DNA of 64,000 nt from the NCBI GenBank assembly GCA_947480335.1, contig CANKCB010000001.1:1-64000 (forward strand). The letters are read 5' to 3'. This document shows positions 1 through 64,000 of the stretch, piece after piece (positions within the stretch are counted from its first letter, which is position 1; each line of letters opens with the position of its first letter). The stretch is from Gammaproteobacteria bacterium (lineage in GTDB: Bacteria > Pseudomonadota > Gammaproteobacteria > Eutrophobiales > Eutrophobiaceae). The notes beneath the pieces were generated by a model. That model worked only from the letters and a program-made list of their open reading frames with translations. It was not told the origin of the DNA and ran no database searches. The translations under genes were made by a program, and so were the position numbers.

Positions 1-282
1 ATCCATCGTGCGATAAATCTTCCGGTTCGTACGCTCTCGTTTGAGCATCCCAAAGAAACCCTCACAGGCCGCATTATCTCCGCAGTGACCAACAGCACTC
101 ATGGAGCAGACCAGCGTATTCTGATTCAGCAAACGCTGATAGTCACTACTGCGAAACTGGCTGCCACGATCCGAATGCAGGATCACTGACCATCCACCCT
201 GGCGCTGCCATATCGCCATCTCAACGGCACGGATCACCATCTGACGGTCCTGCCGGTGATGCATTGACCAGCGGATTGGTTT
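1..282 (-). pseudogene. IS3-family transposase OrfB remnant (DDE integrase core), cut by window edge
   Basis: The minus strand is open from position 282 to the window edge with no start codon; an in-frame TGA (283-285) precedes it. The translation holds the second half of an IS3-type OrfB catalytic core: RWSMHHRQDRQMV, then LHSDRGSQF with the second catalytic Asp, then GDNAACEGFFGMLKRE with the catalytic Glu, then RTNRKIYRTMD at the edge. The first catalytic Asp and the whole N-terminal part are missing, and the sequence upstream (283-360) shows no transposase similarity that I recognise. It is therefore a 5'-truncated, probably dead copy, although its 3' part lies outside the window. It marks a past insertion beside the quinohaemoprotein gene. 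Confidence 0.85.
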
Positions 283-456
283 TCACGCCGCCTTGATTGT
301 TGTCTGTGCGGAACAACTTGCTCGTTTTGGAGATAGGTATCAGCCGGTATGACGGTTGTTTGCCCTCGACATAATAGCAGAACCCGCTTTACTGATTTTG
401 ATTGAATTCTGTCAACCGCGTGGCAATAACTTTAAATACGTGGTGATACTGATCAG

Positions 457-486
457 CCCGGCACAGGCAAGCACGCCTCTGCCGGG
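457..486 (-). terminator. Stem-loop downstream of the quinohaemoprotein gene
   Basis: CCCGGCA (457-463) pairs perfectly with TGCCGGG (480-486), and inside it AGGC pairs with GCCT. It lies about 23 bases past the stop codon of the leftward gene ending at 509, a usual place for a transcript end. No T-run follows on the minus strand, so it could be an mRNA-stabilising hairpin or a Rho-type end rather than an intrinsic terminator. Confidence 0.35.
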
Positions 487-508
487 TGAGAAAGTAAGCT
501 AAATCACT

Positions 509-2347
509 TTAGGGCAGATCAAAAGCAAGCAACACGTTACCGGGAATAATCGCACCGTGGTGTGAGTAGCCCGAATTCACATAGACCATGCCATTCACGA
601 CAGTGGCACCAGCATTCGCCATCGAACCACCATTCGCCTTCACACCGTTGATTGTGTCAAATTCCCGGTGCGTATCAAACTCCCAGAGCGATTTACCGTC
701 TTTCGTGGATAACGCGCGTAAGCGGCCATCCTGCGTACCAGAAAACACCACGCCCGGGATCACGGTCACTGCCGCATTATGGGAGGGCTTGCACGGATCG
801 CGGCCCTCACAGGAAAGCGCAGGCACCGTCCAGACAATCCGACCCGTGGCGAGTTCCAGTGCGGTCACACCGCCGGTCGCCTCCGGTTCTTTCTTGTTGA
901 AGTAGTTATTAGCGGCATACGCATTGGTGCCATCCACCGCCAGACCCCACATGATGCCACCACTGGCCATACCTTTGCCGGTCGAAGTCTGCCACAGGAT
1001 CTTGCCCTGCTTGTCCGGGTCAAATGCATACACCTTGCCCAGCTTGTTACCCGCGACCAGTATGTCGCGACCATTCACCTGGGTCAGCACCGGCGAGTTG
1101 GCAAAGTCGGTATCCGGCGCATCCGGCTCGGGGCACACAAACGGATCCTTGCCGTTGCTCCTGCAGCTGGAATTCCAGATATCATCCGCCTCTACCTGGC
1201 TGGCCCAGCGTATCTTGCCCGTATCCAGATCCAACGCGAGCACCGCATCCGAATAGGCGGTGGCCGGTACGGAATAGTTATTGCCGGTACCGATGTATAA
1301 CACCTTGCGTTTCGCATCAATGGTCGGTGCGACCCAGACCGGCACACCGGATGGTCCCCACAACGGCGTACCGATACTGTTTTTGCCGAGTAAATGTGCC
1401 GGTTCATCGATCGTGTAGGTTTTCCATAGCTGCTTGCCATCGTTCGCGTCCAGCGCCACCACGCTGCCACGGAACTGGCAGCAGGTATATTTTGGATCGT
1501 TCACCTGTGATTCCTCGCGCGACGATACCGGCACATACAATCGATCGTTGTACAGCGTTGGCGCGCCGGTGATGACTGCACGCGGATGCGTCTCGACTTT
1601 CTGCTTCCACACGAGTTTGCCAGTTTCGGCATCGACGCTGTAAACATTGGCCGCCTGATCACCAAAGAATGCCTGCAGCTTGTCACTACCACCTACTTTG
1701 CTGACAGTAATAGCACTGCGCACGCTGGCCTCAGCTTCAAACAACCAATGTACACAACCGGTGTTTGCATCCAGCGCATACACATCGCCTTCCGCGGTGG
1801 CCACATACAAACGATCACCGACCACAACCGGCTGCGTACCGCCGGAGGTCGCACCCGGATAACCAAATGCCCATTTCAGCTTCAGACGGGAAACTGTCTC
1901 GGCGGTGATACCCGCGGCTTCCGTTGTCTGATAACGCGCATTCGCGGTACTCACGCCCCAACCGTTCCAGGCCGGGCCGGTCGGGTTCTGATTAAACGCC
2001 GATGTATTGGCCGCACAATAAGCGGATTGTGGAATCGGTGGTGGCAAGGCCGCGCCAAACGGTTTGCCGGATAAATATTCGGCGAGCAGATGCCGTTGCG
2101 GACGACTGCGTTCATCCGCCTGCGATTTCATCACGCCGTTTTCCATCACATCAAGAATATGTTCCGGTGTCATCTGCCGCAATGCAGGGAGCTCGGGCCC
2201 CAGCGCAGGTTGATTCTCACGCGTGACATGGCAGAGGGAACAATGCGTTTCGAACAATGAAGCGCCATCTTCTTGCGCCTGAACCGGAATGTTCAACAGA
2301 CCCACAACCAGACAGAACAACCCTGTGTTAACGATGTGCAGTTTCAT
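509..2347 (-). CDS. Secreted PQQ-dependent quinohaemoprotein dehydrogenase, polyvinyl-alcohol-dehydrogenase-like
   Basis: The start is placed at ATG 2347, since GGGGG (2356-2360) lies 8 bases upstream; an in-frame GTG at 2353 is too close to it. The 612-residue product has a signal peptide ending near VQAQ (about residue 25), a cytochrome c domain with CSLCH (C36, C39, H40), then an eight-bladed PQQ-type propeller with repeated GxVYALDxxTG and W-type blade motifs. N-terminal haem c before the propeller is the order of polyvinyl alcohol dehydrogenases, whereas most PQQ alcohol dehydrogenases carry haem c at the C-terminus. It should oxidise an alcohol in the periplasm and pass electrons to the respiratory chain. 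The true substrate cannot be read from sequence. No PQQ biosynthesis genes are in the window, so cofactor must come from elsewhere in the genome or from outside. Confidence 0.8.
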   Translation of the reverse strand: MKLHIVNTGLFCLVVGLLNIPVQAQEDGASLFETHCSLCHVTRENQPALGPELPALRQMTPEHILDVMENGVMKSQADERSRPQRHLLAEYLSGKPFGAALPPPIPQSAYCAANTSAFNQNPTGPAWNGWGVSTANARYQTTEAAGITAETVSRLKLKWAFGYPGATSGGTQPVVVGDRLYVATAEGDVYALDANTGCVHWLFEAEASVRSAITVSKVGGSDKLQAFFGDQAANVYSVDAETGKLVWKQKVETHPRAVITGAPTLYNDRLYVPVSSREESQVNDPKYTCCQFRGSVVALDANDGKQLWKTYTIDEPAHLLGKNSIGTPLWGPSGVPVWVAPTIDAKRKVLYIGTGNNYSVPATAYSDAVLALDLDTGKIRWASQVEADDIWNSSCRSNGKDPFVCPEPDAPDTDFANSPVLTQVNGRDILVAGNKLGKVYAFDPDKQGKILWQTSTGKGMASGGIMWGLAVDGTNAYAANNYFNKKEPEATGGVTALELATGRIVWTVPALSCEGRDPCKPSHNAAVTVIPGVVFSGTQDGRLRALSTKDGKSLWEFDTHREFDTINGVKANGGSMANAGATVVNGMVYVNSGYSHHGAIIPGNVLLAFDLP

Positions 2348-2423
2348 CTTCACTTCCCCCGAAGTAATTGTTATAACCCGGACTGTCCCGGAATTGTATT
2401 ACCTGTAACTGTCTGTTTTTGTA

Positions 2424-2717
2424 TCAAGCCACCGAAATATCCAGCTTCCTGATTTTTCTCATGTCGATATTTTTTCTGGCGTGCCACAAATCATATTGAT
2501 GCTGCATTTCCAGCCAACTCTCGGGCGAGCGGCCGAGCGCCTTGGAAAGGCGTAACGCCATCTCCGGAGAAATATTGCTGTCACCATTCAATAACCTTGT
2601 CAGCGTGGAGGCAGACACCTGTAAACTCTCCGCAACCTTGCGAACGCTGATATCAAAAGGGCTAATATAAACTTCGCGGATGAATTCGCCGGGATGGGGC
2701 GGGTTGTGCATTGTCAT
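2424..2717 (-). CDS. higA: Solitary HigA-family XRE antitoxin / transcriptional regulator
   Basis: The 97-residue protein opens with MTMHNPPHPGEFI, the signature N-terminus of the HigA family, and has an XRE helix-turn-helix (about residues 25-65: VRKVAESLQVSASTLTRLLNG) followed by the family motif SPEMALRLSKALGRSPESWL. HigA proteins bind and neutralise the HigB mRNA-cleaving toxin and repress their own operon. In the usual order higB comes directly upstream of higA; here the 220 bases upstream encode no HigB-like protein on either strand. A perfect inverted repeat sits 16 bases before the start codon, the expected place for an autoregulatory operator. It may be a leftover antitoxin, or a regulator recruited to nearby genes. 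Confidence 0.85.
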   Translation of the reverse strand: MTMHNPPHPGEFIREVYISPFDISVRKVAESLQVSASTLTRLLNGDSNISPEMALRLSKALGRSPESWLEMQHQYDLWHARKNIDMRKIRKLDISVA

Positions 2718-2732
2718 TTGATAATTGTAGAG

Positions 2733-2751
2733 TGTTGCGTCTAACGCAACA
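2733..2751. promoter_or_regulatory. Probable HigA operator (perfect 8-bp inverted repeat)
   Basis: TGTTGCGT (2733-2740) and ACGCAACA (2744-2751) form a perfect inverted repeat around CTA. It lies between the predicted higA promoter and the higA start codon, so a dimeric HigA bound here would block its own transcription. Assignment to HigA is by position and symmetry. Confidence 0.6.
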
Positions 2752-2767
2752 ACTACATTGTTCGAAT

Positions 2768-2795
2768 ATTATAATTGCTTTAGTTCGTTTCTGAA
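2768..2795 (-). promoter_or_regulatory. Candidate sigma-70 promoter of higA
   Basis: On the minus strand TATAAT (2768-2773) lies 16 bases downstream of TTCAGA (2790-2795). A start near 2760 would place the inverted repeat at 2733-2751 just inside the transcript, a typical repressor arrangement. The -35 match is weak. Confidence 0.45.
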
Positions 2796-2867
2796 CTGAG
2801 GCAGAAGATATGACGCCGTCATTATTGAAAACTTCTGGTAACAGCATGACGACTTGGCGTATTCTTT

Positions 2868-2884
2868 GCGCTACACGTTAGCGC
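2868..2884. promoter_or_regulatory. Inverted repeat upstream of the M24-fold gene
   Basis: GCGCTA (2868-2873) and TAGCGC (2879-2884) are perfect inverted arms around CACGT. The repeat lies 56 bases before the GTG start of the M24-family gene and on the far side of the higA promoter, so it could be an operator for either gene or a 5' leader hairpin. No regulator is recognised from its sequence. Confidence 0.35.
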
Positions 2885-2939
2885 GATTTCGTGACTGAAT
2901 CCAGCTGATTGCCACTTACTGATCCGGGGGGAACAGACC

Positions 2940-4283
2940 GTGTCCGAACACAAACACTCCAGCGCTTATACCCGACGCGAACTAATTGCCTCAGGCACTG
3001 CTGCATCAGTCGGCTTGTTATTACAAGGTGGTGCGGCCAGTGTGAACGCGCAGACAGCGTCTATGAACACACTGGACATACCGGGTTCGAATGAACTGGT
3101 CGCCAGTGCGATGCCAAAAGCCTTTTCTATGGACGAAATCCAGCGTCGCTGGAGCAAGTGCCGCGAGTGGATGCAACGCGCGAAATTCGATGCGTTGATT
3201 GTGCCGACTATGCCGGAAGGCAATGCGGACATCAAATGGCTGACCGAAGGCATACCCGACTGGGTGGTGTTTCCGTTGCAAGGCAAACCGACAGCGATTT
3301 TTAGAGAAGGCGATCAGGACAGTGCCTTTGAAGAATTGATGCAAGGCAAACTGGATGTGCGAGCCAGTTTGCTGAATCGTTCCGATTTGATTATTGAAAG
3401 TCTGAAACAGGCTGGTGTGGCCAATGGACGAATTGGTGTTGGTCATCTGGCCGGAACCTTGCGTTACGACGAAGGTGGCGTCAGCTACACCACACTGGAT
3501 CGTCTGAAAAAGGAATTTCCGAAAGCAACATTCGCCTCGGCAGCCGATCTATTGATGCGGGTTAAGCTCGCACGCGGACCCGAAGAGATTGAAGCACTGC
3601 GACTTTCTACCCGCATCGGCGAACTCGGTGTCAAAGCCTCAGTGGAAAGGGCCCGACCCGGTGTATTGCAACGCGACGTCTGGTTCCAGATTGCCAAGGC
3701 CTATCTGGATGCATCCGGTGAATCACCCGGTCGTATCACCATTCGTGCCGGTGCCGAGGGGAATACGGCCGATGGCAACCCGTTGAATGAAATTATCCAG
3801 GCCGGGCAGATCCTGAGTGAAACGCTATCCGCCTCCGTGCTCGGCTATAACTGCCAGGTCAATCAGACGATTTGTGTGGGCAAGCCGGCGCCAACGAACT
3901 GGGAATCTACATTTAAATACAATATTGAATTGTTTGAAGCACTGGTCGACTGGGCCAAACCGGGACGGACGTTTGCTGATTACAGTACCTTCTACAAACA
4001 AGAAATAGACAAACGCATTGCAAAGCTGGGCGGCAAACCCTACACCGGCGTGGTATTCCATACCGGTGGTGCATTGGGAGACGGCCCGCGTATGGGTTGG
4101 GGGCGCGATGATGAAAACAGCGATCTGGTGATCGAGTCGGGCATGGTCTTTACCATCAAACCACGTGTGCCGATTCCCGGACTGCCCACACCGAGCACGC
4201 AGATCGGGGATGGTGTGCTGATCACGGAGAAGGGTGCGGAACGACTGGGACGCCGCAAGCTGGAACCAATTACTGTCACCTGA
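2940..4283 (+). CDS. Exported M24 ('pita-bread') family protein with degenerate metal site
   Basis: GTG start with GGGGGGAA 7 bases upstream. The 447-residue product begins with a Tat-like signal: YTRRELIASG, a hydrophobic stretch, then VNAQT near residue 39. A creatinase-type N-terminal domain (about 60-190) is followed by the M24 fold (about 200-447). Aligned by eye to E. coli PepP, four of the five metal ligands are replaced: the two Asp are Thr and Gln around LGYNCQ, the first Glu is Lys in VFTIKPR, and the second Glu is Gly in TQIGDGVLIT. Only the His in FHTGG remains. It is therefore unlikely to be a metallo-aminopeptidase; metal-free members such as creatinase hydrolyse C-N bonds with this fold, but the reaction here is unknown. 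The TonB receptor gene follows on the same strand. Confidence 0.75.
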   Translation: MSEHKHSSAYTRRELIASGTAASVGLLLQGGAASVNAQTASMNTLDIPGSNELVASAMPKAFSMDEIQRRWSKCREWMQRAKFDALIVPTMPEGNADIKWLTEGIPDWVVFPLQGKPTAIFREGDQDSAFEELMQGKLDVRASLLNRSDLIIESLKQAGVANGRIGVGHLAGTLRYDEGGVSYTTLDRLKKEFPKATFASAADLLMRVKLARGPEEIEALRLSTRIGELGVKASVERARPGVLQRDVWFQIAKAYLDASGESPGRITIRAGAEGNTADGNPLNEIIQAGQILSETLSASVLGYNCQVNQTICVGKPAPTNWESTFKYNIELFEALVDWAKPGRTFADYSTFYKQEIDKRIAKLGGKPYTGVVFHTGGALGDGPRMGWGRDDENSDLVIESGMVFTIKPRVPIPGLPTPSTQIGDGVLITEKGAERLGRRKLEPITVT

Positions 4284-4291
4284 TTCTCCGC

Positions 4292-4311
4292 TGCAGCCAA
4301 CTGTGGCTGCA
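4292..4311 (+). terminator. Stem-loop after the M24-family gene
   Basis: GCAGCCA (4293-4299) pairs with TGGCTGC (4304-4310), with one more T-A pair outside, starting 9 bases after the stop codon. There is no T-run, so termination is uncertain. Confidence 0.35.
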
Positions 4312-4324
4312 ATTACAACTGAAA

Positions 4325-4366
4325 GTTCGCTACAATGACTCTAGATGTAGCGAACGGTACTTCGCT
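4325..4366 (+). promoter_or_regulatory. Mutually exclusive stem-loops in the leader of the TonB receptor gene
   Basis: GTTCGCTACA (4325-4334) pairs perfectly with TGTAGCGAAC (4346-4355), a 10-bp stem. AGCGAA (4349-4354), inside its right arm, can instead pair with TTCGCT (4361-4366), so the two hairpins compete. This is the layout of an attenuator or switch, but it could equally be a strong operator. It lies 145-186 bases before the receptor start. Confidence 0.35.
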
Positions 4367-4474
4367 GACCCACGGCACGATAAAGCATCACCCTCCGGGA
4401 ACACGGAACGGCACGGGTTTACACCAGACCAGGAAGCGGCCTTCGTTTGTGACCGTCAATCTGAATTATTGTTT

Positions 4475-4497
4475 ATCTGCTCTCAACGTTGGCAGAT
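4475..4497 (+). promoter_or_regulatory. Inverted repeat just before the TonB receptor ribosome-binding site
   Basis: ATCTGC (4475-4480) pairs with GCAGAT (4492-4497), and CAACGTTG between them is itself a palindrome. It ends 7 bases before the GGAG at 4505-4508, so it could control translation as RNA or bind a dimeric repressor as DNA. Confidence 0.35.
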
Positions 4498-4510
4498 CAC
4501 CACGGAGTGA

Positions 4511-6643
4511 ATGATGAAGCTGTACTCTTGTAATTTCAAATCAATACCAGTACTCAGTATTTTTGCAATCGGTGTTTTTACCTGCAACACATACGCTGCG
4601 GAACCGGTCACCACAGCTGCAAATGCTGAATCGGCGCAGGTGGTCGAGTACCCGGCAGAATTTTTTGAACGGTATCGACCCAGCACCGCACTCGACATGG
4701 TATTGCAGTTGCCTGGATTTCAACTCGATGATGGCACCGACAATCGTGGATTCGCCGCCGCTGTTGGCAATATTCTGATCAATAATAAACGCTTAAGCGC
4801 AAAGCAGGATGTACCGTCTGCCACGCTCGCGCGGATTCCAGCCAGTCAGGTTGAACGCATCCAGTTGGTGCGCGGTCAGGACAACGGCATTGATTTGCAG
4901 GGACAGTCTGTAGTGGCGAATATTTTCCTGCGCAAGGAAGAAGCTGCTGCGATACGCTGGAAAACGTATGTCGAGCATAACAACTGGGCACCGATCAAAC
5001 CGGCCGGCAGCATTTCCATTTCCAACAGCTGGAAAGACATTGAATATAACACCGGCATTGATCTGGAACGCAACACCAGCGGTTATCATGGCAGCGAACG
5101 CGAATATAACCCTTCCGGCATTCAAACCACTGACACGATAGAAGACAGCAGCGAGACCGGGCTTTCCATCAATGCCGTATCATTGAACGCGACCAGTAAA
5201 CTGGGTGAAACCACAACGCATCTGAATACCAATTTCAGTCTGAACGACTCGGTTTACCTGCGTCCTTCCATCACCACGGCGTTGGCAACAGGAAAACTAT
5301 CCGATATCTCCATCCGGACGGATCGAAATACCAATCGCTTTGAACTGGGCCTGGATGGTGAGCGCGAACTTCAAGCCGACCTTGATGGCAAACTGATTTT
5401 TCTGTTTACCAACCGCAACCAGACCGAATCAACTACCCGAATCAATAGCGATTCTGTGAAGGGTCAAACCCTGCACCGACTGGCTGATACCAACACCGCG
5501 GAAAAGGAACGGATTGCCCGGCTTGAGTTTGACTATTCAGGCTCACCGGATCATCAGATACAGGCGAACATGGAAGGGGCGTATAACATTCTGGATCGCA
5601 ATCTGGTGCAAACCGATGACAAGGGGGCAGGGCCGTTTGCTGTTGTTGTGCCTGGTGCCAACTCACGCGTGAAGGAATTACGTGGTGATTTTCTGGTTAA
5701 CGATACCTGGTCGCTGGGCAAGTTCGAACTGGATTATGGTATGGGTATGGAGCTGTCGACCGTCTCACAAACCGGCGATGCCGAGCAGAAACGGAATTTT
5801 CATTTTTTCAAACCACAAGGCTCGCTCAGTTACTCGACCAATCAGGACATACAAACCCGATTAAGGGTAGTACGCAAGGTATCACAACTGGATCTGACAG
5901 ACTTTGTCAGCGCCATTGTATTTGAAGACAATGATCTGGCATTGGGCAATCCTGATCTGCGACCAGAAACCACCTGGGCCGCCGAGCTGAGTCATGAACA
6001 TCGCTTTGACAAAATCAGCGTCATCAAGCTGACTTCATTTTATAACCGTATCTCCGGTGTGCTCGATCTGCTACCGCTTACACCGGATTTCGAAGCACCG
6101 GGTAACATCGGTAACGGCAAACGCTGGGGAGTCGAATTTGAAGGTGCCGCGCCGCTGGAATGGCTGGGACTGACCGGCTCGCGTCTGAACCTGAAACTGC
6201 GCTGGCAAGATACCAGCGTGGTCGACCCGGTTACCGGGAATGACCGTATCCTCTCCGGTGAGAGCGGACAAAGCGCCTACCGAACCTTGACTAACCGTAA
6301 CCTGAACAACCATTATTTTGTCAGCGTGGATTACCGTCAGGATTTCGAGTCGGCGCAGGTAGCCTGGGGCTGGACAGTCGCTGAACGCGCTGAACGTCCG
6401 TTGTTCAAGGTCAACGAACTGGACGTGTATAACGAAGACGTGGCGATCAATGCGTTTATCGAGACGACCCGCTGGTTTGGTCTGAAAATCCGTTTCGAAA
6501 CGGCCAATATCACCGATGATGCGCAGGAGCGTGACCGCACAATCTATTCAGGAGAACGCGAACTGTCGCCAGTAGACAGTCGTATTCTCAATGAACGGCA
6601 GATCGGACGTCGATTGGTGTTGTCGGTGAGCGGCAATTTCTGA
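4511..6643 (+). CDS. TonB-dependent outer-membrane receptor
   Basis: ATG start with GGAG 2 bases closer than average (4505-4508). The 710-residue protein has a signal peptide ending at TYAAEP, a plug domain (about residues 45-140: YRPSTALDMVLQLPGF, then VERIQLVRGQ), and a long beta-barrel region ending in ...VSGNF with the terminal Phe typical of barrel insertion signals. It should take up a substrate across the outer membrane using TonB-ExbBD energy. The substrate is not evident; the upstream neighbour is an exported hydrolase-fold protein and the leader has unusual hairpins, which suggests regulated expression. The family is large and it could be a siderophore, peptide or glycan receptor. 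No TonB, ExbB or ExbD gene is in the window. Confidence 0.85.
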   Translation: MMKLYSCNFKSIPVLSIFAIGVFTCNTYAAEPVTTAANAESAQVVEYPAEFFERYRPSTALDMVLQLPGFQLDDGTDNRGFAAAVGNILINNKRLSAKQDVPSATLARIPASQVERIQLVRGQDNGIDLQGQSVVANIFLRKEEAAAIRWKTYVEHNNWAPIKPAGSISISNSWKDIEYNTGIDLERNTSGYHGSEREYNPSGIQTTDTIEDSSETGLSINAVSLNATSKLGETTTHLNTNFSLNDSVYLRPSITTALATGKLSDISIRTDRNTNRFELGLDGERELQADLDGKLIFLFTNRNQTESTTRINSDSVKGQTLHRLADTNTAEKERIARLEFDYSGSPDHQIQANMEGAYNILDRNLVQTDDKGAGPFAVVVPGANSRVKELRGDFLVNDTWSLGKFELDYGMGMELSTVSQTGDAEQKRNFHFFKPQGSLSYSTNQDIQTRLRVVRKVSQLDLTDFVSAIVFEDNDLALGNPDLRPETTWAAELSHEHRFDKISVIKLTSFYNRISGVLDLLPLTPDFEAPGNIGNGKRWGVEFEGAAPLEWLGLTGSRLNLKLRWQDTSVVDPVTGNDRILSGESGQSAYRTLTNRNLNNHYFVSVDYRQDFESAQVAWGWTVAERAERPLFKVNELDVYNEDVAINAFIETTRWFGLKIRFETANITDDAQERDRTIYSGERELSPVDSRILNERQIGRRLVLSVSGNF

Positions 6644-6657
6644 CACACACCCTGCTG

Positions 6658-7533
6658 TCAGGGCGTCAGATAATTAATTGACGTACTGAGCAGGTTTGAA
6701 TCCGGGTAGAGTTTTTCAGTCAGTAACTTGATTGCGGCCGCAAATTCCGACGCGGACTGGTATCGGTCAGCATCGGACTTGGCCATCGCCTTGTTGATGA
6801 TTGCGACCAACTCCGGCGGCACATCGGCACGCAAGCTGGTGATCGGCACAGGATCTTCGTTCAGAATTTGCCAGGAAGTATTCTTGCTGGTGAACGGATA
6901 TTTGCCGCTGAGCATGCGATACAAGGTTGCGCCCATCGCAAAAATATCCGTCAGTAGCGAAATCTTGCGAGCCGGATCAAAATGCTCTGGTGCCATATAG
7001 GCAATGGTACCGGTATCGCGCACGGGTGGGTCTTCAATATTGTGGGCCACACTGAAATCCATCAGCTTGACGATTCCCTGGGCCGGATGGTACATGATAT
7101 TACCCAGCTTGATGTCGCGATGGATCACGCCGTGATAATGAATATAGGCCAGTGCCACACAACACTTGTAGGCTATCGACAGCGCCTCATCCAGATCCAG
7201 CGGCCCGGTCGCTTTCATGTAGTCCTGTACGGAGCGACCCGGCACATACTCCATCACGATATGGTCCAGATTGTTGTGGGTAATCACATCATAAATCGTA
7301 ACGATATTTTCATGCGCATATTTACCGGCTACGCTGGCTTCATGATGATAGTCTGCAATCACCTCCCGCAACTGTTCTGCGGTAAGCGCTTCCACCCGGG
7401 CGGATTTTATCGCCACGACCCGATCCATCACCGGATCATAGGCACGGCAAACGACACCCGAGGCACCTTCACCCAATAGTACCTGTAGCTGGTATCGTCC
7501 GATGGTATTGAGTTGGGTTGCTTTGGCCGTCAT
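6658..7533 (-). CDS. Hanks-type serine/threonine protein kinase, soluble
   Basis: The 291-residue protein is almost entirely a kinase domain. It shows the glycine loop GEGASGVV (21-28), the ATP-anchoring Lys in AIKS (K43), the helix C Glu (E65), the catalytic HRDIKLGN (H138, D140, K142, N145), and APE (181-183). The magnesium loop reads MDFSVAH, so DFG is DFS (D159, S161); the metal-binding Asp is kept and such variants are active in other bacterial kinases. There is no transmembrane or sensor domain. It is convergent with the TonB receptor gene (14 bases between stops) and divergent from the DUF5916 outer-membrane protein. The substrates are unknown and no partner phosphatase is nearby. Confidence 0.88.
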   Translation of the reverse strand: MTAKATQLNTIGRYQLQVLLGEGASGVVCRAYDPVMDRVVAIKSARVEALTAEQLREVIADYHHEASVAGKYAHENIVTIYDVITHNNLDHIVMEYVPGRSVQDYMKATGPLDLDEALSIAYKCCVALAYIHYHGVIHRDIKLGNIMYHPAQGIVKLMDFSVAHNIEDPPVRDTGTIAYMAPEHFDPARKISLLTDIFAMGATLYRMLSGKYPFTSKNTSWQILNEDPVPITSLRADVPPELVAIINKAMAKSDADRYQSASEFAAAIKLLTEKLYPDSNLLSTSINYLTP

Positions 7534-7581
7534 GCGTAGTACTTCAGGTTACGTATCTGTAATTATGCCTGGTGTATAGAA

Positions 7582-7646
7582 TGGTAAAATGCCGTGTAAC
7601 TATGCCGGTATTTTACCGGACTTGCTTCCGTATTACTATTTTACCA
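7582..7646. repeat. TTTTACC motif present three times upstream of the DUF5916 gene
   Basis: TGGTAAAAT (7582-7590) is the reverse complement of ATTTTACCA (7638-7646). Between them CCGGTA-TTT-TACCGG (7605-7619) is a perfect inverted repeat carrying the same TTTTACC core. The two forward copies are 28 bases apart, and all three lie 97-161 bases before the ATG, in the kinase/outer-membrane-protein intergenic space. This fits a multi-copy operator; no regulator is recognised. Confidence 0.35.
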
Positions 7647-7742
7647 GGTTGTAATTTCACGTTTGTTTCGCAATGTATCGCGTCTGTCTTGCGTATAATC
7701 TGCAAGGTACATACCAACATCCATAATTCGGAAACAGAAATA

Positions 7743-9953
7743 ATGCCTGTCTACTCTATCCAGATCACCTTGTGCCTGTTGTTACTGCTACTCAATACCA
7801 GTATTAGTGCGCAACCCGCTACTAGCGAATCTGGCAAGACTGTCAAGGTTGTCCGGGTTGATAGCGCACCCTTCATTGATGGCAAGCTCGATGATGCCAT
7901 CTGGGAGCAGGCTGAAGTACTCACTGATTTTCACCAGACTCGACCCGGTGATGGCACCGAACCGTCTGATGCGACCGAGGTGTATCTGCTATATGACGAT
8001 GACACCCTGTATATCGGCGCTCGCATGTATGACAGTGAACCGGACCGGATTGCCGCACCGACGATGCGCAGCAATCAGGGACTGGGCCGGGATGATCGGA
8101 TAGTCGTCATACTCGATCCGTTCCACACCGGACGGGGTGCCTACCGCTTTGAAACCAATGCGAACGGTGTACGTCATGACTCCTTATATGACAGCGTCAG
8201 TTCATTCGAGGCCGCGTGGACGGCCATCTATATCTCCAAGGCGGCCTTGTTTGAAAAGGGCTGGACCATGGAAATGGCGATACCGTTCAAGTCGCTGTCG
8301 TTTGATCCCTCGCAGGATAAGTGGGGTTTTAATTTTGGTCGGGGTATACGTCGACGTGGTGAAGAAATTGCCTGGGTGTCGCGCAACCGCACCTATAACG
8401 CCAGCATACTCGGCACCGCAACCGGTTTGACTGGCATGAAACAGGGTCTGGGTCTGGACATCGTGCCGTCGGTTTCGCTGAAACGCCAGCATGCTTACTC
8501 ACCTTCAGATACGGACATGCAACTGGATCCTTCACTCGATATATTCTATCGGGTCACGCCCTCACTGAATGCCTCGTTCACCTTTAATACTGACTTTTCT
8601 GCCACCGAGGTGGATGATCGCCAGGTCAACCTGTCGAGGTTCGGTTTGTTCTTTCCGGAAAAGCGCGATTTTTTCTTGAATGATTCTGATATGTTTGAAT
8701 TCGGTCGCATTGGCAGTATTGGCAATGACGCAACATCCGGTTCAAGTGAAAATAATGGTCGGCCATTTTTTTCAAGAAGGCTGGGCCTGGGCCGAACCGG
8801 TCAACCGGTTGATCTCCAGTTCGGCGGCAAGCTCAGTGGTCGGGCAGGGCGATATAATATCGGTATGTTGGCCATGCGCCAGGACGCTTTTGAAACCGTC
8901 AACAAAAGTAACGTACTGGTAGGACGGTTCTCAGCAAACGTACTGAAGGAATCCAGCGTTGGCATGATCGTCACTTCCGGCGATCCGAATTCAAACTTGT
9001 CGAACACAGTCGTCGGCACAGACTTTCGTTATCTGAATTCACATATCAGCGGCGGACGCGTGCTGGAAGCGGATGGCTGGTATCAACAGTCCAACACTGA
9101 AGCACTGAACGGTGATGACGCGGCCTACGGCTTCGGTATCGGCATGCCGAACAATACCGGCTGGCGCGGCAGCCTGGGCCACAAACAAATACAGCAGAAC
9201 TTCAAGCCTGCACTCGGATTCGTTAATCGTAGTGGCATGCATGCATCAACTGCAGACTTTGGCTACACCCATTTTATAAAGAACGGCTTCCTGCAATCGG
9301 CGTTTGCAGGTCTGGATGCGGAACGCATAGAAACGCTGAATGGAGATTTACAATCGCAGATCCTGCTGGCACGACTGGTAGAGCTGGAAACCAATTCGCG
9401 CGACCAGATGAAAGTACACTACAGTGCAACACGGGAAAATGTGACAAAACCCTTTACCATCTACGAAGACAACAAACGCAAAGTGGTCGTGCCAATTGGC
9501 AATTACAACTTCGGGGAGAAAATCCTCAAATTCACCACGGCTACACAACGGGATCTCGCCGCGGTGCTGACGTTGGGGCAAGGTGATTTTTACGATGGTG
9601 ACCGCATGAATATTATCGGCGAGCTGGTGTGGCGACAGTCGCGTTATCTGGAACTGTCTGTTGCCTATGAACGCAATGATATTAACCTGCCGCAAGGTGA
9701 TTTTATTACTCATCTGGCGACATTAACGACCGAGGTGAATTTCACGCCGACCCTTTACTGGGTCAATCTGGTTCAATATGACAATGTTTCTGAACTGTTG
9801 GGAATCAATGCGCGTCTGGTGTGGATACCCGAAGCTGGCCAGGAAGCCATGATAGTTCTGAATCACAGCATGCAGGACCGGGACAGGAATAATTCATTCG
9901 AGTCCGAATTAAATGATGTTACGTTAAAAGTAGGATATACATTCCGGTTCTAG
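7743..9953 (+). CDS. DUF5916 outer-membrane protein with N-terminal CBM9-like domain
   Basis: The reading frame opens at 7572, but ATG 7743 is chosen because it begins a clean signal peptide (MPVYSIQITLCLLLLLL...ISAQ). The 736-residue product then has a family 9 carbohydrate-binding-like domain (about residues 38-230: APFIDGKLDDAIWEQAE, LYIGARMYD) and a DUF5916 barrel-like region with the family motif LFFPEKRDFFL and a C-terminal VGYTFRF ending in Phe. Such proteins are found in the outer membrane of Proteobacteria and Bacteroidetes; their function is not established and a role in glycan binding is inferred only from the CBM9 fold. No glycoside hydrolase lies nearby. Three TTTTACC motifs precede it. 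Confidence 0.8.
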   Translation: MPVYSIQITLCLLLLLLNTSISAQPATSESGKTVKVVRVDSAPFIDGKLDDAIWEQAEVLTDFHQTRPGDGTEPSDATEVYLLYDDDTLYIGARMYDSEPDRIAAPTMRSNQGLGRDDRIVVILDPFHTGRGAYRFETNANGVRHDSLYDSVSSFEAAWTAIYISKAALFEKGWTMEMAIPFKSLSFDPSQDKWGFNFGRGIRRRGEEIAWVSRNRTYNASILGTATGLTGMKQGLGLDIVPSVSLKRQHAYSPSDTDMQLDPSLDIFYRVTPSLNASFTFNTDFSATEVDDRQVNLSRFGLFFPEKRDFFLNDSDMFEFGRIGSIGNDATSGSSENNGRPFFSRRLGLGRTGQPVDLQFGGKLSGRAGRYNIGMLAMRQDAFETVNKSNVLVGRFSANVLKESSVGMIVTSGDPNSNLSNTVVGTDFRYLNSHISGGRVLEADGWYQQSNTEALNGDDAAYGFGIGMPNNTGWRGSLGHKQIQQNFKPALGFVNRSGMHASTADFGYTHFIKNGFLQSAFAGLDAERIETLNGDLQSQILLARLVELETNSRDQMKVHYSATRENVTKPFTIYEDNKRKVVVPIGNYNFGEKILKFTTATQRDLAAVLTLGQGDFYDGDRMNIIGELVWRQSRYLELSVAYERNDINLPQGDFITHLATLTTEVNFTPTLYWVNLVQYDNVSELLGINARLVWIPEAGQEAMIVLNHSMQDRDRNNSFESELNDVTLKVGYTFRF

Positions 9954-10010
9954 GGATAAAATGTATCGTTACTGACTGCCTTTGCAGCCGGACTGACCAA
10001 ACAAGGATTC

Positions 10011-10979
10011 ATGATGCTGATTAATTGTGTTGCCTACGAAAATGGCAAGAAACTCAGTCACATCTCGATTGAGCATATAAGTGATTATCTGCTGAAATCA
10101 GGCTGTTTCGTGTGGGTGGCACTACAGGATGCGACAGCGGCTGAACTGACCGAAATGCAGCATGAATTCAATCTGCATGAACTCGCAGTTGAGGACGCGC
10201 GGCATGGACATCAGCGTCCAAAGATCGATGAATACGGCGATTCGGTTTTTTCTGTGTTACATATTGTCGAGTTGAAAAATGACGAGGTCATACTCGGTGA
10301 AGTAAACATCTTCGTTGGTAGAAATTATGTCCTCTCGGTACGCAACCGCACCCAGCAAGGGTTCAAAAGCGTGCGTGAACGCTGTGAACGCGAGCCGCAT
10401 CTGTTACAACAAGGATCCAGTTTTGTGCTGTATGCGTTAATGGATGCGGTGGTAGACCGTTATTTCCCGGTGCTGGACGTGCTGGAATCTGAGCTTGAGC
10501 AAATTGAGGAGCAAATCTTCGGAACTTCAGCGGCGCTGACCAACATCCAACGTCTGTACCAACTGAAACAGAAAGTCATCATATTAAAACATGCTGTTCT
10601 GCCTTTAATGGAAGCAATGGGCAAGTTGTACGGCGGCAGGGTACCGGAAGTCTGTGTTAACTCGCAGGCCTATTTCCGTGATGTCTACGATCATCTGTAT
10701 CGCATCAATACGTCTATCGACCATATCCGCGACACCATCGGCACCGCCATGCAGGCAAATATATCCCTGGTAGCGATAGAGGAAAGCCTGGTCACCAAAC
10801 GACTTGCCGCATGGGCCGCGATCTTTGCTGTGGCAACAGCATTTTTCGGCATCTGGGGCATGAACTTTGACTACATGCCTGAACTAAGATGGAAATACGG
10901 CTACGCCTTTGCGTTGGGTACCGTCAGCATGATTTGTGGCTTCCTGTATTATCGATTCAGAAAATCGGGGTGGTTGTAG
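10011..10979 (+). CDS. corA: CorA-type divalent cation (Mg2+/Co2+) channel
   Basis: The ATG at 10011 follows AAGGA by about 6 bases. The 322-residue length is normal. A cytoplasmic N-terminal domain (EDARHGHQRPKIDEYGD near residues 60-77) is followed by a long alpha-helical region and two C-terminal transmembrane helices with the family-defining pore motif GMN (about residues 283-285, in FGIWGMNFDYMPEL). CorA proteins form pentameric channels for Mg2+ in the inner membrane; some members with divergent loops carry Zn2+ or Co2+. It is transcribed alone, convergent with the transglutaminase gene. Confidence 0.9.
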   Translation: MMLINCVAYENGKKLSHISIEHISDYLLKSGCFVWVALQDATAAELTEMQHEFNLHELAVEDARHGHQRPKIDEYGDSVFSVLHIVELKNDEVILGEVNIFVGRNYVLSVRNRTQQGFKSVRERCEREPHLLQQGSSFVLYALMDAVVDRYFPVLDVLESELEQIEEQIFGTSAALTNIQRLYQLKQKVIILKHAVLPLMEAMGKLYGGRVPEVCVNSQAYFRDVYDHLYRINTSIDHIRDTIGTAMQANISLVAIEESLVTKRLAAWAAIFAVATAFFGIWGMNFDYMPELRWKYGYAFALGTVSMICGFLYYRFRKSGWL

Positions 10980-10995
10980 CTCCTGAATCTCGCGC

Positions 10996-13002
10996 TCAAC
11001 CCTGTATTGCTACTGGATAGTTACCGGGGCGAAACGAACGAACCAGGGTCTTTAGCTCTTCCAGTCTTTCCGCCTGGTTGGCATAACGTACTTCAATATA
11101 ACAGTCGGAAATACTGTTAATCGCTTCGGCTAAATCGGCCCGCCGCCGGCATGCACGATAGGCCAAATCTTGCGGGCCTTCGTGTGCGAGTATCGGTATG
11201 CCTGCCCGCTGTAATCGTTTGCGGAAGCGGTTATACCAGTATCTGGCTTGATCCTCGTTCTTGTGTATACGACTGAACAGGCCGTAGGCCAACAGCGACA
11301 GACAGAGAACGATCACCACGATCATGCCAACCATCAGTTCATCACGGTTTAACTCTCCCAGACCAATACGCCCCAGCAACAAGCGTTGGCGATTTCGATC
11401 GTAACCGAGCACCCACTGGTTCCAGCGATTATTGATTGCATCAAAGGTGTTGCTGAATCGCTCCCACACGTTACGGGTAAAGGCATTGTTATAGATTCCC
11501 AGAGGCACGTTAATTAATGTTTGCGGGATGGCGCTCTGGATACCTTCGGACACACGCGAGGGTGATACCGCTGACGTGGGATCAACTCTGACCCAGCCTT
11601 CTGTATCACCCAGCCAGACTTCCGACCAGGCATGGGCATCGCGCTGGTTAACAACCAGATAATTGCCGACCGTATTCACTGTGCCGCCCTGATAACCGGT
11701 AACCACTCTGGCCGGGATGCCGGCACCACGCATCAACACGGTAAAGGCTGCCGCATAGTGTTCACAAAATCCCTGTCGGGTATCAAACAGGAAATCATCA
11801 ACGGTATCATCCGGTAAGATGGGTGGCGTCAAGGTGTAATAAAATTTCTCATCATGGAAATAACGCATCGCCCTGCCAATCATTTCCCGATCGTTCAGTC
11901 CTTCTGCGCGCCAGGATTTTGCCAGTGCTATCGCACGCTGATGATAATTGCCTGGTAGTTGCAAGACATTTTGCAGCTCAGTCCGATCTTCTGACAGCAG
12001 GAGGTAATCCGGATAAGAAGTCACTTCATAACGGGTTCGAGTGATAACCGGTCGTCGTGTGCGCAATTGCATATCATGACTCAGATTACTATCGGCTGTT
12101 GGTACTTGAGGCAACTCCAGTGCAAACAACCAGTTCTTGTCCGTGGGTTCCAGCGTTACGGTATAGCGGATCGGATCTGACTTTGGAATAAACTTCACGC
12201 TGCTTTTTCGCGGACGATCCTGCACCCATTTGAACCCATCGGTATACCAGAGCACCGGGCCACGCCAGTACAAATCAGACTTGGCGGGGATAGGCCCGTT
12301 AAATTCAACGCGGAAGGCTACTTCATCAGACAATATCAACTGGCTAATCGACCCGGGTGACATTTCATCGTCGATACCGGTCAAGCCAGACAACGCGTCT
12401 TTGGGCAGCCCCCACAAGGGTCCGTTGAACCGCGGAAACATCAGAAACATGATAAGCATTAATGGCAATGCATTCAAAAACAGCACGGCAGCACTTTGCA
12501 GTCGGGGCCGGATCTGCAAGTCCTGATCACGATCGTTGAAACTGAGCAGGGCAGCTATCAGCACAACCAGTGTCACACCCAGATACACGCTCACGCCGAG
12601 CGTCTGGACATAAAAAAAGTTGGTCAGGATCAGCAAAAAGGCAATGTAAGCAGAAATGTAATAATCGCGCTCCGAGCTGATCTCCAGCATTTTCATGCCG
12701 CCCAGTAACACCAGCAATACCACGCCGGCGTCGCGGCCAACAATGGTGCCGTATGAGACAAACACACCGGAGAAAATCACGCCGCCCAGCAACAGCTTGA
12801 ATGGCAGTGTCCGGATCCAGGCTACGGCCCTGGAACGTTTATCGAGTGACATACGCAGGATCAGCAACATGGAAAACAGCAATGAGGACCAGACTGGAAT
12901 ATGCAACATGTGAGGCAGCACAGCCATACTCACTCCGGCGGCCAGCCACAACATCTCCGGAGCCTGGTTATATTGAAGTTTTAATATCGCTGTGCGTGCC
13001 AT
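10996..13002 (-). CDS. TgpA-type transglutaminase-like membrane protein (DUF3488-transglutaminase-DUF4129)
   Basis: The frame is open from 13086, but ATG 13002 gives the usual family N-terminus and a 35-base overlap with the DUF58 gene. The 668-residue protein has five to six N-terminal transmembrane helices (DUF3488), a periplasmic transglutaminase core with an intact triad, C413 in RQGFCEHYA, H457 in DAHAWSEVW and D474 in WVRVDPT, one more helix near residue 555, and a C-terminal cytoplasmic DUF4129 region. In Pseudomonas the homologue TgpA is essential for viability; its substrate is not settled. It is the last gene of a MoxR-DUF58-TgpA operon, a widespread conserved trio. Confidence 0.88.
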   Translation of the reverse strand: MARTAILKLQYNQAPEMLWLAAGVSMAVLPHMLHIPVWSSLLFSMLLILRMSLDKRSRAVAWIRTLPFKLLLGGVIFSGVFVSYGTIVGRDAGVVLLVLLGGMKMLEISSERDYYISAYIAFLLILTNFFYVQTLGVSVYLGVTLVVLIAALLSFNDRDQDLQIRPRLQSAAVLFLNALPLMLIMFLMFPRFNGPLWGLPKDALSGLTGIDDEMSPGSISQLILSDEVAFRVEFNGPIPAKSDLYWRGPVLWYTDGFKWVQDRPRKSSVKFIPKSDPIRYTVTLEPTDKNWLFALELPQVPTADSNLSHDMQLRTRRPVITRTRYEVTSYPDYLLLSEDRTELQNVLQLPGNYHQRAIALAKSWRAEGLNDREMIGRAMRYFHDEKFYYTLTPPILPDDTVDDFLFDTRQGFCEHYAAAFTVLMRGAGIPARVVTGYQGGTVNTVGNYLVVNQRDAHAWSEVWLGDTEGWVRVDPTSAVSPSRVSEGIQSAIPQTLINVPLGIYNNAFTRNVWERFSNTFDAINNRWNQWVLGYDRNRQRLLLGRIGLGELNRDELMVGMIVVIVLCLSLLAYGLFSRIHKNEDQARYWYNRFRKRLQRAGIPILAHEGPQDLAYRACRRRADLAEAINSISDCYIEVRYANQAERLEELKTLVRSFRPGNYPVAIQG

Positions 13003-13965
13003 AAATCGCCAGTTGTTGCAGACAACGTTGTTGATGTGTCTCGCCAGTGTTGATTTCAATCTGCACACCCGGCAAAACCAGACCATAGCGCAAACCAGCC
13101 TGCTCAGCTCGCAATACCCACAGAGTCAGTTGTGACAAGCGCTGTTCAACCCCGGATAGATGTGCCGTTTGTTCCCAGTGCAGAATCAGTTTTTGCGCAC
13201 CGCTGCCGCTAAACTTCTTGACGTGCAATCCTTGTTCACGAGCATAGATTTTCCAGTCGATGTTGCGTATGGATTCTCCGGCGCGGTATTGTCTAAATCC
13301 GGTAAAATCATCCGTACCGGATAATTTGCCAATCTGGTCCCGGGCAAGATCCTCTGTCAGGTTCGGCAAGGTGGGATCACCCTGTGGCACGGGATAGACA
13401 ATACTCTGACAGCGACAATGCAAATATGACCAGGTTTGAAACAGACCCAATGGAAACGAGGAATGGATTTTCAGTCTGCCTGGATTCAGATAACCGCGTT
13501 GGAGGGCAAGTACAGGTAAAAATACACGGGACAATTGTCCGGCATCACTTTTGTAATTAACTATACCCTGCCCGGTTTTTTTACTGATGTTCCATCCAGC
13601 AGGCCAGACATCAATATTGATGTTGCTGCGTATCGGCCCGCTGAGATTGTCGAACACAATTGGAAATCTTGCAGTTTCTCCAGCAAATACCGGTTTTGCT
13701 TCACTGGCGGAGAGTATCAGTCCGCGCAGATTACGATAGGTGTGCAGCATGCACACCATAAACAAACTGGCGAGCATGAACGTAAGCATGTAGGCCATAT
13801 TGTTGGTGTAGTTAACCGCGCCGACCAGCATGACAACCAGCATCGACGCGTAGATCAGCCCATGCCGTCCTGGAAAAATGTAAAGTCGCTGACGTCTGGT
13901 ATGGGCGTGACTATTTTTGAGTGCGACTCTGGTTGCGCCTGCTCCAGAATAACGGTATCAGTCAT
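12968..13965 (-). CDS. DUF58 (vWA-like) protein, apparent one-base frameshift near the N-terminus
   Basis: The frame ending at 12968 has its first ATG at 13843 (291 residues), yet coding similarity continues upstream: RQRLYIFPGRHGLIYASM matches the (R)IYIxPTRxGLxFA start of this family. That upstream frame has no ATG, GTG or TTG before a TGA. A different frame starts at ATG 13965, right after the moxR stop, reads MTDTVILEQAQPESHSK and then diverges. Adding one base to the T5 run at 13914-13918 joins the two frames into one protein with a natural start. Either the assembly lost a base, or the gene is broken or uses frameshifting. Two transmembrane helices precede the DUF58 motif FRQYRAGESIRNIDWK. 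Confidence 0.75.
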
Positions 13966-13969
13966 TCAA

Positions 13970-14923
13970 TCAGGGCACGGGTACCTGTTTGATTAACAGG
14001 TCGGCCGCCGCATGCGGGTTATTAGCAATATTCTGGTCGGTAAGTGACAGGCGGTGACTCACTACGCTGGGCAGGACCGCCTGTATATCTTCCGGCAACA
14101 CATGGTTACGACCATGCAACAAGGACCAGGCTTGCGCGCAACGCATCACTGCCAAGCCAGCGCGCGGTGACAGGCCACCATTAAACGCGGAGGCGGTGCG
14201 ACTGAACGCAAGCAAATCCTGCAGATAATCCAGTAATGCGTCTGCGACCGTAATGGTCGGAGCCAGTACCTGCAGTTGTTGTAGACGTTCCGGTGTCATT
14301 ACCGCCGGCAGGTCTGTCAGCATTTCGCGGCGATCGCGTCCTTTTAATAACTCGCGTTCAGCCTTGTTGTCCGGATAACCGAGATGAACGCGCATCATAA
14401 ATCGATCCAGCTGTGATTCCGGCAGCGGAAACGTACCGATCTGACTGGACGGGTTTTGAGTGGCAATCACGAAAAAGGGTTGAGGCAATGCTCGTGTTGC
14501 ACCTTCGAGCGTGATCTGGTTTTCTTCCATCGCTTCAAGCAAGGCACTTTGCGCCCGTGGTGTTGCACGGTTAACTTCATCAGCAAGAATAAACTGCGAA
14601 AAAATTGGCCCGGGATGAAACTCGAACTTGCCGGATTGACGATCATAGACCGATACGCCAAGTATATCTGCCGGCAACAGATCGCTGGTGAATTGTATGC
14701 GTTGAAAACTGAGCCCAAGCGTTTTTGCCAGCACATGGGCCAGCGTGGTCTTGCCAACTCCGGGCGTATCTTCTATCAGCAAGTGACCACGGGCGATAAG
14801 GCAAGTCAATGCCAGACGCACCACGTGTTCCTTTCCCAAAATGATACGGTTGGCCGCTTCGATCACTCGCGCCAGACTCTCGTTCACAGACAAACCCGTT
14901 TTCATGGTTTCAGGTAAATTCAT
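13970..14923 (-). CDS. MoxR-family AAA+ ATPase
   Basis: The 317-residue protein has Walker A TPGVGKTT (53-60), Walker B FILADEVNRA (D115, E116), sensor 1 in FFVIATQNP and the family signature FPLPESQLDRFMM. MoxR ATPases act as chaperones that mature or load metal or cofactor into partner proteins, usually together with vWA-type DUF58 proteins encoded next door. Here it is the first gene of the MoxR-DUF58-TgpA operon; its TGA (13970-13972) lies 4 bases before the likely DUF58 ATG (13965), so translation is probably coupled. The partner substrate of this trio is unknown. Confidence 0.93.
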   Translation of the reverse strand: MNLPETMKTGLSVNESLARVIEAANRIILGKEHVVRLALTCLIARGHLLIEDTPGVGKTTLAHVLAKTLGLSFQRIQFTSDLLPADILGVSVYDRQSGKFEFHPGPIFSQFILADEVNRATPRAQSALLEAMEENQITLEGATRALPQPFFVIATQNPSSQIGTFPLPESQLDRFMMRVHLGYPDNKAERELLKGRDRREMLTDLPAVMTPERLQQLQVLAPTITVADALLDYLQDLLAFSRTASAFNGGLSPRAGLAVMRCAQAWSLLHGRNHVLPEDIQAVLPSVVSHRLSLTDQNIANNPHAAADLLIKQVPVP

Positions 14924-14979
14924 GTTGTATAACGTTCTCTCTCTGGTAACTCAAAGCTATCCTACCTTGTACACATCTT

Positions 14980-14999
14980 GCCTGCCAAATCGGGCAGGC
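14980..14999 (-). terminator. Stem-loop between pmbA and moxR
   Basis: GCCTGCC (14980-14986) and GGCAGGC (14993-14999) form a perfect 7-bp stem with a 6-base loop, 26 bases beyond the pmbA stop. No T-run follows on the minus strand, so it may end pmbA transcription only partly, or serve as a leader hairpin of moxR. Confidence 0.4.
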
Positions 15000-15024
15000 T
15001 AGAGGCTCAATCTATACAGGTGAG

Positions 15025-16344
15025 CTAGTTTCCAGCTACTGTCATATTTTCAATCAGCACCGATCCGGTCAGAATATTACGGCGGGTATCAACATCCTTA
15101 CCTATTGCCAGAATCTGTCGGTACATTTCTATCAAGTTGCCTGCCACAGTGATTTCCTCGACCGGATACTGGATCTCCCCGTTTTCCACCCAGAAGCCGG
15201 AAGCACCACGTGAATAATCACCGGTTACCTGGTTGACGCCAAAACCAATCAAATCGGTTATCAACAGCCCTCTGTTCATGGTCTTTAACAACGCATCAAG
15301 ATCCTGTTGTCCGGTTTCAATGATCAGATTATGTACACCACCTGCGTTACCGGTAGGCGCAAGCCCCAGCTTGCGTGCGGAATAGGCACTAAGTACATAC
15401 CCCTGTAGCACGCCCTTGTTTATCAACGTGCGATCCTGTGTTGCCATACCGTCATTATCAAACGGCGCACTGCCAGAACCTTTGCGAATATGCGGGCGTT
15501 CATTGATATTGATAAAGTCCGGAAATATCTGACTGCCCGCCTTGTCCAGCAGGAACGTCGACTTGCGGTATTGCGCCCCGCCGGCTATGGCACCAATGAA
15601 GGACGAAAACAGACTGCTCGCCAGAGAGGCTTCAAAGATTACCGGAACGGACAAGGTGGACAGTTTACGTGAGCCAAGTTTCTGTACGGCACGAGCGGCG
15701 GCCGTCTCAGCGATTGTTCGGACGCTCTCCAGTTCGGTGTGATCCCGTTTTTTGGAATACCAACCATCCCGTTGCATCATGCCGTCCTGTTCTGCTATTA
15801 CCGAACAGTCAATTGAATGGGAAGACCAGTTCCAGCCACCGATAAAACCGTGACTGTTTGCGTAGAAATGATTGCCGCTATAACTATGGACCGTGGCACC
15901 TTCCGAGTTGGTAATACGTTTGTCGGCAGCCCTCGCCGTGTTTTCACATTCAATGGCCAGATGAATTGCCTGCTCAGGCGTGATATCCCAAGGATGATAC
16001 AAGTCCAGATCCGGTATCTGCTTTGCCATATATTGCGGATCGATCAGTCCGGCATATTCATCCTCGCTGGTATGGCTGGCGATCGTACACGCTGCCCTGA
16101 CAGTTTCCAGTATTGCCTCATCACTAAAATCGGTGCTGCTGGCGCTGCCTTTGCGACGATTTACATAACAGGTTATATTTAAACCCTTGTCGCGCTGGTG
16201 CTCTACCGTTTCTGCTTCGCCCATGCGTGCTGTTACCGAAAATCCCGCACCAGCACCAATACTGGCTTCCGCTGCTGTAGCGCCAGTCTGTTTAGCCAGA
16301 TCGATGACTCTCGACAGGATCTGTTCCAGATTTGGTGTTTTCAC
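15025..16344 (-). CDS. pmbA: PmbA/TldE, TldD-partner metalloprotease subunit
   Basis: GTG start at 16344, supported by AGGA about 10 bases upstream (in CTCAGGAATG). The 439-residue length fits TldE/PmbA. Family features include RMGEAETVEHQRDKG near the N-terminus and GASGFWVENGEIQYPVEEITVAGNL near the C-terminus. With TldD it forms a heterodimeric protease that degrades unfolded peptides and matures microcin B17 and some RiPPs; the zinc site lies in TldD, so PmbA alone is not the catalyst. tldD is not in the window. The gene is divergent from uvrD with 65 bases between. Confidence 0.92.
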   Translation of the reverse strand: MKTPNLEQILSRVIDLAKQTGATAAEASIGAGAGFSVTARMGEAETVEHQRDKGLNITCYVNRRKGSASSTDFSDEAILETVRAACTIASHTSEDEYAGLIDPQYMAKQIPDLDLYHPWDITPEQAIHLAIECENTARAADKRITNSEGATVHSYSGNHFYANSHGFIGGWNWSSHSIDCSVIAEQDGMMQRDGWYSKKRDHTELESVRTIAETAAARAVQKLGSRKLSTLSVPVIFEASLASSLFSSFIGAIAGGAQYRKSTFLLDKAGSQIFPDFININERPHIRKGSGSAPFDNDGMATQDRTLINKGVLQGYVLSAYSARKLGLAPTGNAGGVHNLIIETGQQDLDALLKTMNRGLLITDLIGFGVNQVTGDYSRGASGFWVENGEIQYPVEEITVAGNLIEMYRQILAIGKDVDTRRNILTGSVLIENMTVAGN

Positions 16345-16409
16345 AAATTACATTCCTGAGAATTGAAGTACCGCTATTCTATCATTGATATCGACGTTAA
16401 AATGCAGCA

Positions 16410-18578
16410 ATGGACGTATCGACGGTTTTACATGATTTGAATGAGGCGCAGCGGGAAGCTGTGGCCGCACCCACAGGTAACATGCTGGTACTGGCCGGGG
16501 CAGGCAGCGGCAAAACCCGGGTGCTGGTACACCGGATCGCCTGGTATATCGAAACCGATCAGGCCATGCCGTATGGCATACTGGCTGTCACCTTCACCAA
16601 CAAGGCTGCGGCAGAAATGCGCGGCCGCATCGAGGTGCTGCTAAAAAAACCGGCCGGGGGGATGTGGGTTGGCACCTTTCATGGGATAGCGAACAGACTG
16701 CTGCGTGCACACTGGCAGGAAGCTGGTCTGCCGGAAAGTTTCCAGATTATGGACAATGACGATCAGTACCGCACTGTGAAGCGGGTCATCCGCGCGCTGG
16801 AACTGGACGAGACAAAGTATTCACCCCGCGAATTACAGTGGTTTATCAATGCCCAGAAAGATGAGGGGCTAAGACCTCAACATATCAACACTTCCGGTGA
16901 TCCTGAAAAGGCTGTACTGGTACGGGTGTATCAGGCGTATCAGACCTTGTGCGATCGTGGTGGTATGGTCGACTTTGCCGAATTATTGTTACGCGCACAC
17001 GAATTGTTCCGCGACCAGAAACAGATACTTGCCAACTACCAGAGCCGGTTTCGTCACATACTGGTTGATGAATTTCAGGATACCAATGCGCTGCAATATG
17101 CCTGGCTGCGTTTGCTGGCGGGCAATGGCGGCTCACTGTTTGCCGTTGGCGACGATGATCAATCCATCTATAGCTGGCGCGGCGCACAGGTTGAAAACAT
17201 GATGCAGTTTCAACGTAATTTTGTTGATGCCACATTAATCCGCCTCGAACAAAATTATCGTTCCACCGCCAATATCCTCAAAGCAGCCAATACACTCATT
17301 GCCAATAATCCCTCCCGACTGGGTAAGGAGCTGTGGACCGATGGAGAAGCCGGCGAAAAAATTGATCTGTATAACGCTTATAACGAACACGACGAATCCC
17401 GCTTTGTGATTGACCGGATCAGTTTATCCAGGATGAAGGGCGATCCCTATTGTCATCATGCCATACTGTATCGAACCGGAGCACAATCACGCATTATGGA
17501 AGAAGCATTAATGCATGCCGGGATACCATACAAGGTATTTGGTGGCATGCGATTTTATGAACGCGCTGAAATCAAGGATGCGCTTGCCTATCTGCGGCTG
17601 TCTGTCTTTAATGAAGATGACTCTTCGTTTGAACGCATAATCAACACCCCTGTGCGTGGCATAGGCCAACGCACTCTGGATGAACTGCGTGAACGAGCCA
17701 AACGTGAAAATATTTCGCTGTGGCAGTCCGCATTACAGATCCTGCAGGACAAAACCCTGCCTGAACGAGCATTAAATGCACTCGAACGCTTTCTGAAACT
17801 GATCCTGGAAATGGGTGTTGGAATCCGGGATATTCATCTTGGTGAGGCCATGGAAAGAGTGGTCAAAACCAGCGGCTTGATTGACCATTACCGGAAAGAA
17901 AAGGGCGAAAAAGGCCAGGCACGCATCGAAAATCTGGATGAATTGATCACCGCCGCCAGTGAATTTGATGTGAGCCGCGAGGAATACAGCGACATGGAAC
18001 CGATGGCTGCTTTTCTGGGACATGCAGCGCTTGAATCCGGTGAAACACAGGCTGAAGCGTATACCGACTTTGTAAGCCTGATGACACTACATGCGGCCAA
18101 GGGTCTGGAGTTTGAAGACGTCTACCTGGTTGGACTAGAGGAAGGCTTGTTCCCACATCAACGCAGCAGTAACGATCCTGTTCAGCTGGAAGAAGAACGT
18201 CGTCTTTGTTACGTAGGCATCACCCGTGCCCGTAAAAAACTGACGATCACTCATGCCCAACACCGACGCCTGCACGGCAGCGACTATTACCCGCAAGCCT
18301 CACGTTTTCTCGCCGAGCTGCCTGCGAATGTGATTACAGAAGTTCGTCTGGGAAATCACCCGGCTCAGGTGCTTTCCAGAAAGGAGCAAACCAGCAACAT
18401 GACTTCCAGCAGCAATGGTATGAACCTGGGTCAACGGGTTGTGCATGCAAAATTTGGTGAAGGCGTGATTATTACGCTGGAAGGACAAGGCAATCATGCC
18501 CGGGTACAAGTCAACTTTGAACAGGCAGGACGTAAGTGGCTGGTAATGGCTTATGCGAATCTGCAAACAGCCGGCTGA
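16410..18578 (+). CDS. uvrD: DNA helicase II UvrD (superfamily 1A, 3'-5')
   Basis: The 722-residue length matches UvrD. Helicase motifs appear in order: Walker A AGAGSGKT (about 29-36), motif Ia FTNKAAAEM, motif II VDEFQDTN, motif III GDDDQSIYSWRGA, motif IV RLEQNYRS, motif V TLHAAKGLEFEDVYL and motif VI VGITRARKKL. A C-terminal tudor-like segment (VVHAKFGEGVI) is the RNA-polymerase-binding part seen in UvrD/PcrA. It acts in nucleotide-excision and mismatch repair. No clear Shine-Dalgarno sequence is seen before the ATG. Confidence 0.95.
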   Translation: MDVSTVLHDLNEAQREAVAAPTGNMLVLAGAGSGKTRVLVHRIAWYIETDQAMPYGILAVTFTNKAAAEMRGRIEVLLKKPAGGMWVGTFHGIANRLLRAHWQEAGLPESFQIMDNDDQYRTVKRVIRALELDETKYSPRELQWFINAQKDEGLRPQHINTSGDPEKAVLVRVYQAYQTLCDRGGMVDFAELLLRAHELFRDQKQILANYQSRFRHILVDEFQDTNALQYAWLRLLAGNGGSLFAVGDDDQSIYSWRGAQVENMMQFQRNFVDATLIRLEQNYRSTANILKAANTLIANNPSRLGKELWTDGEAGEKIDLYNAYNEHDESRFVIDRISLSRMKGDPYCHHAILYRTGAQSRIMEEALMHAGIPYKVFGGMRFYERAEIKDALAYLRLSVFNEDDSSFERIINTPVRGIGQRTLDELRERAKRENISLWQSALQILQDKTLPERALNALERFLKLILEMGVGIRDIHLGEAMERVVKTSGLIDHYRKEKGEKGQARIENLDELITAASEFDVSREEYSDMEPMAAFLGHAALESGETQAEAYTDFVSLMTLHAAKGLEFEDVYLVGLEEGLFPHQRSSNDPVQLEEERRLCYVGITRARKKLTITHAQHRRLHGSDYYPQASRFLAELPANVITEVRLGNHPAQVLSRKEQTSNMTSSSNGMNLGQRVVHAKFGEGVIITLEGQGNHARVQVNFEQAGRKWLVMAYANLQTAG

Positions 18579-18600
18579 AACTTACAGAAAAAAGGTTTTA

Positions 18601-19131
18601 TCAGGGTGCGGCGACAGGTGCTGATTCTACGCTGGAGAGCATGTAATCAACCGCAGCACGGATTTCTTCATCCGTCAGGGTGGCATTACCACCCTTCGCC
18701 GGCATAGCCATACCCGTGTCACCGGTAAAGCCTTTGATCGCATGCTCATATATCAGTTCTTTACCTTTCGTGATCCTGTTTACCCAATCTTCCGCCTTAC
18801 CCAGTTGAGGTATGTTCGGCAAACCAGATTTATGGCAGGAAAAACACAGTCCATCGAATACATTCTTACCCGGATTTTCATCTACTGCCTGGGGTTCACT
18901 TGTGCTGGCAGTAGTCGAATTGCCTTTTGTGTCGCCAGTTGCAGCGGCGCGTCTGACCTGGCCTACAGGCTGGGTCAATTCGGCAATGATCATCGCCCGG
19001 CGTTTGGCAATCTTGACGTCATCCGAACCCAGGGTCCTGGCAAGGATTACAAAAATCGACACCATGCCAAATAACATCACCAGTATGATAATGAAATTCT
19101 GTACAAAAACCTGGTCAAGTTCTTTAGCCAT
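18601..19131 (-). CDS. Membrane-anchored cytochrome c5-family protein
   Basis: The 176-residue protein has an uncleaved N-terminal transmembrane helix (about residues 10-32), a linker, and a class I cytochrome c domain with CFSCH (C96, C99, H100) and a likely axial Met in GMAMPAKGG (about residue 142). It resembles the cytochrome c5 family of gammaproteobacteria, which feeds electrons to terminal oxidases. It stands alone, convergent with uvrD (22 bases between the stops), and no terminator is evident in that gap. The two caa3-type oxidases 17-25 kb away are plausible electron acceptors. Confidence 0.88.
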   Translation of the reverse strand: MAKELDQVFVQNFIIILVMLFGMVSIFVILARTLGSDDVKIAKRRAMIIAELTQPVGQVRRAAATGDTKGNSTTASTSEPQAVDENPGKNVFDGLCFSCHKSGLPNIPQLGKAEDWVNRITKGKELIYEHAIKGFTGDTGMAMPAKGGNATLTDEEIRAAVDYMLSSVESAPVAAP

Positions 19132-19401
19132 GCCCTGAAATCAATCCGTTCGAGTAATTATTTTATAAGAATATCCAGCAGTTATTATACTCCTGACTGT
19201 CCCCTGAGGAAACCGCACTGCAACAAAATACAGTTTACAATAATACTGAATAATTCCACCTGCAACACATGCAATACAATATGTTATTGTCTCCTGAACT
19301 AAGTTTAGCAGACAAAATGAACGGTAATAGTAGTTAGCAGCACCCATACAAAACTATGTGTATTTCAACAAAGCACATGATTTATACTGCGCCCGAAACA
19401 G

Positions 19402-19478
19402 GCGCCCGTAGCTCAGTTGGATAGAGTGTTGGTTTCCGAAACCAAAGGTCGTGAGTTCGAATCTCGCCGGGCGCGCCA
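19402..19478 (+). tRNA. tRNA-Arg(CCG)
   Basis: A full cloverleaf with encoded CCA: acceptor GCGCCCG pairs with CGGGCGC, the D arm contains AGCTCAGTTGGATAGAGT, the anticodon stem TTGGT/ACCAA closes the loop TTCCGAA with anticodon CCG, and the T arm is GTGAG-TTCGAAT-CTCGC. The discriminator is G475 followed by CCA (19476-19478). A TATACT box (19383-19388) with a GC-rich discriminator (GCGCCC) lies just upstream, as expected for a stringently controlled stable-RNA promoter; the -35 is not clear. Confidence 0.97.
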
Positions 19479-19486
19479 TTCCAATA

Positions 19487-19511
19487 AAAAAGGCCCATTC
19501 CGGGCCTTTTT
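19487..19511. terminator. Bidirectional intrinsic terminator shared by tRNA-Arg and dsbA
   Basis: AAAAAGGCCC (19487-19496) and GGGCCTTTTT (19502-19511) form a perfect stem with an A/T-rich flank on each side, giving a T-run in both directions. It lies 9 bases after the tRNA CCA and 23 bases after the leftward dsbA stop codon. Confidence 0.93.
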
Positions 19512-19533
19512 ATAATTATGTGCTTCTAAGCTG

Positions 19534-20178
19534 TTACTTTTTTGCCTGGCGTTCCTTTTCAATCAACTCATTCACAACCTTCAGCGTCATATCATTCGAA
19601 CCGGTATGTGAAGGCGAGGTTATGTATTTGCCATTCACTACCAACGTTGGCACTCCGGTCAACTTGTAGTCTTTAGCCAGAAAGAAGGCCTGGCGTATTT
19701 TAGCCTCCACCTCTTTTGAATTGTAGGTATTGGTAAATTCGTCAGCGGAAACACCCTTGCTGACAAAAAAGTCCTTGATCTGGTCTTCAGTGAAAATAGT
19801 TTGTTTTTCCTTATGTATTGCATCAAACAAAGGACGGTGTATTTTCTCCAGGATGCCCAGTTTCTCGGCGGTGTAATAGGCTTTTGCATGGGTTATCCAG
19901 TTCTGGCTGAGCACGCCTGGAATACGGATAAACTGCACATCGGCTGGCAGGGTTTTCAACCACTCTGTCAGAAAGGGCTCGAAACTGTAGCAATGCGGGC
20001 AGCCGTACCAGAATATTTCAAGGACCTCGATCTTGTCACCGGTCTGGGTCGGTTGGGCAGGCTTCAGCTCAACAAACATGGGCTTGGCTGCCGCGTTATT
20101 GATCTGGGCAATCGCCGTTTGCCCGAAACACAAAAGACCCATCAAGAGGACGGTGGATTTCAGTAACGCTTTATACAT
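19534..20178 (-). CDS. dsbA: Thiol:disulfide interchange protein DsbA
   Basis: The 214-residue protein has a signal peptide (cleavage near IAQ, about residue 25), a thioredoxin fold with the DsbA active site FWYGCPHCYSF (C60, C63) and the cis-proline region TGVPTLVVNGKY. It introduces disulfides into periplasmic proteins and is reoxidised by DsbB, which is not in the window. It is transcribed after the cytochrome c4 gene, an arrangement familiar from Pseudomonas, and ends at a strong shared terminator. Confidence 0.94.
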   Translation of the reverse strand: MYKALLKSTVLLMGLLCFGQTAIAQINNAAAKPMFVELKPAQPTQTGDKIEVLEIFWYGCPHCYSFEPFLTEWLKTLPADVQFIRIPGVLSQNWITHAKAYYTAEKLGILEKIHRPLFDAIHKEKQTIFTEDQIKDFFVSKGVSADEFTNTYNSKEVEAKIRQAFFLAKDYKLTGVPTLVVNGKYITSPSHTGSNDMTLKVVNELIEKERQAKK

Positions 20179-20306
20179 TTTTTGTACTCCCGGTCGGTAT
20201 ACTCGACAGATTCAAATTATTCAGATGTGCTACCAGGAATGAATGCCTGGGATTTACGGGTTTGGACTCTCAATCCTGATTTCCGTTCCTGTATTACCAG
20301 ACTGAT

Positions 20307-20326
20307 AATAAAGCCTGGGGCTTATT
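20307..20326 (-). terminator. Weak stem-loop overlapping the cytochrome c4 stop codon
   Basis: AATAAAGCC (20307-20315) pairs with GGCTTATT (20319-20326) with one bulged A; the TAA stop (20322-20324) is inside the stem. No T-run, so partial attenuation before dsbA is possible but unproven. Confidence 0.25.
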
Positions 20327-20960
20327 TGGCAGGCGCAGCCTGTGACAAACCTTGTATATACTGAGAAACAGCTTCAATTTCTTCATTACTCAGCTTGCCA
20401 GCCACATCTCTCATCATATTGTTAGCATCATTTTTTCTGGTTTCAGTCTTAAATGCTTGCAACTGTGCCGCCGTATACGCTGCATGCTGACCCGCCAACG
20501 CCGGATATTTTGCCGCTGGATTGCCTGCTGCACCCGGACCATGGCAGGCCATACAGGCTGGTAAACCGGATTTGGCAGCACCTGCGCGGTAGAGGTTTTC
20601 ACCCAACTGGATGGTTTTGGCCTCAACGCTTGCCGCAACCGGGGTTTCCTGCATGGTTTGATTGGAAAAATAAGCAGCGATGTCTTCCATGTCCTGATCA
20701 CTTAATGGCGCTGTCATCGGAGACATGGTGGGGTTCGACCGGTTACCGCTCTTGAAATCATGTAATTGCTTCAATAAATATTCTGCATGTTGGCCGGCAA
20801 GTTTGGGCCAGGCCGGATTCATGCTATTACCATTTGGCCCGTGACAAGCCGTGCAAGTAACAATTTTCTGTGCACCAGCCGTTGCATCACCGGCAGCCAG
20901 CGCATGCCCAGCCATCAGTGACAGTATTAAACCAGTAATATAAGCGAACTTGTTTAGCAT
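20322..20960 (-). CDS. Dihaem cytochrome c4
   Basis: The 212-residue protein has a signal peptide (MLNKFAYITG...GHALAAGD) and two tandem class I cytochrome domains with CTACH (C36, C39, H40) and CMACH (C136, C139, H140). Each domain carries the c4 motif LAGQHAxYxxxQLxxFK, and axial Met residues are likely in MSPMTAPL and MMRDVAGKL. Cytochrome c4 shuttles electrons between the bc1 complex and terminal oxidases. It lies upstream of dsbA on the same strand with 143 bases between and is divergent from engB. Confidence 0.93.
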   Translation of the reverse strand: MLNKFAYITGLILSLMAGHALAAGDATAGAQKIVTCTACHGPNGNSMNPAWPKLAGQHAEYLLKQLHDFKSGNRSNPTMSPMTAPLSDQDMEDIAAYFSNQTMQETPVAASVEAKTIQLGENLYRAGAAKSGLPACMACHGPGAAGNPAAKYPALAGQHAAYTAAQLQAFKTETRKNDANNMMRDVAGKLSNEEIEAVSQYIQGLSQAAPAK

Positions 20961-21102
20961 TCAGTATCTATCCTTGTTGATTTGGTTAAAATCAGGATTG
21001 TGATTATCACAGAGAATGTGCATGATACCTAAAAAGATACGTGTTTTGCATGCTCGGCAGTGTATATTTTCATAATAAATTTTACTGGACCTTGCCCTGC
21101 CT

Positions 21103-21717
21103 ATGTTGACTAATCCCTATCGACAAACAACTTTTCTGCTAAGTGCCAGTGATATCAGCCATTTTCCCGAAGACTCTGGTCTGGAAGTCGCTTTCGTAGG
21201 CAAATCGAATGTGGGCAAATCCAGTGTTATTAATACCATTACTAATCAGACTGGCCTGGCCAGAACCAGCAAGACTCCCGGACGCACGCAACAAATCAAT
21301 TATTTTACCGTTGAGGCTCAGGTTCGTCTGGTTGATTTGCCTGGTTATGGCTTTGCCCAGGTGCCTGCCAATATACGTAAACAATGGGATATCGTCATAA
21401 ACGATTACTTCAACTATCGCAGGTCGTTAGCTGGCTTGATCCTGATTATCGATATCCGGCGCAATATTTCGCAGGAAGACTTGAATATGGTGCGCTGGTG
21501 TCAGGCCAGAAATATACCGGTTCATCTATTGATCAATAAGGCCGACAAGCTGCCATTTGGTCAACAGAAGCAGGCCTTGCTACGGTTTGAACAAGAAATC
21601 ATCGGATTTAGCGTAACAATGCAGTTATTCTCTGCCTATACTAAAACCGGGCTGGATTCTGTGCTGCAGACATTGAATGGCTGGCTCTATTCACCCCAAA
21701 AACCAGGCCCCGGCTAA
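21103..21717 (+). CDS. engB: Ribosome biogenesis GTPase EngB (YihA/YsxC)
   Basis: The 204-residue length is normal. GTPase motifs: G1 GKSNVGKSS (33-41), G2/switch region TPGRTQQINYF, G3 DLPGYGFA, G4 NKAD and G5 SAYTKTG. EngB acts in assembly of the large ribosomal subunit and is essential in many bacteria. It is divergent from cytochrome c4-dsbA, as in many gammaproteobacteria. An unusually structured 495-base gap follows it. Confidence 0.95.
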   Translation: MLTNPYRQTTFLLSASDISHFPEDSGLEVAFVGKSNVGKSSVINTITNQTGLARTSKTPGRTQQINYFTVEAQVRLVDLPGYGFAQVPANIRKQWDIVINDYFNYRRSLAGLILIIDIRRNISQEDLNMVRWCQARNIPVHLLINKADKLPFGQQKQALLRFEQEIIGFSVTMQLFSAYTKTGLDSVLQTLNGWLYSPQKPGPG

Positions 21718-21728
21718 TTGGGAAATCA

Positions 21729-21875
21729 GATGCCGGGGCCATAAGTGCCCGGATGGGGTCCGGGCAGGCATCCTGAGCTGAGTTACAGGGCAGGATATCT
21801 TGGGGTAATCATTCAGACAGACCTTTCGGAAAAATGTTCCGTCAGACTTGAGGATCCGGCATAGATCTGGCCCTC
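21729..21875. ncRNA. Candidate structured RNA downstream of engB (strand uncertain)
   Basis: The first third of the 495-base gap between engB and the M48 gene is rich in pairings: GATGCC (21729-21734) with GGCATC (21767-21772), enclosing the perfect GCCCGGA-TGGGG-TCCGGGC (21747-21765); ATCCTG (21770-21775) with CAGGAT (21791-21796), which competes with the first; CGGAA with TTCCG (21827-21841); and GAGG with CCTC (21850-21875). In E. coli the sRNA Spot 42, and in Pseudomonas the sRNA ErsA, lie beside engB. I see no clear sequence match to Spot 42 and no T-rich terminator, so this rests on structure and position only. Confidence 0.3.
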
Positions 21876-21886
21876 AACACGCATTG

Positions 21887-22208
21887 TTATTCACAGCATT
21901 ACAACACAGGCTATATTTTCTCGGGAATTCTTAAAGCCACACCGCCGAAACCCGCAAATGTACGTGTAACTATATGATATATATGAATATAGGAATTGTG
22001 TATAAAAATTAACAAATTTGTCATAGAGCCAATAAAAACGCGAATCACAGCTACCTATTCGCATTTCATCCACAGAGATATCCACAGAAAATGTGGATAA
22101 AAATTTGAATCCTATTTGCAGCAGTAGCTTAAGCTTCGAATGTTATAAAATAGATTAAGGTTACGTACTAAGTACTGCAATTTTTGCATTCCAATTTCCT
22201 GTTGATAA
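21887..22208. promoter_or_regulatory. Cluster of DnaA-box-like motifs flanking an AT-rich stretch
   Basis: Five 9-mers resemble TTATNCACA: TTATTCACA (21887-21895, full match), TCATCCACA (22066-22074) and ATATCCACA (22078-22086) with one mismatch each, TTATCCACA on the minus strand (22092-22100, full match), and one-mismatch TTATCAACA on the minus strand (22200-22208). The second and third of the middle group form the hairpin TATCCACA-GAAAA-TGTGGATA. A strongly AT-rich run (about 21956-22035) separates the first box from the triplet. The layout resembles a DnaA-binding locus such as an origin, datA or DARS, but could also be a DnaA-regulated promoter for a neighbour. The rest of the gap shows no gene. 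Confidence 0.4.
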
Positions 22209-22212
22209 CGGG

Positions 22213-23697
22213 TTAGTAATGCACGTTTTTTACCAACTCACCGCTCTTGATTTCACCCGTTGGGTACATACCGTTAATCAGCCTTAACTGTTGTTCGGGA
22301 AATTTATCCAGTGTGGTTGCCGCTGTCAGCACTTTGTAATTGGTAGACTGATCCGCCCTGACAATTTTTATTCGGTTGGAGCGCGTAGCCACATTACGCT
22401 CAGCTTCGGCCAATGGCCTGAACGACTTGCTGGTTTCCATAAACGCGTTATTGTAAATACCGAGGCCATTCGGGTCCGATGTCCAGCTCGCATGGATAAA
22501 TGCAGCATTCCCCATATAGATAACTGTCATTCTTGCCAATCTTTTACCGACATCCGTATCGATTACTGCTGTACCTGTATAAGCGGCCAGTCCATTAATC
22601 GTAAGCTCCTGACCATTACGGATACCGCCTTTACCCATGTGCTGCTCCATGTAGGCCTTCGGTGTCAGCCGCGGATCGGCGCCTTGTACCAAGATCTGCA
22701 TCATAGCGGTTCCGTTTGGTGAACCAACTACCAGTCGATCTGGCATGTTTTTGATGATCCAGCCTTCAGGAAAGCGCATGGCAAATCCCATGCCACCATG
22801 GTAAAAATCCCGGCCTCTAATCAGCCCCTGATCCGAGTTCTCGCCATATACCATGCCATCGACGCGTTGCAAATATTCTGTGCGTCCAACAAAAGTGGAC
22901 TGTTTTGCCTCATCCTTTATTTTATTGGCCACACCAACTACTTCCTGCAAACGTGTGTCATTGTCAGGATGGGTCGAGAACACTCCATGGTAGATTTTGG
23001 GCTCTCGCTTTTCCTCACGCGCCAGCTTGATTTCAAACAGCTCCTGGTTTTTCAGTACGCCAATTACTTCCAGCATGGCGTTCGGATCATAGCCACTGCG
23101 TGCCAGATATTCGGCACCCAACCGATCCGCTTCCAATTCCTGTTCCCTGCCATAGCCTCTTAACATCGCTGTGCTGGCCATGCCAACCAGTTCCTGTCCG
23201 CCGGCAGAGCTGATGCCGGGAATAAAGGCTTCACCGATGATTGAGCCGATCATTGCACCGACCCCGGTCAATTTTGTGGCCGCATCCTGACGCGCTGCAT
23301 GCCGTGCCGTGACATGACCAATTTCGTGCCCTAACACAGCCGCCAGCTGTGCCTCGGTATTCAGGTAGGCCATCAAACCGCGGGTGATATAGATATAACC
23401 GCCGGGCAGCGCAAACGCATTGACTTCGGTGCTATCGAGCACCGTGAAAGTATATTCGAGCGTGTTACGATCGCTTTTGATGGCAACTTTCTTGCCGACA
23501 TACTGTACATAGTTCTGCGTTTCAAAATCGTTATAAACACTGTATTCGCGAATAATTTCCTGATGCCCTTGCTTGCCAATTTCAATTTCGTCCTTTTCAG
23601 ACATAAACACCAGATCCTGGTTACCGGTAACCGGATTGGTTGCGCAGCCGTTCAAGAGAGTGAACATTAAAATGACGATTAAGCTCTGCATTTTCAT
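22213..23697 (-). CDS. M48-family zinc metalloprotease lipoprotein
   Basis: The 494-residue protein starts with a lipoprotein signal (LLNGC, C18), then an M48 domain with HEIGH (H124, E125, H128) and the downstream third ligand in REQELEADRLG. Such periplasmic lipoproteins (LoiP, YcaL and BepA relatives) act in outer-membrane protein quality control. A C-terminal extension after about residue 275 (GRDFYHGGMGFAMRFPEGW...) differs from the TPR domain of BepA and is seen in related M48 proteins of unclear function. It begins 24 bases after the nuclease stop codon, suggesting co-transcription. The downstream gap carries DnaA-box-like motifs. Confidence 0.87.
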   Translation of the reverse strand: MKMQSLIVILMFTLLNGCATNPVTGNQDLVFMSEKDEIEIGKQGHQEIIREYSVYNDFETQNYVQYVGKKVAIKSDRNTLEYTFTVLDSTEVNAFALPGGYIYITRGLMAYLNTEAQLAAVLGHEIGHVTARHAARQDAATKLTGVGAMIGSIIGEAFIPGISSAGGQELVGMASTAMLRGYGREQELEADRLGAEYLARSGYDPNAMLEVIGVLKNQELFEIKLAREEKREPKIYHGVFSTHPDNDTRLQEVVGVANKIKDEAKQSTFVGRTEYLQRVDGMVYGENSDQGLIRGRDFYHGGMGFAMRFPEGWIIKNMPDRLVVGSPNGTAMMQILVQGADPRLTPKAYMEQHMGKGGIRNGQELTINGLAAYTGTAVIDTDVGKRLARMTVIYMGNAAFIHASWTSDPNGLGIYNNAFMETSKSFRPLAEAERNVATRSNRIKIVRADQSTNYKVLTAATTLDKFPEQQLRLINGMYPTGEIKSGELVKNVHY

Positions 23698-23721
23698 GTA
23701 GTCATACCTGCCATTGGAAAA

Positions 23722-24540
23722 TTAATGTTCGTGTTCAGGAGGCAGCAAAGTGATCGCTGAGGGATGACGCACGCGCATCAAGACCTCTTTACCCCGGGCA
23801 TACAATTCTCCCTGCACCTGAATTAGAGTACTTACCAGTCCATTAATATCCATGTTATCAAAATATTTCCAGTCCTCTTTCTGAATTTTCAGGGAAAAGT
23901 CCGGGCGCACAACTAACGTTAGCGTCTGCTTACTTTTCCGTATGGAAAGAACCTTGGCTATGACAGTGTGATAGCCAGGGTTTAAGGTCGGGGTTTTATC
24001 GAGCCAGACCGGCTGATAGTCAGGTGATTGCCACAGGCCGCGTTTAGCCTGCATGGCCGTCGTCGAAGCCTCATGATAGCAATCCACAAATTTCAAATCA
24101 GGCGGATAGGGAAACGGGACAGCCAACCCCTGAGCAAGCAGGCTAGCCTGTACATTGGTTCCGTCTGCCAGAAATAGATGGGCCAAGGTACGGCCATACT
24201 GATCCACTCTTTGTTGGTCAAATATCAGCAAGGCCTGTTGCTGTCTGGCAATCATCGCTTGCAACGCATCTCTGGCAGCAATCGCCCCGGCTTCGGCCTT
24301 GCCTGTTTTATAGTCGATTTCCGGAGTATCAATACCAATCAGGCGAACATGGTCGCCGGTACCAATTATTACCGTATCACCATCAATAACCTTCGTAACA
24401 GTGGCTGTGTGTCCGGATTCTTCTGTACTACAGGTGGAGTTTGTAAGCTCTTCAGCACCCAGACTACAAACGGGGAGGGCCAAACAAAAAAACGCCCATA
24501 AAGGGCGTTTTTGTGTTTTAAATAGCGTTTTGAAATTCAA
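23722..24540 (-). CDS. Secreted staphylococcal-nuclease-like (SNase/thermonuclease) protein
   Basis: The only plausible long start is TTG 24540, directly after the rpmE TAG. It gives a good signal peptide (basic MNFKTLFKTQK, hydrophobic PLWAFFCLALPVCSLGA). The SNase fold follows, with KVIDGDTV, the catalytic R66 and E74 in VRLIGIDTPE, and R117 in DQYGRTLAHL, so the enzyme should cleave DNA or RNA using Ca2+. After about residue 165 comes a C-terminal extension of unknown role. Codons 9-19 of the signal peptide coincide with the rpmE intrinsic terminator, so expression would need read-through or an internal promoter. Cys residues suggest export and disulfide bonding, in line with a periplasmic or secreted place. 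Confidence 0.8.
   Translation of the reverse strand: MNFKTLFKTQKRPLWAFFCLALPVCSLGAEELTNSTCSTEESGHTATVTKVIDGDTVIIGTGDHVRLIGIDTPEIDYKTGKAEAGAIAARDALQAMIARQQQALLIFDQQRVDQYGRTLAHLFLADGTNVQASLLAQGLAVPFPYPPDLKFVDCYHEASTTAMQAKRGLWQSPDYQPVWLDKTPTLNPGYHTVIAKVLSIRKSKQTLTLVVRPDFSLKIQKEDWKYFDNMDINGLVSTLIQVQGELYARGKEVLMRVRHPSAITLLPPEHEH
24486..24512 (-). terminator. Intrinsic terminator of rpmE, inside the 5' end of the nuclease gene
   Basis: On the minus strand ACGCCC-TTTAT-GGGCGT is preceded by A-run and followed by seven T, a textbook terminator starting 29 bases after the rpmE stop codon. The same bases read in frame as KRPLWAFF of the nuclease signal peptide. Confidence 0.9.
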
Positions 24541-24750
24541 CTAGGTACGCGCACCGTACTTGCGACGGAACTTGTCGACACGACCTGCTGAATCCAGCAG
24601 TTTCTGCTTGCCGGTATAAAAAGGATGACACTGTGAACATACGTCAATATGCAGCGCATTGTCTTCATAAGTGGATCGTGTGGCGAAGCTGTTTCCACAA
24701 CTGCAGGTTACCGCTACTTCTTTATAATCTGGATGTATTTCCGCTTTCAT
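24541..24750 (-). CDS. rpmE: 50S ribosomal protein L31, zinc-binding (C+) type
   Basis: The 69-residue protein has the four zinc ligands C16 and C18 (CSCGN) and C38 and C41 ([14 protein letters not shown]), so it is the zinc-containing form, whose paralogue YkgM/RpmE2 without Cys replaces it under zinc starvation. The C-terminal part ([10 protein letters not shown]) is conserved. It has its own strong terminator right after the stop codon. It stands between the nuclease gene and xthA. Confidence 0.97.
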
Positions 24751-24869
24751 TTGGATTCTCTGTAAATACGTCTATGCACAGTATTGCAAGGTCGGGCAGT
24801 TTATTTGAAACCGGGATATGATGCAATGTTTGTCTCATTTAGCCCAAGCGCCACCAATAACCAACTGAA

Positions 24870-25640
24870 TTATATGTCAAATTCCGCCAGTACCGGAGCA
24901 TGATCCGAGGGCTGCTCCAGTTTGCGTGGCGCAACATCGATCCTGCAACTGGTACAGTGTGTTGCCAAGGCTGTATCAGCAAGAATATGGTCGATTCGAA
25001 GGCCACGGTTTCGTCGAAACCCGGCGGCACGATAATCCCACCAGGAAAAGCGGTTGTCCTGTCGGGGAAACAGGTGATAGCAATCTTTCAAGCCTGCATC
25101 AATCAGATTGAAAAAACTGGCGCGCTCTTGTTCGCTACACAAAACCTTTCCCTGCCATTCAACCGGATCATGCACGTCCTCATCTGTCGGGGCAATATTA
25201 AAATCTCCCAACAATATGCAATGCGTGTGCGTCTGTAATAGTTGTCTTGCATAGGCCTGCAATTGTGACAACCAGTCCAGCTTGTATTGATACTTCTCGG
25301 AACCGACTTCACTACCGTTGGGTATATACAGATTTAAGACGGCGATCTTTTTGACTGTCGCACACAAAACACGTTTTTGTGGATCAGCATAGCCTGGGAA
25401 ACTCGTTGCCACAGATTGCAGCGGTAATTTACTGAGCAGAGCGACTCCGTTATAGGTTTTCTGTCCGGAATAAATTGCCTGATATCCGAGTTGCTCGAAT
25501 GACTGAACCGGAAACAGGTCGTCAGTCATTTTGGTTTCTTGCAGCGCAAGCACGTCGGGCTGGTTTGTGGCCAGCCAGTCCAATACGTGCGTAAGGCGCA
25601 CCCTTAACGAATTAACATTCCATGTGGCAATTCGAAACAT
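24870..25640 (-). CDS. xthA: Exodeoxyribonuclease III
   Basis: The 256-residue length is normal. Endonuclease/exonuclease/phosphatase-fold motifs are present: ATWNVNSLR (metal-binding Asn7), LQETK (Glu34), LYIPNG, LLGDFNIAP (Asp and Asn), and the catalytic SDHAPV at the C-terminus. The enzyme nicks abasic sites and trims 3' blocked ends in base excision repair. It is the third gene of a prlC, SH3-protein, xthA run with gaps of -4 and 13 bases. Confidence 0.93.
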   Translation of the reverse strand: MFRIATWNVNSLRVRLTHVLDWLATNQPDVLALQETKMTDDLFPVQSFEQLGYQAIYSGQKTYNGVALLSKLPLQSVATSFPGYADPQKRVLCATVKKIAVLNLYIPNGSEVGSEKYQYKLDWLSQLQAYARQLLQTHTHCILLGDFNIAPTDEDVHDPVEWQGKVLCSEQERASFFNLIDAGLKDCYHLFPRQDNRFSWWDYRAAGFRRNRGLRIDHILADTALATHCTSCRIDVAPRKLEQPSDHAPVLAEFDI

Positions 25641-25653
25641 GATCGACTATGAA

Positions 25654-26301
25654 CTAGACCCGGAAACCGCCATGACGACGGCGATACATCCAGTCCATCA
25701 GATAAAGACCGGCGATAATTCCGGCAATTAATGCGACTGCAAAGGCTAATAGTAGATATGTCAGAGTGTAATGACCCTCATTGCTATCACTATTGCCAGG
25801 AAGTTCTACCACAGGTTGACCAGCCCCTTCAAAAATCTGTGCCATCTGTACTTCCAATTGCTTCTTTTCCACCGTTAGTTGATCTATTTTTTCATACAAG
25901 GAATCATTATTCAGGTTTTGTCCCAGACGTTTTCTCAGTTCGGCCACTTCAACCTGAAGCTCACCATTTTTGACCATTTCTGTCTTCAACTGTTGATCCT
26001 GTGTTCCATCGGCACTGCTTGCCGTAGTCGTTGCTGACGGTTTGTTCTGCAATAGATAACTGTTATCGATCCAGCCTTCTTGTCCCTCGGCAGTACGCAC
26101 ATACGTTATTTTATCTTCTGACTTGATAACTTCCAGCGATGTTCCTGATCGCACTACCTTGATGATGGGGCTGTCAGTAATCTTGTCCGCATGCAGACCG
26201 ATCTGCAGGCTATTGGTTACATACACTGTCTCAGCAAAGGTGGGACTGACAAATACCATCATCAATATTACCAGGGCCGATTGCAGGAAATGGCAGTTCA
26301 T
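25654..26301 (-). CDS. SH3-domain membrane protein, YgiM/TIGR04211-like
   Basis: The 215-residue protein has a signal peptide (SPTFAET, about residue 25), a bacterial SH3 domain (about 27-90: VTNSLQIGLHADKITDSPIIKVV, TYVRTAEGQEGWI), a coiled-coil stretch (about 110-160: LQVEVAELRKRLGQ, KIDQLTVEKKQLE) and a C-terminal transmembrane helix (about 178-202) with a basic tail. This is the layout of the YgiM family, whose role in the cell envelope is not established. The ATG overlaps the prlC stop by 4 bases. Confidence 0.82.
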   Translation of the reverse strand: MNCHFLQSALVILMMVFVSPTFAETVYVTNSLQIGLHADKITDSPIIKVVRSGTSLEVIKSEDKITYVRTAEGQEGWIDNSYLLQNKPSATTTASSADGTQDQQLKTEMVKNGELQVEVAELRKRLGQNLNNDSLYEKIDQLTVEKKQLEVQMAQIFEGAGQPVVELPGNSDSNEGHYTLTYLLLAFAVALIAGIIAGLYLMDWMYRRRHGGFRV

Positions 26302-28364
26302 CGCGTTGTCTCTGTCACAGCAGCCTCTATACCTGAATGCCTTAACAAGGGAACGACGCTGGGTTTTCTGCCACGAAACTCTATAAACATATCCATTGGA
26401 TCACGTGCTCCGCCTTGCTCCAGAAAGGTATGCAGGAATAACTCACCTGTTTTTCGATTAAATATACCTTCTTCCTCAAATTTTGAGAATGCATCAGCTG
26501 ACAATACTTCGGCCCACTTGTAACTGTAATATCCTGCAGCATAACCTCCGGCAAACACATGAGTGAAACCGTGCTGAAACCGGTTAAAGGCTGGCGGAAG
26601 GATTACCGCCGTTTCACGCCTGACTTCATCGAGCAACTGCTGAATGCGCTGGCAGGAATAATCATTGTTTTCAAGGTGGAGGCGGAAATCAAACAGCGCG
26701 AACTCGAGCTGGCGCACCATCTGCATTGCGCTCTGGAAGTTTTTGGCGAGCAACATTTTGTGGAACAGATCCTGTGGCAAGGCCTCGCCGGTAAGATAGT
26801 GCTTGCCCATAATGTCGAGCAGTTCGCGCTCCCAACACCAGTTTTCCATAATCTGGCTGGGTAATTCAACAGCGTCCCAGGGCACACCATTGATACCGGA
26901 TACCGGTGTATGGTCAATCTGCGTCAGCATGTGTTGCAGGCCGTGCCCAAACTCATGGAACAGGGTTGTCACTTCATCATGGGTCAACAGTGATGGTTGA
27001 TTGTTAATAGGCGGCGTGAAATTACAATTCAGGTAGGCTACTGGCAGCTGCAAATCGTCATTCCGTTTCCTGCGTACAATACATTCGTCCATCCAGGCCC
27101 CGCCACGCTTGTGCTTGCGCGCATACAGATCCAGATAAAAACTGCCACGGTGCGCCCCCTTTTGATCACGAATGACAAAAAAGCGCACATCTTTATGCCA
27201 AACGGGCGTTCCAGTGGTTTCGCTGATTTGCAAACCGTACAACCTCTGGACCAGATTGAACATTCCCGATAGCACGCTGGGAACAGCAAAATAGGGCTTC
27301 AGCTGTTCTTGTGAAAAATCAAATTTATGTTTCCGTAACTTTTCCGAGTAATAGGCAATATCCCATACCTGTAATTTTCCGACCTGAAAATGGTCGTGCG
27401 CGAATGCACACAACTCATCATATTCTGCCCTCGCCGCGGCCTTTGAATGTGCTGTCAGATCATGCAGGAATCCCAATACCTCATCTGGCGTATCAGCCAT
27501 TTTGCGGGCCAGCGAATAATGTGCAAAACTTTCAAAGCCAAGCAAGGTCGCCTTTTGCTTGCGTAAAACCATTATCTGCTCCATCACCCGGCTGTTGTCC
27601 CACTCATGTGCTCCGGGGCCCTGATCGGAGGCACGTGTTGCATATGCGGTATAGATCTGCTCACGCAACGAGGCATCCTCAGCATATTGCATAACCGGAT
27701 AGTACGAAGGGAAATCCAGCGTAAACAACCAGCCCTTTTGTTGCTTGTCTACTGCTGCAGCCGCAGCCTGTTCGATTGCTGACTCTGGCAGCCCCTGCAA
27801 TTGGGCAGGGTCTGTTACCAGTTTTGTCCAGGCTTGTGTTGCATCCAGCAGGTTTTCTTCAAACCGGGTTTCCAGCGCTGTCAGTTCCTGTTGCACCCGT
27901 TTGTACTCTTCCTTCTTGTCCTTGCTCAACGAGACGCCTGACAGATGTAAATCTCGCAGCATATTGGTTATTACTTTCTGTTGCGCATAATCGAGATCTT
28001 TAAACTCATGGCTATCAGCAATTTGTTGATAGGCGCGCCACAAGTCATGATTTTGCATGATGTCGGTGGAATAGTCGGTAAGTTGCGGCAAACAGATATT
28101 ATAAGCCTTGCGCAGTGACTCGCTGTCCACAACGGAATGCATATGTCTGACTGGCGACCAGCATTTATTCAGCTGATCATCCATATCTTCCAGTGGTTCC
28201 ACCAGATTATGCCAGCTGTAATGTGTCTGTTGTGTCAGCAACGCCGACAGTTTTTTACGATTCTGGTCCAGCAGCGACTCTAACGCTGGGATTACATGTT
28301 CCGGGAGGATTCTGTCGAATTGCGGCAGTCCGTCCCGTGCGAGCAAGGGATTATTCATTACCAT
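26298..28364 (-). CDS. prlC: Oligopeptidase A (M3 zinc metallopeptidase)
   Basis: The 688-residue length fits oligopeptidase A. The zinc motif is FHEFGHGLQHML (H470, E471, H474), with the third ligand in WCWERELL (Glu). The N-terminus MNNPLLARDGLPQFDRI is typical; the start could be 28364 or the ATG at 28358. The enzyme degrades short peptides, including signal peptides and proteolysis products, in the cytoplasm. It heads an operon with the SH3 protein and xthA. Confidence 0.95.
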   Translation of the reverse strand: MVMNNPLLARDGLPQFDRILPEHVIPALESLLDQNRKKLSALLTQQTHYSWHNLVEPLEDMDDQLNKCWSPVRHMHSVVDSESLRKAYNICLPQLTDYSTDIMQNHDLWRAYQQIADSHEFKDLDYAQQKVITNMLRDLHLSGVSLSKDKKEEYKRVQQELTALETRFEENLLDATQAWTKLVTDPAQLQGLPESAIEQAAAAAVDKQQKGWLFTLDFPSYYPVMQYAEDASLREQIYTAYATRASDQGPGAHEWDNSRVMEQIMVLRKQKATLLGFESFAHYSLARKMADTPDEVLGFLHDLTAHSKAAARAEYDELCAFAHDHFQVGKLQVWDIAYYSEKLRKHKFDFSQEQLKPYFAVPSVLSGMFNLVQRLYGLQISETTGTPVWHKDVRFFVIRDQKGAHRGSFYLDLYARKHKRGGAWMDECIVRRKRNDDLQLPVAYLNCNFTPPINNQPSLLTHDEVTTLFHEFGHGLQHMLTQIDHTPVSGINGVPWDAVELPSQIMENWCWERELLDIMGKHYLTGEALPQDLFHKMLLAKNFQSAMQMVRQLEFALFDFRLHLENNDYSCQRIQQLLDEVRRETAVILPPAFNRFQHGFTHVFAGGYAAGYYSYKWAEVLSADAFSKFEEEGIFNRKTGELFLHTFLEQGGARDPMDMFIEFRGRKPSVVPLLRHSGIEAAVTETTR

Positions 28365-28547
28365 CTACTTCCAGATTCAGGGTTAATGTTTGCATGATTA
28401 TATCCGAGCTTGGGTTATCTGGCTGTAATCATCGCGTTGGGCAAGAAGAAATTCAAGGCAGGGATGAATCTGCAACAGATCTGACTTCACGCCGAACAGA
28501 TTTGGAATGAACTGGAATTAGACGACGAAATCAGGATTGTTTCTTTA

Positions 28548-28553
28548 TATAAT
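28548..28553 (+). promoter_or_regulatory. Consensus -10 box 6 bases before the ftsY start codon
   Basis: A perfect TATAAT (28548-28553) precedes the ATG at 28560 by only 6 bases. A start at the normal distance would fall on or next to the A of ATG, giving a leaderless mRNA; no Shine-Dalgarno sequence is present. No convincing -35 is seen at 16-18 bases upstream. Confidence 0.4.
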
Positions 28554-28559
28554 CGACAA

Positions 28560-29516
28560 ATGCTGTTTGCCAAAACCAAAACAACTGAAACCAAGACCGG
28601 ACTATGGGCGAGACTGCGTACCGGACTTGAGAAGACACGTGCAGTACTTTTTACCGATCTGGGTGAATTATTTAACCTGAAAAACAGATCACGGGAAGAA
28701 CTGCTTGAGGAAATTGAAAACCGGCTGTTAGCGGCTGACGTAGGCGTTGAAGCCAGCAAGCAAATAATTCGCTCTTTAAGTCAATCTTTACAAAAAAACC
28801 GGATCAACTCATCTGAGGATCTGATCTCGGCCCTGCAGGAACTCATGGTAGGTCTGTTAAAGCCGGTTGAATCAAATCTGGACATTTCCACAGCACATAA
28901 GCCATTTACCATATTGGTGGTTGGAGTTAATGGTGCCGGCAAAACGACAACCATTGGCAAGCTGGCCAACCTGTACAAGGATGACTACAGGGTAATCCTT
29001 GCCGCAGGCGACACTTTCAGGGCGGCAGCCATAGAGCAGTTGCAGTCCTGGGGTGACAGGATACAGATACCGGTAATTACCCACACGCAGGGTGCAGATT
29101 CCTCCGCAGTAATTTACGACAGCCTGCAAGCAGCTCGAGATAAACAGGCCGACATTCTGATTGCAGACACGGCAGGCCGACTACAGAACAAAAGCAATCT
29201 GATTGAAGAACTGAAAAAAATACGACGCACAATTACTAAATTTGATCCGGTCACCGTGGTTGAGACCTTGCTGGTGCTTGATGCAAGCAATGGCCAGAAT
29301 GCGCTGGCTCAGGCAGAACAATTTCATGAGGCTATCGGTATATCCGGCATCGTGCTGACCAAACTTGACGGAACAGCCAAAGGCGGCATCGTGTTTGCTA
29401 TTGCTGGAAAATTACGCATTCCGATTCGCTTTCTGGGTACTGGCGAAAAAATCACGGATCTGATGCCATTCAACGCAGAAAGCTTCGTAACTGCCCTGTT
29501 ATCAACGGAACCATGA
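28560..29516 (+). CDS. ftsY: Signal recognition particle receptor FtsY
   Basis: The 318-residue protein is a nearly bare NG domain. The N domain is residues 15-100; the GTPase has GVNGAGKTTT (122-131), DTAGR, TKLDGTAKGG and the C-terminal GTGEKITDL. The long acidic A domain of E. coli FtsY (497 residues) is missing, as in many bacteria. It docks the SRP-ribosome complex at the inner membrane. It starts the ftsY-ftsE-ftsX-rpoH run; its last bases overlap the ftsE ATG (ATGA). The start is supported by the conserved GLWARLRTGLEKTR near the N-terminus. Confidence 0.95.
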   Translation: MLFAKTKTTETKTGLWARLRTGLEKTRAVLFTDLGELFNLKNRSREELLEEIENRLLAADVGVEASKQIIRSLSQSLQKNRINSSEDLISALQELMVGLLKPVESNLDISTAHKPFTILVVGVNGAGKTTTIGKLANLYKDDYRVILAAGDTFRAAAIEQLQSWGDRIQIPVITHTQGADSSAVIYDSLQAARDKQADILIADTAGRLQNKSNLIEELKKIRRTITKFDPVTVVETLLVLDASNGQNALAQAEQFHEAIGISGIVLTKLDGTAKGGIVFAIAGKLRIPIRFLGTGEKITDLMPFNAESFVTALLSTEP

Positions 29517-30187
29517 TTCAGTTTACTGAGGTATACAAGGCTTACCCGTCTGGCAAGGAGGCGTTAAGGCGTATTAACCTGTTCATCGAACAGGGTGCCA
29601 TGGTATTTATTACGGGTCGTTCAGGCGCAGGCAAAACTACCATGCTCAGGCTGATCGGCCTGATTGAACGTCATTCGCGTGGCCAGATAATCGTGAACAG
29701 CCAGAATCTGGAACGCGTTACCGGAAACCGGATAGCCCTGTTTCGTCGCAGTATTGGTTTTATGTTTCAGGATCACCGCTTACTGAATGATCGCACCGTG
29801 TTTGATAATGTTGCGCTGCCTATGGTAGTAGCAGGTCATTCCTATCAGGAAACCAGAAAACGTGTGCACGCGGCTCTGGACAAGGTTGGTCTGCTGGCCC
29901 AGGAAAAGTCGTTCCCGCTGGCATTGTCTGGCGGCGAACAACAACGTGTTGGCATTGCCAGAGCCGTGGTTCATAGACCCGCTATACTGCTGGCAGACGA
30001 ACCCACGGGTAATCTGGATCCAGCACTATCGTGGGAGAGCATGAAGCTGTTTGAACAATTTAACCAGATTGGTGTCACCGTTGTTATTGCCAGCCATGAT
30101 CTGGAAATGATTAGAAAGCTGAAAAAATCTATCGTTACGCTGAAGTCCGGCAAGCTACTAACGGCTGGCGGAGAAGCTGAGGAATGA
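29513..30187 (+). CDS. ftsE: Cell division ATP-binding protein FtsE
   Basis: The 224-residue ABC ATPase has Walker A GRSGAGKTT (35-43), the Q-loop in GFMFQDHRLL, signature LSGGEQQR, Walker B ILLADEP followed by TGNLDP, and the switch His in VIASHD. With FtsX it links the divisome to septal peptidoglycan hydrolysis. It overlaps ftsY and ftsX by 4 bases (ATGA) on each side, so translation is coupled. Confidence 0.96.
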   Translation: MIQFTEVYKAYPSGKEALRRINLFIEQGAMVFITGRSGAGKTTMLRLIGLIERHSRGQIIVNSQNLERVTGNRIALFRRSIGFMFQDHRLLNDRTVFDNVALPMVVAGHSYQETRKRVHAALDKVGLLAQEKSFPLALSGGEQQRVGIARAVVHRPAILLADEPTGNLDPALSWESMKLFEQFNQIGVTVVIASHDLEMIRKLKKSIVTLKSGKLLTAGGEAEE

Positions 30188-31149
30188 ATAAACGCAGAAA
30201 CAGAAACGGCGTCACAGACGGGTTCAACTACAAAATGAAAGTCTGGCTGTCACAACACAACCAGGCATTTCAAGATAGTCTGGGGCAGTTGCAGCGCAAT
30301 CTTGCCGGCAATCTGTTTTCAATTGCCGTGATCGGCATCTCGCTGGCTTTGCCTGCAGGCTTTTATCTGTTGCTGGACAATGCACAAAAAGTGATGGAAA
30401 ACTGGGACGGCACTATCCAGATAGCGCTGTATCTGCACCCGGAGGTTAGTGATGAACGTGCAGACACAATAAAACAAGAATTGTCAGGACACGCGCTGAT
30501 AGAGCAAGTGACCCTGATTACCAAGGATCAGGCCTTACAGGAATACAAACAATTTTCAGGTTTCGGTGATGCGCTGGATGCGCTGGAAGAAAATCCACTG
30601 CCTTCAATGCTGTTGTTACAACCTCGTACCGAAGTCATCACTACCGAACAAGGCGAAGCCTTACTGGAAGAGTTAGGCAAATTGCCGGAGGTGGAAACCG
30701 CACAATTTGATCGACAGTGGGTTAAACGACTAATCGTAATACTACATATACTCAAACGCGCGGTCGTCATTCTTTCCACATTTTTATCCGTCGCGGTCCT
30801 GCTCATCATCGGCAATACCATAAGACTTTCCATCACCAACAAACGCCACGAAATTGCCATCAATAAACTGTTCGGGGCAACCAATGCATTTATACAAAGG
30901 CCTTTTCTATACAGCGGACTAATCTACGGAATTGCAGGCAGCGCACTGGCCTGGATGTTATTAATCCTGTCCACCGCGATCATGAAGGATCCGGTGAACC
31001 AGCTGGCCACACTCTACAATAGTGAGTTCAGACTGAGCGGGTTAAACGCGTTTGAGCTGTTGATACTAATCGTTATCGGCGGTGGACTGGGTTTATTTGG
31101 CTCCTGGATAGCTGTTGGCCGTCATATACGTGATACGGAACCAACGTAA
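30184..31149 (+). CDS. ftsX: Cell division transmembrane protein FtsX
   Basis: The 321-residue protein has a cytoplasmic N-terminus, four transmembrane helices (about residues 45-65, 190-215, 242-262 and 292-312) and a periplasmic loop between the first two that in other species contacts EnvC-type activators of amidases. It partners FtsE. It overlaps ftsE by 4 bases and ends 114 bases before rpoH. Confidence 0.94.
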   Translation: MNKRRNRNGVTDGFNYKMKVWLSQHNQAFQDSLGQLQRNLAGNLFSIAVIGISLALPAGFYLLLDNAQKVMENWDGTIQIALYLHPEVSDERADTIKQELSGHALIEQVTLITKDQALQEYKQFSGFGDALDALEENPLPSMLLLQPRTEVITTEQGEALLEELGKLPEVETAQFDRQWVKRLIVILHILKRAVVILSTFLSVAVLLIIGNTIRLSITNKRHEIAINKLFGATNAFIQRPFLYSGLIYGIAGSALAWMLLILSTAIMKDPVNQLATLYNSEFRLSGLNAFELLILIVIGGGLGLFGSWIAVGRHIRDTEPT

Positions 31150-31201
31150 CCTGTTGTTTATATAGTATTATTTATGGCTGTATTGTTGGCTTAAGGCATG
31201 T

Positions 31202-31228
31202 TTGGCACTCTATCTTACAGAGTGCTAA
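31202..31228. promoter_or_regulatory. CIRCE-like element (HrcA operator) upstream of rpoH
   Basis: The sequence TTGGCACTC (31202-31210), a 9-base spacer, then GAGTGCTAA (31220-31228) matches CIRCE (TTAGCACTC-N9-GAGTGCTAA) at 17 of 18 arm positions with the exact spacer. It lies 36 bases before the rpoH ATG. CIRCE is bound by the heat-shock repressor HrcA, usually at groESL and dnaK. hrcA is not in the window. Confidence 0.8.
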
Positions 31229-31263
31229 ACTTGCAGGTAATAGAAACAAACAGGACTATTACC

Positions 31264-32103
31264 ATGAATCTACAAATCGCTGTTCCGGTCGGTTCGCTGG
31301 AGTCATACATACACGCAGTCAACGTGATTCCGATGCTGTCCAAGGAACGAGAACAGGAGTTGGTCACTCGCCTGCGTACGAACGAAGATCTGGAAGCCGC
31401 CAGAGAGCTGGTGCTTTCCCACCTCCGTTTTGTGGTCAAGGTCGCGCGCGGTTATAACGGCTATGGTTTACCACAGGCCGATCTGATCCAGGAAGGCAAT
31501 ATTGGGTTGATGAAAGCCGTAAAACGGTTTGACCCGGCCTTTGGTGTCAGGTTGGTGTCATTTGCTGTGCACTGGATCCGTGCGGAAATCCATGAATATA
31601 TATTACGTAACTGGCGCATTGTTAAGGTTGCTACCACCAAAGCTCAGCGCAAGCTGTTCTTTAACCTCCGCTCTGCCAAACAACGATTGGGCTGGCTTAA
31701 TCGCGAAGAGATTGATTCCGTGGCCAAGGATCTGGGCGTACAACCGAGCGATGTCATTGAGATGGAAAAACGTATGGCTTCTCATGACGCTTCCTTTGAT
31801 GGCACAGCCGCCGATGACGAAGATGATGTGGTTTCTCCCGCATTGTATATTGAGGATCAGCGCAATGGGCCTGAACAGCAGATGGAAATGTCTCAAAACG
31901 AGACCGGTGATCATGAAAATCTGAAACAGGCGCTGGAATCGCTGGATGACCGTAGCCAGATGATCATACGTAAACGCTGGCTCGATAACGACAAGCTGAC
32001 CTTGCAGGAGCTGGCCGGGCAATTCAATGTTTCGGCTGAACGAATCCGCCAGCTTGAGGTAAATGCAATGAAAAGCCTGAAGCAGGCCATGCTGCTGGTG
32101 TGA
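31264..32103 (+). CDS. rpoH: RNA polymerase heat-shock sigma factor RpoH (sigma-32)
   Basis: ATG 31264 is chosen over an upstream in-frame ATG (31198) because AGGA lies 8 bases before it, [16 protein letters not shown] is the usual N-terminus, and the upstream start would place CIRCE inside the gene. The 279-residue protein has region 2 ([37 protein letters not shown]), the RpoH box-like segment [11 protein letters not shown], and region 4 helix-turn-helix ([21 protein letters not shown]). It directs transcription of heat-shock genes. The CIRCE-like element suggests repression by HrcA in addition to the usual post-transcriptional control. Confidence 0.95.
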
Positions 32104-32223
32104 GCGGACCACCGTAGTAATGTGAACCACAAAGAAATCGACAAGCGCGCAAAGAGGTTCTAGACTTAAAGACAGTGGTAATTTCCAGTTTTGCCAGACC
32201 ATAACACAGGAAGGGGGTGCTTA

Positions 32224-32748
32224 ATGAGTCGAAGGCTTTACTTTGTTTTGCCAGATATCGAGACTTCGCGCAAGGTTGAGCGTGAGCTACTGCTTGCACA
32301 CATGGAATCAAAGCGCATGCATTTTCTAGGCAAGCGCGGTGTTGACATGAAGGATTTGCCCGAAGCCACAGCTGCACACAAAACCAACCTATTGCGCGGG
32401 CTCTATATTGGTTTTTTTGCCGGTATTATCACCGGCTTGCTCGCTGGATTTTACCTGTACTTTAATCCGGGTCTGCTCGGCATGCAGATTCCCCCGTTCA
32501 TCATTTTCATTTGTGCAATTGTAGGCGCCATCCTTGGTGCGTGGATATCCGGGCCACTGATAGGCGCGAGTACGCCCAATTCCAGCATACAGTCATACAC
32601 CCCTCTGCTGCACAAAGGTCACGTGTTATTAATTCTGGATGTACCGCCCAAACGTACCGAAGAAATCCGTAAACTGATAAATTCAATCTATCCGCAGGAA
32701 GATGCCAGACAAGCCGTTTCAACCGGCAACATTGTGGGAGCAACCTGA
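32224..32748 (+). CDS. DUF1269-like membrane protein
   Basis: ATG 32224 is preceded by AGGAAGGGGG; an upstream in-frame ATG (32191) has no such site. The 174-residue protein has a cytoplasmic N-terminal part (RRLYFVLPDIETSRKVEREL), two transmembrane helices with glycine zippers (about 58-83 and 92-118: GAILGAWISGPLIG), and a C-terminal soluble part with HVLLILDVPPKRTEEI. The layout resembles DUF1269 and glycine-zipper membrane proteins of unknown function. It stands alone between rpoH and the convergent ctaB. Confidence 0.7.
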   Translation: MSRRLYFVLPDIETSRKVERELLLAHMESKRMHFLGKRGVDMKDLPEATAAHKTNLLRGLYIGFFAGIITGLLAGFYLYFNPGLLGMQIPPFIIFICAIVGAILGAWISGPLIGASTPNSSIQSYTPLLHKGHVLLILDVPPKRTEEIRKLINSIYPQEDARQAVSTGNIVGAT

Positions 32749-32783
32749 AACTACCGGCAGCGGCCGGCTTGCTAAATATACTT

Positions 32784-33701
32784 CTAGAGTCCGTCGTAGA
32801 GCCTGAGCACAACAGGCAGATAGTGATCAGCGAGCAGGAAGCCAAACAGAGCCATTAAATAGACTATGGAGTACGAAAAAGTCTTCATTGCTAGCCGGTT
32901 ACCGTGATCAAACTGCATACGTATTGCCAGATACAGAAAAATGCCGCTCAGTATTATTGCGCCAAACAAATACATCACTCCGCTCATATAAAACACAAAC
33001 GGCAACAGGCTGACCAGAAATAAAACCACGGTGTAGAACAGGATGTGCAATCGTGTGAATTCGTGACCGTGCGTTACCGGCAACATTGGAATTCCGGCCC
33101 TCGCATATTCTTCACAACGATAGATTGCCAACGCCCAGAAGTGCGGCGGCGTCCAGGCAAAAATTATCAGAAACAATAATAAAGAGTTCGGTTCCAGTGT
33201 GCCGGTGACTGCCGTCCAACCCAGAACGGGCGGCGCAGCCCCGGAGGCTCCGCCGATGACAATATTCTGCGGTGTCGCCCGCTTCAAATACATGGAATAA
33301 ATAAATCCGTAACCAATCAATGAGGCCAGAGTTAATACGGCTGTCAGTGTATTTACCAGAAACACCAGTATGGCCATGGAGATTGCACACAGTGCCATGG
33401 CAAAAATAACGGCGGACTCCATAGACAGATTTCCCTTCGGCAGGGGTCTTTGTTTGGTGCGTAACATGATTGCATCAACGCGCTGATCAACCACATGATT
33501 GATAACCGCTGCAGAGGCGGCAGCAAGACCAATGCCCAGAGTACCAAAAATCAACGCATCTAGAGGCACCATGCCGGGAACGGCCAGGAACATGCCAACA
33601 ACGGCGGTGAATACAATCAGCGCGACAATTTTAGGCTTGCATAAACCCAGATAATCACGCCAGACAAAGGGGCGTTCTGTGATTAGAACAGATTCTTTCA
33701 A
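32784..33701 (-). CDS. ctaB: Protohaem IX farnesyltransferase (haem O synthase)
   Basis: The 305-residue UbiA-fold protein has eight or nine transmembrane helices and the prenyl-diphosphate binding motif [19 protein letters not shown] with its aspartates, plus the second DxxxD-like loop further on. It converts haem B to haem O, which CtaA turns into haem A for the two oxidases next door. Its start overlaps the ctaA stop by 4 bases. Confidence 0.95.
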
Positions 33702-34723
33702 TCTGGCTTACCTGAAAGACTGCCCGCCTGTCGCGTGTAAAATAGCAATGCGCCCATGGTAGACAATAACAGGCTGGCCACGCCATTATGGAAAACAGCA
33801 ATGGCAATAGGCAGCTTGAAAGCAACATTGGCTACGCCCAAACTGAATTGTACCAACAAGACAGACAACAACAGCTTGCCTACACGCTTGATGGCTGCGT
33901 TAGATTGCTTGATTGCAGCAAGTGAGATCAGGCTCACAAAAATCAAAGTGATTACCGCGCCCATACGATGACTGACATGAACAGCGGTGCGTGCGGCTGT
34001 ATCCAGCACACCAAACTCATAATCCACACCAAGCCCTCTCCAGGGAATAAAACCCTCTCTAAAGTTCATCGAAGGCCACCAACTGCCCTGGCAGGCAGGC
34101 AAATCTGGACAAACCAGCGCGGCATAGTTGGCACTGGTCCAGCCGCCGAGCGAAATCTGCATATAGACTACCACCAGACCGACAACAGCCCAGCGGCCGA
34201 GGTTTCCGGAGAGGGGAGCATTTGATTGTGTCTGCCCGACAGGCAGCAATCCCAACATTTGCCAGACCAGTATCAGCAGTATCGTCATGCCTCCCAGCAG
34301 GTGCCCCATTACCACAATTGGTTTTAACAACAACGTGACAGTCCACATTCCCAACAGGGCCTGGAACACCACCAGTCCAAGCAAAAAGAAAGGCGTCCAG
34401 CGAAGCTGTCCGGTTAGCCGTCGTTGATTCAGAGAAACTATCGACATAACCAGAATCAGGAGCCCGAGCCCGCCAGCGGCATAGCGGTGCACCATCTCTT
34501 TCCAGGCCTTGCCTTGTTCCAGCGGCCTGTCAGGATATAGCTGATTGGCCTGTTCAACATGCCTCTCCTGCTCTGGCACTACCAGTTGTCCATAACATCC
34601 TGGCCAGTCCGGGCATCCCAGCCCTGCATTCGAAAGTCTTGTATAGGCGCCCAGTACGATGACCACCAACGCAAATACCATGGTGATGCGAGTCAGCGTT
34701 AATAATAGTTTGTCAGTTTGCAT
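33698..34723 (-). CDS. ctaA: Haem A synthase (COX15/CtaA)
   Basis: The 341-residue protein has eight predicted helices and the paired His residues of COX15: VHRYAAGG and the VxMGHLLGG segment in the first half, VHVSHRMGA and [10 protein letters not shown] in the second. The N-terminal signature [21 protein letters not shown], including a Cys pair, is typical of the proteobacterial type. It oxidises the methyl of haem O to formyl to give haem A. The gene is flanked by the Sco-like gene (2 bases) and ctaB (overlap). Confidence 0.95.
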
Positions 34724-34725
34724 AC

Positions 34726-35346
34726 TTACCCAATCCTTGAATACCGTAACAGCCTTTTGAGGTCACTGATTATGCCTTCCGGCTTGCTCCCGGCATCATA
34801 ACTCATCATCAAGTTTCCCAAAGGATCGATTATATAAATTTTATTCGCTCCCAGTACATCTGCGCTCATTGGAGTCGCGTCCGTGTTATCGCTGCCCACC
34901 TGGCTTGAGCCAGGAAAGAGCAACAGATGCTGCCCTTTTTGTTGGGCCAGATATTGCTTCAGTTCAATCAATAATGTTGTGTCTGAAACAGCGACCATGC
35001 TTTGAATTCTTCCGGCGTCCTTCTCAAACGCGGACTTCAGGCCGAGTATCATATCAAGACTACGTTTGCAATCCAGCCCACAGTCCTTGCCTACGTTATA
35101 GACAACGCTCCATTTGCCATGCAGCCTGAATGTGTGCTCCCCTGACACTAAATCGGTCAGGATCAAATCCGGAATGTTGACAGAAGGCTTAACCAGCTCG
35201 CCAAAGTTGTTACCCTGATCGCCCTTGCCCAAATCGGTAAAATTGTAAATAAACCAGGCGGCGCCAAACGGTGCGGCGAAAATCAACATTAATAAACCTA
35301 AAATCAACCTGGTTCGCGTTTTATTTGAGTTTTTTTCTGTGGTCAT
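34726..35346 (-). CDS. Sco-like thioredoxin-fold membrane protein of the oxidase assembly operon
   Basis: ATG 35346 overlaps the SURF1 stop (ATGA) and is preferred to the long upstream extension from 35466. The 206-residue protein has one N-terminal helix (about 13-35) and a thioredoxin-like domain with C89-GLD-C93, the CxxxC copper motif of Sco/SenC proteins. The copper-binding His of Sco proteins aligns by eye with a Gly before YIIDPLG, so the classical copper site is incomplete. It probably acts as a thiol-disulfide or partial copper chaperone for the CuA site. In Pseudomonas a similar small protein lies between SURF1 and ctaA. Confidence 0.75.
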   Translation of the reverse strand: MTTEKNSNKTRTRLILGLLMLIFAAPFGAAWFIYNFTDLGKGDQGNNFGELVKPSVNIPDLILTDLVSGEHTFRLHGKWSVVYNVGKDCGLDCKRSLDMILGLKSAFEKDAGRIQSMVAVSDTTLLIELKQYLAQQKGQHLLLFPGSSQVGSDNTDATPMSADVLGANKIYIIDPLGNLMMSYDAGSKPEGIISDLKRLLRYSRIG

Positions 35347-36095
35347 GGAAGTTCCGGTGGTTGCAAATAAATGGAGAGAAAAACAAGGACAAATACTGCC
35401 GCCATCGCAAACCACTGGTAGGCGTACCCAAGGTGGAGTTCTCTTCCGGAAACCGGGGGAGTCCATTCACGCCAAAATCCGTGTGTTTCCCCTGCATCCA
35501 GCCTGACGATAACAGACAACAGATCTGTTCCAAGTATCTGCTCCATCCCGTCCTCCGTGATTTGCTGGATTCGAAATATACCGGGGGCCAGAACTTCCTG
35601 ACCGGACAGTATCTTATCCCTTATTATTCCCGGTAACGGCGGATACGCTGCGATTTGTCCCGTTATCGTCACCGGACCTGAATCAACCGGTTCAAACCGG
35701 GGGACATGGTTTCGGTAATCCCCCATGGCAACCCAACCACGATTTATGAGCAGATTCATATTCGTATCGCTGACGATGAAGCGAGAATAAACATAATAGC
35801 CAGCAACTCCGTTTATAATCTGGTTATCCAACAGGAAAACCTGACTGCCATCATAGCGACCATTGATGGTACAGCGTCGCCAAAATAACGTATTTAATGT
35901 TAATGCCGCGCCCGACGCAATATTCAGATTAATCGGTTCTAGTGCTATTTTAAAGTTATAATCATCCGAAATTGCCTGTTTTTGATCCGCACGATCCAGC
36001 TGCCAGAATCCCAGGGCCAGCAGGAACAGAAATAACAGCAGGCTGGCCAGAGATGGGATCAGCGCGGGATTAAATGACCATTTCAATATTTGCAT
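35343..36095 (-). CDS. SURF1-family cytochrome oxidase assembly protein
   Basis: The 250-residue protein has the SURF1 layout: an N-terminal helix (about 12-30), a periplasmic domain with GFWQLDRADQK, a RGWV motif (LINRGWVAMGDYR), and a C-terminal helix preceded by HLGYAYQWFAMAA. SURF1 helps insert haem a/a3 into subunit I. It leads the SURF1-Sco-like-ctaA-ctaB operon, each gene overlapping or nearly touching the next, and is divergent from the DUF2909 gene. Confidence 0.92.
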   Translation of the reverse strand: MQILKWSFNPALIPSLASLLLFLFLLALGFWQLDRADQKQAISDDYNFKIALEPINLNIASGAALTLNTLFWRRCTINGRYDGSQVFLLDNQIINGVAGYYVYSRFIVSDTNMNLLINRGWVAMGDYRNHVPRFEPVDSGPVTITGQIAAYPPLPGIIRDKILSGQEVLAPGIFRIQQITEDGMEQILGTDLLSVIVRLDAGETHGFWREWTPPVSGRELHLGYAYQWFAMAAVFVLVFLSIYLQPPELP

Positions 36096-36175
36096 ATGGG
36101 TAAATTATACCGCACCGTGTCAACGTGCGTTTTTTCATTCCCGAATAACCACGGCTACAAGGAGGCTAAACCTGC

Positions 36176-36436
36176 ATGTTTGCCAGTTTACTACTTAAAA
36201 CTCTTATACTTTTGCTGATGGCGGCTATTTTCATTTCCTTGGCTGGCGGACTTTTTTTTCTCGCGCAAGACAAGGGACAGACCAGGCGCACTATTTATTC
36301 TTTGACCGTTAGGATTACCCTGTCTGTCTGTCTGTTTCTTTTGCTTTTAATCGGATATATGACGGGTTTACTACAACCACATAGCGTTTTACCTGCCCCG
36401 CATTCAGCTGTTTCACCAGCACAAAAAGAGCGTTGA
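36176..36436 (+). CDS. DUF2909-type twin-transmembrane protein
   Basis: A consensus AAGGAGG lies 9 bases before the ATG. The 86-residue protein has two hydrophobic helices (about 5-30 and 45-67) joined by the conserved AQDKGQTRRTIYSLTVRI segment. Proteins of this family are encoded in the cox clusters of gammaproteobacteria between subunit III and SURF1; the function is unknown. Here the alternative oxidase operon follows it. Confidence 0.82.
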   Translation: MFASLLLKTLILLLMAAIFISLAGGLFFLAQDKGQTRRTIYSLTVRITLSVCLFLLLLIGYMTGLLQPHSVLPAPHSAVSPAQKER

Positions 36437-36505
36437 TTCTCTAAAACGAGATATATTTCTACGCGCTTGCGGCAACAAAATGCGGTTACGACTTAATGTG
36501 ACGTT

Positions 36506-36519
36506 AATCTCATGAGATT
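36506..36519. promoter_or_regulatory. 14-bp perfect palindrome before the first oxidase operon
   Basis: AATCTCATGAGATT is a perfect palindrome 150 bases before the subunit II start, in a 233-base gap without a gene. It may be an operator for the oxidase operon; no regulator is recognised. Confidence 0.4.
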
Positions 36520-36669
36520 TTACAATCATTACCTAGAGGAAACCATTGACTTAAAAACAATCTGAGGTTAACTTCTCACACTTATTTTTGAACCAATACT
36601 GCCGATTTCAGCAAGCGTCACATACGGCAATATATATAATCCTTTTTTTATTGTGGGGGGAAACAGAGA

Positions 36670-38025
36670 ATGGCGTTGGCTGTCGTAATTATCCTGCTTG
36701 TAATAGGATCTTTGCTGTTTCATTTTCTAAGTCCATGGTGGTTCACCCCCGTAGCCTCTAACTGGAGTAACATCGACTCCACCGTCAACATAACTTTCTG
36801 GGTTACCGGAGTTGTGTTTGTGTTGATAAACTTATTCCTGGCTTATTGTGTGATTCGTTTCCGACACACCAAAGAACGTCGGGCTCATTATGAACCTGAA
36901 AATAAAAAGCTGGAGCTCTGGTTAATCGGTATCACCACCATCGGTGTCGCATCGATGCTGGCACCCGGCCTGTTTGTCTGGGCAAAGTTCGTCGATGTAC
37001 CGGCGGATGCTTCAGTTGTTGAAGTTTTGGGGCGTCAATGGGGTTGGTATTTCCGTTACCCAGGCATTGACAAACAGTTTGGAGATACTGATGTTAAACA
37101 TATGTCTCCTGCCAATCCTTTTGGGCTAAATCCCGAAGATCAGGCTGGCCAAGACGACGTGCTCGTCTACAGCAGCGAAATGCGTCTACCTGTAAATCAG
37201 TCGGTTAAAATCCTGCTGCGTTCAACCGACGTATTGCATGACTTCACAGTGCCACAGTTCCGCGTAAAAATGGATCTGGTTCCAGGCATGGTCACATATC
37301 TTTGGCTGACCCCGACTCTGACTGGCGAATACGAAATACTGTGCGAAGAATTATGCGGCGTGGCACATTATGCTATGCGCAGCAGGGTTATCGTAACAGA
37401 ACCAGATGAATTCAAAAGTTGGCTAGCTACCCAACCAACGTTTGCACAAACGGTTACAGACGGCACAGGTAATGCGGAACAAGGTGGGGCACTTTATGCT
37501 GTTTGTGCTGGATGCCATGGTCCGGAAGGCAAGGGCAACGCTGCAATGAATGCGCCTGCTATTGCGGGCCTGGATTCCTGGTACGTTTCGGCCCAGCTTA
37601 AAAACTTCAAGACCGGCCTACGCGGCACACATCAGGACGACGCCTACGGCAAGCAAATGGCACAAATGGCGGCGACACTGGTCAATGACGCGGCAATACG
37701 AGATGTGGCCGCCCATATCAGTACACTTGCCATTAGTCCCTCGGAGAAAACGGTCAGCGGTGATGTAGACAACGGTCGCAGCCTCTATATGACCTGCGCG
37801 TCCTGCCACGGCAAGGAAGGCAACGGCGTATGGTCCATCAAGGCACCACGTCTGAATGGTCTTGATGACTGGTATCTGGTGCGTCAATTGCACAACTTCA
37901 AGAATGGATTGCGTGGCACCCATAATTCGGATGCGGCCGGCATTCAGATGGCCAGACTGGCACAAATTCTCAAGAGCGATCAATCGATTAACGACGTGGT
38001 CGCTTATATCAAAACCTTAAAATAA
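36670..38025 (+). CDS. Cytochrome c oxidase subunit II with two fused cytochrome c domains (alternative oxidase)
   Basis: The 451-residue protein has an N-terminal helix, two more membrane helices (about 42-62 and 84-105), and a cupredoxin domain with all CuA ligands: H190, then C225, E227, C229, H233 and M236 in CEELCGVAHYAM. Two cytochrome c domains follow, CAGCH (C279, C282, H283) and CASCH (C376, C379, H380), each ending in the c4-like LxNFKxGLRGTH motif. Most caa3 oxidases have one fused haem c domain. It leads a five-gene operon and recalls CoxM of the rhizobial coxMNOP oxidase. The start ATG follows GGGGGGAAACAGAGA. Confidence 0.92.
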   Translation: MALAVVIILLVIGSLLFHFLSPWWFTPVASNWSNIDSTVNITFWVTGVVFVLINLFLAYCVIRFRHTKERRAHYEPENKKLELWLIGITTIGVASMLAPGLFVWAKFVDVPADASVVEVLGRQWGWYFRYPGIDKQFGDTDVKHMSPANPFGLNPEDQAGQDDVLVYSSEMRLPVNQSVKILLRSTDVLHDFTVPQFRVKMDLVPGMVTYLWLTPTLTGEYEILCEELCGVAHYAMRSRVIVTEPDEFKSWLATQPTFAQTVTDGTGNAEQGGALYAVCAGCHGPEGKGNAAMNAPAIAGLDSWYVSAQLKNFKTGLRGTHQDDAYGKQMAQMAATLVNDAAIRDVAAHISTLAISPSEKTVSGDVDNGRSLYMTCASCHGKEGNGVWSIKAPRLNGLDDWYLVRQLHNFKNGLRGTHNSDAAGIQMARLAQILKSDQSINDVVAYIKTLK

Positions 38026-38052
38026 CTGTAATCAAAATCGAGGGCAGCTCTA

Positions 38053-39816
38053 ATGGCATTTGTTGCTATTGCAGATCGTGATCATGAACAAGAACATCAT
38101 GACCCGCACACTTTTGTTAGCAAATATATCTGGAGTCAGGATCACAAGGTTATAGCCATACAGTACGGTGGCACGGCGGTGCTGGTTGGACTGGTGGCAC
38201 TTGTACTTTCCGGCATGATGCGATTACAGCTGGCGTTCCCGGACTACTTCTCGTTCATCAGACCAAACGAGTATTACCAGTTTGTCACCATGCACGGCAT
38301 GATTATGGTTATCTACCTGCTCACCGCGTTGTTTCTAGGCGGTTTCGGTAACTACCTGATCCCTTTAATGTGCGGCGCACGCGACATGGTATTTCCGTAT
38401 ATGAATATGCTCAGTTTCTGGGCATATCTAGTGTCCGTCATTATTTTGATGTCCAGCTTCTTTGTCCCCGGCGGCCCCACCGGCGCAGGCTGGACCTTGT
38501 ATCCTCCCGGCACGATATTACCTGGCACACCCGGCTCAGATATGGGCATCCTGCTGATGCTGCTATCACTTGCTGTATTTATTGTGGCATTCACAATGGG
38601 CGGGCTGAACTACGTGACAACCGTTTTTCAGGCGCGTTGTCAGGGCATGACGCTGATGCGCATGCCTTTGTCCATCTGGGGCATTCTAACAGCCACGGTA
38701 CTTGGCCTGCTGGCATTCCCGGCTTTACTTGTCAGTGCAATCATGATGATTTTTGACAAAACTTTAGGAACCAGCTTTTTCATGCCTGCAGTATTGTCGA
38801 TGGGACAGGCGCTAGACCATCAAGGCGGTAGTCCGATCCTGTTCCAGCATTTATTCTGGTTCTTTGGTCATCCCGAAGTTTACATTGTTGCCTTGCCCGC
38901 TTTTGGTATCGTTTCAGATCTGCTGAGCGTACATGCCAGAAAAAATATTTTTGGTTACCGCATGATGGTATGGGCGATTGTCGGTATCGGCGCGCTCAGC
39001 TTTGTGGTTTGGGCACATCATATGTATGTCAGCGGCATGAATCCTTATTTCGGATTTTTCTTCGCCACCACAACACTAATCATCGCGATTCCGACCGCTA
39101 TCAAGGTTTATAACTGGGTATTAACATTATGGCAAGGCAACATCCGTCTTAATGTTCCCATGCTGTTTTCCATAGGCTTTATTTTTACCTTTGTGCATGG
39201 CGGCCTGACAGGATTGTTCCTCGGCAATGTAACCGTAGACCTCCCGCTTTCCGACACCTATTTTGTGATTGGCCACTTCCATATGGTAATGGGCGTTTCA
39301 CCCATCATGGTGCTTTTTGGCGCGATCTACCACTGGTTGCCGAAAATCACAGGCAAGATGTTTAACGAAACGCTTGGCAAGATACACTTCTGGTGTACCT
39401 TCCTCGGAACCTATGCCATCTATCTGCCAATGCATTATCTGGGCATCCTAGGTGTTCCACGTCGTTACTATGCCTATGGCCTGAGCGATTTCATTCCGGC
39501 GTCCGCCCAGTCGATGAATGTTGGTATTACCATTGCTGCCCTTTTTGTAGGCGTCTCGCAGCTTTTATTTATCATCAATATTATATGGACCTTGACTAAA
39601 GGAAAGCCGGCAGGCAGTAATCCCTGGGAAGCAACAACACTGGAATGGCTTACGCCGGACACCCCGCCGAAACATGGTAATTGGGGTCACAACTTGCCTG
39701 TCGTGTACCGCTGGGCCTATGCATACAGCGTACCGGGCGCGGCGCTGGACTATATTACGCAAACAGACCCGCAAAAAGGTGGCGATATTGAAGAAGGTGA
39801 TCACGGGAAACACTGA
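38053..39816 (+). CDS. Haem-copper oxidase subunit I (alternative A-type oxidase)
   Basis: The 587-residue protein has about 12 to 14 helices and the A-family active-site motif WFFGHPEVYIVALPAFG (CuB His, cross-linked Tyr, and the E of the proton path), with HHMYVSGMN for the other two CuB His residues and HFHMVMG for the haem ligands. The D-channel residues are recognisable in GARDMVFPYMNMLSFW. It differs from the second oxidase in this window (a longer N-terminus and a hydrophilic C-terminal tail DIEEGDHGKH). It is 27 bases after the subunit II gene and 2 before the next. Confidence 0.95.
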   Translation: MAFVAIADRDHEQEHHDPHTFVSKYIWSQDHKVIAIQYGGTAVLVGLVALVLSGMMRLQLAFPDYFSFIRPNEYYQFVTMHGMIMVIYLLTALFLGGFGNYLIPLMCGARDMVFPYMNMLSFWAYLVSVIILMSSFFVPGGPTGAGWTLYPPGTILPGTPGSDMGILLMLLSLAVFIVAFTMGGLNYVTTVFQARCQGMTLMRMPLSIWGILTATVLGLLAFPALLVSAIMMIFDKTLGTSFFMPAVLSMGQALDHQGGSPILFQHLFWFFGHPEVYIVALPAFGIVSDLLSVHARKNIFGYRMMVWAIVGIGALSFVVWAHHMYVSGMNPYFGFFFATTTLIIAIPTAIKVYNWVLTLWQGNIRLNVPMLFSIGFIFTFVHGGLTGLFLGNVTVDLPLSDTYFVIGHFHMVMGVSPIMVLFGAIYHWLPKITGKMFNETLGKIHFWCTFLGTYAIYLPMHYLGILGVPRRYYAYGLSDFIPASAQSMNVGITIAALFVGVSQLLFIINIIWTLTKGKPAGSNPWEATTLEWLTPDTPPKHGNWGHNLPVVYRWAYAYSVPGAALDYITQTDPQKGGDIEEGDHGKH

Positions 39817-39818
39817 TC

Positions 39819-40493
39819 ATGAGCATGTGGACACTGGTCGTTGCGCTGGTATCGGCACTGGTTGTCTGGTATCTGTTGGCAAGACAACTGATGGCGCAGC
39901 CGTGGCTGGCTGATGGTGAGGTTGGTTATACACCCGATATCGAAGCCTTTGCCTCGCCTGCTAAAAAGGTAGCACTTTTTTTTCTTCTGGCTGTAATTAG
40001 CAGTCTGTTCGCTCTTTTTTTTACCGCCTATATGATGCGTATGAATCCGGCCCATGGTGACGACTGGCTATCTATTCCAAAGCCTGACATTTTGTGGCTA
40101 AACACTGTTCTATTACTGGCTAGCAGTATGTCCATGCAATGGGCAAAAAATCTGGTTAACCACCAATCCGGAAAATCACCTTTGCCCGCGCTAATCATCG
40201 CTGGCGTTTTTGCTATCTCCTTTCTGGTCGGTCAACTGTTAGCGTGGCAACAATTATATAACATCGGGAATTTGCAGATCAGCAACCCGGCGCTAGGGTT
40301 TTTTTATTTACTGACTGGCGTACATGGCCTCCACATTCTTGGCGGGCTTTATGTCTGGGCCAGGGCGACAATTAGAGTCTTTATGGGAATTACCACACCT
40401 TCAATCAATCTTAGCGTCGAATTATGTACAGTATACTGGCATTACCTGCTGGTAATCTGGCTCGTGCTATTTGGTTTACTGCTGACTACTTAA
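39819..40493 (+). CDS. Subunit III-like protein of the alternative oxidase, first copy
   Basis: The 224-residue protein has six to seven helices and the subunit III signature near the C-terminus: FFYLLTGVHGLHILGGL and TVYWHYLLVIWLVLF. The usual acidic residue of helix III is not obvious (the region reads FFLLAVISSLFALFFTAYMM). A second subunit III-like gene follows, so the operon encodes two paralogues, as in coxMNOP-type clusters. It starts 2 bases after subunit I. Confidence 0.85.
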   Translation: MSMWTLVVALVSALVVWYLLARQLMAQPWLADGEVGYTPDIEAFASPAKKVALFFLLAVISSLFALFFTAYMMRMNPAHGDDWLSIPKPDILWLNTVLLLASSMSMQWAKNLVNHQSGKSPLPALIIAGVFAISFLVGQLLAWQQLYNIGNLQISNPALGFFYLLTGVHGLHILGGLYVWARATIRVFMGITTPSINLSVELCTVYWHYLLVIWLVLFGLLLTT

Positions 40494-40508
40494 CGAGGAA
40501 TTGCATTT

Positions 40509-41192
40509 ATGCAAGAAGCAACATCTACCGGATCAACCATCGAACAGCATGGCCATGCGGGGCTGGTCGCAGACTGGGCCGCTGACAAACAAACATTCAC
40601 TATGCCCTGGGGCAAGGCGATGATGTGGATCTTTTTGTTAAGCGACACCTTTATCTTCAGCTGCTTTCTTACCGGCTATATGTCGGTTAGAACTACGACA
40701 ACGACTCCCTGGCCCGTACCCAGCGAAGTTTTTGCGCTGACTATCGCAGGTCATCATATTCCGCTTATCCTGATCGCAATTATGACCTTTATACTGATAT
40801 CCAGCAGCGGAAGCATGGCGATGGCTGTTAATTGCGGTTACCGTGGCGAGCGGAAAAAAACTGCTTTGTTGATGGTGATCACAGCGCTGTTTGGCGCATC
40901 ATTTGTAGGCATGCAGGCTTTCGAATGGACTAAATTGATTGTAGAGGAAGGCATTCGACCCTGGGGCAACCCCCTGGGCGCACCACAGTTTGGTTCCAGC
41001 TTTTTCATGATCACTGGTTTTCATGGGATGCACGTGTCAATAGGCGTGATTTACCTACTGGTCGTTGCCTTCAAGGTGTGGCGCGGAGATTACGTGAGTC
41101 GTGGTTATGAAATCGTTGAAATTACCGGCCTGTACTGGCACTTTGTTGACCTGGTCTGGGTATTTATCTTTGCATTTTTCTATCTTTGGTAG
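40509..41192 (+). CDS. Subunit III of the alternative oxidase, second copy
   Basis: The 227-residue protein has a hydrophilic N-terminus and at least five helices with the family motifs FLLSDTFIFSCFLTGYMS (an Asp where many subunits III have Glu), GMQAFEWTKLI, FFMITGFHGMHVSIG and GLYWHFVDLVWVFIF. It is a canonical subunit III, closer to the aa3 and CyoC families than the preceding paralogue. AGGAA lies before its ATG. Confidence 0.92.
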   Translation: MQEATSTGSTIEQHGHAGLVADWAADKQTFTMPWGKAMMWIFLLSDTFIFSCFLTGYMSVRTTTTTPWPVPSEVFALTIAGHHIPLILIAIMTFILISSSGSMAMAVNCGYRGERKKTALLMVITALFGASFVGMQAFEWTKLIVEEGIRPWGNPLGAPQFGSSFFMITGFHGMHVSIGVIYLLVVAFKVWRGDYVSRGYEIVEITGLYWHFVDLVWVFIFAFFYLW

Positions 41193-41200
41193 GGGGAGTT

Positions 41201-41566
41201 ATGTCAGAACACGCTGAAGGCCAGCAGCAACATCCAATAGCTATTTATTTCTGGATATGGGGACTATTGTTTGTGCTCAGCACATTCTCGTATCTGGTTG
41301 ATTATTTCGAGTTTCATGGCATGGTGCGCTGGACGCTGATACTGATCTTCATGTTTTTGAAGGCGGGATTTATTATCGCTGTATTCATGCATATGATGTG
41401 GGAACGGCTCGCGCTGATTTATGCCATCCTGCTACCACCTTTATTATTGCTCGTATTAATCGGCCTGATGTCGGTCGAGGGCAAATACGTAAACTCCATC
41501 CGTAGCACTTTTTTTGACCCACCTGCAGCGTCGGCAGGACATGTAGAAAAATCCGAGACCCCCTGA
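41201..41566 (+). CDS. Subunit IV of the alternative oxidase
   Basis: ATG 41201 follows GGGGGAG and is preferred to an in-frame start at 41186 that overlaps subunit III. The 121-residue protein has three helices (about 17-37, 44-64 and 78-98) with the bacterial subunit IV/CyoD signature LKAGFIIAVFMHMMWE. It completes the II-I-III-III-IV operon and is convergent with the second oxidase. Confidence 0.88.
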   Translation: MSEHAEGQQQHPIAIYFWIWGLLFVLSTFSYLVDYFEFHGMVRWTLILIFMFLKAGFIIAVFMHMMWERLALIYAILLPPLLLLVLIGLMSVEGKYVNSIRSTFFDPPAASAGHVEKSETP

Positions 41567-41571
41567 TAAAA

Positions 41572-41600
41572 AAGGCCCTCTGCAATCTGCAGGGGGCCTT
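41572..41600. terminator. Terminator between the two convergent oxidase operons
   Basis: AAGGCCCTCTGCA (41572-41584) pairs with TGCAGGGGGCCTT (41588-41600), a 13-bp stem with one G-T pair and a 3-base loop. The minus-strand side is followed by a run of six T, so it is strong for the leftward cox operon; on the plus strand only TT follows, so it is weaker there. Confidence 0.85.
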
Positions 41601-41612
41601 AGATACTCTGCT

Positions 41613-42488
41613 CTAAACCCAGTATACAGTTACAAAAAGCAGTAACCAGACCACATCAACGAAATGCCAGTACCAGGCAACAGCCTCAAAAGCAAAGTGC
41701 CGATCTTCAGTAAAATGTCCTTTCAACGTTCTTGCCCAAATCACCGTTAACATTATTGCCCCTAATGTTACATGCAGTCCGTGGAATCCGGTTAACATAT
41801 AAAAAGTGGTGCCGTAAATTCCCGATTCGAGCGTCAGGTTTAGTTCATGGTAGGCATGATGGTATTCGCTGGCCTGCATGCCAACGAAAATAAAACCGAG
41901 CACAGCTGTTGCCAACAACCAGCCCGACAAGGCCTTACGCTTGTTTTCCTTGATTGCCCAGTGCGCCAACGTAATAGTTACGCCGCTCGTAAGCAGAATC
42001 ATGGTATTAATTGCTGGAACGCCCCATGCGGGAATAACTTCCTTGTACACGTGAAAATCGTCCGAGTCCGGCATAACGTTTTTTGGCCAGTCTGCCGTAA
42101 AGTCCGGCCATAAAATCAGGTTGGTAATAACTCCAGCTCCTTCGCCCGACAACCAGGGAACTGATAACATTCTGGCGTAGAACAATGCTCCAAAAAAACA
42201 TGCAAAAAACATAACTTCTGAAAATATAAACCAAATCATGGCCATTCGAAAACTGTCATCGACCTGATCATTGTATTTACCTGACTCACTTTCCCGAATG
42301 ACGGTCCCGAACCATCCAAATAGCATGAAAACTAAAATGGAAAAACCACCGAACAAAACGAAGGGGCCTGCAGCAGCGCCGTTTAACCAGGTGGCGGCGC
42401 CAATAAAAATGGTGAACAAGCCTATAGACCCGGTAATAGGCCAGTGACTGGGTTCTGGTAAATAGTATGATTTCTGAATATCTGACAT
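41613..42488 (-). CDS. ctaE: Cytochrome c oxidase subunit III
   Basis: The 291-residue protein has seven helices with the canonical motifs IWFIFSEVMFFACFFGALFYAR (with the conserved Glu), NTMILLTSGVTITLAHW, GFIFVGMQASEYHHA, LTGFHGLHV and WYWHFVDVVWLLLF. It belongs to the conventional caa3-like set and is the last gene of that leftward operon, ending 13 bases before a strong terminator. Confidence 0.95.
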   Translation of the reverse strand: MSDIQKSYYLPEPSHWPITGSIGLFTIFIGAATWLNGAAAGPFVLFGGFSILVFMLFGWFGTVIRESESGKYNDQVDDSFRMAMIWFIFSEVMFFACFFGALFYARMLSVPWLSGEGAGVITNLILWPDFTADWPKNVMPDSDDFHVYKEVIPAWGVPAINTMILLTSGVTITLAHWAIKENKRKALSGWLLATAVLGFIFVGMQASEYHHAYHELNLTLESGIYGTTFYMLTGFHGLHVTLGAIMLTVIWARTLKGHFTEDRHFAFEAVAWYWHFVDVVWLLLFVTVYWV

Positions 42489-42508
42489 ATTGTTAACCCT
42501 TAAGTATT

Positions 42509-43069
42509 TCAGGAACTCGGGACTATATGGGACGGCTCTGGCTTGGCCGGCGAGCTCACCGGGAAAAAAGTGTATGACAAGGTAAGCATGCGTATGTTTT
42601 CTGGCATTTCAGGCTTGACCACAAATTTAACTGGCATTCTTTTACTCTCGCCAGGCCCAAGCGTTTGTTGCGTAAAACAGAAACATTCAATTTTTTTAAA
42701 ATACAATGAAGCCACTCCGGGAGCAACACTCGGGATAGCCTGACCGGTCATGGTTTGATTCGTCTGGTTACTGGCAATAAAAACAGCCTCATTTATCTCG
42801 CCAGGATGCACCTGCAACTTGCTATTTTCTACCCGAAAACTCCACGGCATGTTGTTATTAACATTGGTATCAAATTCAACTGTGACCGTTCTGTTGTTGT
42901 TGACATCCAGCTTGACTGCCTCAGCAAGACTTATATCTCCGGACTTACCATTGATACCCGTAACATCACACAGAACATCATATAGTGGTACCAGTGCATA
43001 GCCGAAACCAAACATGGCTATTGATACGACAAATAACCTGGTAGCAATTACGGTGTTTTTATCTAACAT
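42509..43069 (-). CDS. ctaG: Cytochrome c oxidase copper-assembly protein CtaG/Cox11
   Basis: The 186-residue protein has one N-terminal helix (about 9-29: FVVSIAMFGFGYALVPLYDVLCDVTG) and a periplasmic domain with the conserved ECFCFTQQ copper motif, where the two Cys deliver Cu(I) to CuB of subunit I. Its position between subunit I and subunit III is standard. It lies 5 bases after the 43-residue membrane protein. Confidence 0.95.
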   Translation of the reverse strand: MLDKNTVIATRLFVVSIAMFGFGYALVPLYDVLCDVTGINGKSGDISLAEAVKLDVNNNRTVTVEFDTNVNNNMPWSFRVENSKLQVHPGEINEAVFIASNQTNQTMTGQAIPSVAPGVASLYFKKIECFCFTQQTLGPGESKRMPVKFVVKPEMPENIRMLTLSYTFFPVSSPAKPEPSHIVPSS

Positions 43070-43074
43070 GATCG

Positions 43075-43206
43075 CTAGTAATAATACGCCAGAATAAACC
43101 CCGCATAGATCGAGGCGGCAACCAGTCCAAGCACTATCGCCAATCTGTGATTTTTCCTCGACAACTGTTCGGAGCCCGGGCGCACGTTATTCACTATTGG
43201 CTTCAT
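43075..43206 (-). CDS. Small membrane protein of the cox operon (43 residues)
   Basis: The ATG at 43206 overlaps the coxA stop (ATGA) and the product ends at 43075, 5 bases before ctaG. It has a basic N-terminus (SRKNHRL) and one C-terminal helix (about residues 22-43, ending in FILAYYY). Small single-helix proteins lie at this place in many gammaproteobacterial cox operons and are annotated as small assembly proteins; the function is unproven. Confidence 0.75.
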   Translation of the reverse strand: MKPIVNNVRPGSEQLSRKNHRLAIVLGLVAASIYAGFILAYYY

Positions 43207-44795
43207 GAATGTGAGGTAACATCTTCGATTGTAGGTGGTGTAACAAAACTGTGGTAGGGCGGCGGCGAAGACAATGTCCACTCCAGCCCGCTGGCGCCTT
43301 CCCAAACCTGATTGGTTGCTTTCTCTCCTCCGCGCACACATTTAATTATTACCCATAACAAAATCAGCTGGCTGGCGCCAAACACAAAACCGCCCATGCT
43401 GGAAATGGCATTCCACTCGGCAAACTGGGTTGAATAATCGGGTATACGCCTTGGCATGCCCGCTAGCCCAAGAAAATGTTGCGGGAAGAACAAAACGTTT
43501 ACTGAAACGACGGAAAGCCAGAAATGTAGCTTGCCCAGAGTCTCATCATACATATGCCCTGTCCATTTTGGCAGCCAGTAATAAACTCCAGACATCATGG
43601 CGAAAACCGCACCTGTCACCAGCACATAATGGAAATGGGCGACCACGAAATAGGTATCGTGATACTGGAAGTCTACCGGAGCAATACCCAGCATCAAACC
43701 GGAAAACCCGCCAACGGTAAATAACATGACAAATGCTACTGCAAATAGCATCGGCGTCTCGAAAGTCATTTCACCGCGCCACATCGTGGCTAGCCAGTTA
43801 AATATTTTTACGCCTGTTGGAACAGCAATAGACATGGTCGCATACATAAAAAATAATTCTGCCGCAAGCGGCATACCCACAGTGAACATATGATGTGCCC
43901 ATACCAAAAAGGACAGAAATGCAATTGAACAAGTGGCATAAACCATGGAGGCATATCCAAACAGTGGTTTCCTGGCAAAGGTCGGGATAACCTGGGAGAT
44001 AATCCCAAATGCTGGCAGTATCAGGATGTATACCTCGGGATGGCCAAAGAACCAGAAAACATGCTGGAAAAGCACGGGGTCGCCGCCACCAGCCGCATCA
44101 AAAAAACTGGTACCGAAAAATTTGTCGGTTAATAACATGGTAACTGCGCCGGCAAGCACGGGAATGGAGGCAACCAGCAAAAATGCGGTTATTAGCCAGG
44201 TCCAGACGAACAGCGGCATTTTCATCAGCTTCATGCCCGGCGCCCGCATATTCAATATTGTTGCAATAATATTGATTGCACCCATTATTGATGAGACACC
44301 CATAAAATGAACCGCGAATATCACAAAGGGGAATGCGGTTTCTGTTTGTAACATCAGCGGCGGATACATCGTCCAGCCACCTGCCGGTCCGCCGGACGGC
44401 AGAAACAAGGTAAGCAACAACAGTGTGAAAGCAAACGGGAGTATCCAGAAACTCCAGTTATTCATGCGCGGCAGGGCCATATCTGGCGCGCCTATCATCA
44501 TGGGTAACAGCCAGTTTGCAAACCCTACTGTCCCGGGCATTACCACGCCGAAGACCATAATCAAGGCGTGCATTGTGGTCATCGAATTAAAAAACTGTGG
44601 TTCCACATACTGCAAGCCGGGCGCCATTAATTCAGCACGAATAACCATGGCCATGGCTCCGCCGACAAAAAACATAAACAAGGAGAAACAAAGATACAAT
44701 GTCCCGATATCCTTGTGATTGGTTGTAAACAACCAACGCCGCAAGCCTTCCGGATGGTGGTCGTGATGAATATCATGCATTACAGCTTCACTCAT
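43203..44795 (-). CDS. ctaD: Cytochrome c oxidase subunit I (aa3 type)
   Basis: The 530-residue protein has 12 helices with LFTTNHKDIGTLYL near the N-terminus, the D-channel GAPDMALPRMNNWSFW, WFFGHPEVYILILPAFG with CuB His and cross-linked Tyr, WAHHMFTVGM, and HFHYVLVTGA for the haem ligands. It is a standard A1-type subunit I. It follows subunit II by 41 bases. Confidence 0.96.
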   Translation of the reverse strand: MSEAVMHDIHHDHHPEGLRRWLFTTNHKDIGTLYLCFSLFMFFVGGAMAMVIRAELMAPGLQYVEPQFFNSMTTMHALIMVFGVVMPGTVGFANWLLPMMIGAPDMALPRMNNWSFWILPFAFTLLLLTLFLPSGGPAGGWTMYPPLMLQTETAFPFVIFAVHFMGVSSIMGAINIIATILNMRAPGMKLMKMPLFVWTWLITAFLLVASIPVLAGAVTMLLTDKFFGTSFFDAAGGGDPVLFQHVFWFFGHPEVYILILPAFGIISQVIPTFARKPLFGYASMVYATCSIAFLSFLVWAHHMFTVGMPLAAELFFMYATMSIAVPTGVKIFNWLATMWRGEMTFETPMLFAVAFVMLFTVGGFSGLMLGIAPVDFQYHDTYFVVAHFHYVLVTGAVFAMMSGVYYWLPKWTGHMYDETLGKLHFWLSVVSVNVLFFPQHFLGLAGMPRRIPDYSTQFAEWNAISSMGGFVFGASQLILLWVIIKCVRGGEKATNQVWEGASGLEWTLSSPPPYHSFVTPPTIEDVTSHS

Positions 44796-44836
44796 TAAAT
44801 TATCCTCTAGTATCCGCTTTCTACCTGATCAACCTA

Positions 44837-45979
44837 TTATCTTGCGGCAGGAATCTGTGCAGGTTGCACCATGTCGCCAACACTATTACCCAATGCATTT
44901 CTTTCAAAAGTTACAACAGCGGCGATATCTACTGTATTTAACTGTTTACCAAAAGCCTGCATCGGGGTGCCTGTACGCCCATTTACTACTACTTCAATAT
45001 GATTTTCTATCGGACCCGTCGCAACCGGACTGCCTGTAAGCGCGGGGAAAGTGGGCGGCAATCCTTGACCATTTGTCTGATGACAACCGGCACAGTTAGT
45101 GGAATAAACGGCCTGTCCGCGTTCTATTAATTCTGCAAGAGCCCACTCTCTGTCTGCGCCAGCCACGGCAGCTTCCTGCGTTGCCTTGGTCTGTTCGATC
45201 CACTGTTTATACTCAGTCTCCGTTACAGCCTTTACCACGATAGGCATAAACCCATGGTCCTTGCCACAAAGTTCAGCACACTGACCACGGTAAATTCCTG
45301 GCTCGGTTAACTCTGTCCAGTTAACGTTTACAAATCCCGGTATCGCATCTCGCTTCCAGCCAAGATCCGGAACCCACCAAGCATGTATAACATCGTTCGC
45401 TGTAATCAGAATCCTGATTTTCTTGTTTACAGGCACAACGAGCGGATTATCCACTTCGAGCAGATAGTTCTCTATTTTGGTGACATCTATATTTGAACCA
45501 GTCTGCCTGGCCTTGTTATGTTCTGGAGCCAGCGTGCTAAAAAATGAAAGACCTTCGTCGAGATAATCATAATGCCATTTCCACTGATATCCTGTGACCT
45601 TGATGGTCATATCCGTATCTTCTGTATCATCCATCATGATCAGGGTTTTGGTGGCCGGCGCTGCAAAGGTTAGTAGTATCAGGATTGGAATGATTGTCCA
45701 CACAGCCTCCCATCTGGAGCTATGATGAAACTGTGCGGCCTTGACGCCGCGGGATTTTCGATGGTGTATGATGGACCAAATCATCAAGCCGAACACGATT
45801 AGCCCAATGCTGCTTACCATCCAGAATGTCAGCATGTGCAGATCGTACACCTGCTTGCTGATGGTGGTAGCGCCCTGAGTCATGTTCAGCCTGTAATCGG
45901 CCAGTACCAACTCCGGAGCACAAGAGAACAAAAAAGCCAGAATGGCAGGGACTGTTTTATTTAACCTGGTTACTGACAT
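44837..45979 (-). CDS. ctaC: Cytochrome c oxidase subunit II with one fused cytochrome c domain (caa3 type)
   Basis: The 380-residue protein has a signal peptide (cleavage near LADYRL), two membrane helices (about 50-70 and 92-113), a CuA domain with H199 and CAELCGKDHGFM (C234, E236, C238, H242, M245), and one C-terminal cytochrome c domain with CAGCH (C296, C299, H300) and Met in TPMQAFG. It leads the leftward operon; AGGAAA lies before the ATG. The single haem c domain contrasts with the two in the neighbouring operon. Confidence 0.95.
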   Translation of the reverse strand: MSVTRLNKTVPAILAFLFSCAPELVLADYRLNMTQGATTISKQVYDLHMLTFWMVSSIGLIVFGLMIWSIIHHRKSRGVKAAQFHHSSRWEAVWTIIPILILLTFAAPATKTLIMMDDTEDTDMTIKVTGYQWKWHYDYLDEGLSFFSTLAPEHNKARQTGSNIDVTKIENYLLEVDNPLVVPVNKKIRILITANDVIHAWWVPDLGWKRDAIPGFVNVNWTELTEPGIYRGQCAELCGKDHGFMPIVVKAVTETEYKQWIEQTKATQEAAVAGADREWALAELIERGQAVYSTNCAGCHQTNGQGLPPTFPALTGSPVATGPIENHIEVVVNGRTGTPMQAFGKQLNTVDIAAVVTFERNALGNSVGDMVQPAQIPAAR

Positions 45980-46335
45980 GCAGATTTCCTCAACCTTAAC
46001 TATAAATCTTCAACCTTGACGGTTCGGCGAGCCTGCAACAACTTGTGACAACCACTCGATACGCCAATGCAAATAAGAATGTAATTTACAATCCGGCGCT
46101 GAATAACTTCATATAAACATCTATTCAACTGTGGTTTCAGGACTATAAACAGTCTAGACCATATATTGAACCCGCGCTCATACTGGCCCGTCTCGTTAAA
46201 GCATGCGTCCAATTATCGCCCGGCACGATCAAAAAACTGCTTGTATGCAAAAGTATTTCAATCAAACTCGGCGCCGCCAATATGCCCATTTTGTTAACCA
46301 GATGCAAGTACGGCGTCAGAAATCTCAGCGGCCAA
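45980..46335. other. Intergenic region between bioD and ctaC with no gene seen
   Basis: This 356-base stretch holds the presumed promoter of the leftward caa3 operon. I find no plausible protein gene, no clear terminator after bioD and no recognisable operator. Short frames here lack family features and ribosome-binding sites. Confidence 0.6.
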
Positions 46336-47019
46336 TTACTCCAGCAAAGACTGGATATCCAAATTGGCAATTATTGTCGGGTCGCGGAGAAACGGGATAT
46401 GCCCTAACAAGTTACATCCCAGTAAATCCTGCAGACAGGAAACAGTCTGTTCACTCTGCGTGTAATCTGGATCGACATGATTGGCGATCCACCCTACCAG
46501 CTCAACGCCGTCTTTTTCTATCGCGGAGAGGGTCATAGCCGCATGATTGATACAACCCAAACGCAAGCCTACAACCATCAATACCGGCAAACTCAGCTGC
46601 TTGACAATGTCGCCCATTCCCTGCAAACCAAATACTGGTGTACACCAGCCACCTACACCTTCCATGATTATAATGCCTTTGTTCCGTTGCAATACCCGGA
46701 ACGCATCCAGGATTATTTGCGGCGTCAGATTACAACCTTCAAGTTCTGCAGCAATGTTGGGAGAGCAGGGTGTTTCCAGCGCAATTGGATTGATAATTTT
46801 ATACGGTAGTTTAATCGTGCTGTTGTTCATTAGTTTTAAGGCGTCTTCTGATACCAGCCCATCAGCGGTGCGTAAACAACCGCTGGCCACTGGTTTCATA
46901 CCGTAGACAGGATAACCGGCCTGATTGAAAGCTCTTAACAGCATCGTGCTGGCCAGAGTTTTGCCTGACGCTGTATCTGTGCCCGTCACAAAAAATGATT
47001 TGGTTTCTGTACATTTCAT
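46336..47019 (-). CDS. bioD: Dethiobiotin synthetase
   Basis: The 227-residue protein has the P-loop variant FFVTGTDTASGKT near the N-terminus, KPVASG with the substrate-binding Lys, and the EGVGGW motif that contacts the carbamate intermediate. It closes the ureido ring of dethiobiotin. It is the last gene of the operon and its start overlaps the bioC stop by 4 bases. Confidence 0.95.
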   Translation of the reverse strand: MKCTETKSFFVTGTDTASGKTLASTMLLRAFNQAGYPVYGMKPVASGCLRTADGLVSEDALKLMNNSTIKLPYKIINPIALETPCSPNIAAELEGCNLTPQIILDAFRVLQRNKGIIIMEGVGGWCTPVFGLQGMGDIVKQLSLPVLMVVGLRLGCINHAAMTLSAIEKDGVELVGWIANHVDPDYTQSEQTVSCLQDLLGCNLLGHIPFLRDPTIIANLDIQSLLE

Positions 47020-47921
47020 CGGCCAAACCGATTCCTGAGCGTTTGTTTGATTTGTTCCAGCGAAATAGAGAACAGATTCTCCCCCGCGCTGTCGGGTCGG
47101 CGACTCGGATTGTCCGGTATCCAGGCATGACCAAAAATTACTTCATAACTTGCGGGCAACCGGTCGCCTTTCCTTTTTGATTCGTATGCTGTTTGCATAC
47201 CCTGAAAACGTTTTTTTCCTGTCAGGGTTTTGCGGCGGTTATTGTTAAAATTACGTGCGCCCAGTCCCTTTAAATCTCGCAACAAGCCGGACAGGCCCGG
47301 ATAGGAAAGCTCCACCATTTCTACTTCGAGCACAGGATCGGAAAACCCGGCTCTTATAAGTGCGCTGCCAATATCGTGCATATCAATAAATGTATTTACA
47401 TGGACTTCTTCATCAGCTGCTTGCCAGCTTTCTCGCAGCTCAATCAAGGTATCCGGACCCAGCGTAGAAAAGGCTAGCAAGCCGCCCGGCCTGATCACTC
47501 TGACCAATTCATGAAAAAGCCTGTCTGTGTCCTGACTCCACTGCAACATCAGGTTCGAGAAAATAAAATCCATGCTGGCATCCTTAAACGGAAGCTCATC
47601 TGCGTCTGCACATACATAGTGCTGCCTGGAAAAAAATTGACGGCCAGCGGCTCGTCCTGCATGCAACATTTTCTGTGCTATATCAAGCTGAACGACACCG
47701 GAGGAGGAAAACCGACTTTCCAGTAAACGCGAGAATGTTCCGGGGCCTGCACCCAAATCCAGAATCATTCCACTCGGTACGTTCAAATAGTCCAGACGCT
47801 CGAACAGCTGCTCTCCCACATATTTCTGCAATCGAGAAACTGCGCCATAGGTTTCGGAAGCTTTATTAAAACTGCTTATCAGTTTTTGTCTGTCCAGGAT
47901 TTCGCTTTTGAAATTACTCAT
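47016..47921 (-). CDS. bioC: Malonyl-ACP O-methyltransferase BioC
   Basis: ATG 47921 is preferred; an in-frame TTG at 47933 would add MSQR. The 301-residue protein has a SAM-dependent methyltransferase fold with motif I LDLGAGPGTFSRLL, the acidic VQLDIAQKML, FIFSNLMLQW and LLAFSTLGPDT. It caps malonyl-ACP so that fatty acid enzymes can build pimeloyl-ACP methyl ester. The matching esterase (bioH or a substitute) is not in this operon, so it must be elsewhere. Confidence 0.93.
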   Translation of the reverse strand: MSNFKSEILDRQKLISSFNKASETYGAVSRLQKYVGEQLFERLDYLNVPSGMILDLGAGPGTFSRLLESRFSSSGVVQLDIAQKMLHAGRAAGRQFFSRQHYVCADADELPFKDASMDFIFSNLMLQWSQDTDRLFHELVRVIRPGGLLAFSTLGPDTLIELRESWQAADEEVHVNTFIDMHDIGSALIRAGFSDPVLEVEMVELSYPGLSGLLRDLKGLGARNFNNNRRKTLTGKKRFQGMQTAYESKRKGDRLPASYEVIFGHAWIPDNPSRRPDSAGENLFSISLEQIKQTLRNRFGR

Positions 47922-47933
47922 ACGCTGCGACAA

Positions 47934-49115
47934 TCAGGCTGAAATGTCGAGCGCTGGCATGGCCAAGCTCAACACATCAAGCAGCATATCGATTTGTTGC
48001 GTGGTGTGACTTGCGGACAGGGTGATTCTGAGTCTGGAACTATTTCGTGGCACGGTGGGGGGCCTGATTGCTCTAACTAAAAGTCCGTTCTCCTCTAGTA
48101 TATGCTCAAGCCGGACAGCCCTGCTCGCGTCTGCCAGGATTACTGGCTGAATGGGTGTATTAGTGTTACTAATCTTGATGCCTAGACTGTTCGCACCAGA
48201 TTGAAAATAGTTAATCAACGACGCCAGCTTGGTTCTGTGTTCTGGCTCTCTTTGCATGACATCAACTGCAGCCGACACGGCCGCAATAATTGGCGCTGGT
48301 AGAGCCGTAGAGTATATATACGGTCTGGCACGCTGAACAAAAGCTTCTATGAGAATTTCAGGGCCGGCAATAAAGGCGCCATACACACCTAGCGCCTTGC
48401 CAAATGTAGCCATTAACAGAGGAACCTCGTTTTGTCCCAGGGAAAAATAATCTGTTCCGCCCAACCCGTTTTTGCCGATCACTCCAAAACCATGCGCATC
48501 GTCAACCACAAGACAAGCGCCATATTGCTGACACACGCTCGACAAGTTCGACAAGGGAGCAATGTCACCATCCATACTAAATACAGACTCTGTAAATACG
48601 AGAGCACGCTCCTCTTCATTTATTTGGGATAATAGTTTTTCAAGCGCGGATGGGTCGGCGTGTGCGTAACGCTTCAAGGTTGCACGAGAACTCATTGAGC
48701 CATCTACCATCGAGGCATGACACAGCTTGTCCTGAAATATCCATTGTGACTTGTTTCTGGCCAGAGATGAGACTATTGCCATATTTGCCATGTAACCACA
48801 GGACAGTATCAAAGCCCTTTCACGACCGGTCACTTTCGCCAGCTTCTGCTCAAGCGACAAATGTAACGCTGTTTTCCCACACACTAGAGGGGAGGCTGTG
48901 CTGCCTGCGCCGAATTCTATTGTTGCGTCCTGCATGGCACGTACAACATCAGGATGGGAAGAAAGTCCCAGATAATCGTTGCTACAAAAATTTATTAGCT
49001 TTTTTCCGCCTATGTTTATTATCGTCCCGTCTTTGGACTCTACAATCCGCTCTTTCCTGAATAATCCTTGTTGCTGCAGTTGTTCCAGATTCAGACCTTC
49101 CGGGGTGTAATTCAT
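47934..49115 (-). CDS. bioF: 8-amino-7-oxononanoate synthase
   Basis: The 393-residue PLP enzyme has [13 protein letters not shown] near the N-terminus, [17 protein letters not shown] with the PLP-contacting Asp, and the Schiff-base Lys in [12 protein letters not shown]. It condenses pimeloyl-ACP and alanine. Its ATG overlaps the bioB stop by 4 bases and bioC begins 12 bases after it. Confidence 0.96.
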
Positions 49116-50101
49116 GTTTTCAGCTTTATACCCAGCCGACCAAATAACTCCAGATCCTTTTCCTGTTGGGGATTATCAGTAGTCAACAGCCTCTCTCCAA
49201 AAAAAACGGAGTTTGCTCCTGCATAAAAGCACAACGCCTGTAATTCTTCAGTCATTTCATTTCGGCCGGCTGACAAGCGCAAATAAGAGGAGGGCATCAT
49301 GATTCTGGCAACAGCTATCGTCTTTACAACTTCCAACGGGGCAATTGCGTCTGTTTGTCCCAGCGGCGTCCCCTCAACACGCACCAGCATATTGATTGGT
49401 ACACTTTCTGGATGTTTTTCCAGATTTGCCAGCGTCTGCAAAAGTTTGGCCCGATCCGCAACATTTTCTCCCATACCAATAATTCCGCCACAACAAACAT
49501 TTAAACCGGACTTTCTCACGTGGGACAGAGTATTTAATCTGTCCTCGTATTCCCGGGTACTAATGATGTGTTTGTAATATTCAGGCGAGGTATCAAGATT
49601 ATGGTTGTAATAATCCAGGCCGGAAGCTTTGAGACGATCCGCCTGCTCCTGGGTTAACATACCTAGCGTGGCACAGGACTCCAGACCCAGCGATTTGACT
49701 GCTTCTACCATTTCCAGAACCTTCTTAAAATCCTTTTCTTTCGGGCTTCTCCATGCTGCACCCATACAGAATCTGGTCGCTCCATTTTGTCTGGCTGCTT
49801 TTGCAGAATTAATCACCTGCTCAACTTCCATTAAAGGCGACTCTTCAATATCTGTGCTATAGCGAAGGCTTTGGGGGCAATAGGCACAGTCTTCGGGGCA
49901 ACCACCCGATTTAATATTTAACAATGTACTTAACTGGATTTCGTTGGCATCAAAATAACGGCGGTGTGTTGTATGTGCCTGATGAATCAAATCATTGAAA
50001 GGTAGCCCAAACAAAGCTGTGATTTCTTCCTCAAGCCAGTTATTCCTGAGTTGTGCGTGTTTTTTATCCTGGGGGGAGTGTTGTAACTGTGAACTTAACA
50101 T
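49112..50101 (-). CDS. bioB: Biotin synthase
   Basis: The 329-residue radical SAM protein has the [4Fe-4S] motif [11 protein letters not shown] and the [2Fe-2S] cysteines and Arg further on ([31 protein letters not shown]). It inserts sulphur into dethiobiotin. It leads the bioB-F-C-D operon from a promoter overlapped by a BirA-like operator. No obvious Shine-Dalgarno sequence precedes the ATG. Confidence 0.96.
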
Positions 50102-50136
50102 AGTATTTTTAGCCTGTTAGCAAACGGAATTGTCTA

Positions 50137-50164
50137 ATAATAAGTCTGGGCTGATAACTGTCAA
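50137..50164 (-). promoter_or_regulatory. Sigma-70 promoter of the biotin operon
   Basis: On the minus strand TTGACA (50159-50164) and TATTAT (50137-50142) are 16 bases apart, placing the start near 50130 and leaving a 29-base leader before the bioB ATG. Confidence 0.65.
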
Positions 50165-50191
50165 CTTAAACTAACACACGGAAGTTAACCA
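50158..50191. promoter_or_regulatory. BirA-like biotin operator overlapping the bioB -35 box
   Basis: CTGTCAACT (50158-50166), a 16-base spacer, then AGTTAACCA (50183-50191) is an imperfect inverted repeat. Each half agrees at 6 of 9 positions with the E. coli bio operator halves TTGTAAACC and GGTTTACAA, which also have a 16-base spacer. The left half covers the -35 box of bioB and the right half touches the comF start codon. Confidence 0.5.
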
Positions 50192-50851
50192 GTGCCAGAA
50201 TTCTATTTCCTTCGGCCGTCGTTATTATCAACTCGTTGTGAGCTTTGTGGTGATGTCGGATATTTTTCGAGCTGTGTCTGCGATCCTTGTCTGTCCGATC
50301 TTCCCCGATTAAAAGATCATTGTTCGCGCTGTGGCATGGTTCTGCCGCAATACGCGGACACTTGCGGAAATTGTATAACTACCATCTGGTATGCAGATCT
50401 GACTATTTGTCCATTTCAGTATCACTACCCTCTGGATCGTTTAATCCAGAAAATTAAATATCAGGATTGCCTCAGGCTGGTATCGCCATTAACCAAAAAA
50501 CTCGTGTCTTGCCTCACCCAAAACACCCTTCCAGAGGCCTTGATTCCTGTGCCGCTGCATCCCTATAGGCTATACAGTCGTGGCTTTAATCAATCCGTCG
50601 AAATTTGCAAAATATTAAACGACTGTCTGGGGATCAAGGTGATTACGGATCTTATAGTTCGAACCCGAAATACGAAGCCCATGTTTGAGCTTGGCGCAAA
50701 ACAAAGATCCCGTAATATTCGGGATGCATTCCGTTTGACCAGGCCCCTGGGTTATCGCTCAGTTGCCATTGTGGACGACGTGATCACTTCAGGCGCGACA
50801 GCAAATGAGTTGGCACTCTTGCTAAAACAGGCCGGCGCCAGCAGAATCTAA
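50192..50851 (+). CDS. comF: ComF-family phosphoribosyltransferase-like protein with premature stop
   Basis: GTG start at 50192. The 219-residue product has two zinc-type Cys clusters (CELCGDVGYFSSCVCDPC, CSRCGMVLPQYADTCGNC), the ComF segment IPVPLHPYRLYSRGFNQS and the PRPP loop VAIVDDVITSGATA. ComF proteins act in DNA uptake in competent bacteria. The frame stops at TAA (50849-50851) after GASRI; reading on in frame gives FWALARSG and a second TAA at 50876-50878. FWALAR matches the conserved ComF C-terminus (xWALART), so a single sense-to-stop change seems to have trimmed about nine residues. Whether the short form works is unknown. Confidence 0.88.
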   Translation: MPEFYFLRPSLLSTRCELCGDVGYFSSCVCDPCLSDLPRLKDHCSRCGMVLPQYADTCGNCITTIWYADLTICPFQYHYPLDRLIQKIKYQDCLRLVSPLTKKLVSCLTQNTLPEALIPVPLHPYRLYSRGFNQSVEICKILNDCLGIKVITDLIVRTRNTKPMFELGAKQRSRNIRDAFRLTRPLGYRSVAIVDDVITSGATANELALLLKQAGASRI

Positions 50852-50882
50852 TTCTGGGCCCTGGCCCGTTCCGGCTAATTTA

Positions 50883-53318
<2,436 letters not shown>

Positions 53319-53339
53319 TTATGCCACACGAGCAAAAAA

Positions 53340-54416
53340 CTATTCTTTTGCCCTGATCCGACCCTGTTCCACGTGGAACGTTTTTTGCAACTCTTTGTTT
53401 AGTATGGTGTTTTGTTCTTCGGTGTTCGTTAACAGCGCTTGTGTCTCGCCAGCACTGAGTGTCTCCAGCAGAAAAACACAGGCTGGTTCATCCAGCTCCG
53501 CCTTATAGTCATCCAACAACAAAAGGGGTTTAACGCCTGTTTTTTCTGTAAGCACTTTCGCCTGCGCTATCATTAATAGGCAAATAAACAGCTTGGTTTG
53601 CCCCCTAGAGAAAAATCCCGCCAGACTTTTTTCATTAATTAAAAAACGGACGTCTATATTGTGTGCGCCTTGGCGCGTGTATCCATTTTTGAGGTCCGCC
53701 CCCCATGACTGTGAATATTTGTCGCTCTCCTGTACGTTTTCTGGCCAATCAGACGATAATATTACTGAAACCTGATTCAAAAATACCTGCTGTGCGGTTG
53801 GGTTAAGCGCCTCTACTAGCAGGGCTAAAAACATACTTCTTTTTTCAACCAGATAGCGGCCTGATTCTATCATTGCTTGCTCCCAGGCTCGATATAATTC
53901 TCTCTTATTTACCCCCCTTTTCAACAGCATATTTCGCTGCCTCAACGCTTTCATATACGCCTTCCAGACATCCAGATATTCTGGTTCCACGTGAAACATT
54001 GCCCAGTCGAGCCAGTGTCTTCTCTCTCTGGGACCGCCGGTCAATAATAACTGGCTGTCTTGGTTAATCAGGATGACGGGGACGCCTCGTGACTGTTCAG
54101 AAACCGTCTTTATTTTATTCCCATTATATTTAATGGTTGTTTGTCCGTAACTTTTCTCAATACCTGTGCTTATCTCTCCATCCCGTTCGTGTTTGATTCT
54201 GGAAAAGACCAACAACCCTTTCTGGTCGTGCTGAATAACATCATGAATTCTGGGAGTTCTGAACGATTTACCCCTCGAAAGCAGATAGATTGCTTCGAGT
54301 ATGGCGGTTTTTCCGCTCGCGTTTCTACCAATGAAAAAATTGAGCCTGGGCCCGGGGGAAAATTCTATTGACGCCAGGTTTCTGAACTGTTTTATCTGTA
54401 ACCAATCCATTTGCAT
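53340..54416 (-). CDS. recF: DNA replication and repair protein RecF
   Basis: The 358-residue SMC-like ATPase has Walker A GRNASGKTAILEAI near residue 30, a signature region FFSRGQTKLFICLL (family usually LSRGQQK) and Walker B LLLLDDYKAELDE (usually LLDDLxSELD), both slightly divergent. It loads RecA at gaps. The gene contains two parS-like 16-mers, 602 bases apart. The start may be 54416 or ATG 54410. Confidence 0.94.
   Translation of the reverse strand: MQMDWLQIKQFRNLASIEFSPGPRLNFFIGRNASGKTAILEAIYLLSRGKSFRTPRIHDVIQHDQKGLLVFSRIKHERDGEISTGIEKSYGQTTIKYNGNKIKTVSEQSRGVPVILINQDSQLLLTGGPRERRHWLDWAMFHVEPEYLDVWKAYMKALRQRNMLLKRGVNKRELYRAWEQAMIESGRYLVEKRSMFLALLVEALNPTAQQVFLNQVSVILSSDWPENVQESDKYSQSWGADLKNGYTRQGAHNIDVRFLINEKSLAGFFSRGQTKLFICLLMIAQAKVLTEKTGVKPLLLLDDYKAELDEPACVFLLETLSAGETQALLTNTEEQNTILNKELQKTFHVEQGRIRAKE
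53365..53380. promoter_or_regulatory. parS-like site in the 3' part of recF
   Basis: TGTTCCACGTGGAACG differs from the parS consensus TGTTTCACGTGAAACA at three positions, and two of these are a symmetrical change that keeps a 14-bp palindrome and is, to my knowledge, common in Pseudomonas parS sites. It lies about 3.7 kb from dnaA. Confidence 0.7.
53983..53998. promoter_or_regulatory. Second parS-like site in recF
   Basis: GGTTCCACGTGAAACA matches the parS consensus at 14 of 16 positions. Together with the site at 53365 it would provide ParB nucleation next to the origin. Confidence 0.7.
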
Positions 54417-54424
54417 GGAGTGTT

Positions 54425-55525
54425 TTACAGCCTCATCGGCATCACTACATATTTACTCTTATTGTCTTCTTCGGGCAAAAGCAGGCAGCTACTATTTGGA
54501 TCTTTAATTGTAATCCTGACCATTCTGGTTTTGATTATCGATAAAGCATCAAGTAGATAGGACACATTAAATCCAATTTCCATTTCCTGCCCGTCGTAAT
54601 CAACCTCCACCTCTTCTTCTGCCTCTTCCTGTTCCGGGTTATGGGCTAATGCACGCAGTTTTCCTTTCTCCAGCAATATCCTTACGCCGCGGTATTTTTC
54701 ATTCGATAATATTGATGCGCGTGTTAGGCTTTGTCTGAGTAATTCCCTTTCCGCCAGAACTACAGATTTGCCTATTTCCGGCACAACCCGATCATAATCA
54801 GGGAACTTTCCATCAATTAATTTACTGGTAAAAATAATCTCGTTAAATTTTACCCTTATATGGTTGTTACTAATTTTTACACTGACTTCTTCTTCCTTGT
54901 TTTCGAGATGTTTTATCAGTTCGATCACCCCTTTCCTGGGAAGGATTATTTGTGTTTTTTCCTTTATTTTCATTGGGATTTCAAGATCCCTTAATGCAAG
55001 CCTGTGGCCATCAGTCGCAACCGCGCGCACACCATTTTCGTTCAATTCCAGTAGTAACCCATTCAGGTAGTAACGCACATCCTGCTGCGCCATCGAAAAG
55101 GCTGTCTTTTCCAGTAATTCCTTAAATGCTTCCTGTGTTATTGAAAACTCTGCTGTTGGAACATGCATATCGATAATCGGGTATTCGTGTGCGGGTAATG
55201 TCGTCAAAGTAAAACGACTCTTGCCTGACAGGAGCTGCACACGGTGACCGGCCGCTTTTATTCTAATTGTGCTGTCTTCCGGCAAGGCACGGCAGATGTC
55301 GAGTAGTTTTCTGGCAGGAAGCGTTATTTCATGCTTCCCCTGATCCTTAATCTTTAGAGACGCAACCAGCTCAACTTCCATATCGGATGCCGTGATCTGT
55401 AGTGTTTCCCCGTTTGTTGTAAGGAGAAGGTTTGCCAAAACAGGAAGGGCTTGCCTTCTTTCGACAACCCCAATAACAACCTGGAGGATTGGAAGCAACT
55501 GACGACGTTCTATAATTAGATCCAT
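54425..55525 (-). CDS. dnaN: DNA polymerase III beta sliding clamp
   Basis: ATG 55525 is used because MDLIIERRQLLPILQVV aligns with the usual clamp N-terminus; an in-frame GTG at 55537 would add four residues. The 366-residue length is normal. Conserved parts include EHTLPARKLLDICRALP-like ITLPARKLLDICRALPED, NGLLLELNENGVRAVATDGHRLAL and the C-terminal VVMPMRL. It follows dnaA after an AT-rich gap. Confidence 0.96.
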   Translation of the reverse strand: MDLIIERRQLLPILQVVIGVVERRQALPVLANLLLTTNGETLQITASDMEVELVASLKIKDQGKHEITLPARKLLDICRALPEDSTIRIKAAGHRVQLLSGKSRFTLTTLPAHEYPIIDMHVPTAEFSITQEAFKELLEKTAFSMAQQDVRYYLNGLLLELNENGVRAVATDGHRLALRDLEIPMKIKEKTQIILPRKGVIELIKHLENKEEEVSVKISNNHIRVKFNEIIFTSKLIDGKFPDYDRVVPEIGKSVVLAERELLRQSLTRASILSNEKYRGVRILLEKGKLRALAHNPEQEEAEEEVEVDYDGQEMEIGFNVSYLLDALSIIKTRMVRITIKDPNSSCLLLPEEDNKSKYVVMPMRL

Positions 55526-55705
55526 ATAAATACTCACATTGTAATTATTATTAGGGTAATAATTTTGTGTATATTAAATTTGTTTAAAAAAATCAACCAC
55601 ATAACAGGCAATAAACAAAAAGAGACCTGTTAATAAAAAATTGTTTCATTGTGCATAAAAAAGGAACAACAAATTTTGCGTTATTTAAACATTTTTATCC
55701 ACAGC
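55526..55705. promoter_or_regulatory. oriC: AT-rich dnaA-dnaN gap with DnaA-box-like motifs, candidate oriC
   Basis: This stretch is very AT-rich (many A/T runs) and holds three 9-mers near TTATNCACA: TTATCCACA (55695-55703, exact), TTATGCACA on the minus strand (55650-55658), and ATATACACA on the minus strand (55566-55574, one mismatch). In Xanthomonas-type chromosomes the origin lies between dnaA and dnaN. A lone perfect box on the other side of dnaA leaves the exact place open. Confidence 0.45.
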
Positions 55706-57037
55706 TTAATTATTAAGTAAATTCGCAAGATTCTTATAATCTTCTTCGATACGTTTTTCTTCTTTTCTTAGTTCAGCCACTTTTCTGCAAGCGTGCAAAA
55801 CAGTTGTATGATCTCTACCCCCAAAAGCATCACCTATCTCTGGCAAGCTATGGCTCGTTAATTCCTTTGCCAAAGACATTGCTATCTGTCTTGGCCGCGT
55901 AACAGAACGCGAACGTCTTTTCGAAAGCAGATCAGAAACGCGTATTTTATAATATTCTGCTATTGTTTTTTTAATGTTTTCTAGTGTTATTTGTTTGTCC
56001 TGAAGCAATAACAAATCCTTCAGCGCGTTCTGGGTAAACTCCAGAGAAATAGGCTGTCCAGTCAGATTAGAGTTGGCAACAACACGATTAAGCGCCCCCT
56101 CTAACTCACGGACGTTTGAGCGAAAACGTTTTGCGATAAAGAAAGACACGTCACTTGGTATGTAACTATTTGTTTGTTCTGCCTTTTTATTAATAATTGC
56201 CACACGCGTTTCAAGCTCTGGTGGCTCTATTGCAACCGTTAGGCCCCAACCAAAACGTGATTTCAAACGTTCTTCCAGGCCCTTGACCTCCTTTGGATAA
56301 CGGTCACAGGTCAAAACAATCTGGTGTTGTCCTTCTAGCAGCGCATTGAATGTATGAAAAAACTCTTCCTGACTACGCTCTTTTCCAGCAAAGAACTGAA
56401 TATCATCGATCAGCAAGGCATCCAGAGAACGGTAATATCGCTTAAATTCATTTATCGCGTTGTGTTGTAAGGCCCGAACCATGTCGGCCACAAAACGCTC
56501 TGAATGCAGGTAAGCAATATTTGCAGTGGGCTTGTGTTCCAGGATTGCATGACCAATCGCATGCATAAGATGGGTTTTGCCCAAACCCACACCACCGTAA
56601 ATAAACAGGGGATTATAAGAAACACCCGGGTTTTCCGCTGTCTGGATTGAGGCGGCACGCGCCAACTGGTTGGACTTCCCTTCAACAAAAGAGGCAAAGG
56701 TAAAGTTAGAATTCAGGTAGTTTGAATAACGTTTCGAACTTGGTGCAGGATCTGTGCGGCCCGCCCTGCTTTTAGCAGCGGGTTCGATTGTGCTGTTGCT
56801 GCCAACCTCAACAACAATATTACAGGCGTTTACGCCCAGAATTTTTTCAAGAAGAACATTAATACGATCAAGATATTTTTCGTTGATCCAGTCAAGCACA
56901 AACCGGTTGGGCGCCAGCAAACGGATGTTGTTGTCTTCCTCGACCGCCTGCAAGGGCCGTATCCAGGTATTGAACTGCTGCGGTGTGAGCTCGCCTTCAA
57001 GCCTTTCCAGACAGGATTCCCAGACAGACATTGCCAA
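55706..57037 (-). CDS. dnaA: Chromosomal replication initiator DnaA
   Basis: AGGAG (57047-57051) is 9 bases before TTG 57037 but 15 before ATG 57031, so the TTG is favoured as the start. The 443-residue protein has the DnaB/DiaA-binding domain I ([22 protein letters not shown]), AAA+ domain III with Walker [11 protein letters not shown] and Walker [13 protein letters not shown], and the DNA-binding domain IV with [19 protein letters not shown]. Confidence 0.97.
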
Positions 57038-57114
57038 ACTTGTGAGCTCCTAAACAGAGAAAAAAGTAATTTAAAGAAAGAAGAGAGGTAAAAGTGTATA
57101 CTTGTTTGGGTAGC

Positions 57115-57123
57115 TTATCCACA
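57115..57123 (+). promoter_or_regulatory. DnaA box between dnaA and rpmH
   Basis: One exact TTATCCACA, followed by the poor ATCTCCACA. The gap (57038-57238) is otherwise AT-rich. Many gammaproteobacteria have oriC here with several boxes; only this one is clear. It may also serve dnaA autoregulation. Confidence 0.6.
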
Positions 57124-57163
57124 ATCTCCACAATCGCTGCACGAAGAAAATACCGATATAAAA

Positions 57164-57193
57164 TTGACTTTTCAAAGAAAGGGAAAGTAAGAT
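57164..57193 (+). promoter_or_regulatory. Promoter of rpmH-rnpA
   Basis: TTGACT (57164-57169) and TAAGAT (57188-57193) are separated by 18 bases and lie 45 bases before the rpmH start codon. Confidence 0.5.
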
Positions 57194-57238
57194 GTCGGTT
57201 CTTTAAACACCGCCTATAACATAAAGTCAGGTTCAGTA

Positions 57239-57373
57239 ATGAAGCGTACATATCAACCAAGCAAACTAATTCGAAAAAGACGCCACGGGTTCCGTTTGCG
57301 CATGCGTACCAAGGCAGGGCGACTTGTCATTAAAGCCAGGAGAGCAAAAGGCCGCAAGCGTCTGGCTGCCTGA
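57239..57373 (+). CDS. rpmH: 50S ribosomal protein L34
   Basis: The 44-residue product [20 protein letters not shown] is followed by [20 protein letters not shown] and RLAA, an almost standard L34. It is divergent from dnaA as in most bacteria and ends 4 bases before the preferred rnpA start. Confidence 0.98.
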
Positions 57374-57377
57374 AGAT

Positions 57378-57752
57378 GTGGTTGCAAACAAGGGGCGCTT
57401 TGAGAAGCATCAGCGGTTGATTACACCCTCCGATTTCCGCAAAGTTTTTAAAACCAGACTACGCTCATCAGACTCCCAGTTTCTGGTTCTGGCCAGTGAG
57501 AATGGATTACCCTTTTCACGGCTTGGTTTGGCAGTATCCAAGGACAAGCTCCGAAAAGCGGTGTCCAGAAACAACATCAAGCGGCTGATTCGAGAGAGCT
57601 TTCGCACGAACACCGAAAATTTGACAGGACTGGATCTGGTGGTTTTGCCACAGAAAAAAATCAATATTTCAGACAGGCAGACGCTGAGAGTCTCTCTGGG
57701 CTTACATTGGAGAACAATTTCTGGTGCAAAAACTGCTAATAATCCTGATTAG
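57378..57752 (+). CDS. rnpA: Ribonuclease P protein component
   Basis: The frame is open from a TTG at 57324 inside rpmH, but GTG 57378, right after the rpmH stop, gives a normal 124-residue RnpA starting (M)[19 protein letters not shown]. The RNR signature appears as [16 protein letters not shown]. It supports the RNase P RNA in trimming tRNA 5' ends. It overlaps yidD by 29 bases. Confidence 0.9.
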
Positions 57753-57933
57753 GTTTTATTACTACTGTATCAGTCCGGTTCTGGGGCCGCGTTGTCGTTT
57801 TGTCCCAAGTTGTTCATCCTATACACAGGAAGCTATCGAACGACATGGGGCGCTAAAAGGTTTGTGTTTGGGCGCGGCACGGCTTTGCCGTTGCCAGCCG
57901 TTTTCTCCGGGCGGTTATGACCCGGTGCCGTAA
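57724..57933 (+). CDS. yidD: Membrane protein insertion efficiency factor YidD
   Basis: GTG start. The 69-residue protein has a membrane-associating N-terminus and the conserved Cys pattern [21 protein letters not shown] and [17 protein letters not shown]. It assists YidC insertion of membrane proteins and lies in the standard order between rnpA and yidC. Confidence 0.95.
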
Positions 57934-57948
57934 TACATAAGGAATGAT

Positions 57949-59607
57949 ATGGAATCAATCAGGTTTGTATTAATAGTATGTTTTGCCATGGTCTCAATGA
58001 AACTCTGGACCAGTTGGGAAGACAGCTATACCAACAAGGAGCCTGTGCAGATTCAGCAAACGTCCGAAAGCACCATAAAAAATAGTGGACCAACCGAAGT
58101 ACCAGAAATCGATACAGGCCCACGTTCAGAAGTGGCGCCAACGAAAAATCAGGCTATCGAAAACCAGCAGAACTCAGATCCCGTCAGCATAGTGACCGAT
58201 GTTTTTCAGCTGAAAATAGACCGCCGTGGTGGCGTAATAAGTCGAGCGGCTTTAAATGACTTTCCTACGTCCATAGACAAACCAGCAGATCCTTATGTGC
58301 TGATGGATAACTCGCCGGAGCTGGTACAACTCGCGCAAGGCGGCCTGTTAAGCAAGCAGCCGGCACCAACACATGAATCGATTTATCAAACATCCGAACA
58401 AAGCTACACACTAAAACAGGAAGAAGATACGCTTTTAGTTCCCTTCACCTGGACACAGGACGGCATCAGCGTAACCAAAACCTTTGAGTTTGAGCGGGGT
58501 AGCCACCTGGTAAAAATAAGTTACCGCATAAGCAACAACACCAAGATGAACTGGGTTGGGCGCGCCTACACGCAGCTGAAACGGAATGCTCCCAGCACCA
58601 AGGGCATGAGAGTTATGAACACCTATACAGGCGCCGTGTTGTCCGGGCCCGATAATCGTTATGAGAAAATAAGTTTCAAGGAGATCACCAGTCAACCGCT
58701 CGCCCGTGATGCTGCAGATGCTTGGATAGCAATGATACAGCATTATTTTCTGGTTGCGCTGATACCAGCAGACAAGACTGGAACCTATCATTATTACACG
58801 CGAGACCTTGGTAATAATTTGTTTGCCGCCGGCGCCCTGACACCACAGGTTGAAATATTGCCGGGAGAAATCCACGAGGTTATTGAGCAACTTTATGTAG
58901 GGCCGAAAGATCAGAAAAAACTTGAAAAAATCGCGAGCGGTCTTGATCTGACGGTTGATTATGGAAAGCTCTGGTTTCTTGCCAAGCCGTTATTCTGGGG
59001 GCTGAGTTCTGTGCACGAGGTAACGAATAACTGGGGTTGGTCCATTATCCTCATCACCGTTTTTCTCAAAATTCTTTTCTACAAACTGTCTGCGGCCGGC
59101 TACAAGTCGATGGCGAATATGCGTAGGGTGCAGCCCCGGCTGGTAGCATTGCGTGATCGTTACAAGGATGACAAGGTTAAAATGAATCAGGCGATGATGC
59201 AGATTTACAAGGAGGAAAAGATCAATCCACTGGGCGGTTGCTTTCCTATCATGATCCAGATCCCGGTATTTATGGCCCTATATTGGGTGCTGCTGGAAAG
59301 CATCGAACTAAGGCAGGCAGATTTTATTTTCTGGTTGCACGATCTTTCCGCGCCCGATCAATTCAGGGTGTTGCCGGTATTGATGGGTATTACCATGTTC
59401 ATTCAGCAAAAGCTTAACCCCGCGCCAATCGATCCAATCCAGGCCAAGGTAATGATGATTATGCCTTTTGCCTTCACTATCTTTTTTTCGTTTTTCCCTT
59501 CGGGGCTGGTGTTGTACTGGGTGGTAAATAATACTCTGTCGATTGTTCAGCAATGGATCATTACACAGAACCTGGAGAAAGCAGGTCTGAGCAGCAGGCC
59601 CAGATAA
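57949..59607 (+). CDS. yidC: Membrane protein insertase YidC
   Basis: The 552-residue protein has an N-terminal helix, the large periplasmic P1 domain of gammaproteobacterial YidC (about residues 60-335), and five C-terminal helices with GWSIILITVFLKILFYKLS (containing no conserved Arg; the hydrophilic-groove Arg is expected at KSMANMRR), INPLGGCFPIMIQIPVFMALYWVL and FPSGLVLYWVVNN. It inserts proteins into the inner membrane alone or with Sec. It is followed by mnmE. Confidence 0.95.
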   Translation: MESIRFVLIVCFAMVSMKLWTSWEDSYTNKEPVQIQQTSESTIKNSGPTEVPEIDTGPRSEVAPTKNQAIENQQNSDPVSIVTDVFQLKIDRRGGVISRAALNDFPTSIDKPADPYVLMDNSPELVQLAQGGLLSKQPAPTHESIYQTSEQSYTLKQEEDTLLVPFTWTQDGISVTKTFEFERGSHLVKISYRISNNTKMNWVGRAYTQLKRNAPSTKGMRVMNTYTGAVLSGPDNRYEKISFKEITSQPLARDAADAWIAMIQHYFLVALIPADKTGTYHYYTRDLGNNLFAAGALTPQVEILPGEIHEVIEQLYVGPKDQKKLEKIASGLDLTVDYGKLWFLAKPLFWGLSSVHEVTNNWGWSIILITVFLKILFYKLSAAGYKSMANMRRVQPRLVALRDRYKDDKVKMNQAMMQIYKEEKINPLGGCFPIMIQIPVFMALYWVLLESIELRQADFIFWLHDLSAPDQFRVLPVLMGITMFIQQKLNPAPIDPIQAKVMMIMPFAFTIFFSFFPSGLVLYWVVNNTLSIVQQWIITQNLEKAGLSSRPR

Positions 59608-59621
59608 CACTCTCCAGGGCT

Positions 59622-60974
59622 ATGGCGGACCGCAAGGACAACATTGCAGCAATTGCTACCCCGGCAGGTAATGGTGGTATTGGCATTGTCAGGCTGTCCG
59701 GGCCGGCCTGTTTACAGATTGCCCATTCACTTACCAGGATTAGCCCACAACCACGCCATGCTCATTTCTGTACTTTTCGTGATCATGACGAACACATAAT
59801 CGACAAAGGCATCTTGCTATATTTCAAAGGTCCCGAATCGTTTACCGGGGAAGATGTGGTCGAGTTTCATGGCCATGGCGGTCAGGTGGTAATGGGTCTG
59901 TTATTACAAGAAACGCTCTTTCAGGGAGCTAGGCTAGCTAGACCAGGCGAGTTCACAGAAAGGGCGTATCTGAATGATCGTATTGATCTGATTCAGGCAG
60001 AAGCGATCGCGGACTTGATTAACAGTTCCTCCAGCCGGGCGGCACGCAGTGCTGCACGCTCACTGGATGGAGTATTTTCAGAGTATATAAATCGATCTAT
60101 CGAGACGCTGATTTCACTAAGAGTGTTTGTTGAGGGCGCGCTGGATTTTCCGGAAGAAGAAATAGATTTTCTCGCGAAATCAGATCTGATGTTAAGGTTG
60201 CAGGGTTTGTATGAAGCGCTGACAGTCTTGTTGAAACGGGCAGAGGCAGGAAACAAACTGAAGTCCGGTCTGCGTGTGGCCATTATTGGCAGTCCTAATG
60301 TAGGAAAATCCAGTTTGTTGAATCGATTATTAGGGTCTAATCGAGCAATTGTTACCGACATGGCAGGCACTACCCGCGACACCATAGATGAAACCGTATT
60401 ACTGGATGGCGTACAAATCAATATTGTCGATACTGCGGGCTTGAGGTCAGCCTCGGATCCGGTTGAACAGGAAGGAATCCGGCGCACGCGCGTGGAAATA
60501 GACAGGGCGGATGCGATACTGCTGGTATCTGATGTTGAGCCAAACAACCCCGTTGCAGATTTAAAGCAGGAGCTTGGATTAAAGCCGGACCAGAAGCTTC
60601 TTCTTATCAGAAACAAGATCGATATCAACGAGATCTTGCCATATCAGCGAATAACAGCTGAGGCTATGTATCTGGGCGTATCTGCGTACAGCGGTGCCGG
60701 GATCGATTTGTTGGAGGGCGCGCTCAAGGACCTTGCAGGCAACAGCGAGGCAGAAGAAGATCTGTTGCTGGCCAGAAAAAGACATGTCGATGCAATCCGC
60801 GTAGCAAGAGACGCGATACATACTGGCATGGAGGGTTATTTATCGAGCGGCTCTGCTGAGCTGCTGGCAGAGGCGTTGCGCAATGCTCAATCACAGCTCG
60901 GTGAAATAACAGGTGCGTTCCATAATGAGGACTTATTGGGTGAAATTTTTTCTACCTTCTGTATCGGAAAATAA
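59622..60974 (+). CDS. mnmE: tRNA modification GTPase MnmE
   Basis: ATG 59622 is chosen because MADRKDNIAAIATPAGNGGIG is the typical start; the longer frame from 59553 overlaps yidC. The 450-residue protein has the formyl-THF-binding N-terminal domain, a helical domain, and an inserted G domain (GSPNVGKSSLLNRLL, DTAGLR, NKID) before the C-terminal FCIGK with the catalytic Cys. With MnmG it makes cmnm5U34 in tRNA. mnmG, usually next, is not in the window. Confidence 0.96.
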   Translation: MADRKDNIAAIATPAGNGGIGIVRLSGPACLQIAHSLTRISPQPRHAHFCTFRDHDEHIIDKGILLYFKGPESFTGEDVVEFHGHGGQVVMGLLLQETLFQGARLARPGEFTERAYLNDRIDLIQAEAIADLINSSSSRAARSAARSLDGVFSEYINRSIETLISLRVFVEGALDFPEEEIDFLAKSDLMLRLQGLYEALTVLLKRAEAGNKLKSGLRVAIIGSPNVGKSSLLNRLLGSNRAIVTDMAGTTRDTIDETVLLDGVQINIVDTAGLRSASDPVEQEGIRRTRVEIDRADAILLVSDVEPNNPVADLKQELGLKPDQKLLLIRNKIDINEILPYQRITAEAMYLGVSAYSGAGIDLLEGALKDLAGNSEAEEDLLLARKRHVDAIRVARDAIHTGMEGYLSSGSAELLAEALRNAQSQLGEITGAFHNEDLLGEIFSTFCIGK

Positions 60975-60986
60975 CAGGAACAGGGC

Positions 60987-61373
60987 ATGAGCATAAAAAC
61001 AGACATATCTGTCGGGGAATTTCTAGACAAGCTCAGTATCGTGCAAATCAAGCGGGCACGTATCAGCGATGACGCCAAATTAATTAATATAAACAAGGAG
61101 CTTGAAGTGTTGCATGATCTGTGGCGACGCTCCGAGTACGTTAATACAGATTTAAGCGCCGAGCGGGAGGAATTGCGTCTCGTAAATGAGCTGTTGTGGG
61201 ACATAGAAGATGATATTCGCGAAAAGGAAGCTCGAGGAGAATTCGATAGCGAGTTTATAGAGCTGGCCAGGGCGGTTTATGTGACGAATGACCGCAGGGC
61301 AAAGATTAAGAAATCGATTAATACCAAACTGGGTTCGGGAATCGTCGAGGAAAAGTCCTACAAGGATTATTAG
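60987..61373 (+). CDS. DUF6165 family protein
   Basis: The 128-residue, highly charged protein (MSIKTDISVGEFLDKLSIVQ, then alternating acidic and basic helices) matches the DUF6165 family by its VGEFLDKLSIVQIKR start. Members are often found beside lipopolysaccharide glycosyltransferase genes, as here. It looks all-helical with no membrane segment; the function is unknown. It lies 12 bases after mnmE with AGGA before its ATG and 10 before the next gene, so it may be co-transcribed with both. Confidence 0.75.
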   Translation: MSIKTDISVGEFLDKLSIVQIKRARISDDAKLININKELEVLHDLWRRSEYVNTDLSAEREELRLVNELLWDIEDDIREKEARGEFDSEFIELARAVYVTNDRRAKIKKSINTKLGSGIVEEKSYKDY

Positions 61374-61383
61374 GACAAATCAG

Positions 61384-62295
61384 ATGGCACAAACGACCCG
61401 ATCTGTTTTATTTATCTCCCTAAGTTGTGTCGGTGACGCCATCATGACAACCCCATTGCTGGAGGCCCTGCATCAACACTTTCCTGAAGCAAAGATAGAC
61501 ATTGTTGCGGATAAGCGGTCTGCTCTCCTGTATCAGCATTGTCCGTACCGCGCCAGAATCCTGATTAAGGACAAGAAAAAATTATTACGCGGTTCCGTGT
61601 CGTTACTGCGTGAAATATTGAAAAAATCGTATGATGTAATTGTTGATGTGCGTACAGACGGGTTGGCATATCTTTGTCGTGGAAGGACGCGTTATACAAA
61701 ATGGCAACGCAAACCTTATGGGCCGCATGCTGTAGAGCAGCTAATGGGTGTAATTCACCGTCTGCACGGTCAGGAACGCATACCTCCGACTACCGTCTGG
61801 ATAAGTGAAGAAGAAAAAAGATTTGCAGATAACGCCGTAATGGACTTGCCGCCAGGTCGTTGGTTATATCTAGCGCCTGCAGTTACTCTCGCTAGCAAGT
61901 CATGGCCGATCGAAAACTATATACGTCTGGCACATAATGTAAGAGACATTTTTTCTGCCGTAATTCTGGATGGTAGCCCATCAGAAGCGAGTGTGACGCT
62001 ATCCGTTGCGCGAGAGTTAAGGCTGCCCTATGTTGATCTGGCGGGAAGGACCAATCTGTTGCAGGCCGCTGCTGTGTTGCGCCACGCCAGTCTGTTTGTG
62101 GGTAGCGACTCAGGCCTGGGTCATGTTGCCAGTGCTGTGGCTACACCAACGCTGACATTTTTCAGTAATGATAAGCCGGAGCGTGTATTGCCCTGGGGGA
62201 ATCGGGCTGTTTGGTTAAGAGCCGCGGACGGCAATGTTAGTAGTATTTCGGTGGAAGAGGCAGAGAAAAAAATCAGAGGGCTGTTTCTGGACTAA
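61384..62295 (+). CDS. Glycosyltransferase family 9 (heptosyltransferase-like)
   Basis: ATG 61384 is preferred to an upstream start (61288) inside the DUF6165 gene. The 303-residue protein has the GT9 N-terminal pattern VLFISLSCVGDAIMTTPLLEALHQHFP and the C-terminal FVGSDSGLGHVASAVATPTLTFF, both typical of ADP-heptose:LPS heptosyltransferases. It should add a heptose or related sugar to the LPS core in the cytoplasm. It converges on the next gene with only 4 bases between stops. Confidence 0.88.
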   Translation: MAQTTRSVLFISLSCVGDAIMTTPLLEALHQHFPEAKIDIVADKRSALLYQHCPYRARILIKDKKKLLRGSVSLLREILKKSYDVIVDVRTDGLAYLCRGRTRYTKWQRKPYGPHAVEQLMGVIHRLHGQERIPPTTVWISEEEKRFADNAVMDLPPGRWLYLAPAVTLASKSWPIENYIRLAHNVRDIFSAVILDGSPSEASVTLSVARELRLPYVDLAGRTNLLQAAAVLRHASLFVGSDSGLGHVASAVATPTLTFFSNDKPERVLPWGNRAVWLRAADGNVSSISVEEAEKKIRGLFLD

Positions 62296-62299
62296 GCAA

Positions 62300-63403
62300 C
62301 TATTGCCTGAGCAAGCTCAGATACTCGATACATTTATTTTGCCACAAAAATTCTTTCGCTCTTTCCCGGGCATTTTCACCGAGCTGTTTACAGTACAATC
62401 TATTGTCCAGAAGCTCAAATATCGCTTGTGTCAGCGTGTCAGCATTTTCTGGTTCAATGACCAGGCCAGTTTGACGATGCAAAACCGCTTCGGGTGCGCC
62501 ACCAACATTACAGGCAATGGAAGGAATCCCAAAACAAGCCGCATCAATATAAGCCATGCCAAACCCTTCCACATCCTGTCCAACTTTGCTGCCAGGCATA
62601 ACAAACAGTGTTGAATGTCGTAACCACGCAGATTTGTACGCGCCATCAAGCTTGCCTGTAAAAATAACATGCTTGTTTAATCCCAGTTGTTGAACAGCTG
62701 TTTCCAGTTCGCCCCTTAAGGATCCTTCGCCGACAATTACATATAATATATCCGGATATTTTTCGATCAGTCTGGACAGGATGCATATGATCGAAAGCTG
62801 TCCCTTACGCCGTTCCAATCGTGCCAGCGTGATCAAAACCGGTGCGTGCAAGGCACATTGTTCACTTATTTTCAGATCGGTTGCTGGTTCTTCTTCGCCA
62901 ATTGTTATTCCAGGATAGATAACTCGAATTTTTTGTTGGTCAGCAACATGGTGCGACAATCGTTTTGCTGTATAGTCAGAATTGGCAATTATATAGTTGG
63001 CCTTCTCCAAAGAGCGCTTTATTCGTGCCGACTTGGATGCCGTAGGCTGTTCAGGAAACTCAGTGCCATGTGCCAGACAAAGCACCTTGTTGAAATAGCG
63101 GGTGTCTACATGTTCCAGGCTTTTCCAGGAATCTGTTATTAAAAACAGTTGTGACTCGCGGTGTTCTTGACTATATAAAAATAGTTGGCGAGCTTTTTTC
63201 CTTCTTCTCCAGGCCTTCAGTCCGCCGTAGCGGTAAACCGGGTAGACTTGTTGACTATCATGTTGCGAGTCAGCAGAAGAATATTTGTCCGCAAAAACCT
63301 GTACGCACTCACCAGATATTGCCAGAGCATTAGACAACGAGTACATCAGAGTTTCTATACCGCCTGAGGCGGGCGGAAAACATTGTGTAGAGATCAGTAT
63401 CAT
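62300..63403 (-). CDS. Glycosyltransferase family 4, GT-B fold
   Basis: The 367-residue protein has PPASGGIETLMYSLS near the N-terminus, RLERRKGQLSII in the linker, and the donor-binding EGFGMAYIDAACFGIPSIACNVGGAPEAV. The usual E-x7-E of this family is E-x7-D here. It transfers a sugar in the building of LPS or a surface polysaccharide. Its start overlaps the stop of the GT9 gene upstream, so the two are coupled. Confidence 0.88.
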   Translation of the reverse strand: MILISTQCFPPASGGIETLMYSLSNALAISGECVQVFADKYSSADSQHDSQQVYPVYRYGGLKAWRRRKKARQLFLYSQEHRESQLFLITDSWKSLEHVDTRYFNKVLCLAHGTEFPEQPTASKSARIKRSLEKANYIIANSDYTAKRLSHHVADQQKIRVIYPGITIGEEEPATDLKISEQCALHAPVLITLARLERRKGQLSIICILSRLIEKYPDILYVIVGEGSLRGELETAVQQLGLNKHVIFTGKLDGAYKSAWLRHSTLFVMPGSKVGQDVEGFGMAYIDAACFGIPSIACNVGGAPEAVLHRQTGLVIEPENADTLTQAIFELLDNRLYCKQLGENARERAKEFLWQNKCIEYLSLLRQ

Positions 63404-64000
63404 GTATGCTTCAGTAAGCCAGTGGTATTCAATTTTTCCATTACCTGAGAAACGGGTATTTGACGCAAGTCCGGTTTGATGGCAGGTAGCTGGTTCGCGT
63501 TTGTGTCAGCATCCGTAACAATGATGTTTGCCTGTTGACCAATGGCGTGTGTGCGTCGCCAGTTAGTAGGCCCAAACAAACCAAACACCGGAATGCCAGA
63601 ACAGGAGAGTATATGCATGGGCGCAGAATCGTTGGTTACTGCAAAACTCGCATGTCGTCCCAGTTCGGCTTCTTCCTGAACATTAAAAATACCTGAGGTG
63701 TTTATGCCGGCATGGGCAGAGAGGCTGGTATTTATGGTCTGGTCTTCTTTCCCACCCAACCAGAGTGTATCCAGCCCGTACGTTTTTAACTCCTGCGCCA
63801 ACTCGAGAAAATATGGCCATCGCTTCTGTGGATGTTTTGAGCTTGCTCCCGCATGCATTAGTACAAAACGGCGATCTTCCAAGCCATTATTTTTTAGCCA
63901 TTGGCGAACACGTGCTTTAGCGTCGTCACTGATAGGTAAATACGGTGGATCATAACAAGGCGCTACACCAGCACTTACCAGAATCTGGTTCAGGCGTTCC
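63400..64000 (-). CDS. Glycosyltransferase family 9 (heptosyltransferase-like), N-terminus beyond window
   Basis: The frame stays open to the right edge, so at least 199 C-terminal residues are seen. Coding character continues upstream of the TTG at 63882 (DPPYLPISDDAKARVRQWLK), so that TTG is not the start. Motifs: LMHAGASSKHPQKRWP, and FAVTNDSAPMHILSCSGIPVFGLFG with the GT9 donor-binding pattern. It belongs to the same LPS-core biosynthesis group as its neighbours. Confidence 0.88.
   Translation of the reverse strand, partial: ERLNQILVSAGVAPCYDPPYLPISDDAKARVRQWLKNNGLEDRRFVLMHAGASSKHPQKRWPYFLELAQELKTYGLDTLWLGGKEDQTINTSLSAHAGINTSGIFNVQEEAELGRHASFAVTNDSAPMHILSCSGIPVFGLFGPTNWRRTHAIGQQANIIVTDADTNANQLPAIKPDLRQIPVSQVMEKLNTTGLLKHT

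Follow-up and report, generated by a model that had tools for sequence, protein, structure and literature searches.

A CIRCE operator before rpoH in a gammaproteobacterium, lying over a conserved promoter motif in its relatives

The repressor HrcA and its operator CIRCE control groESL and hrcA-grpE-dnaK in Bacillus subtilis and many other bacteria. The HrcA of B. subtilis needs GroE to stay active, and CIRCE usually lies directly 3' of a sigma-70 promoter. HrcA repression and sigma-32 are usually seen as parallel systems, largely because E. coli, the model for rpoH, has no HrcA. Promoter P3 of the E. coli rpoH gene is transcribed by RpoE (PMC8103513). For Geobacter sulfurreducens, Rodionov et al. 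(2004, Table 8; PMC545781) predicted a CIRCE in front of rpoH. Within a limited collection of papers, this prediction was the only report found on rpoH with HrcA or CIRCE, and no description of an overlap between CIRCE and a sigma-E promoter at rpoH was found there. A work of 2003 by Permina and Gelfand on beta-, gamma- and epsilon-proteobacteria may include cases in the class studied here. The link between HrcA and rpoH is not new in kind, as the operator and the regulator are ordinary and the target has been reported at least once. The breadth of the rpoH CIRCE and the layout of the composite promoter are possibly new.

The window, meaning the whole stretch of 64,000 nucleotides that was analysed, contained one site with at most three mismatches to CIRCE, and shuffled sequences gave 0.01. 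It read TTGGCACTC TATCTTACA GAGTGCTAA and differed from TTAGCACTC-N9-GAGTGCTAA by a single mismatch, G in place of A at arm base 3, which is a common variant (31 of 157 rpoH sites). This confirmed the earlier note, which had described a CIRCE-like site with 17 of 18 arm bases and the exact 9-base spacer. The downstream gene, which the note had called rpoH, scored above the cut-off of 323 bits for TIGR02392 rpoH_proteo (Table 1). A longer reading frame opens at 31198 and would place the CIRCE within coding sequence; this was ruled out, because the alignment with homologues begins at the ATG at 31264. The operator stood in front of rpoH as claimed, 35 bp before the ATG, a place in the promoter region or 5' leader that is typical of CIRCE at heat-shock genes, but in relatives it overlaps the promoter and is not merely upstream of it. 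The site is a genuine CIRCE. The gene order was ftsY-ftsE-ftsX-rpoH, and no terminator was found between ftsX and rpoH. Readthrough from ftsX could be a further source of rpoH mRNA, which counts against the best explanation.

Table 1. Features of the window around the start of rpoH.
Feature	Position	Strand	Remarks
ftsX	30184..31149	+	TIGR00439 345 bits
Slot of sigma-E -35	31186..31192	+	GGAACTT in most relatives; here TTGGCTT, 3/7, lost
CIRCE operator	31202..31228	+	arms TTGGCACTC / GAGTGCTAA, 9-base spacer; conserved in 157 non-redundant rpoH loci
Putative sigma-70-like promoter from CIRCE	31202..31231	+	TTGGCA (31202-31207), 18 bp, TAAACT (31226-31231), TG of an extended -10 at 31223-31224
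Slot of sigma-E -10, inside CIRCE	31209..31213	+	TCTAA in many relatives; here TCTAT
Probable ribosome-binding site of rpoH, AGGA	31252..31255	+	direct reading
rpoH, heat-shock sigma factor sigma-32, 279 aa	31264..32103	+	TIGR02392 409 bits, NF005143 429 bits

The earlier note had named the absence of hrcA from the genome as one finding that would speak against its proposal. One hrcA (G000:C15; TIGR00331, 329 bits, cut-off 197) was present; it was intact and was followed by grpE and dnaK. The note had also suggested a search for other CIRCE copies, and exactly two sites with at most three mismatches occurred genome-wide, the one before rpoH and one before groES. The latter lay directly after a sigma-70 promoter (TTGACT...TATATT). 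No CIRCE was found upstream of the hrcA of this genome (L003:1093-1159), where the best match had seven mismatches, or upstream of hrcA in four congeners at up to three mismatches; a CIRCE stood before hrcA in most of the family. Autoregulation of hrcA seems to have been lost in the genus of the window. In this genus, CIRCE was found only at groES and rpoH, so two HrcA targets are predicted there, groESL and rpoH. The hrcA CIRCEs of the family (L193-L207) had a form of their own, unlike the groES and rpoH sites, with TTTGCACTC as left arm (T or C at base 3) and an invariant right flank ATT. A general extended operator as the explanation of the conserved right flank was not favoured, as the rpoH, groES and hrcA sites each had their own flank.

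The rpoH CIRCE is no peculiarity of this genome and is common in Gammaproteobacteria, a class taken here in the GTDB sense with Betaproteobacteria included. Fifty rpoH loci of relatives were read. In 44 of them a CIRCE was present with no more than two mismatches, and it usually stood 20–60 bp before the start codon. Within the family, all 30 members with readable upstream DNA had it. The rpoH locus of the remaining member (G019) was cut by a contig end, and at another contig end of this genome (L209) a CIRCE was followed by an apparent rpoH start. The loci of other families had the site in 14 of 19 cases, and four of the five loci without it came from genomes lacking hrcA. A strict pattern composed of CIRCE core, leader, ATG and RpoH motif was searched in 276 sampled genomes of this class. 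It was found in at least 107 genomes, 105 of which had hrcA; 100 genomes had hrcA without the pattern, and 69 had neither. These counts are lower bounds, because the strict pattern misses true sites in G010, G050, G053, and G057. Roughly half of all genomes with hrcA in the class lacked the pattern, which speaks against HrcA control of rpoH, although some of the sites it misses are true ones. The co-occurrence of hrcA and the CIRCE-rpoH pattern gave a Fisher P of 2e-15, with genomes counted as independent despite their relatedness.

A scan of named genomes yielded at least 118 CIRCE-rpoH loci. Among the matches listed were Nitrosomonas, Methylocaldum, Thioalkalivibrio, Dyella, Pseudoalteromonas, Rheinheimera, Alcanivorax, Thiobacillus, Gallionella, and a Desulfuromonadales bacterium. 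Two matching loci titled Verrucomicrobia and Chitinophaga (L069 and L100), which also carried the sigma-E -35, are probably misbinned proteobacterial contigs. In three genomes (G119, G155, and G052; assemblies 97–99% complete) the rpoH CIRCE was present and hrcA was not found, which also counts against the best explanation; either the assembly lacks hrcA, or the site persists after the loss of its repressor. Two tandem CIRCE-like sites about 32 bp apart, one perfect and one with a single mismatch, preceded rpoH in G046 (L050). The rpoH CIRCE of G048 (L044), a genome with hrcA, was a variant, TTAGCAGTC...GATTGCTAA, with both arms changed at paired positions.

The 157 non-redundant rpoH loci were aligned with CIRCE as the anchor. 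The mean pairwise identity of the arms was 0.96. Part of this value comes from the search itself, since the pattern used for the named loci fixes six inner bases per arm; relatives found by RpoH protein had the same arm conservation. The identity was at chance level in the mid-spacer (0.255) and was 0.259 in the upstream DNA. Three further blocks were conserved, none of which belonged to any search pattern. One was GGAACTT (at least 6 of 7 bases) starting 15–17 bases before CIRCE, which occurred in 83 of the 157 loci against 0.6 expected from shuffled upstream DNA. It was found at none of 25 groES CIRCEs and none of 15 hrcA CIRCEs. Another was the start of the spacer, which often opens with TAA, TCA or TTA and thus forms TCTNA with the last TC of the arm; base 11 was A in 110 of the 157 loci, compared with 2 of the 25 groES CIRCEs. 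The last was NAT or NCT after the right arm, with T at position 29 (window 31231) in 150 of the 157 loci and in 2 of the 25 groES CIRCEs.

Judged by their motifs, the first two blocks are a sigma-E promoter with 15–17 bp spacing, and 93 of the 157 loci had at least 5 of 7 bases of the -35 together with the A of TCTNA. Across the class, a sigma-E promoter, GGAACTT-N16-TCTNA with its -10 inside CIRCE, was the type most often predicted beneath the operator. The third block may be an extended -10, TGCTAANAT, which with TTRGCA 18 bp upstream as the -35 would make a second, sigma-70 promoter out of the operator itself. A relative without hrcA (G038) kept GGAACTT-N16-TCTCA and had no CIRCE. The simplest reading is that rpoH had an old sigma-E promoter, that the HrcA operator was laid over its -10, and that the operator was lost together with hrcA.

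The earlier note had proposed that HrcA acts on rpoH, and this is supported at the sequence level by arms conserved across the class, by the joint occurrence of site and hrcA, and by the location of the site on the core promoter. We infer that HrcA binds and represses at rpoH. It is highly probable that the HrcA of this genome binds the CIRCE over the core rpoH promoter and that its GroE-dependent release co-induces rpoH and groESL. Because the operator and the promoter overlap, HrcA on CIRCE would keep RNA polymerase off the core promoter. Unfolded proteins would draw GroE away, HrcA would let go, and rpoH and groESL would be transcribed together; as sigma-32 and GroE rise, HrcA would rebind. 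The GroE feedback in this scheme follows general knowledge of B. subtilis HrcA and is proposed by analogy. Where a sigma-E promoter lies under the operator, HrcA would gate the envelope-stress input to rpoH. Thus, the rpoH CIRCE appears to join three stress systems at one spot.

A functionless chance match had nothing in its favour except the single mismatch. Base composition predicts 5e-5 sites with at most one mismatch per window and 0.002 per genome (2.42 Mb), and more than 100 genomes keep CIRCE at the same place; the probability of coincidence is practically nil, and it was ruled out. The promoter of the window itself raised another explanation, namely that this copy is a relic whose promoter has decayed and that HrcA has lost its importance for rpoH in this genome. 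The P3-type sigma-E motif (GGAACTT-N15..17-TCTNA) was not found at the window site (Table 1), although rpoE is present in the genome. The motif was likewise lost in two congeners, G001 and G004; G002 and G003 kept GAACT and TCTAA. However, all five genomes of the genus share TTGGCACTC and have 17 of 18 arm bases intact, whereas the flanks and the spacer have diverged, and hrcA is intact. The shared A to G change also brings TTAGCA, the putative -35, closer to the sigma-70 consensus TTGACA. The decay of the sigma-E motif leaves the sigma-70-like promoter formed by the CIRCE arms as the remaining candidate in this genome; TTGGCA-N18-TAAACT matches at 9 of 12 positions and is weak alone, being no rarer than in shuffled sequence (shuffles give 0.7). 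We consider a relic quite improbable.

The inverted repeat might also do most of its work in the transcript of rpoH, where a 5' hairpin would affect stability or translation. The changes in the arms were lopsided (P = 1e-7) in a way that suits a hairpin, because A to G at base 3 (31 times) keeps a G-U pair and T to C at its partner (2 times) would not. The same lopsidedness is also explained if this T is part of a promoter element, TAANAT. The exact HrcA consensus was preserved beyond mere pairing, and the site co-occurred with hrcA. From the promoter geometry, transcripts of either promoter, with the sigma-E -10 or with TAANAT, would have their 5' ends within the right arm or beyond it and lack the full hairpin, which makes a role in RNA less likely. 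A hairpin as the main function is very improbable, and an operator for HrcA is the preferred explanation.

For the Gammaproteobacteria that keep HrcA, a wider proposal was considered, with the chances about evenly balanced: rpoH would commonly be under a composite element, an operator with a sigma-E -10 and overlapping sigma-70 hexamers. It would work as an AND gate, in which envelope stress raises sigma-32 only when there is also a demand for GroE in the cytosol, and E. coli would have lost it with hrcA and kept the sigma-E part. If the composite element works as laid out, HrcA would gate sigma-32 synthesis in a single circuit common in the class.

The case in G. sulfurreducens resembles the present locus in its operator (TTAGCACTC-N9-GAGTGCTAA), in rpoH as the target and in the presence of hrcA; its site is at -51 from the start codon. 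However, it belongs to another phylum and was listed as a single case, and no overlap with a sigma-E promoter was found described for it (PMC545781). Compared with the control of groESL and hrcA-grpE-dnaK, the repressor and the operator are the same, and the groES layout of this genome is standard. The difference is that the target here is a sigma factor gene and that the operator covers the -10 of the promoter instead of following it. The rpoH gene of E. coli follows ftsX, as in the window, and carries TGAACTT-N16-TCTGA, with spacing equal to that of the sigma-E promoter of the relatives; the GAACTT-N16-TCTGA geometry of P3 is that of most relatives, and the motif was lost from the copy in the window. 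In contrast, E. coli has no CIRCE at rpoH and no hrcA (it was absent among the hrcA control matches). If the wider proposal is true, E. coli would represent the remnant state after the loss of hrcA.
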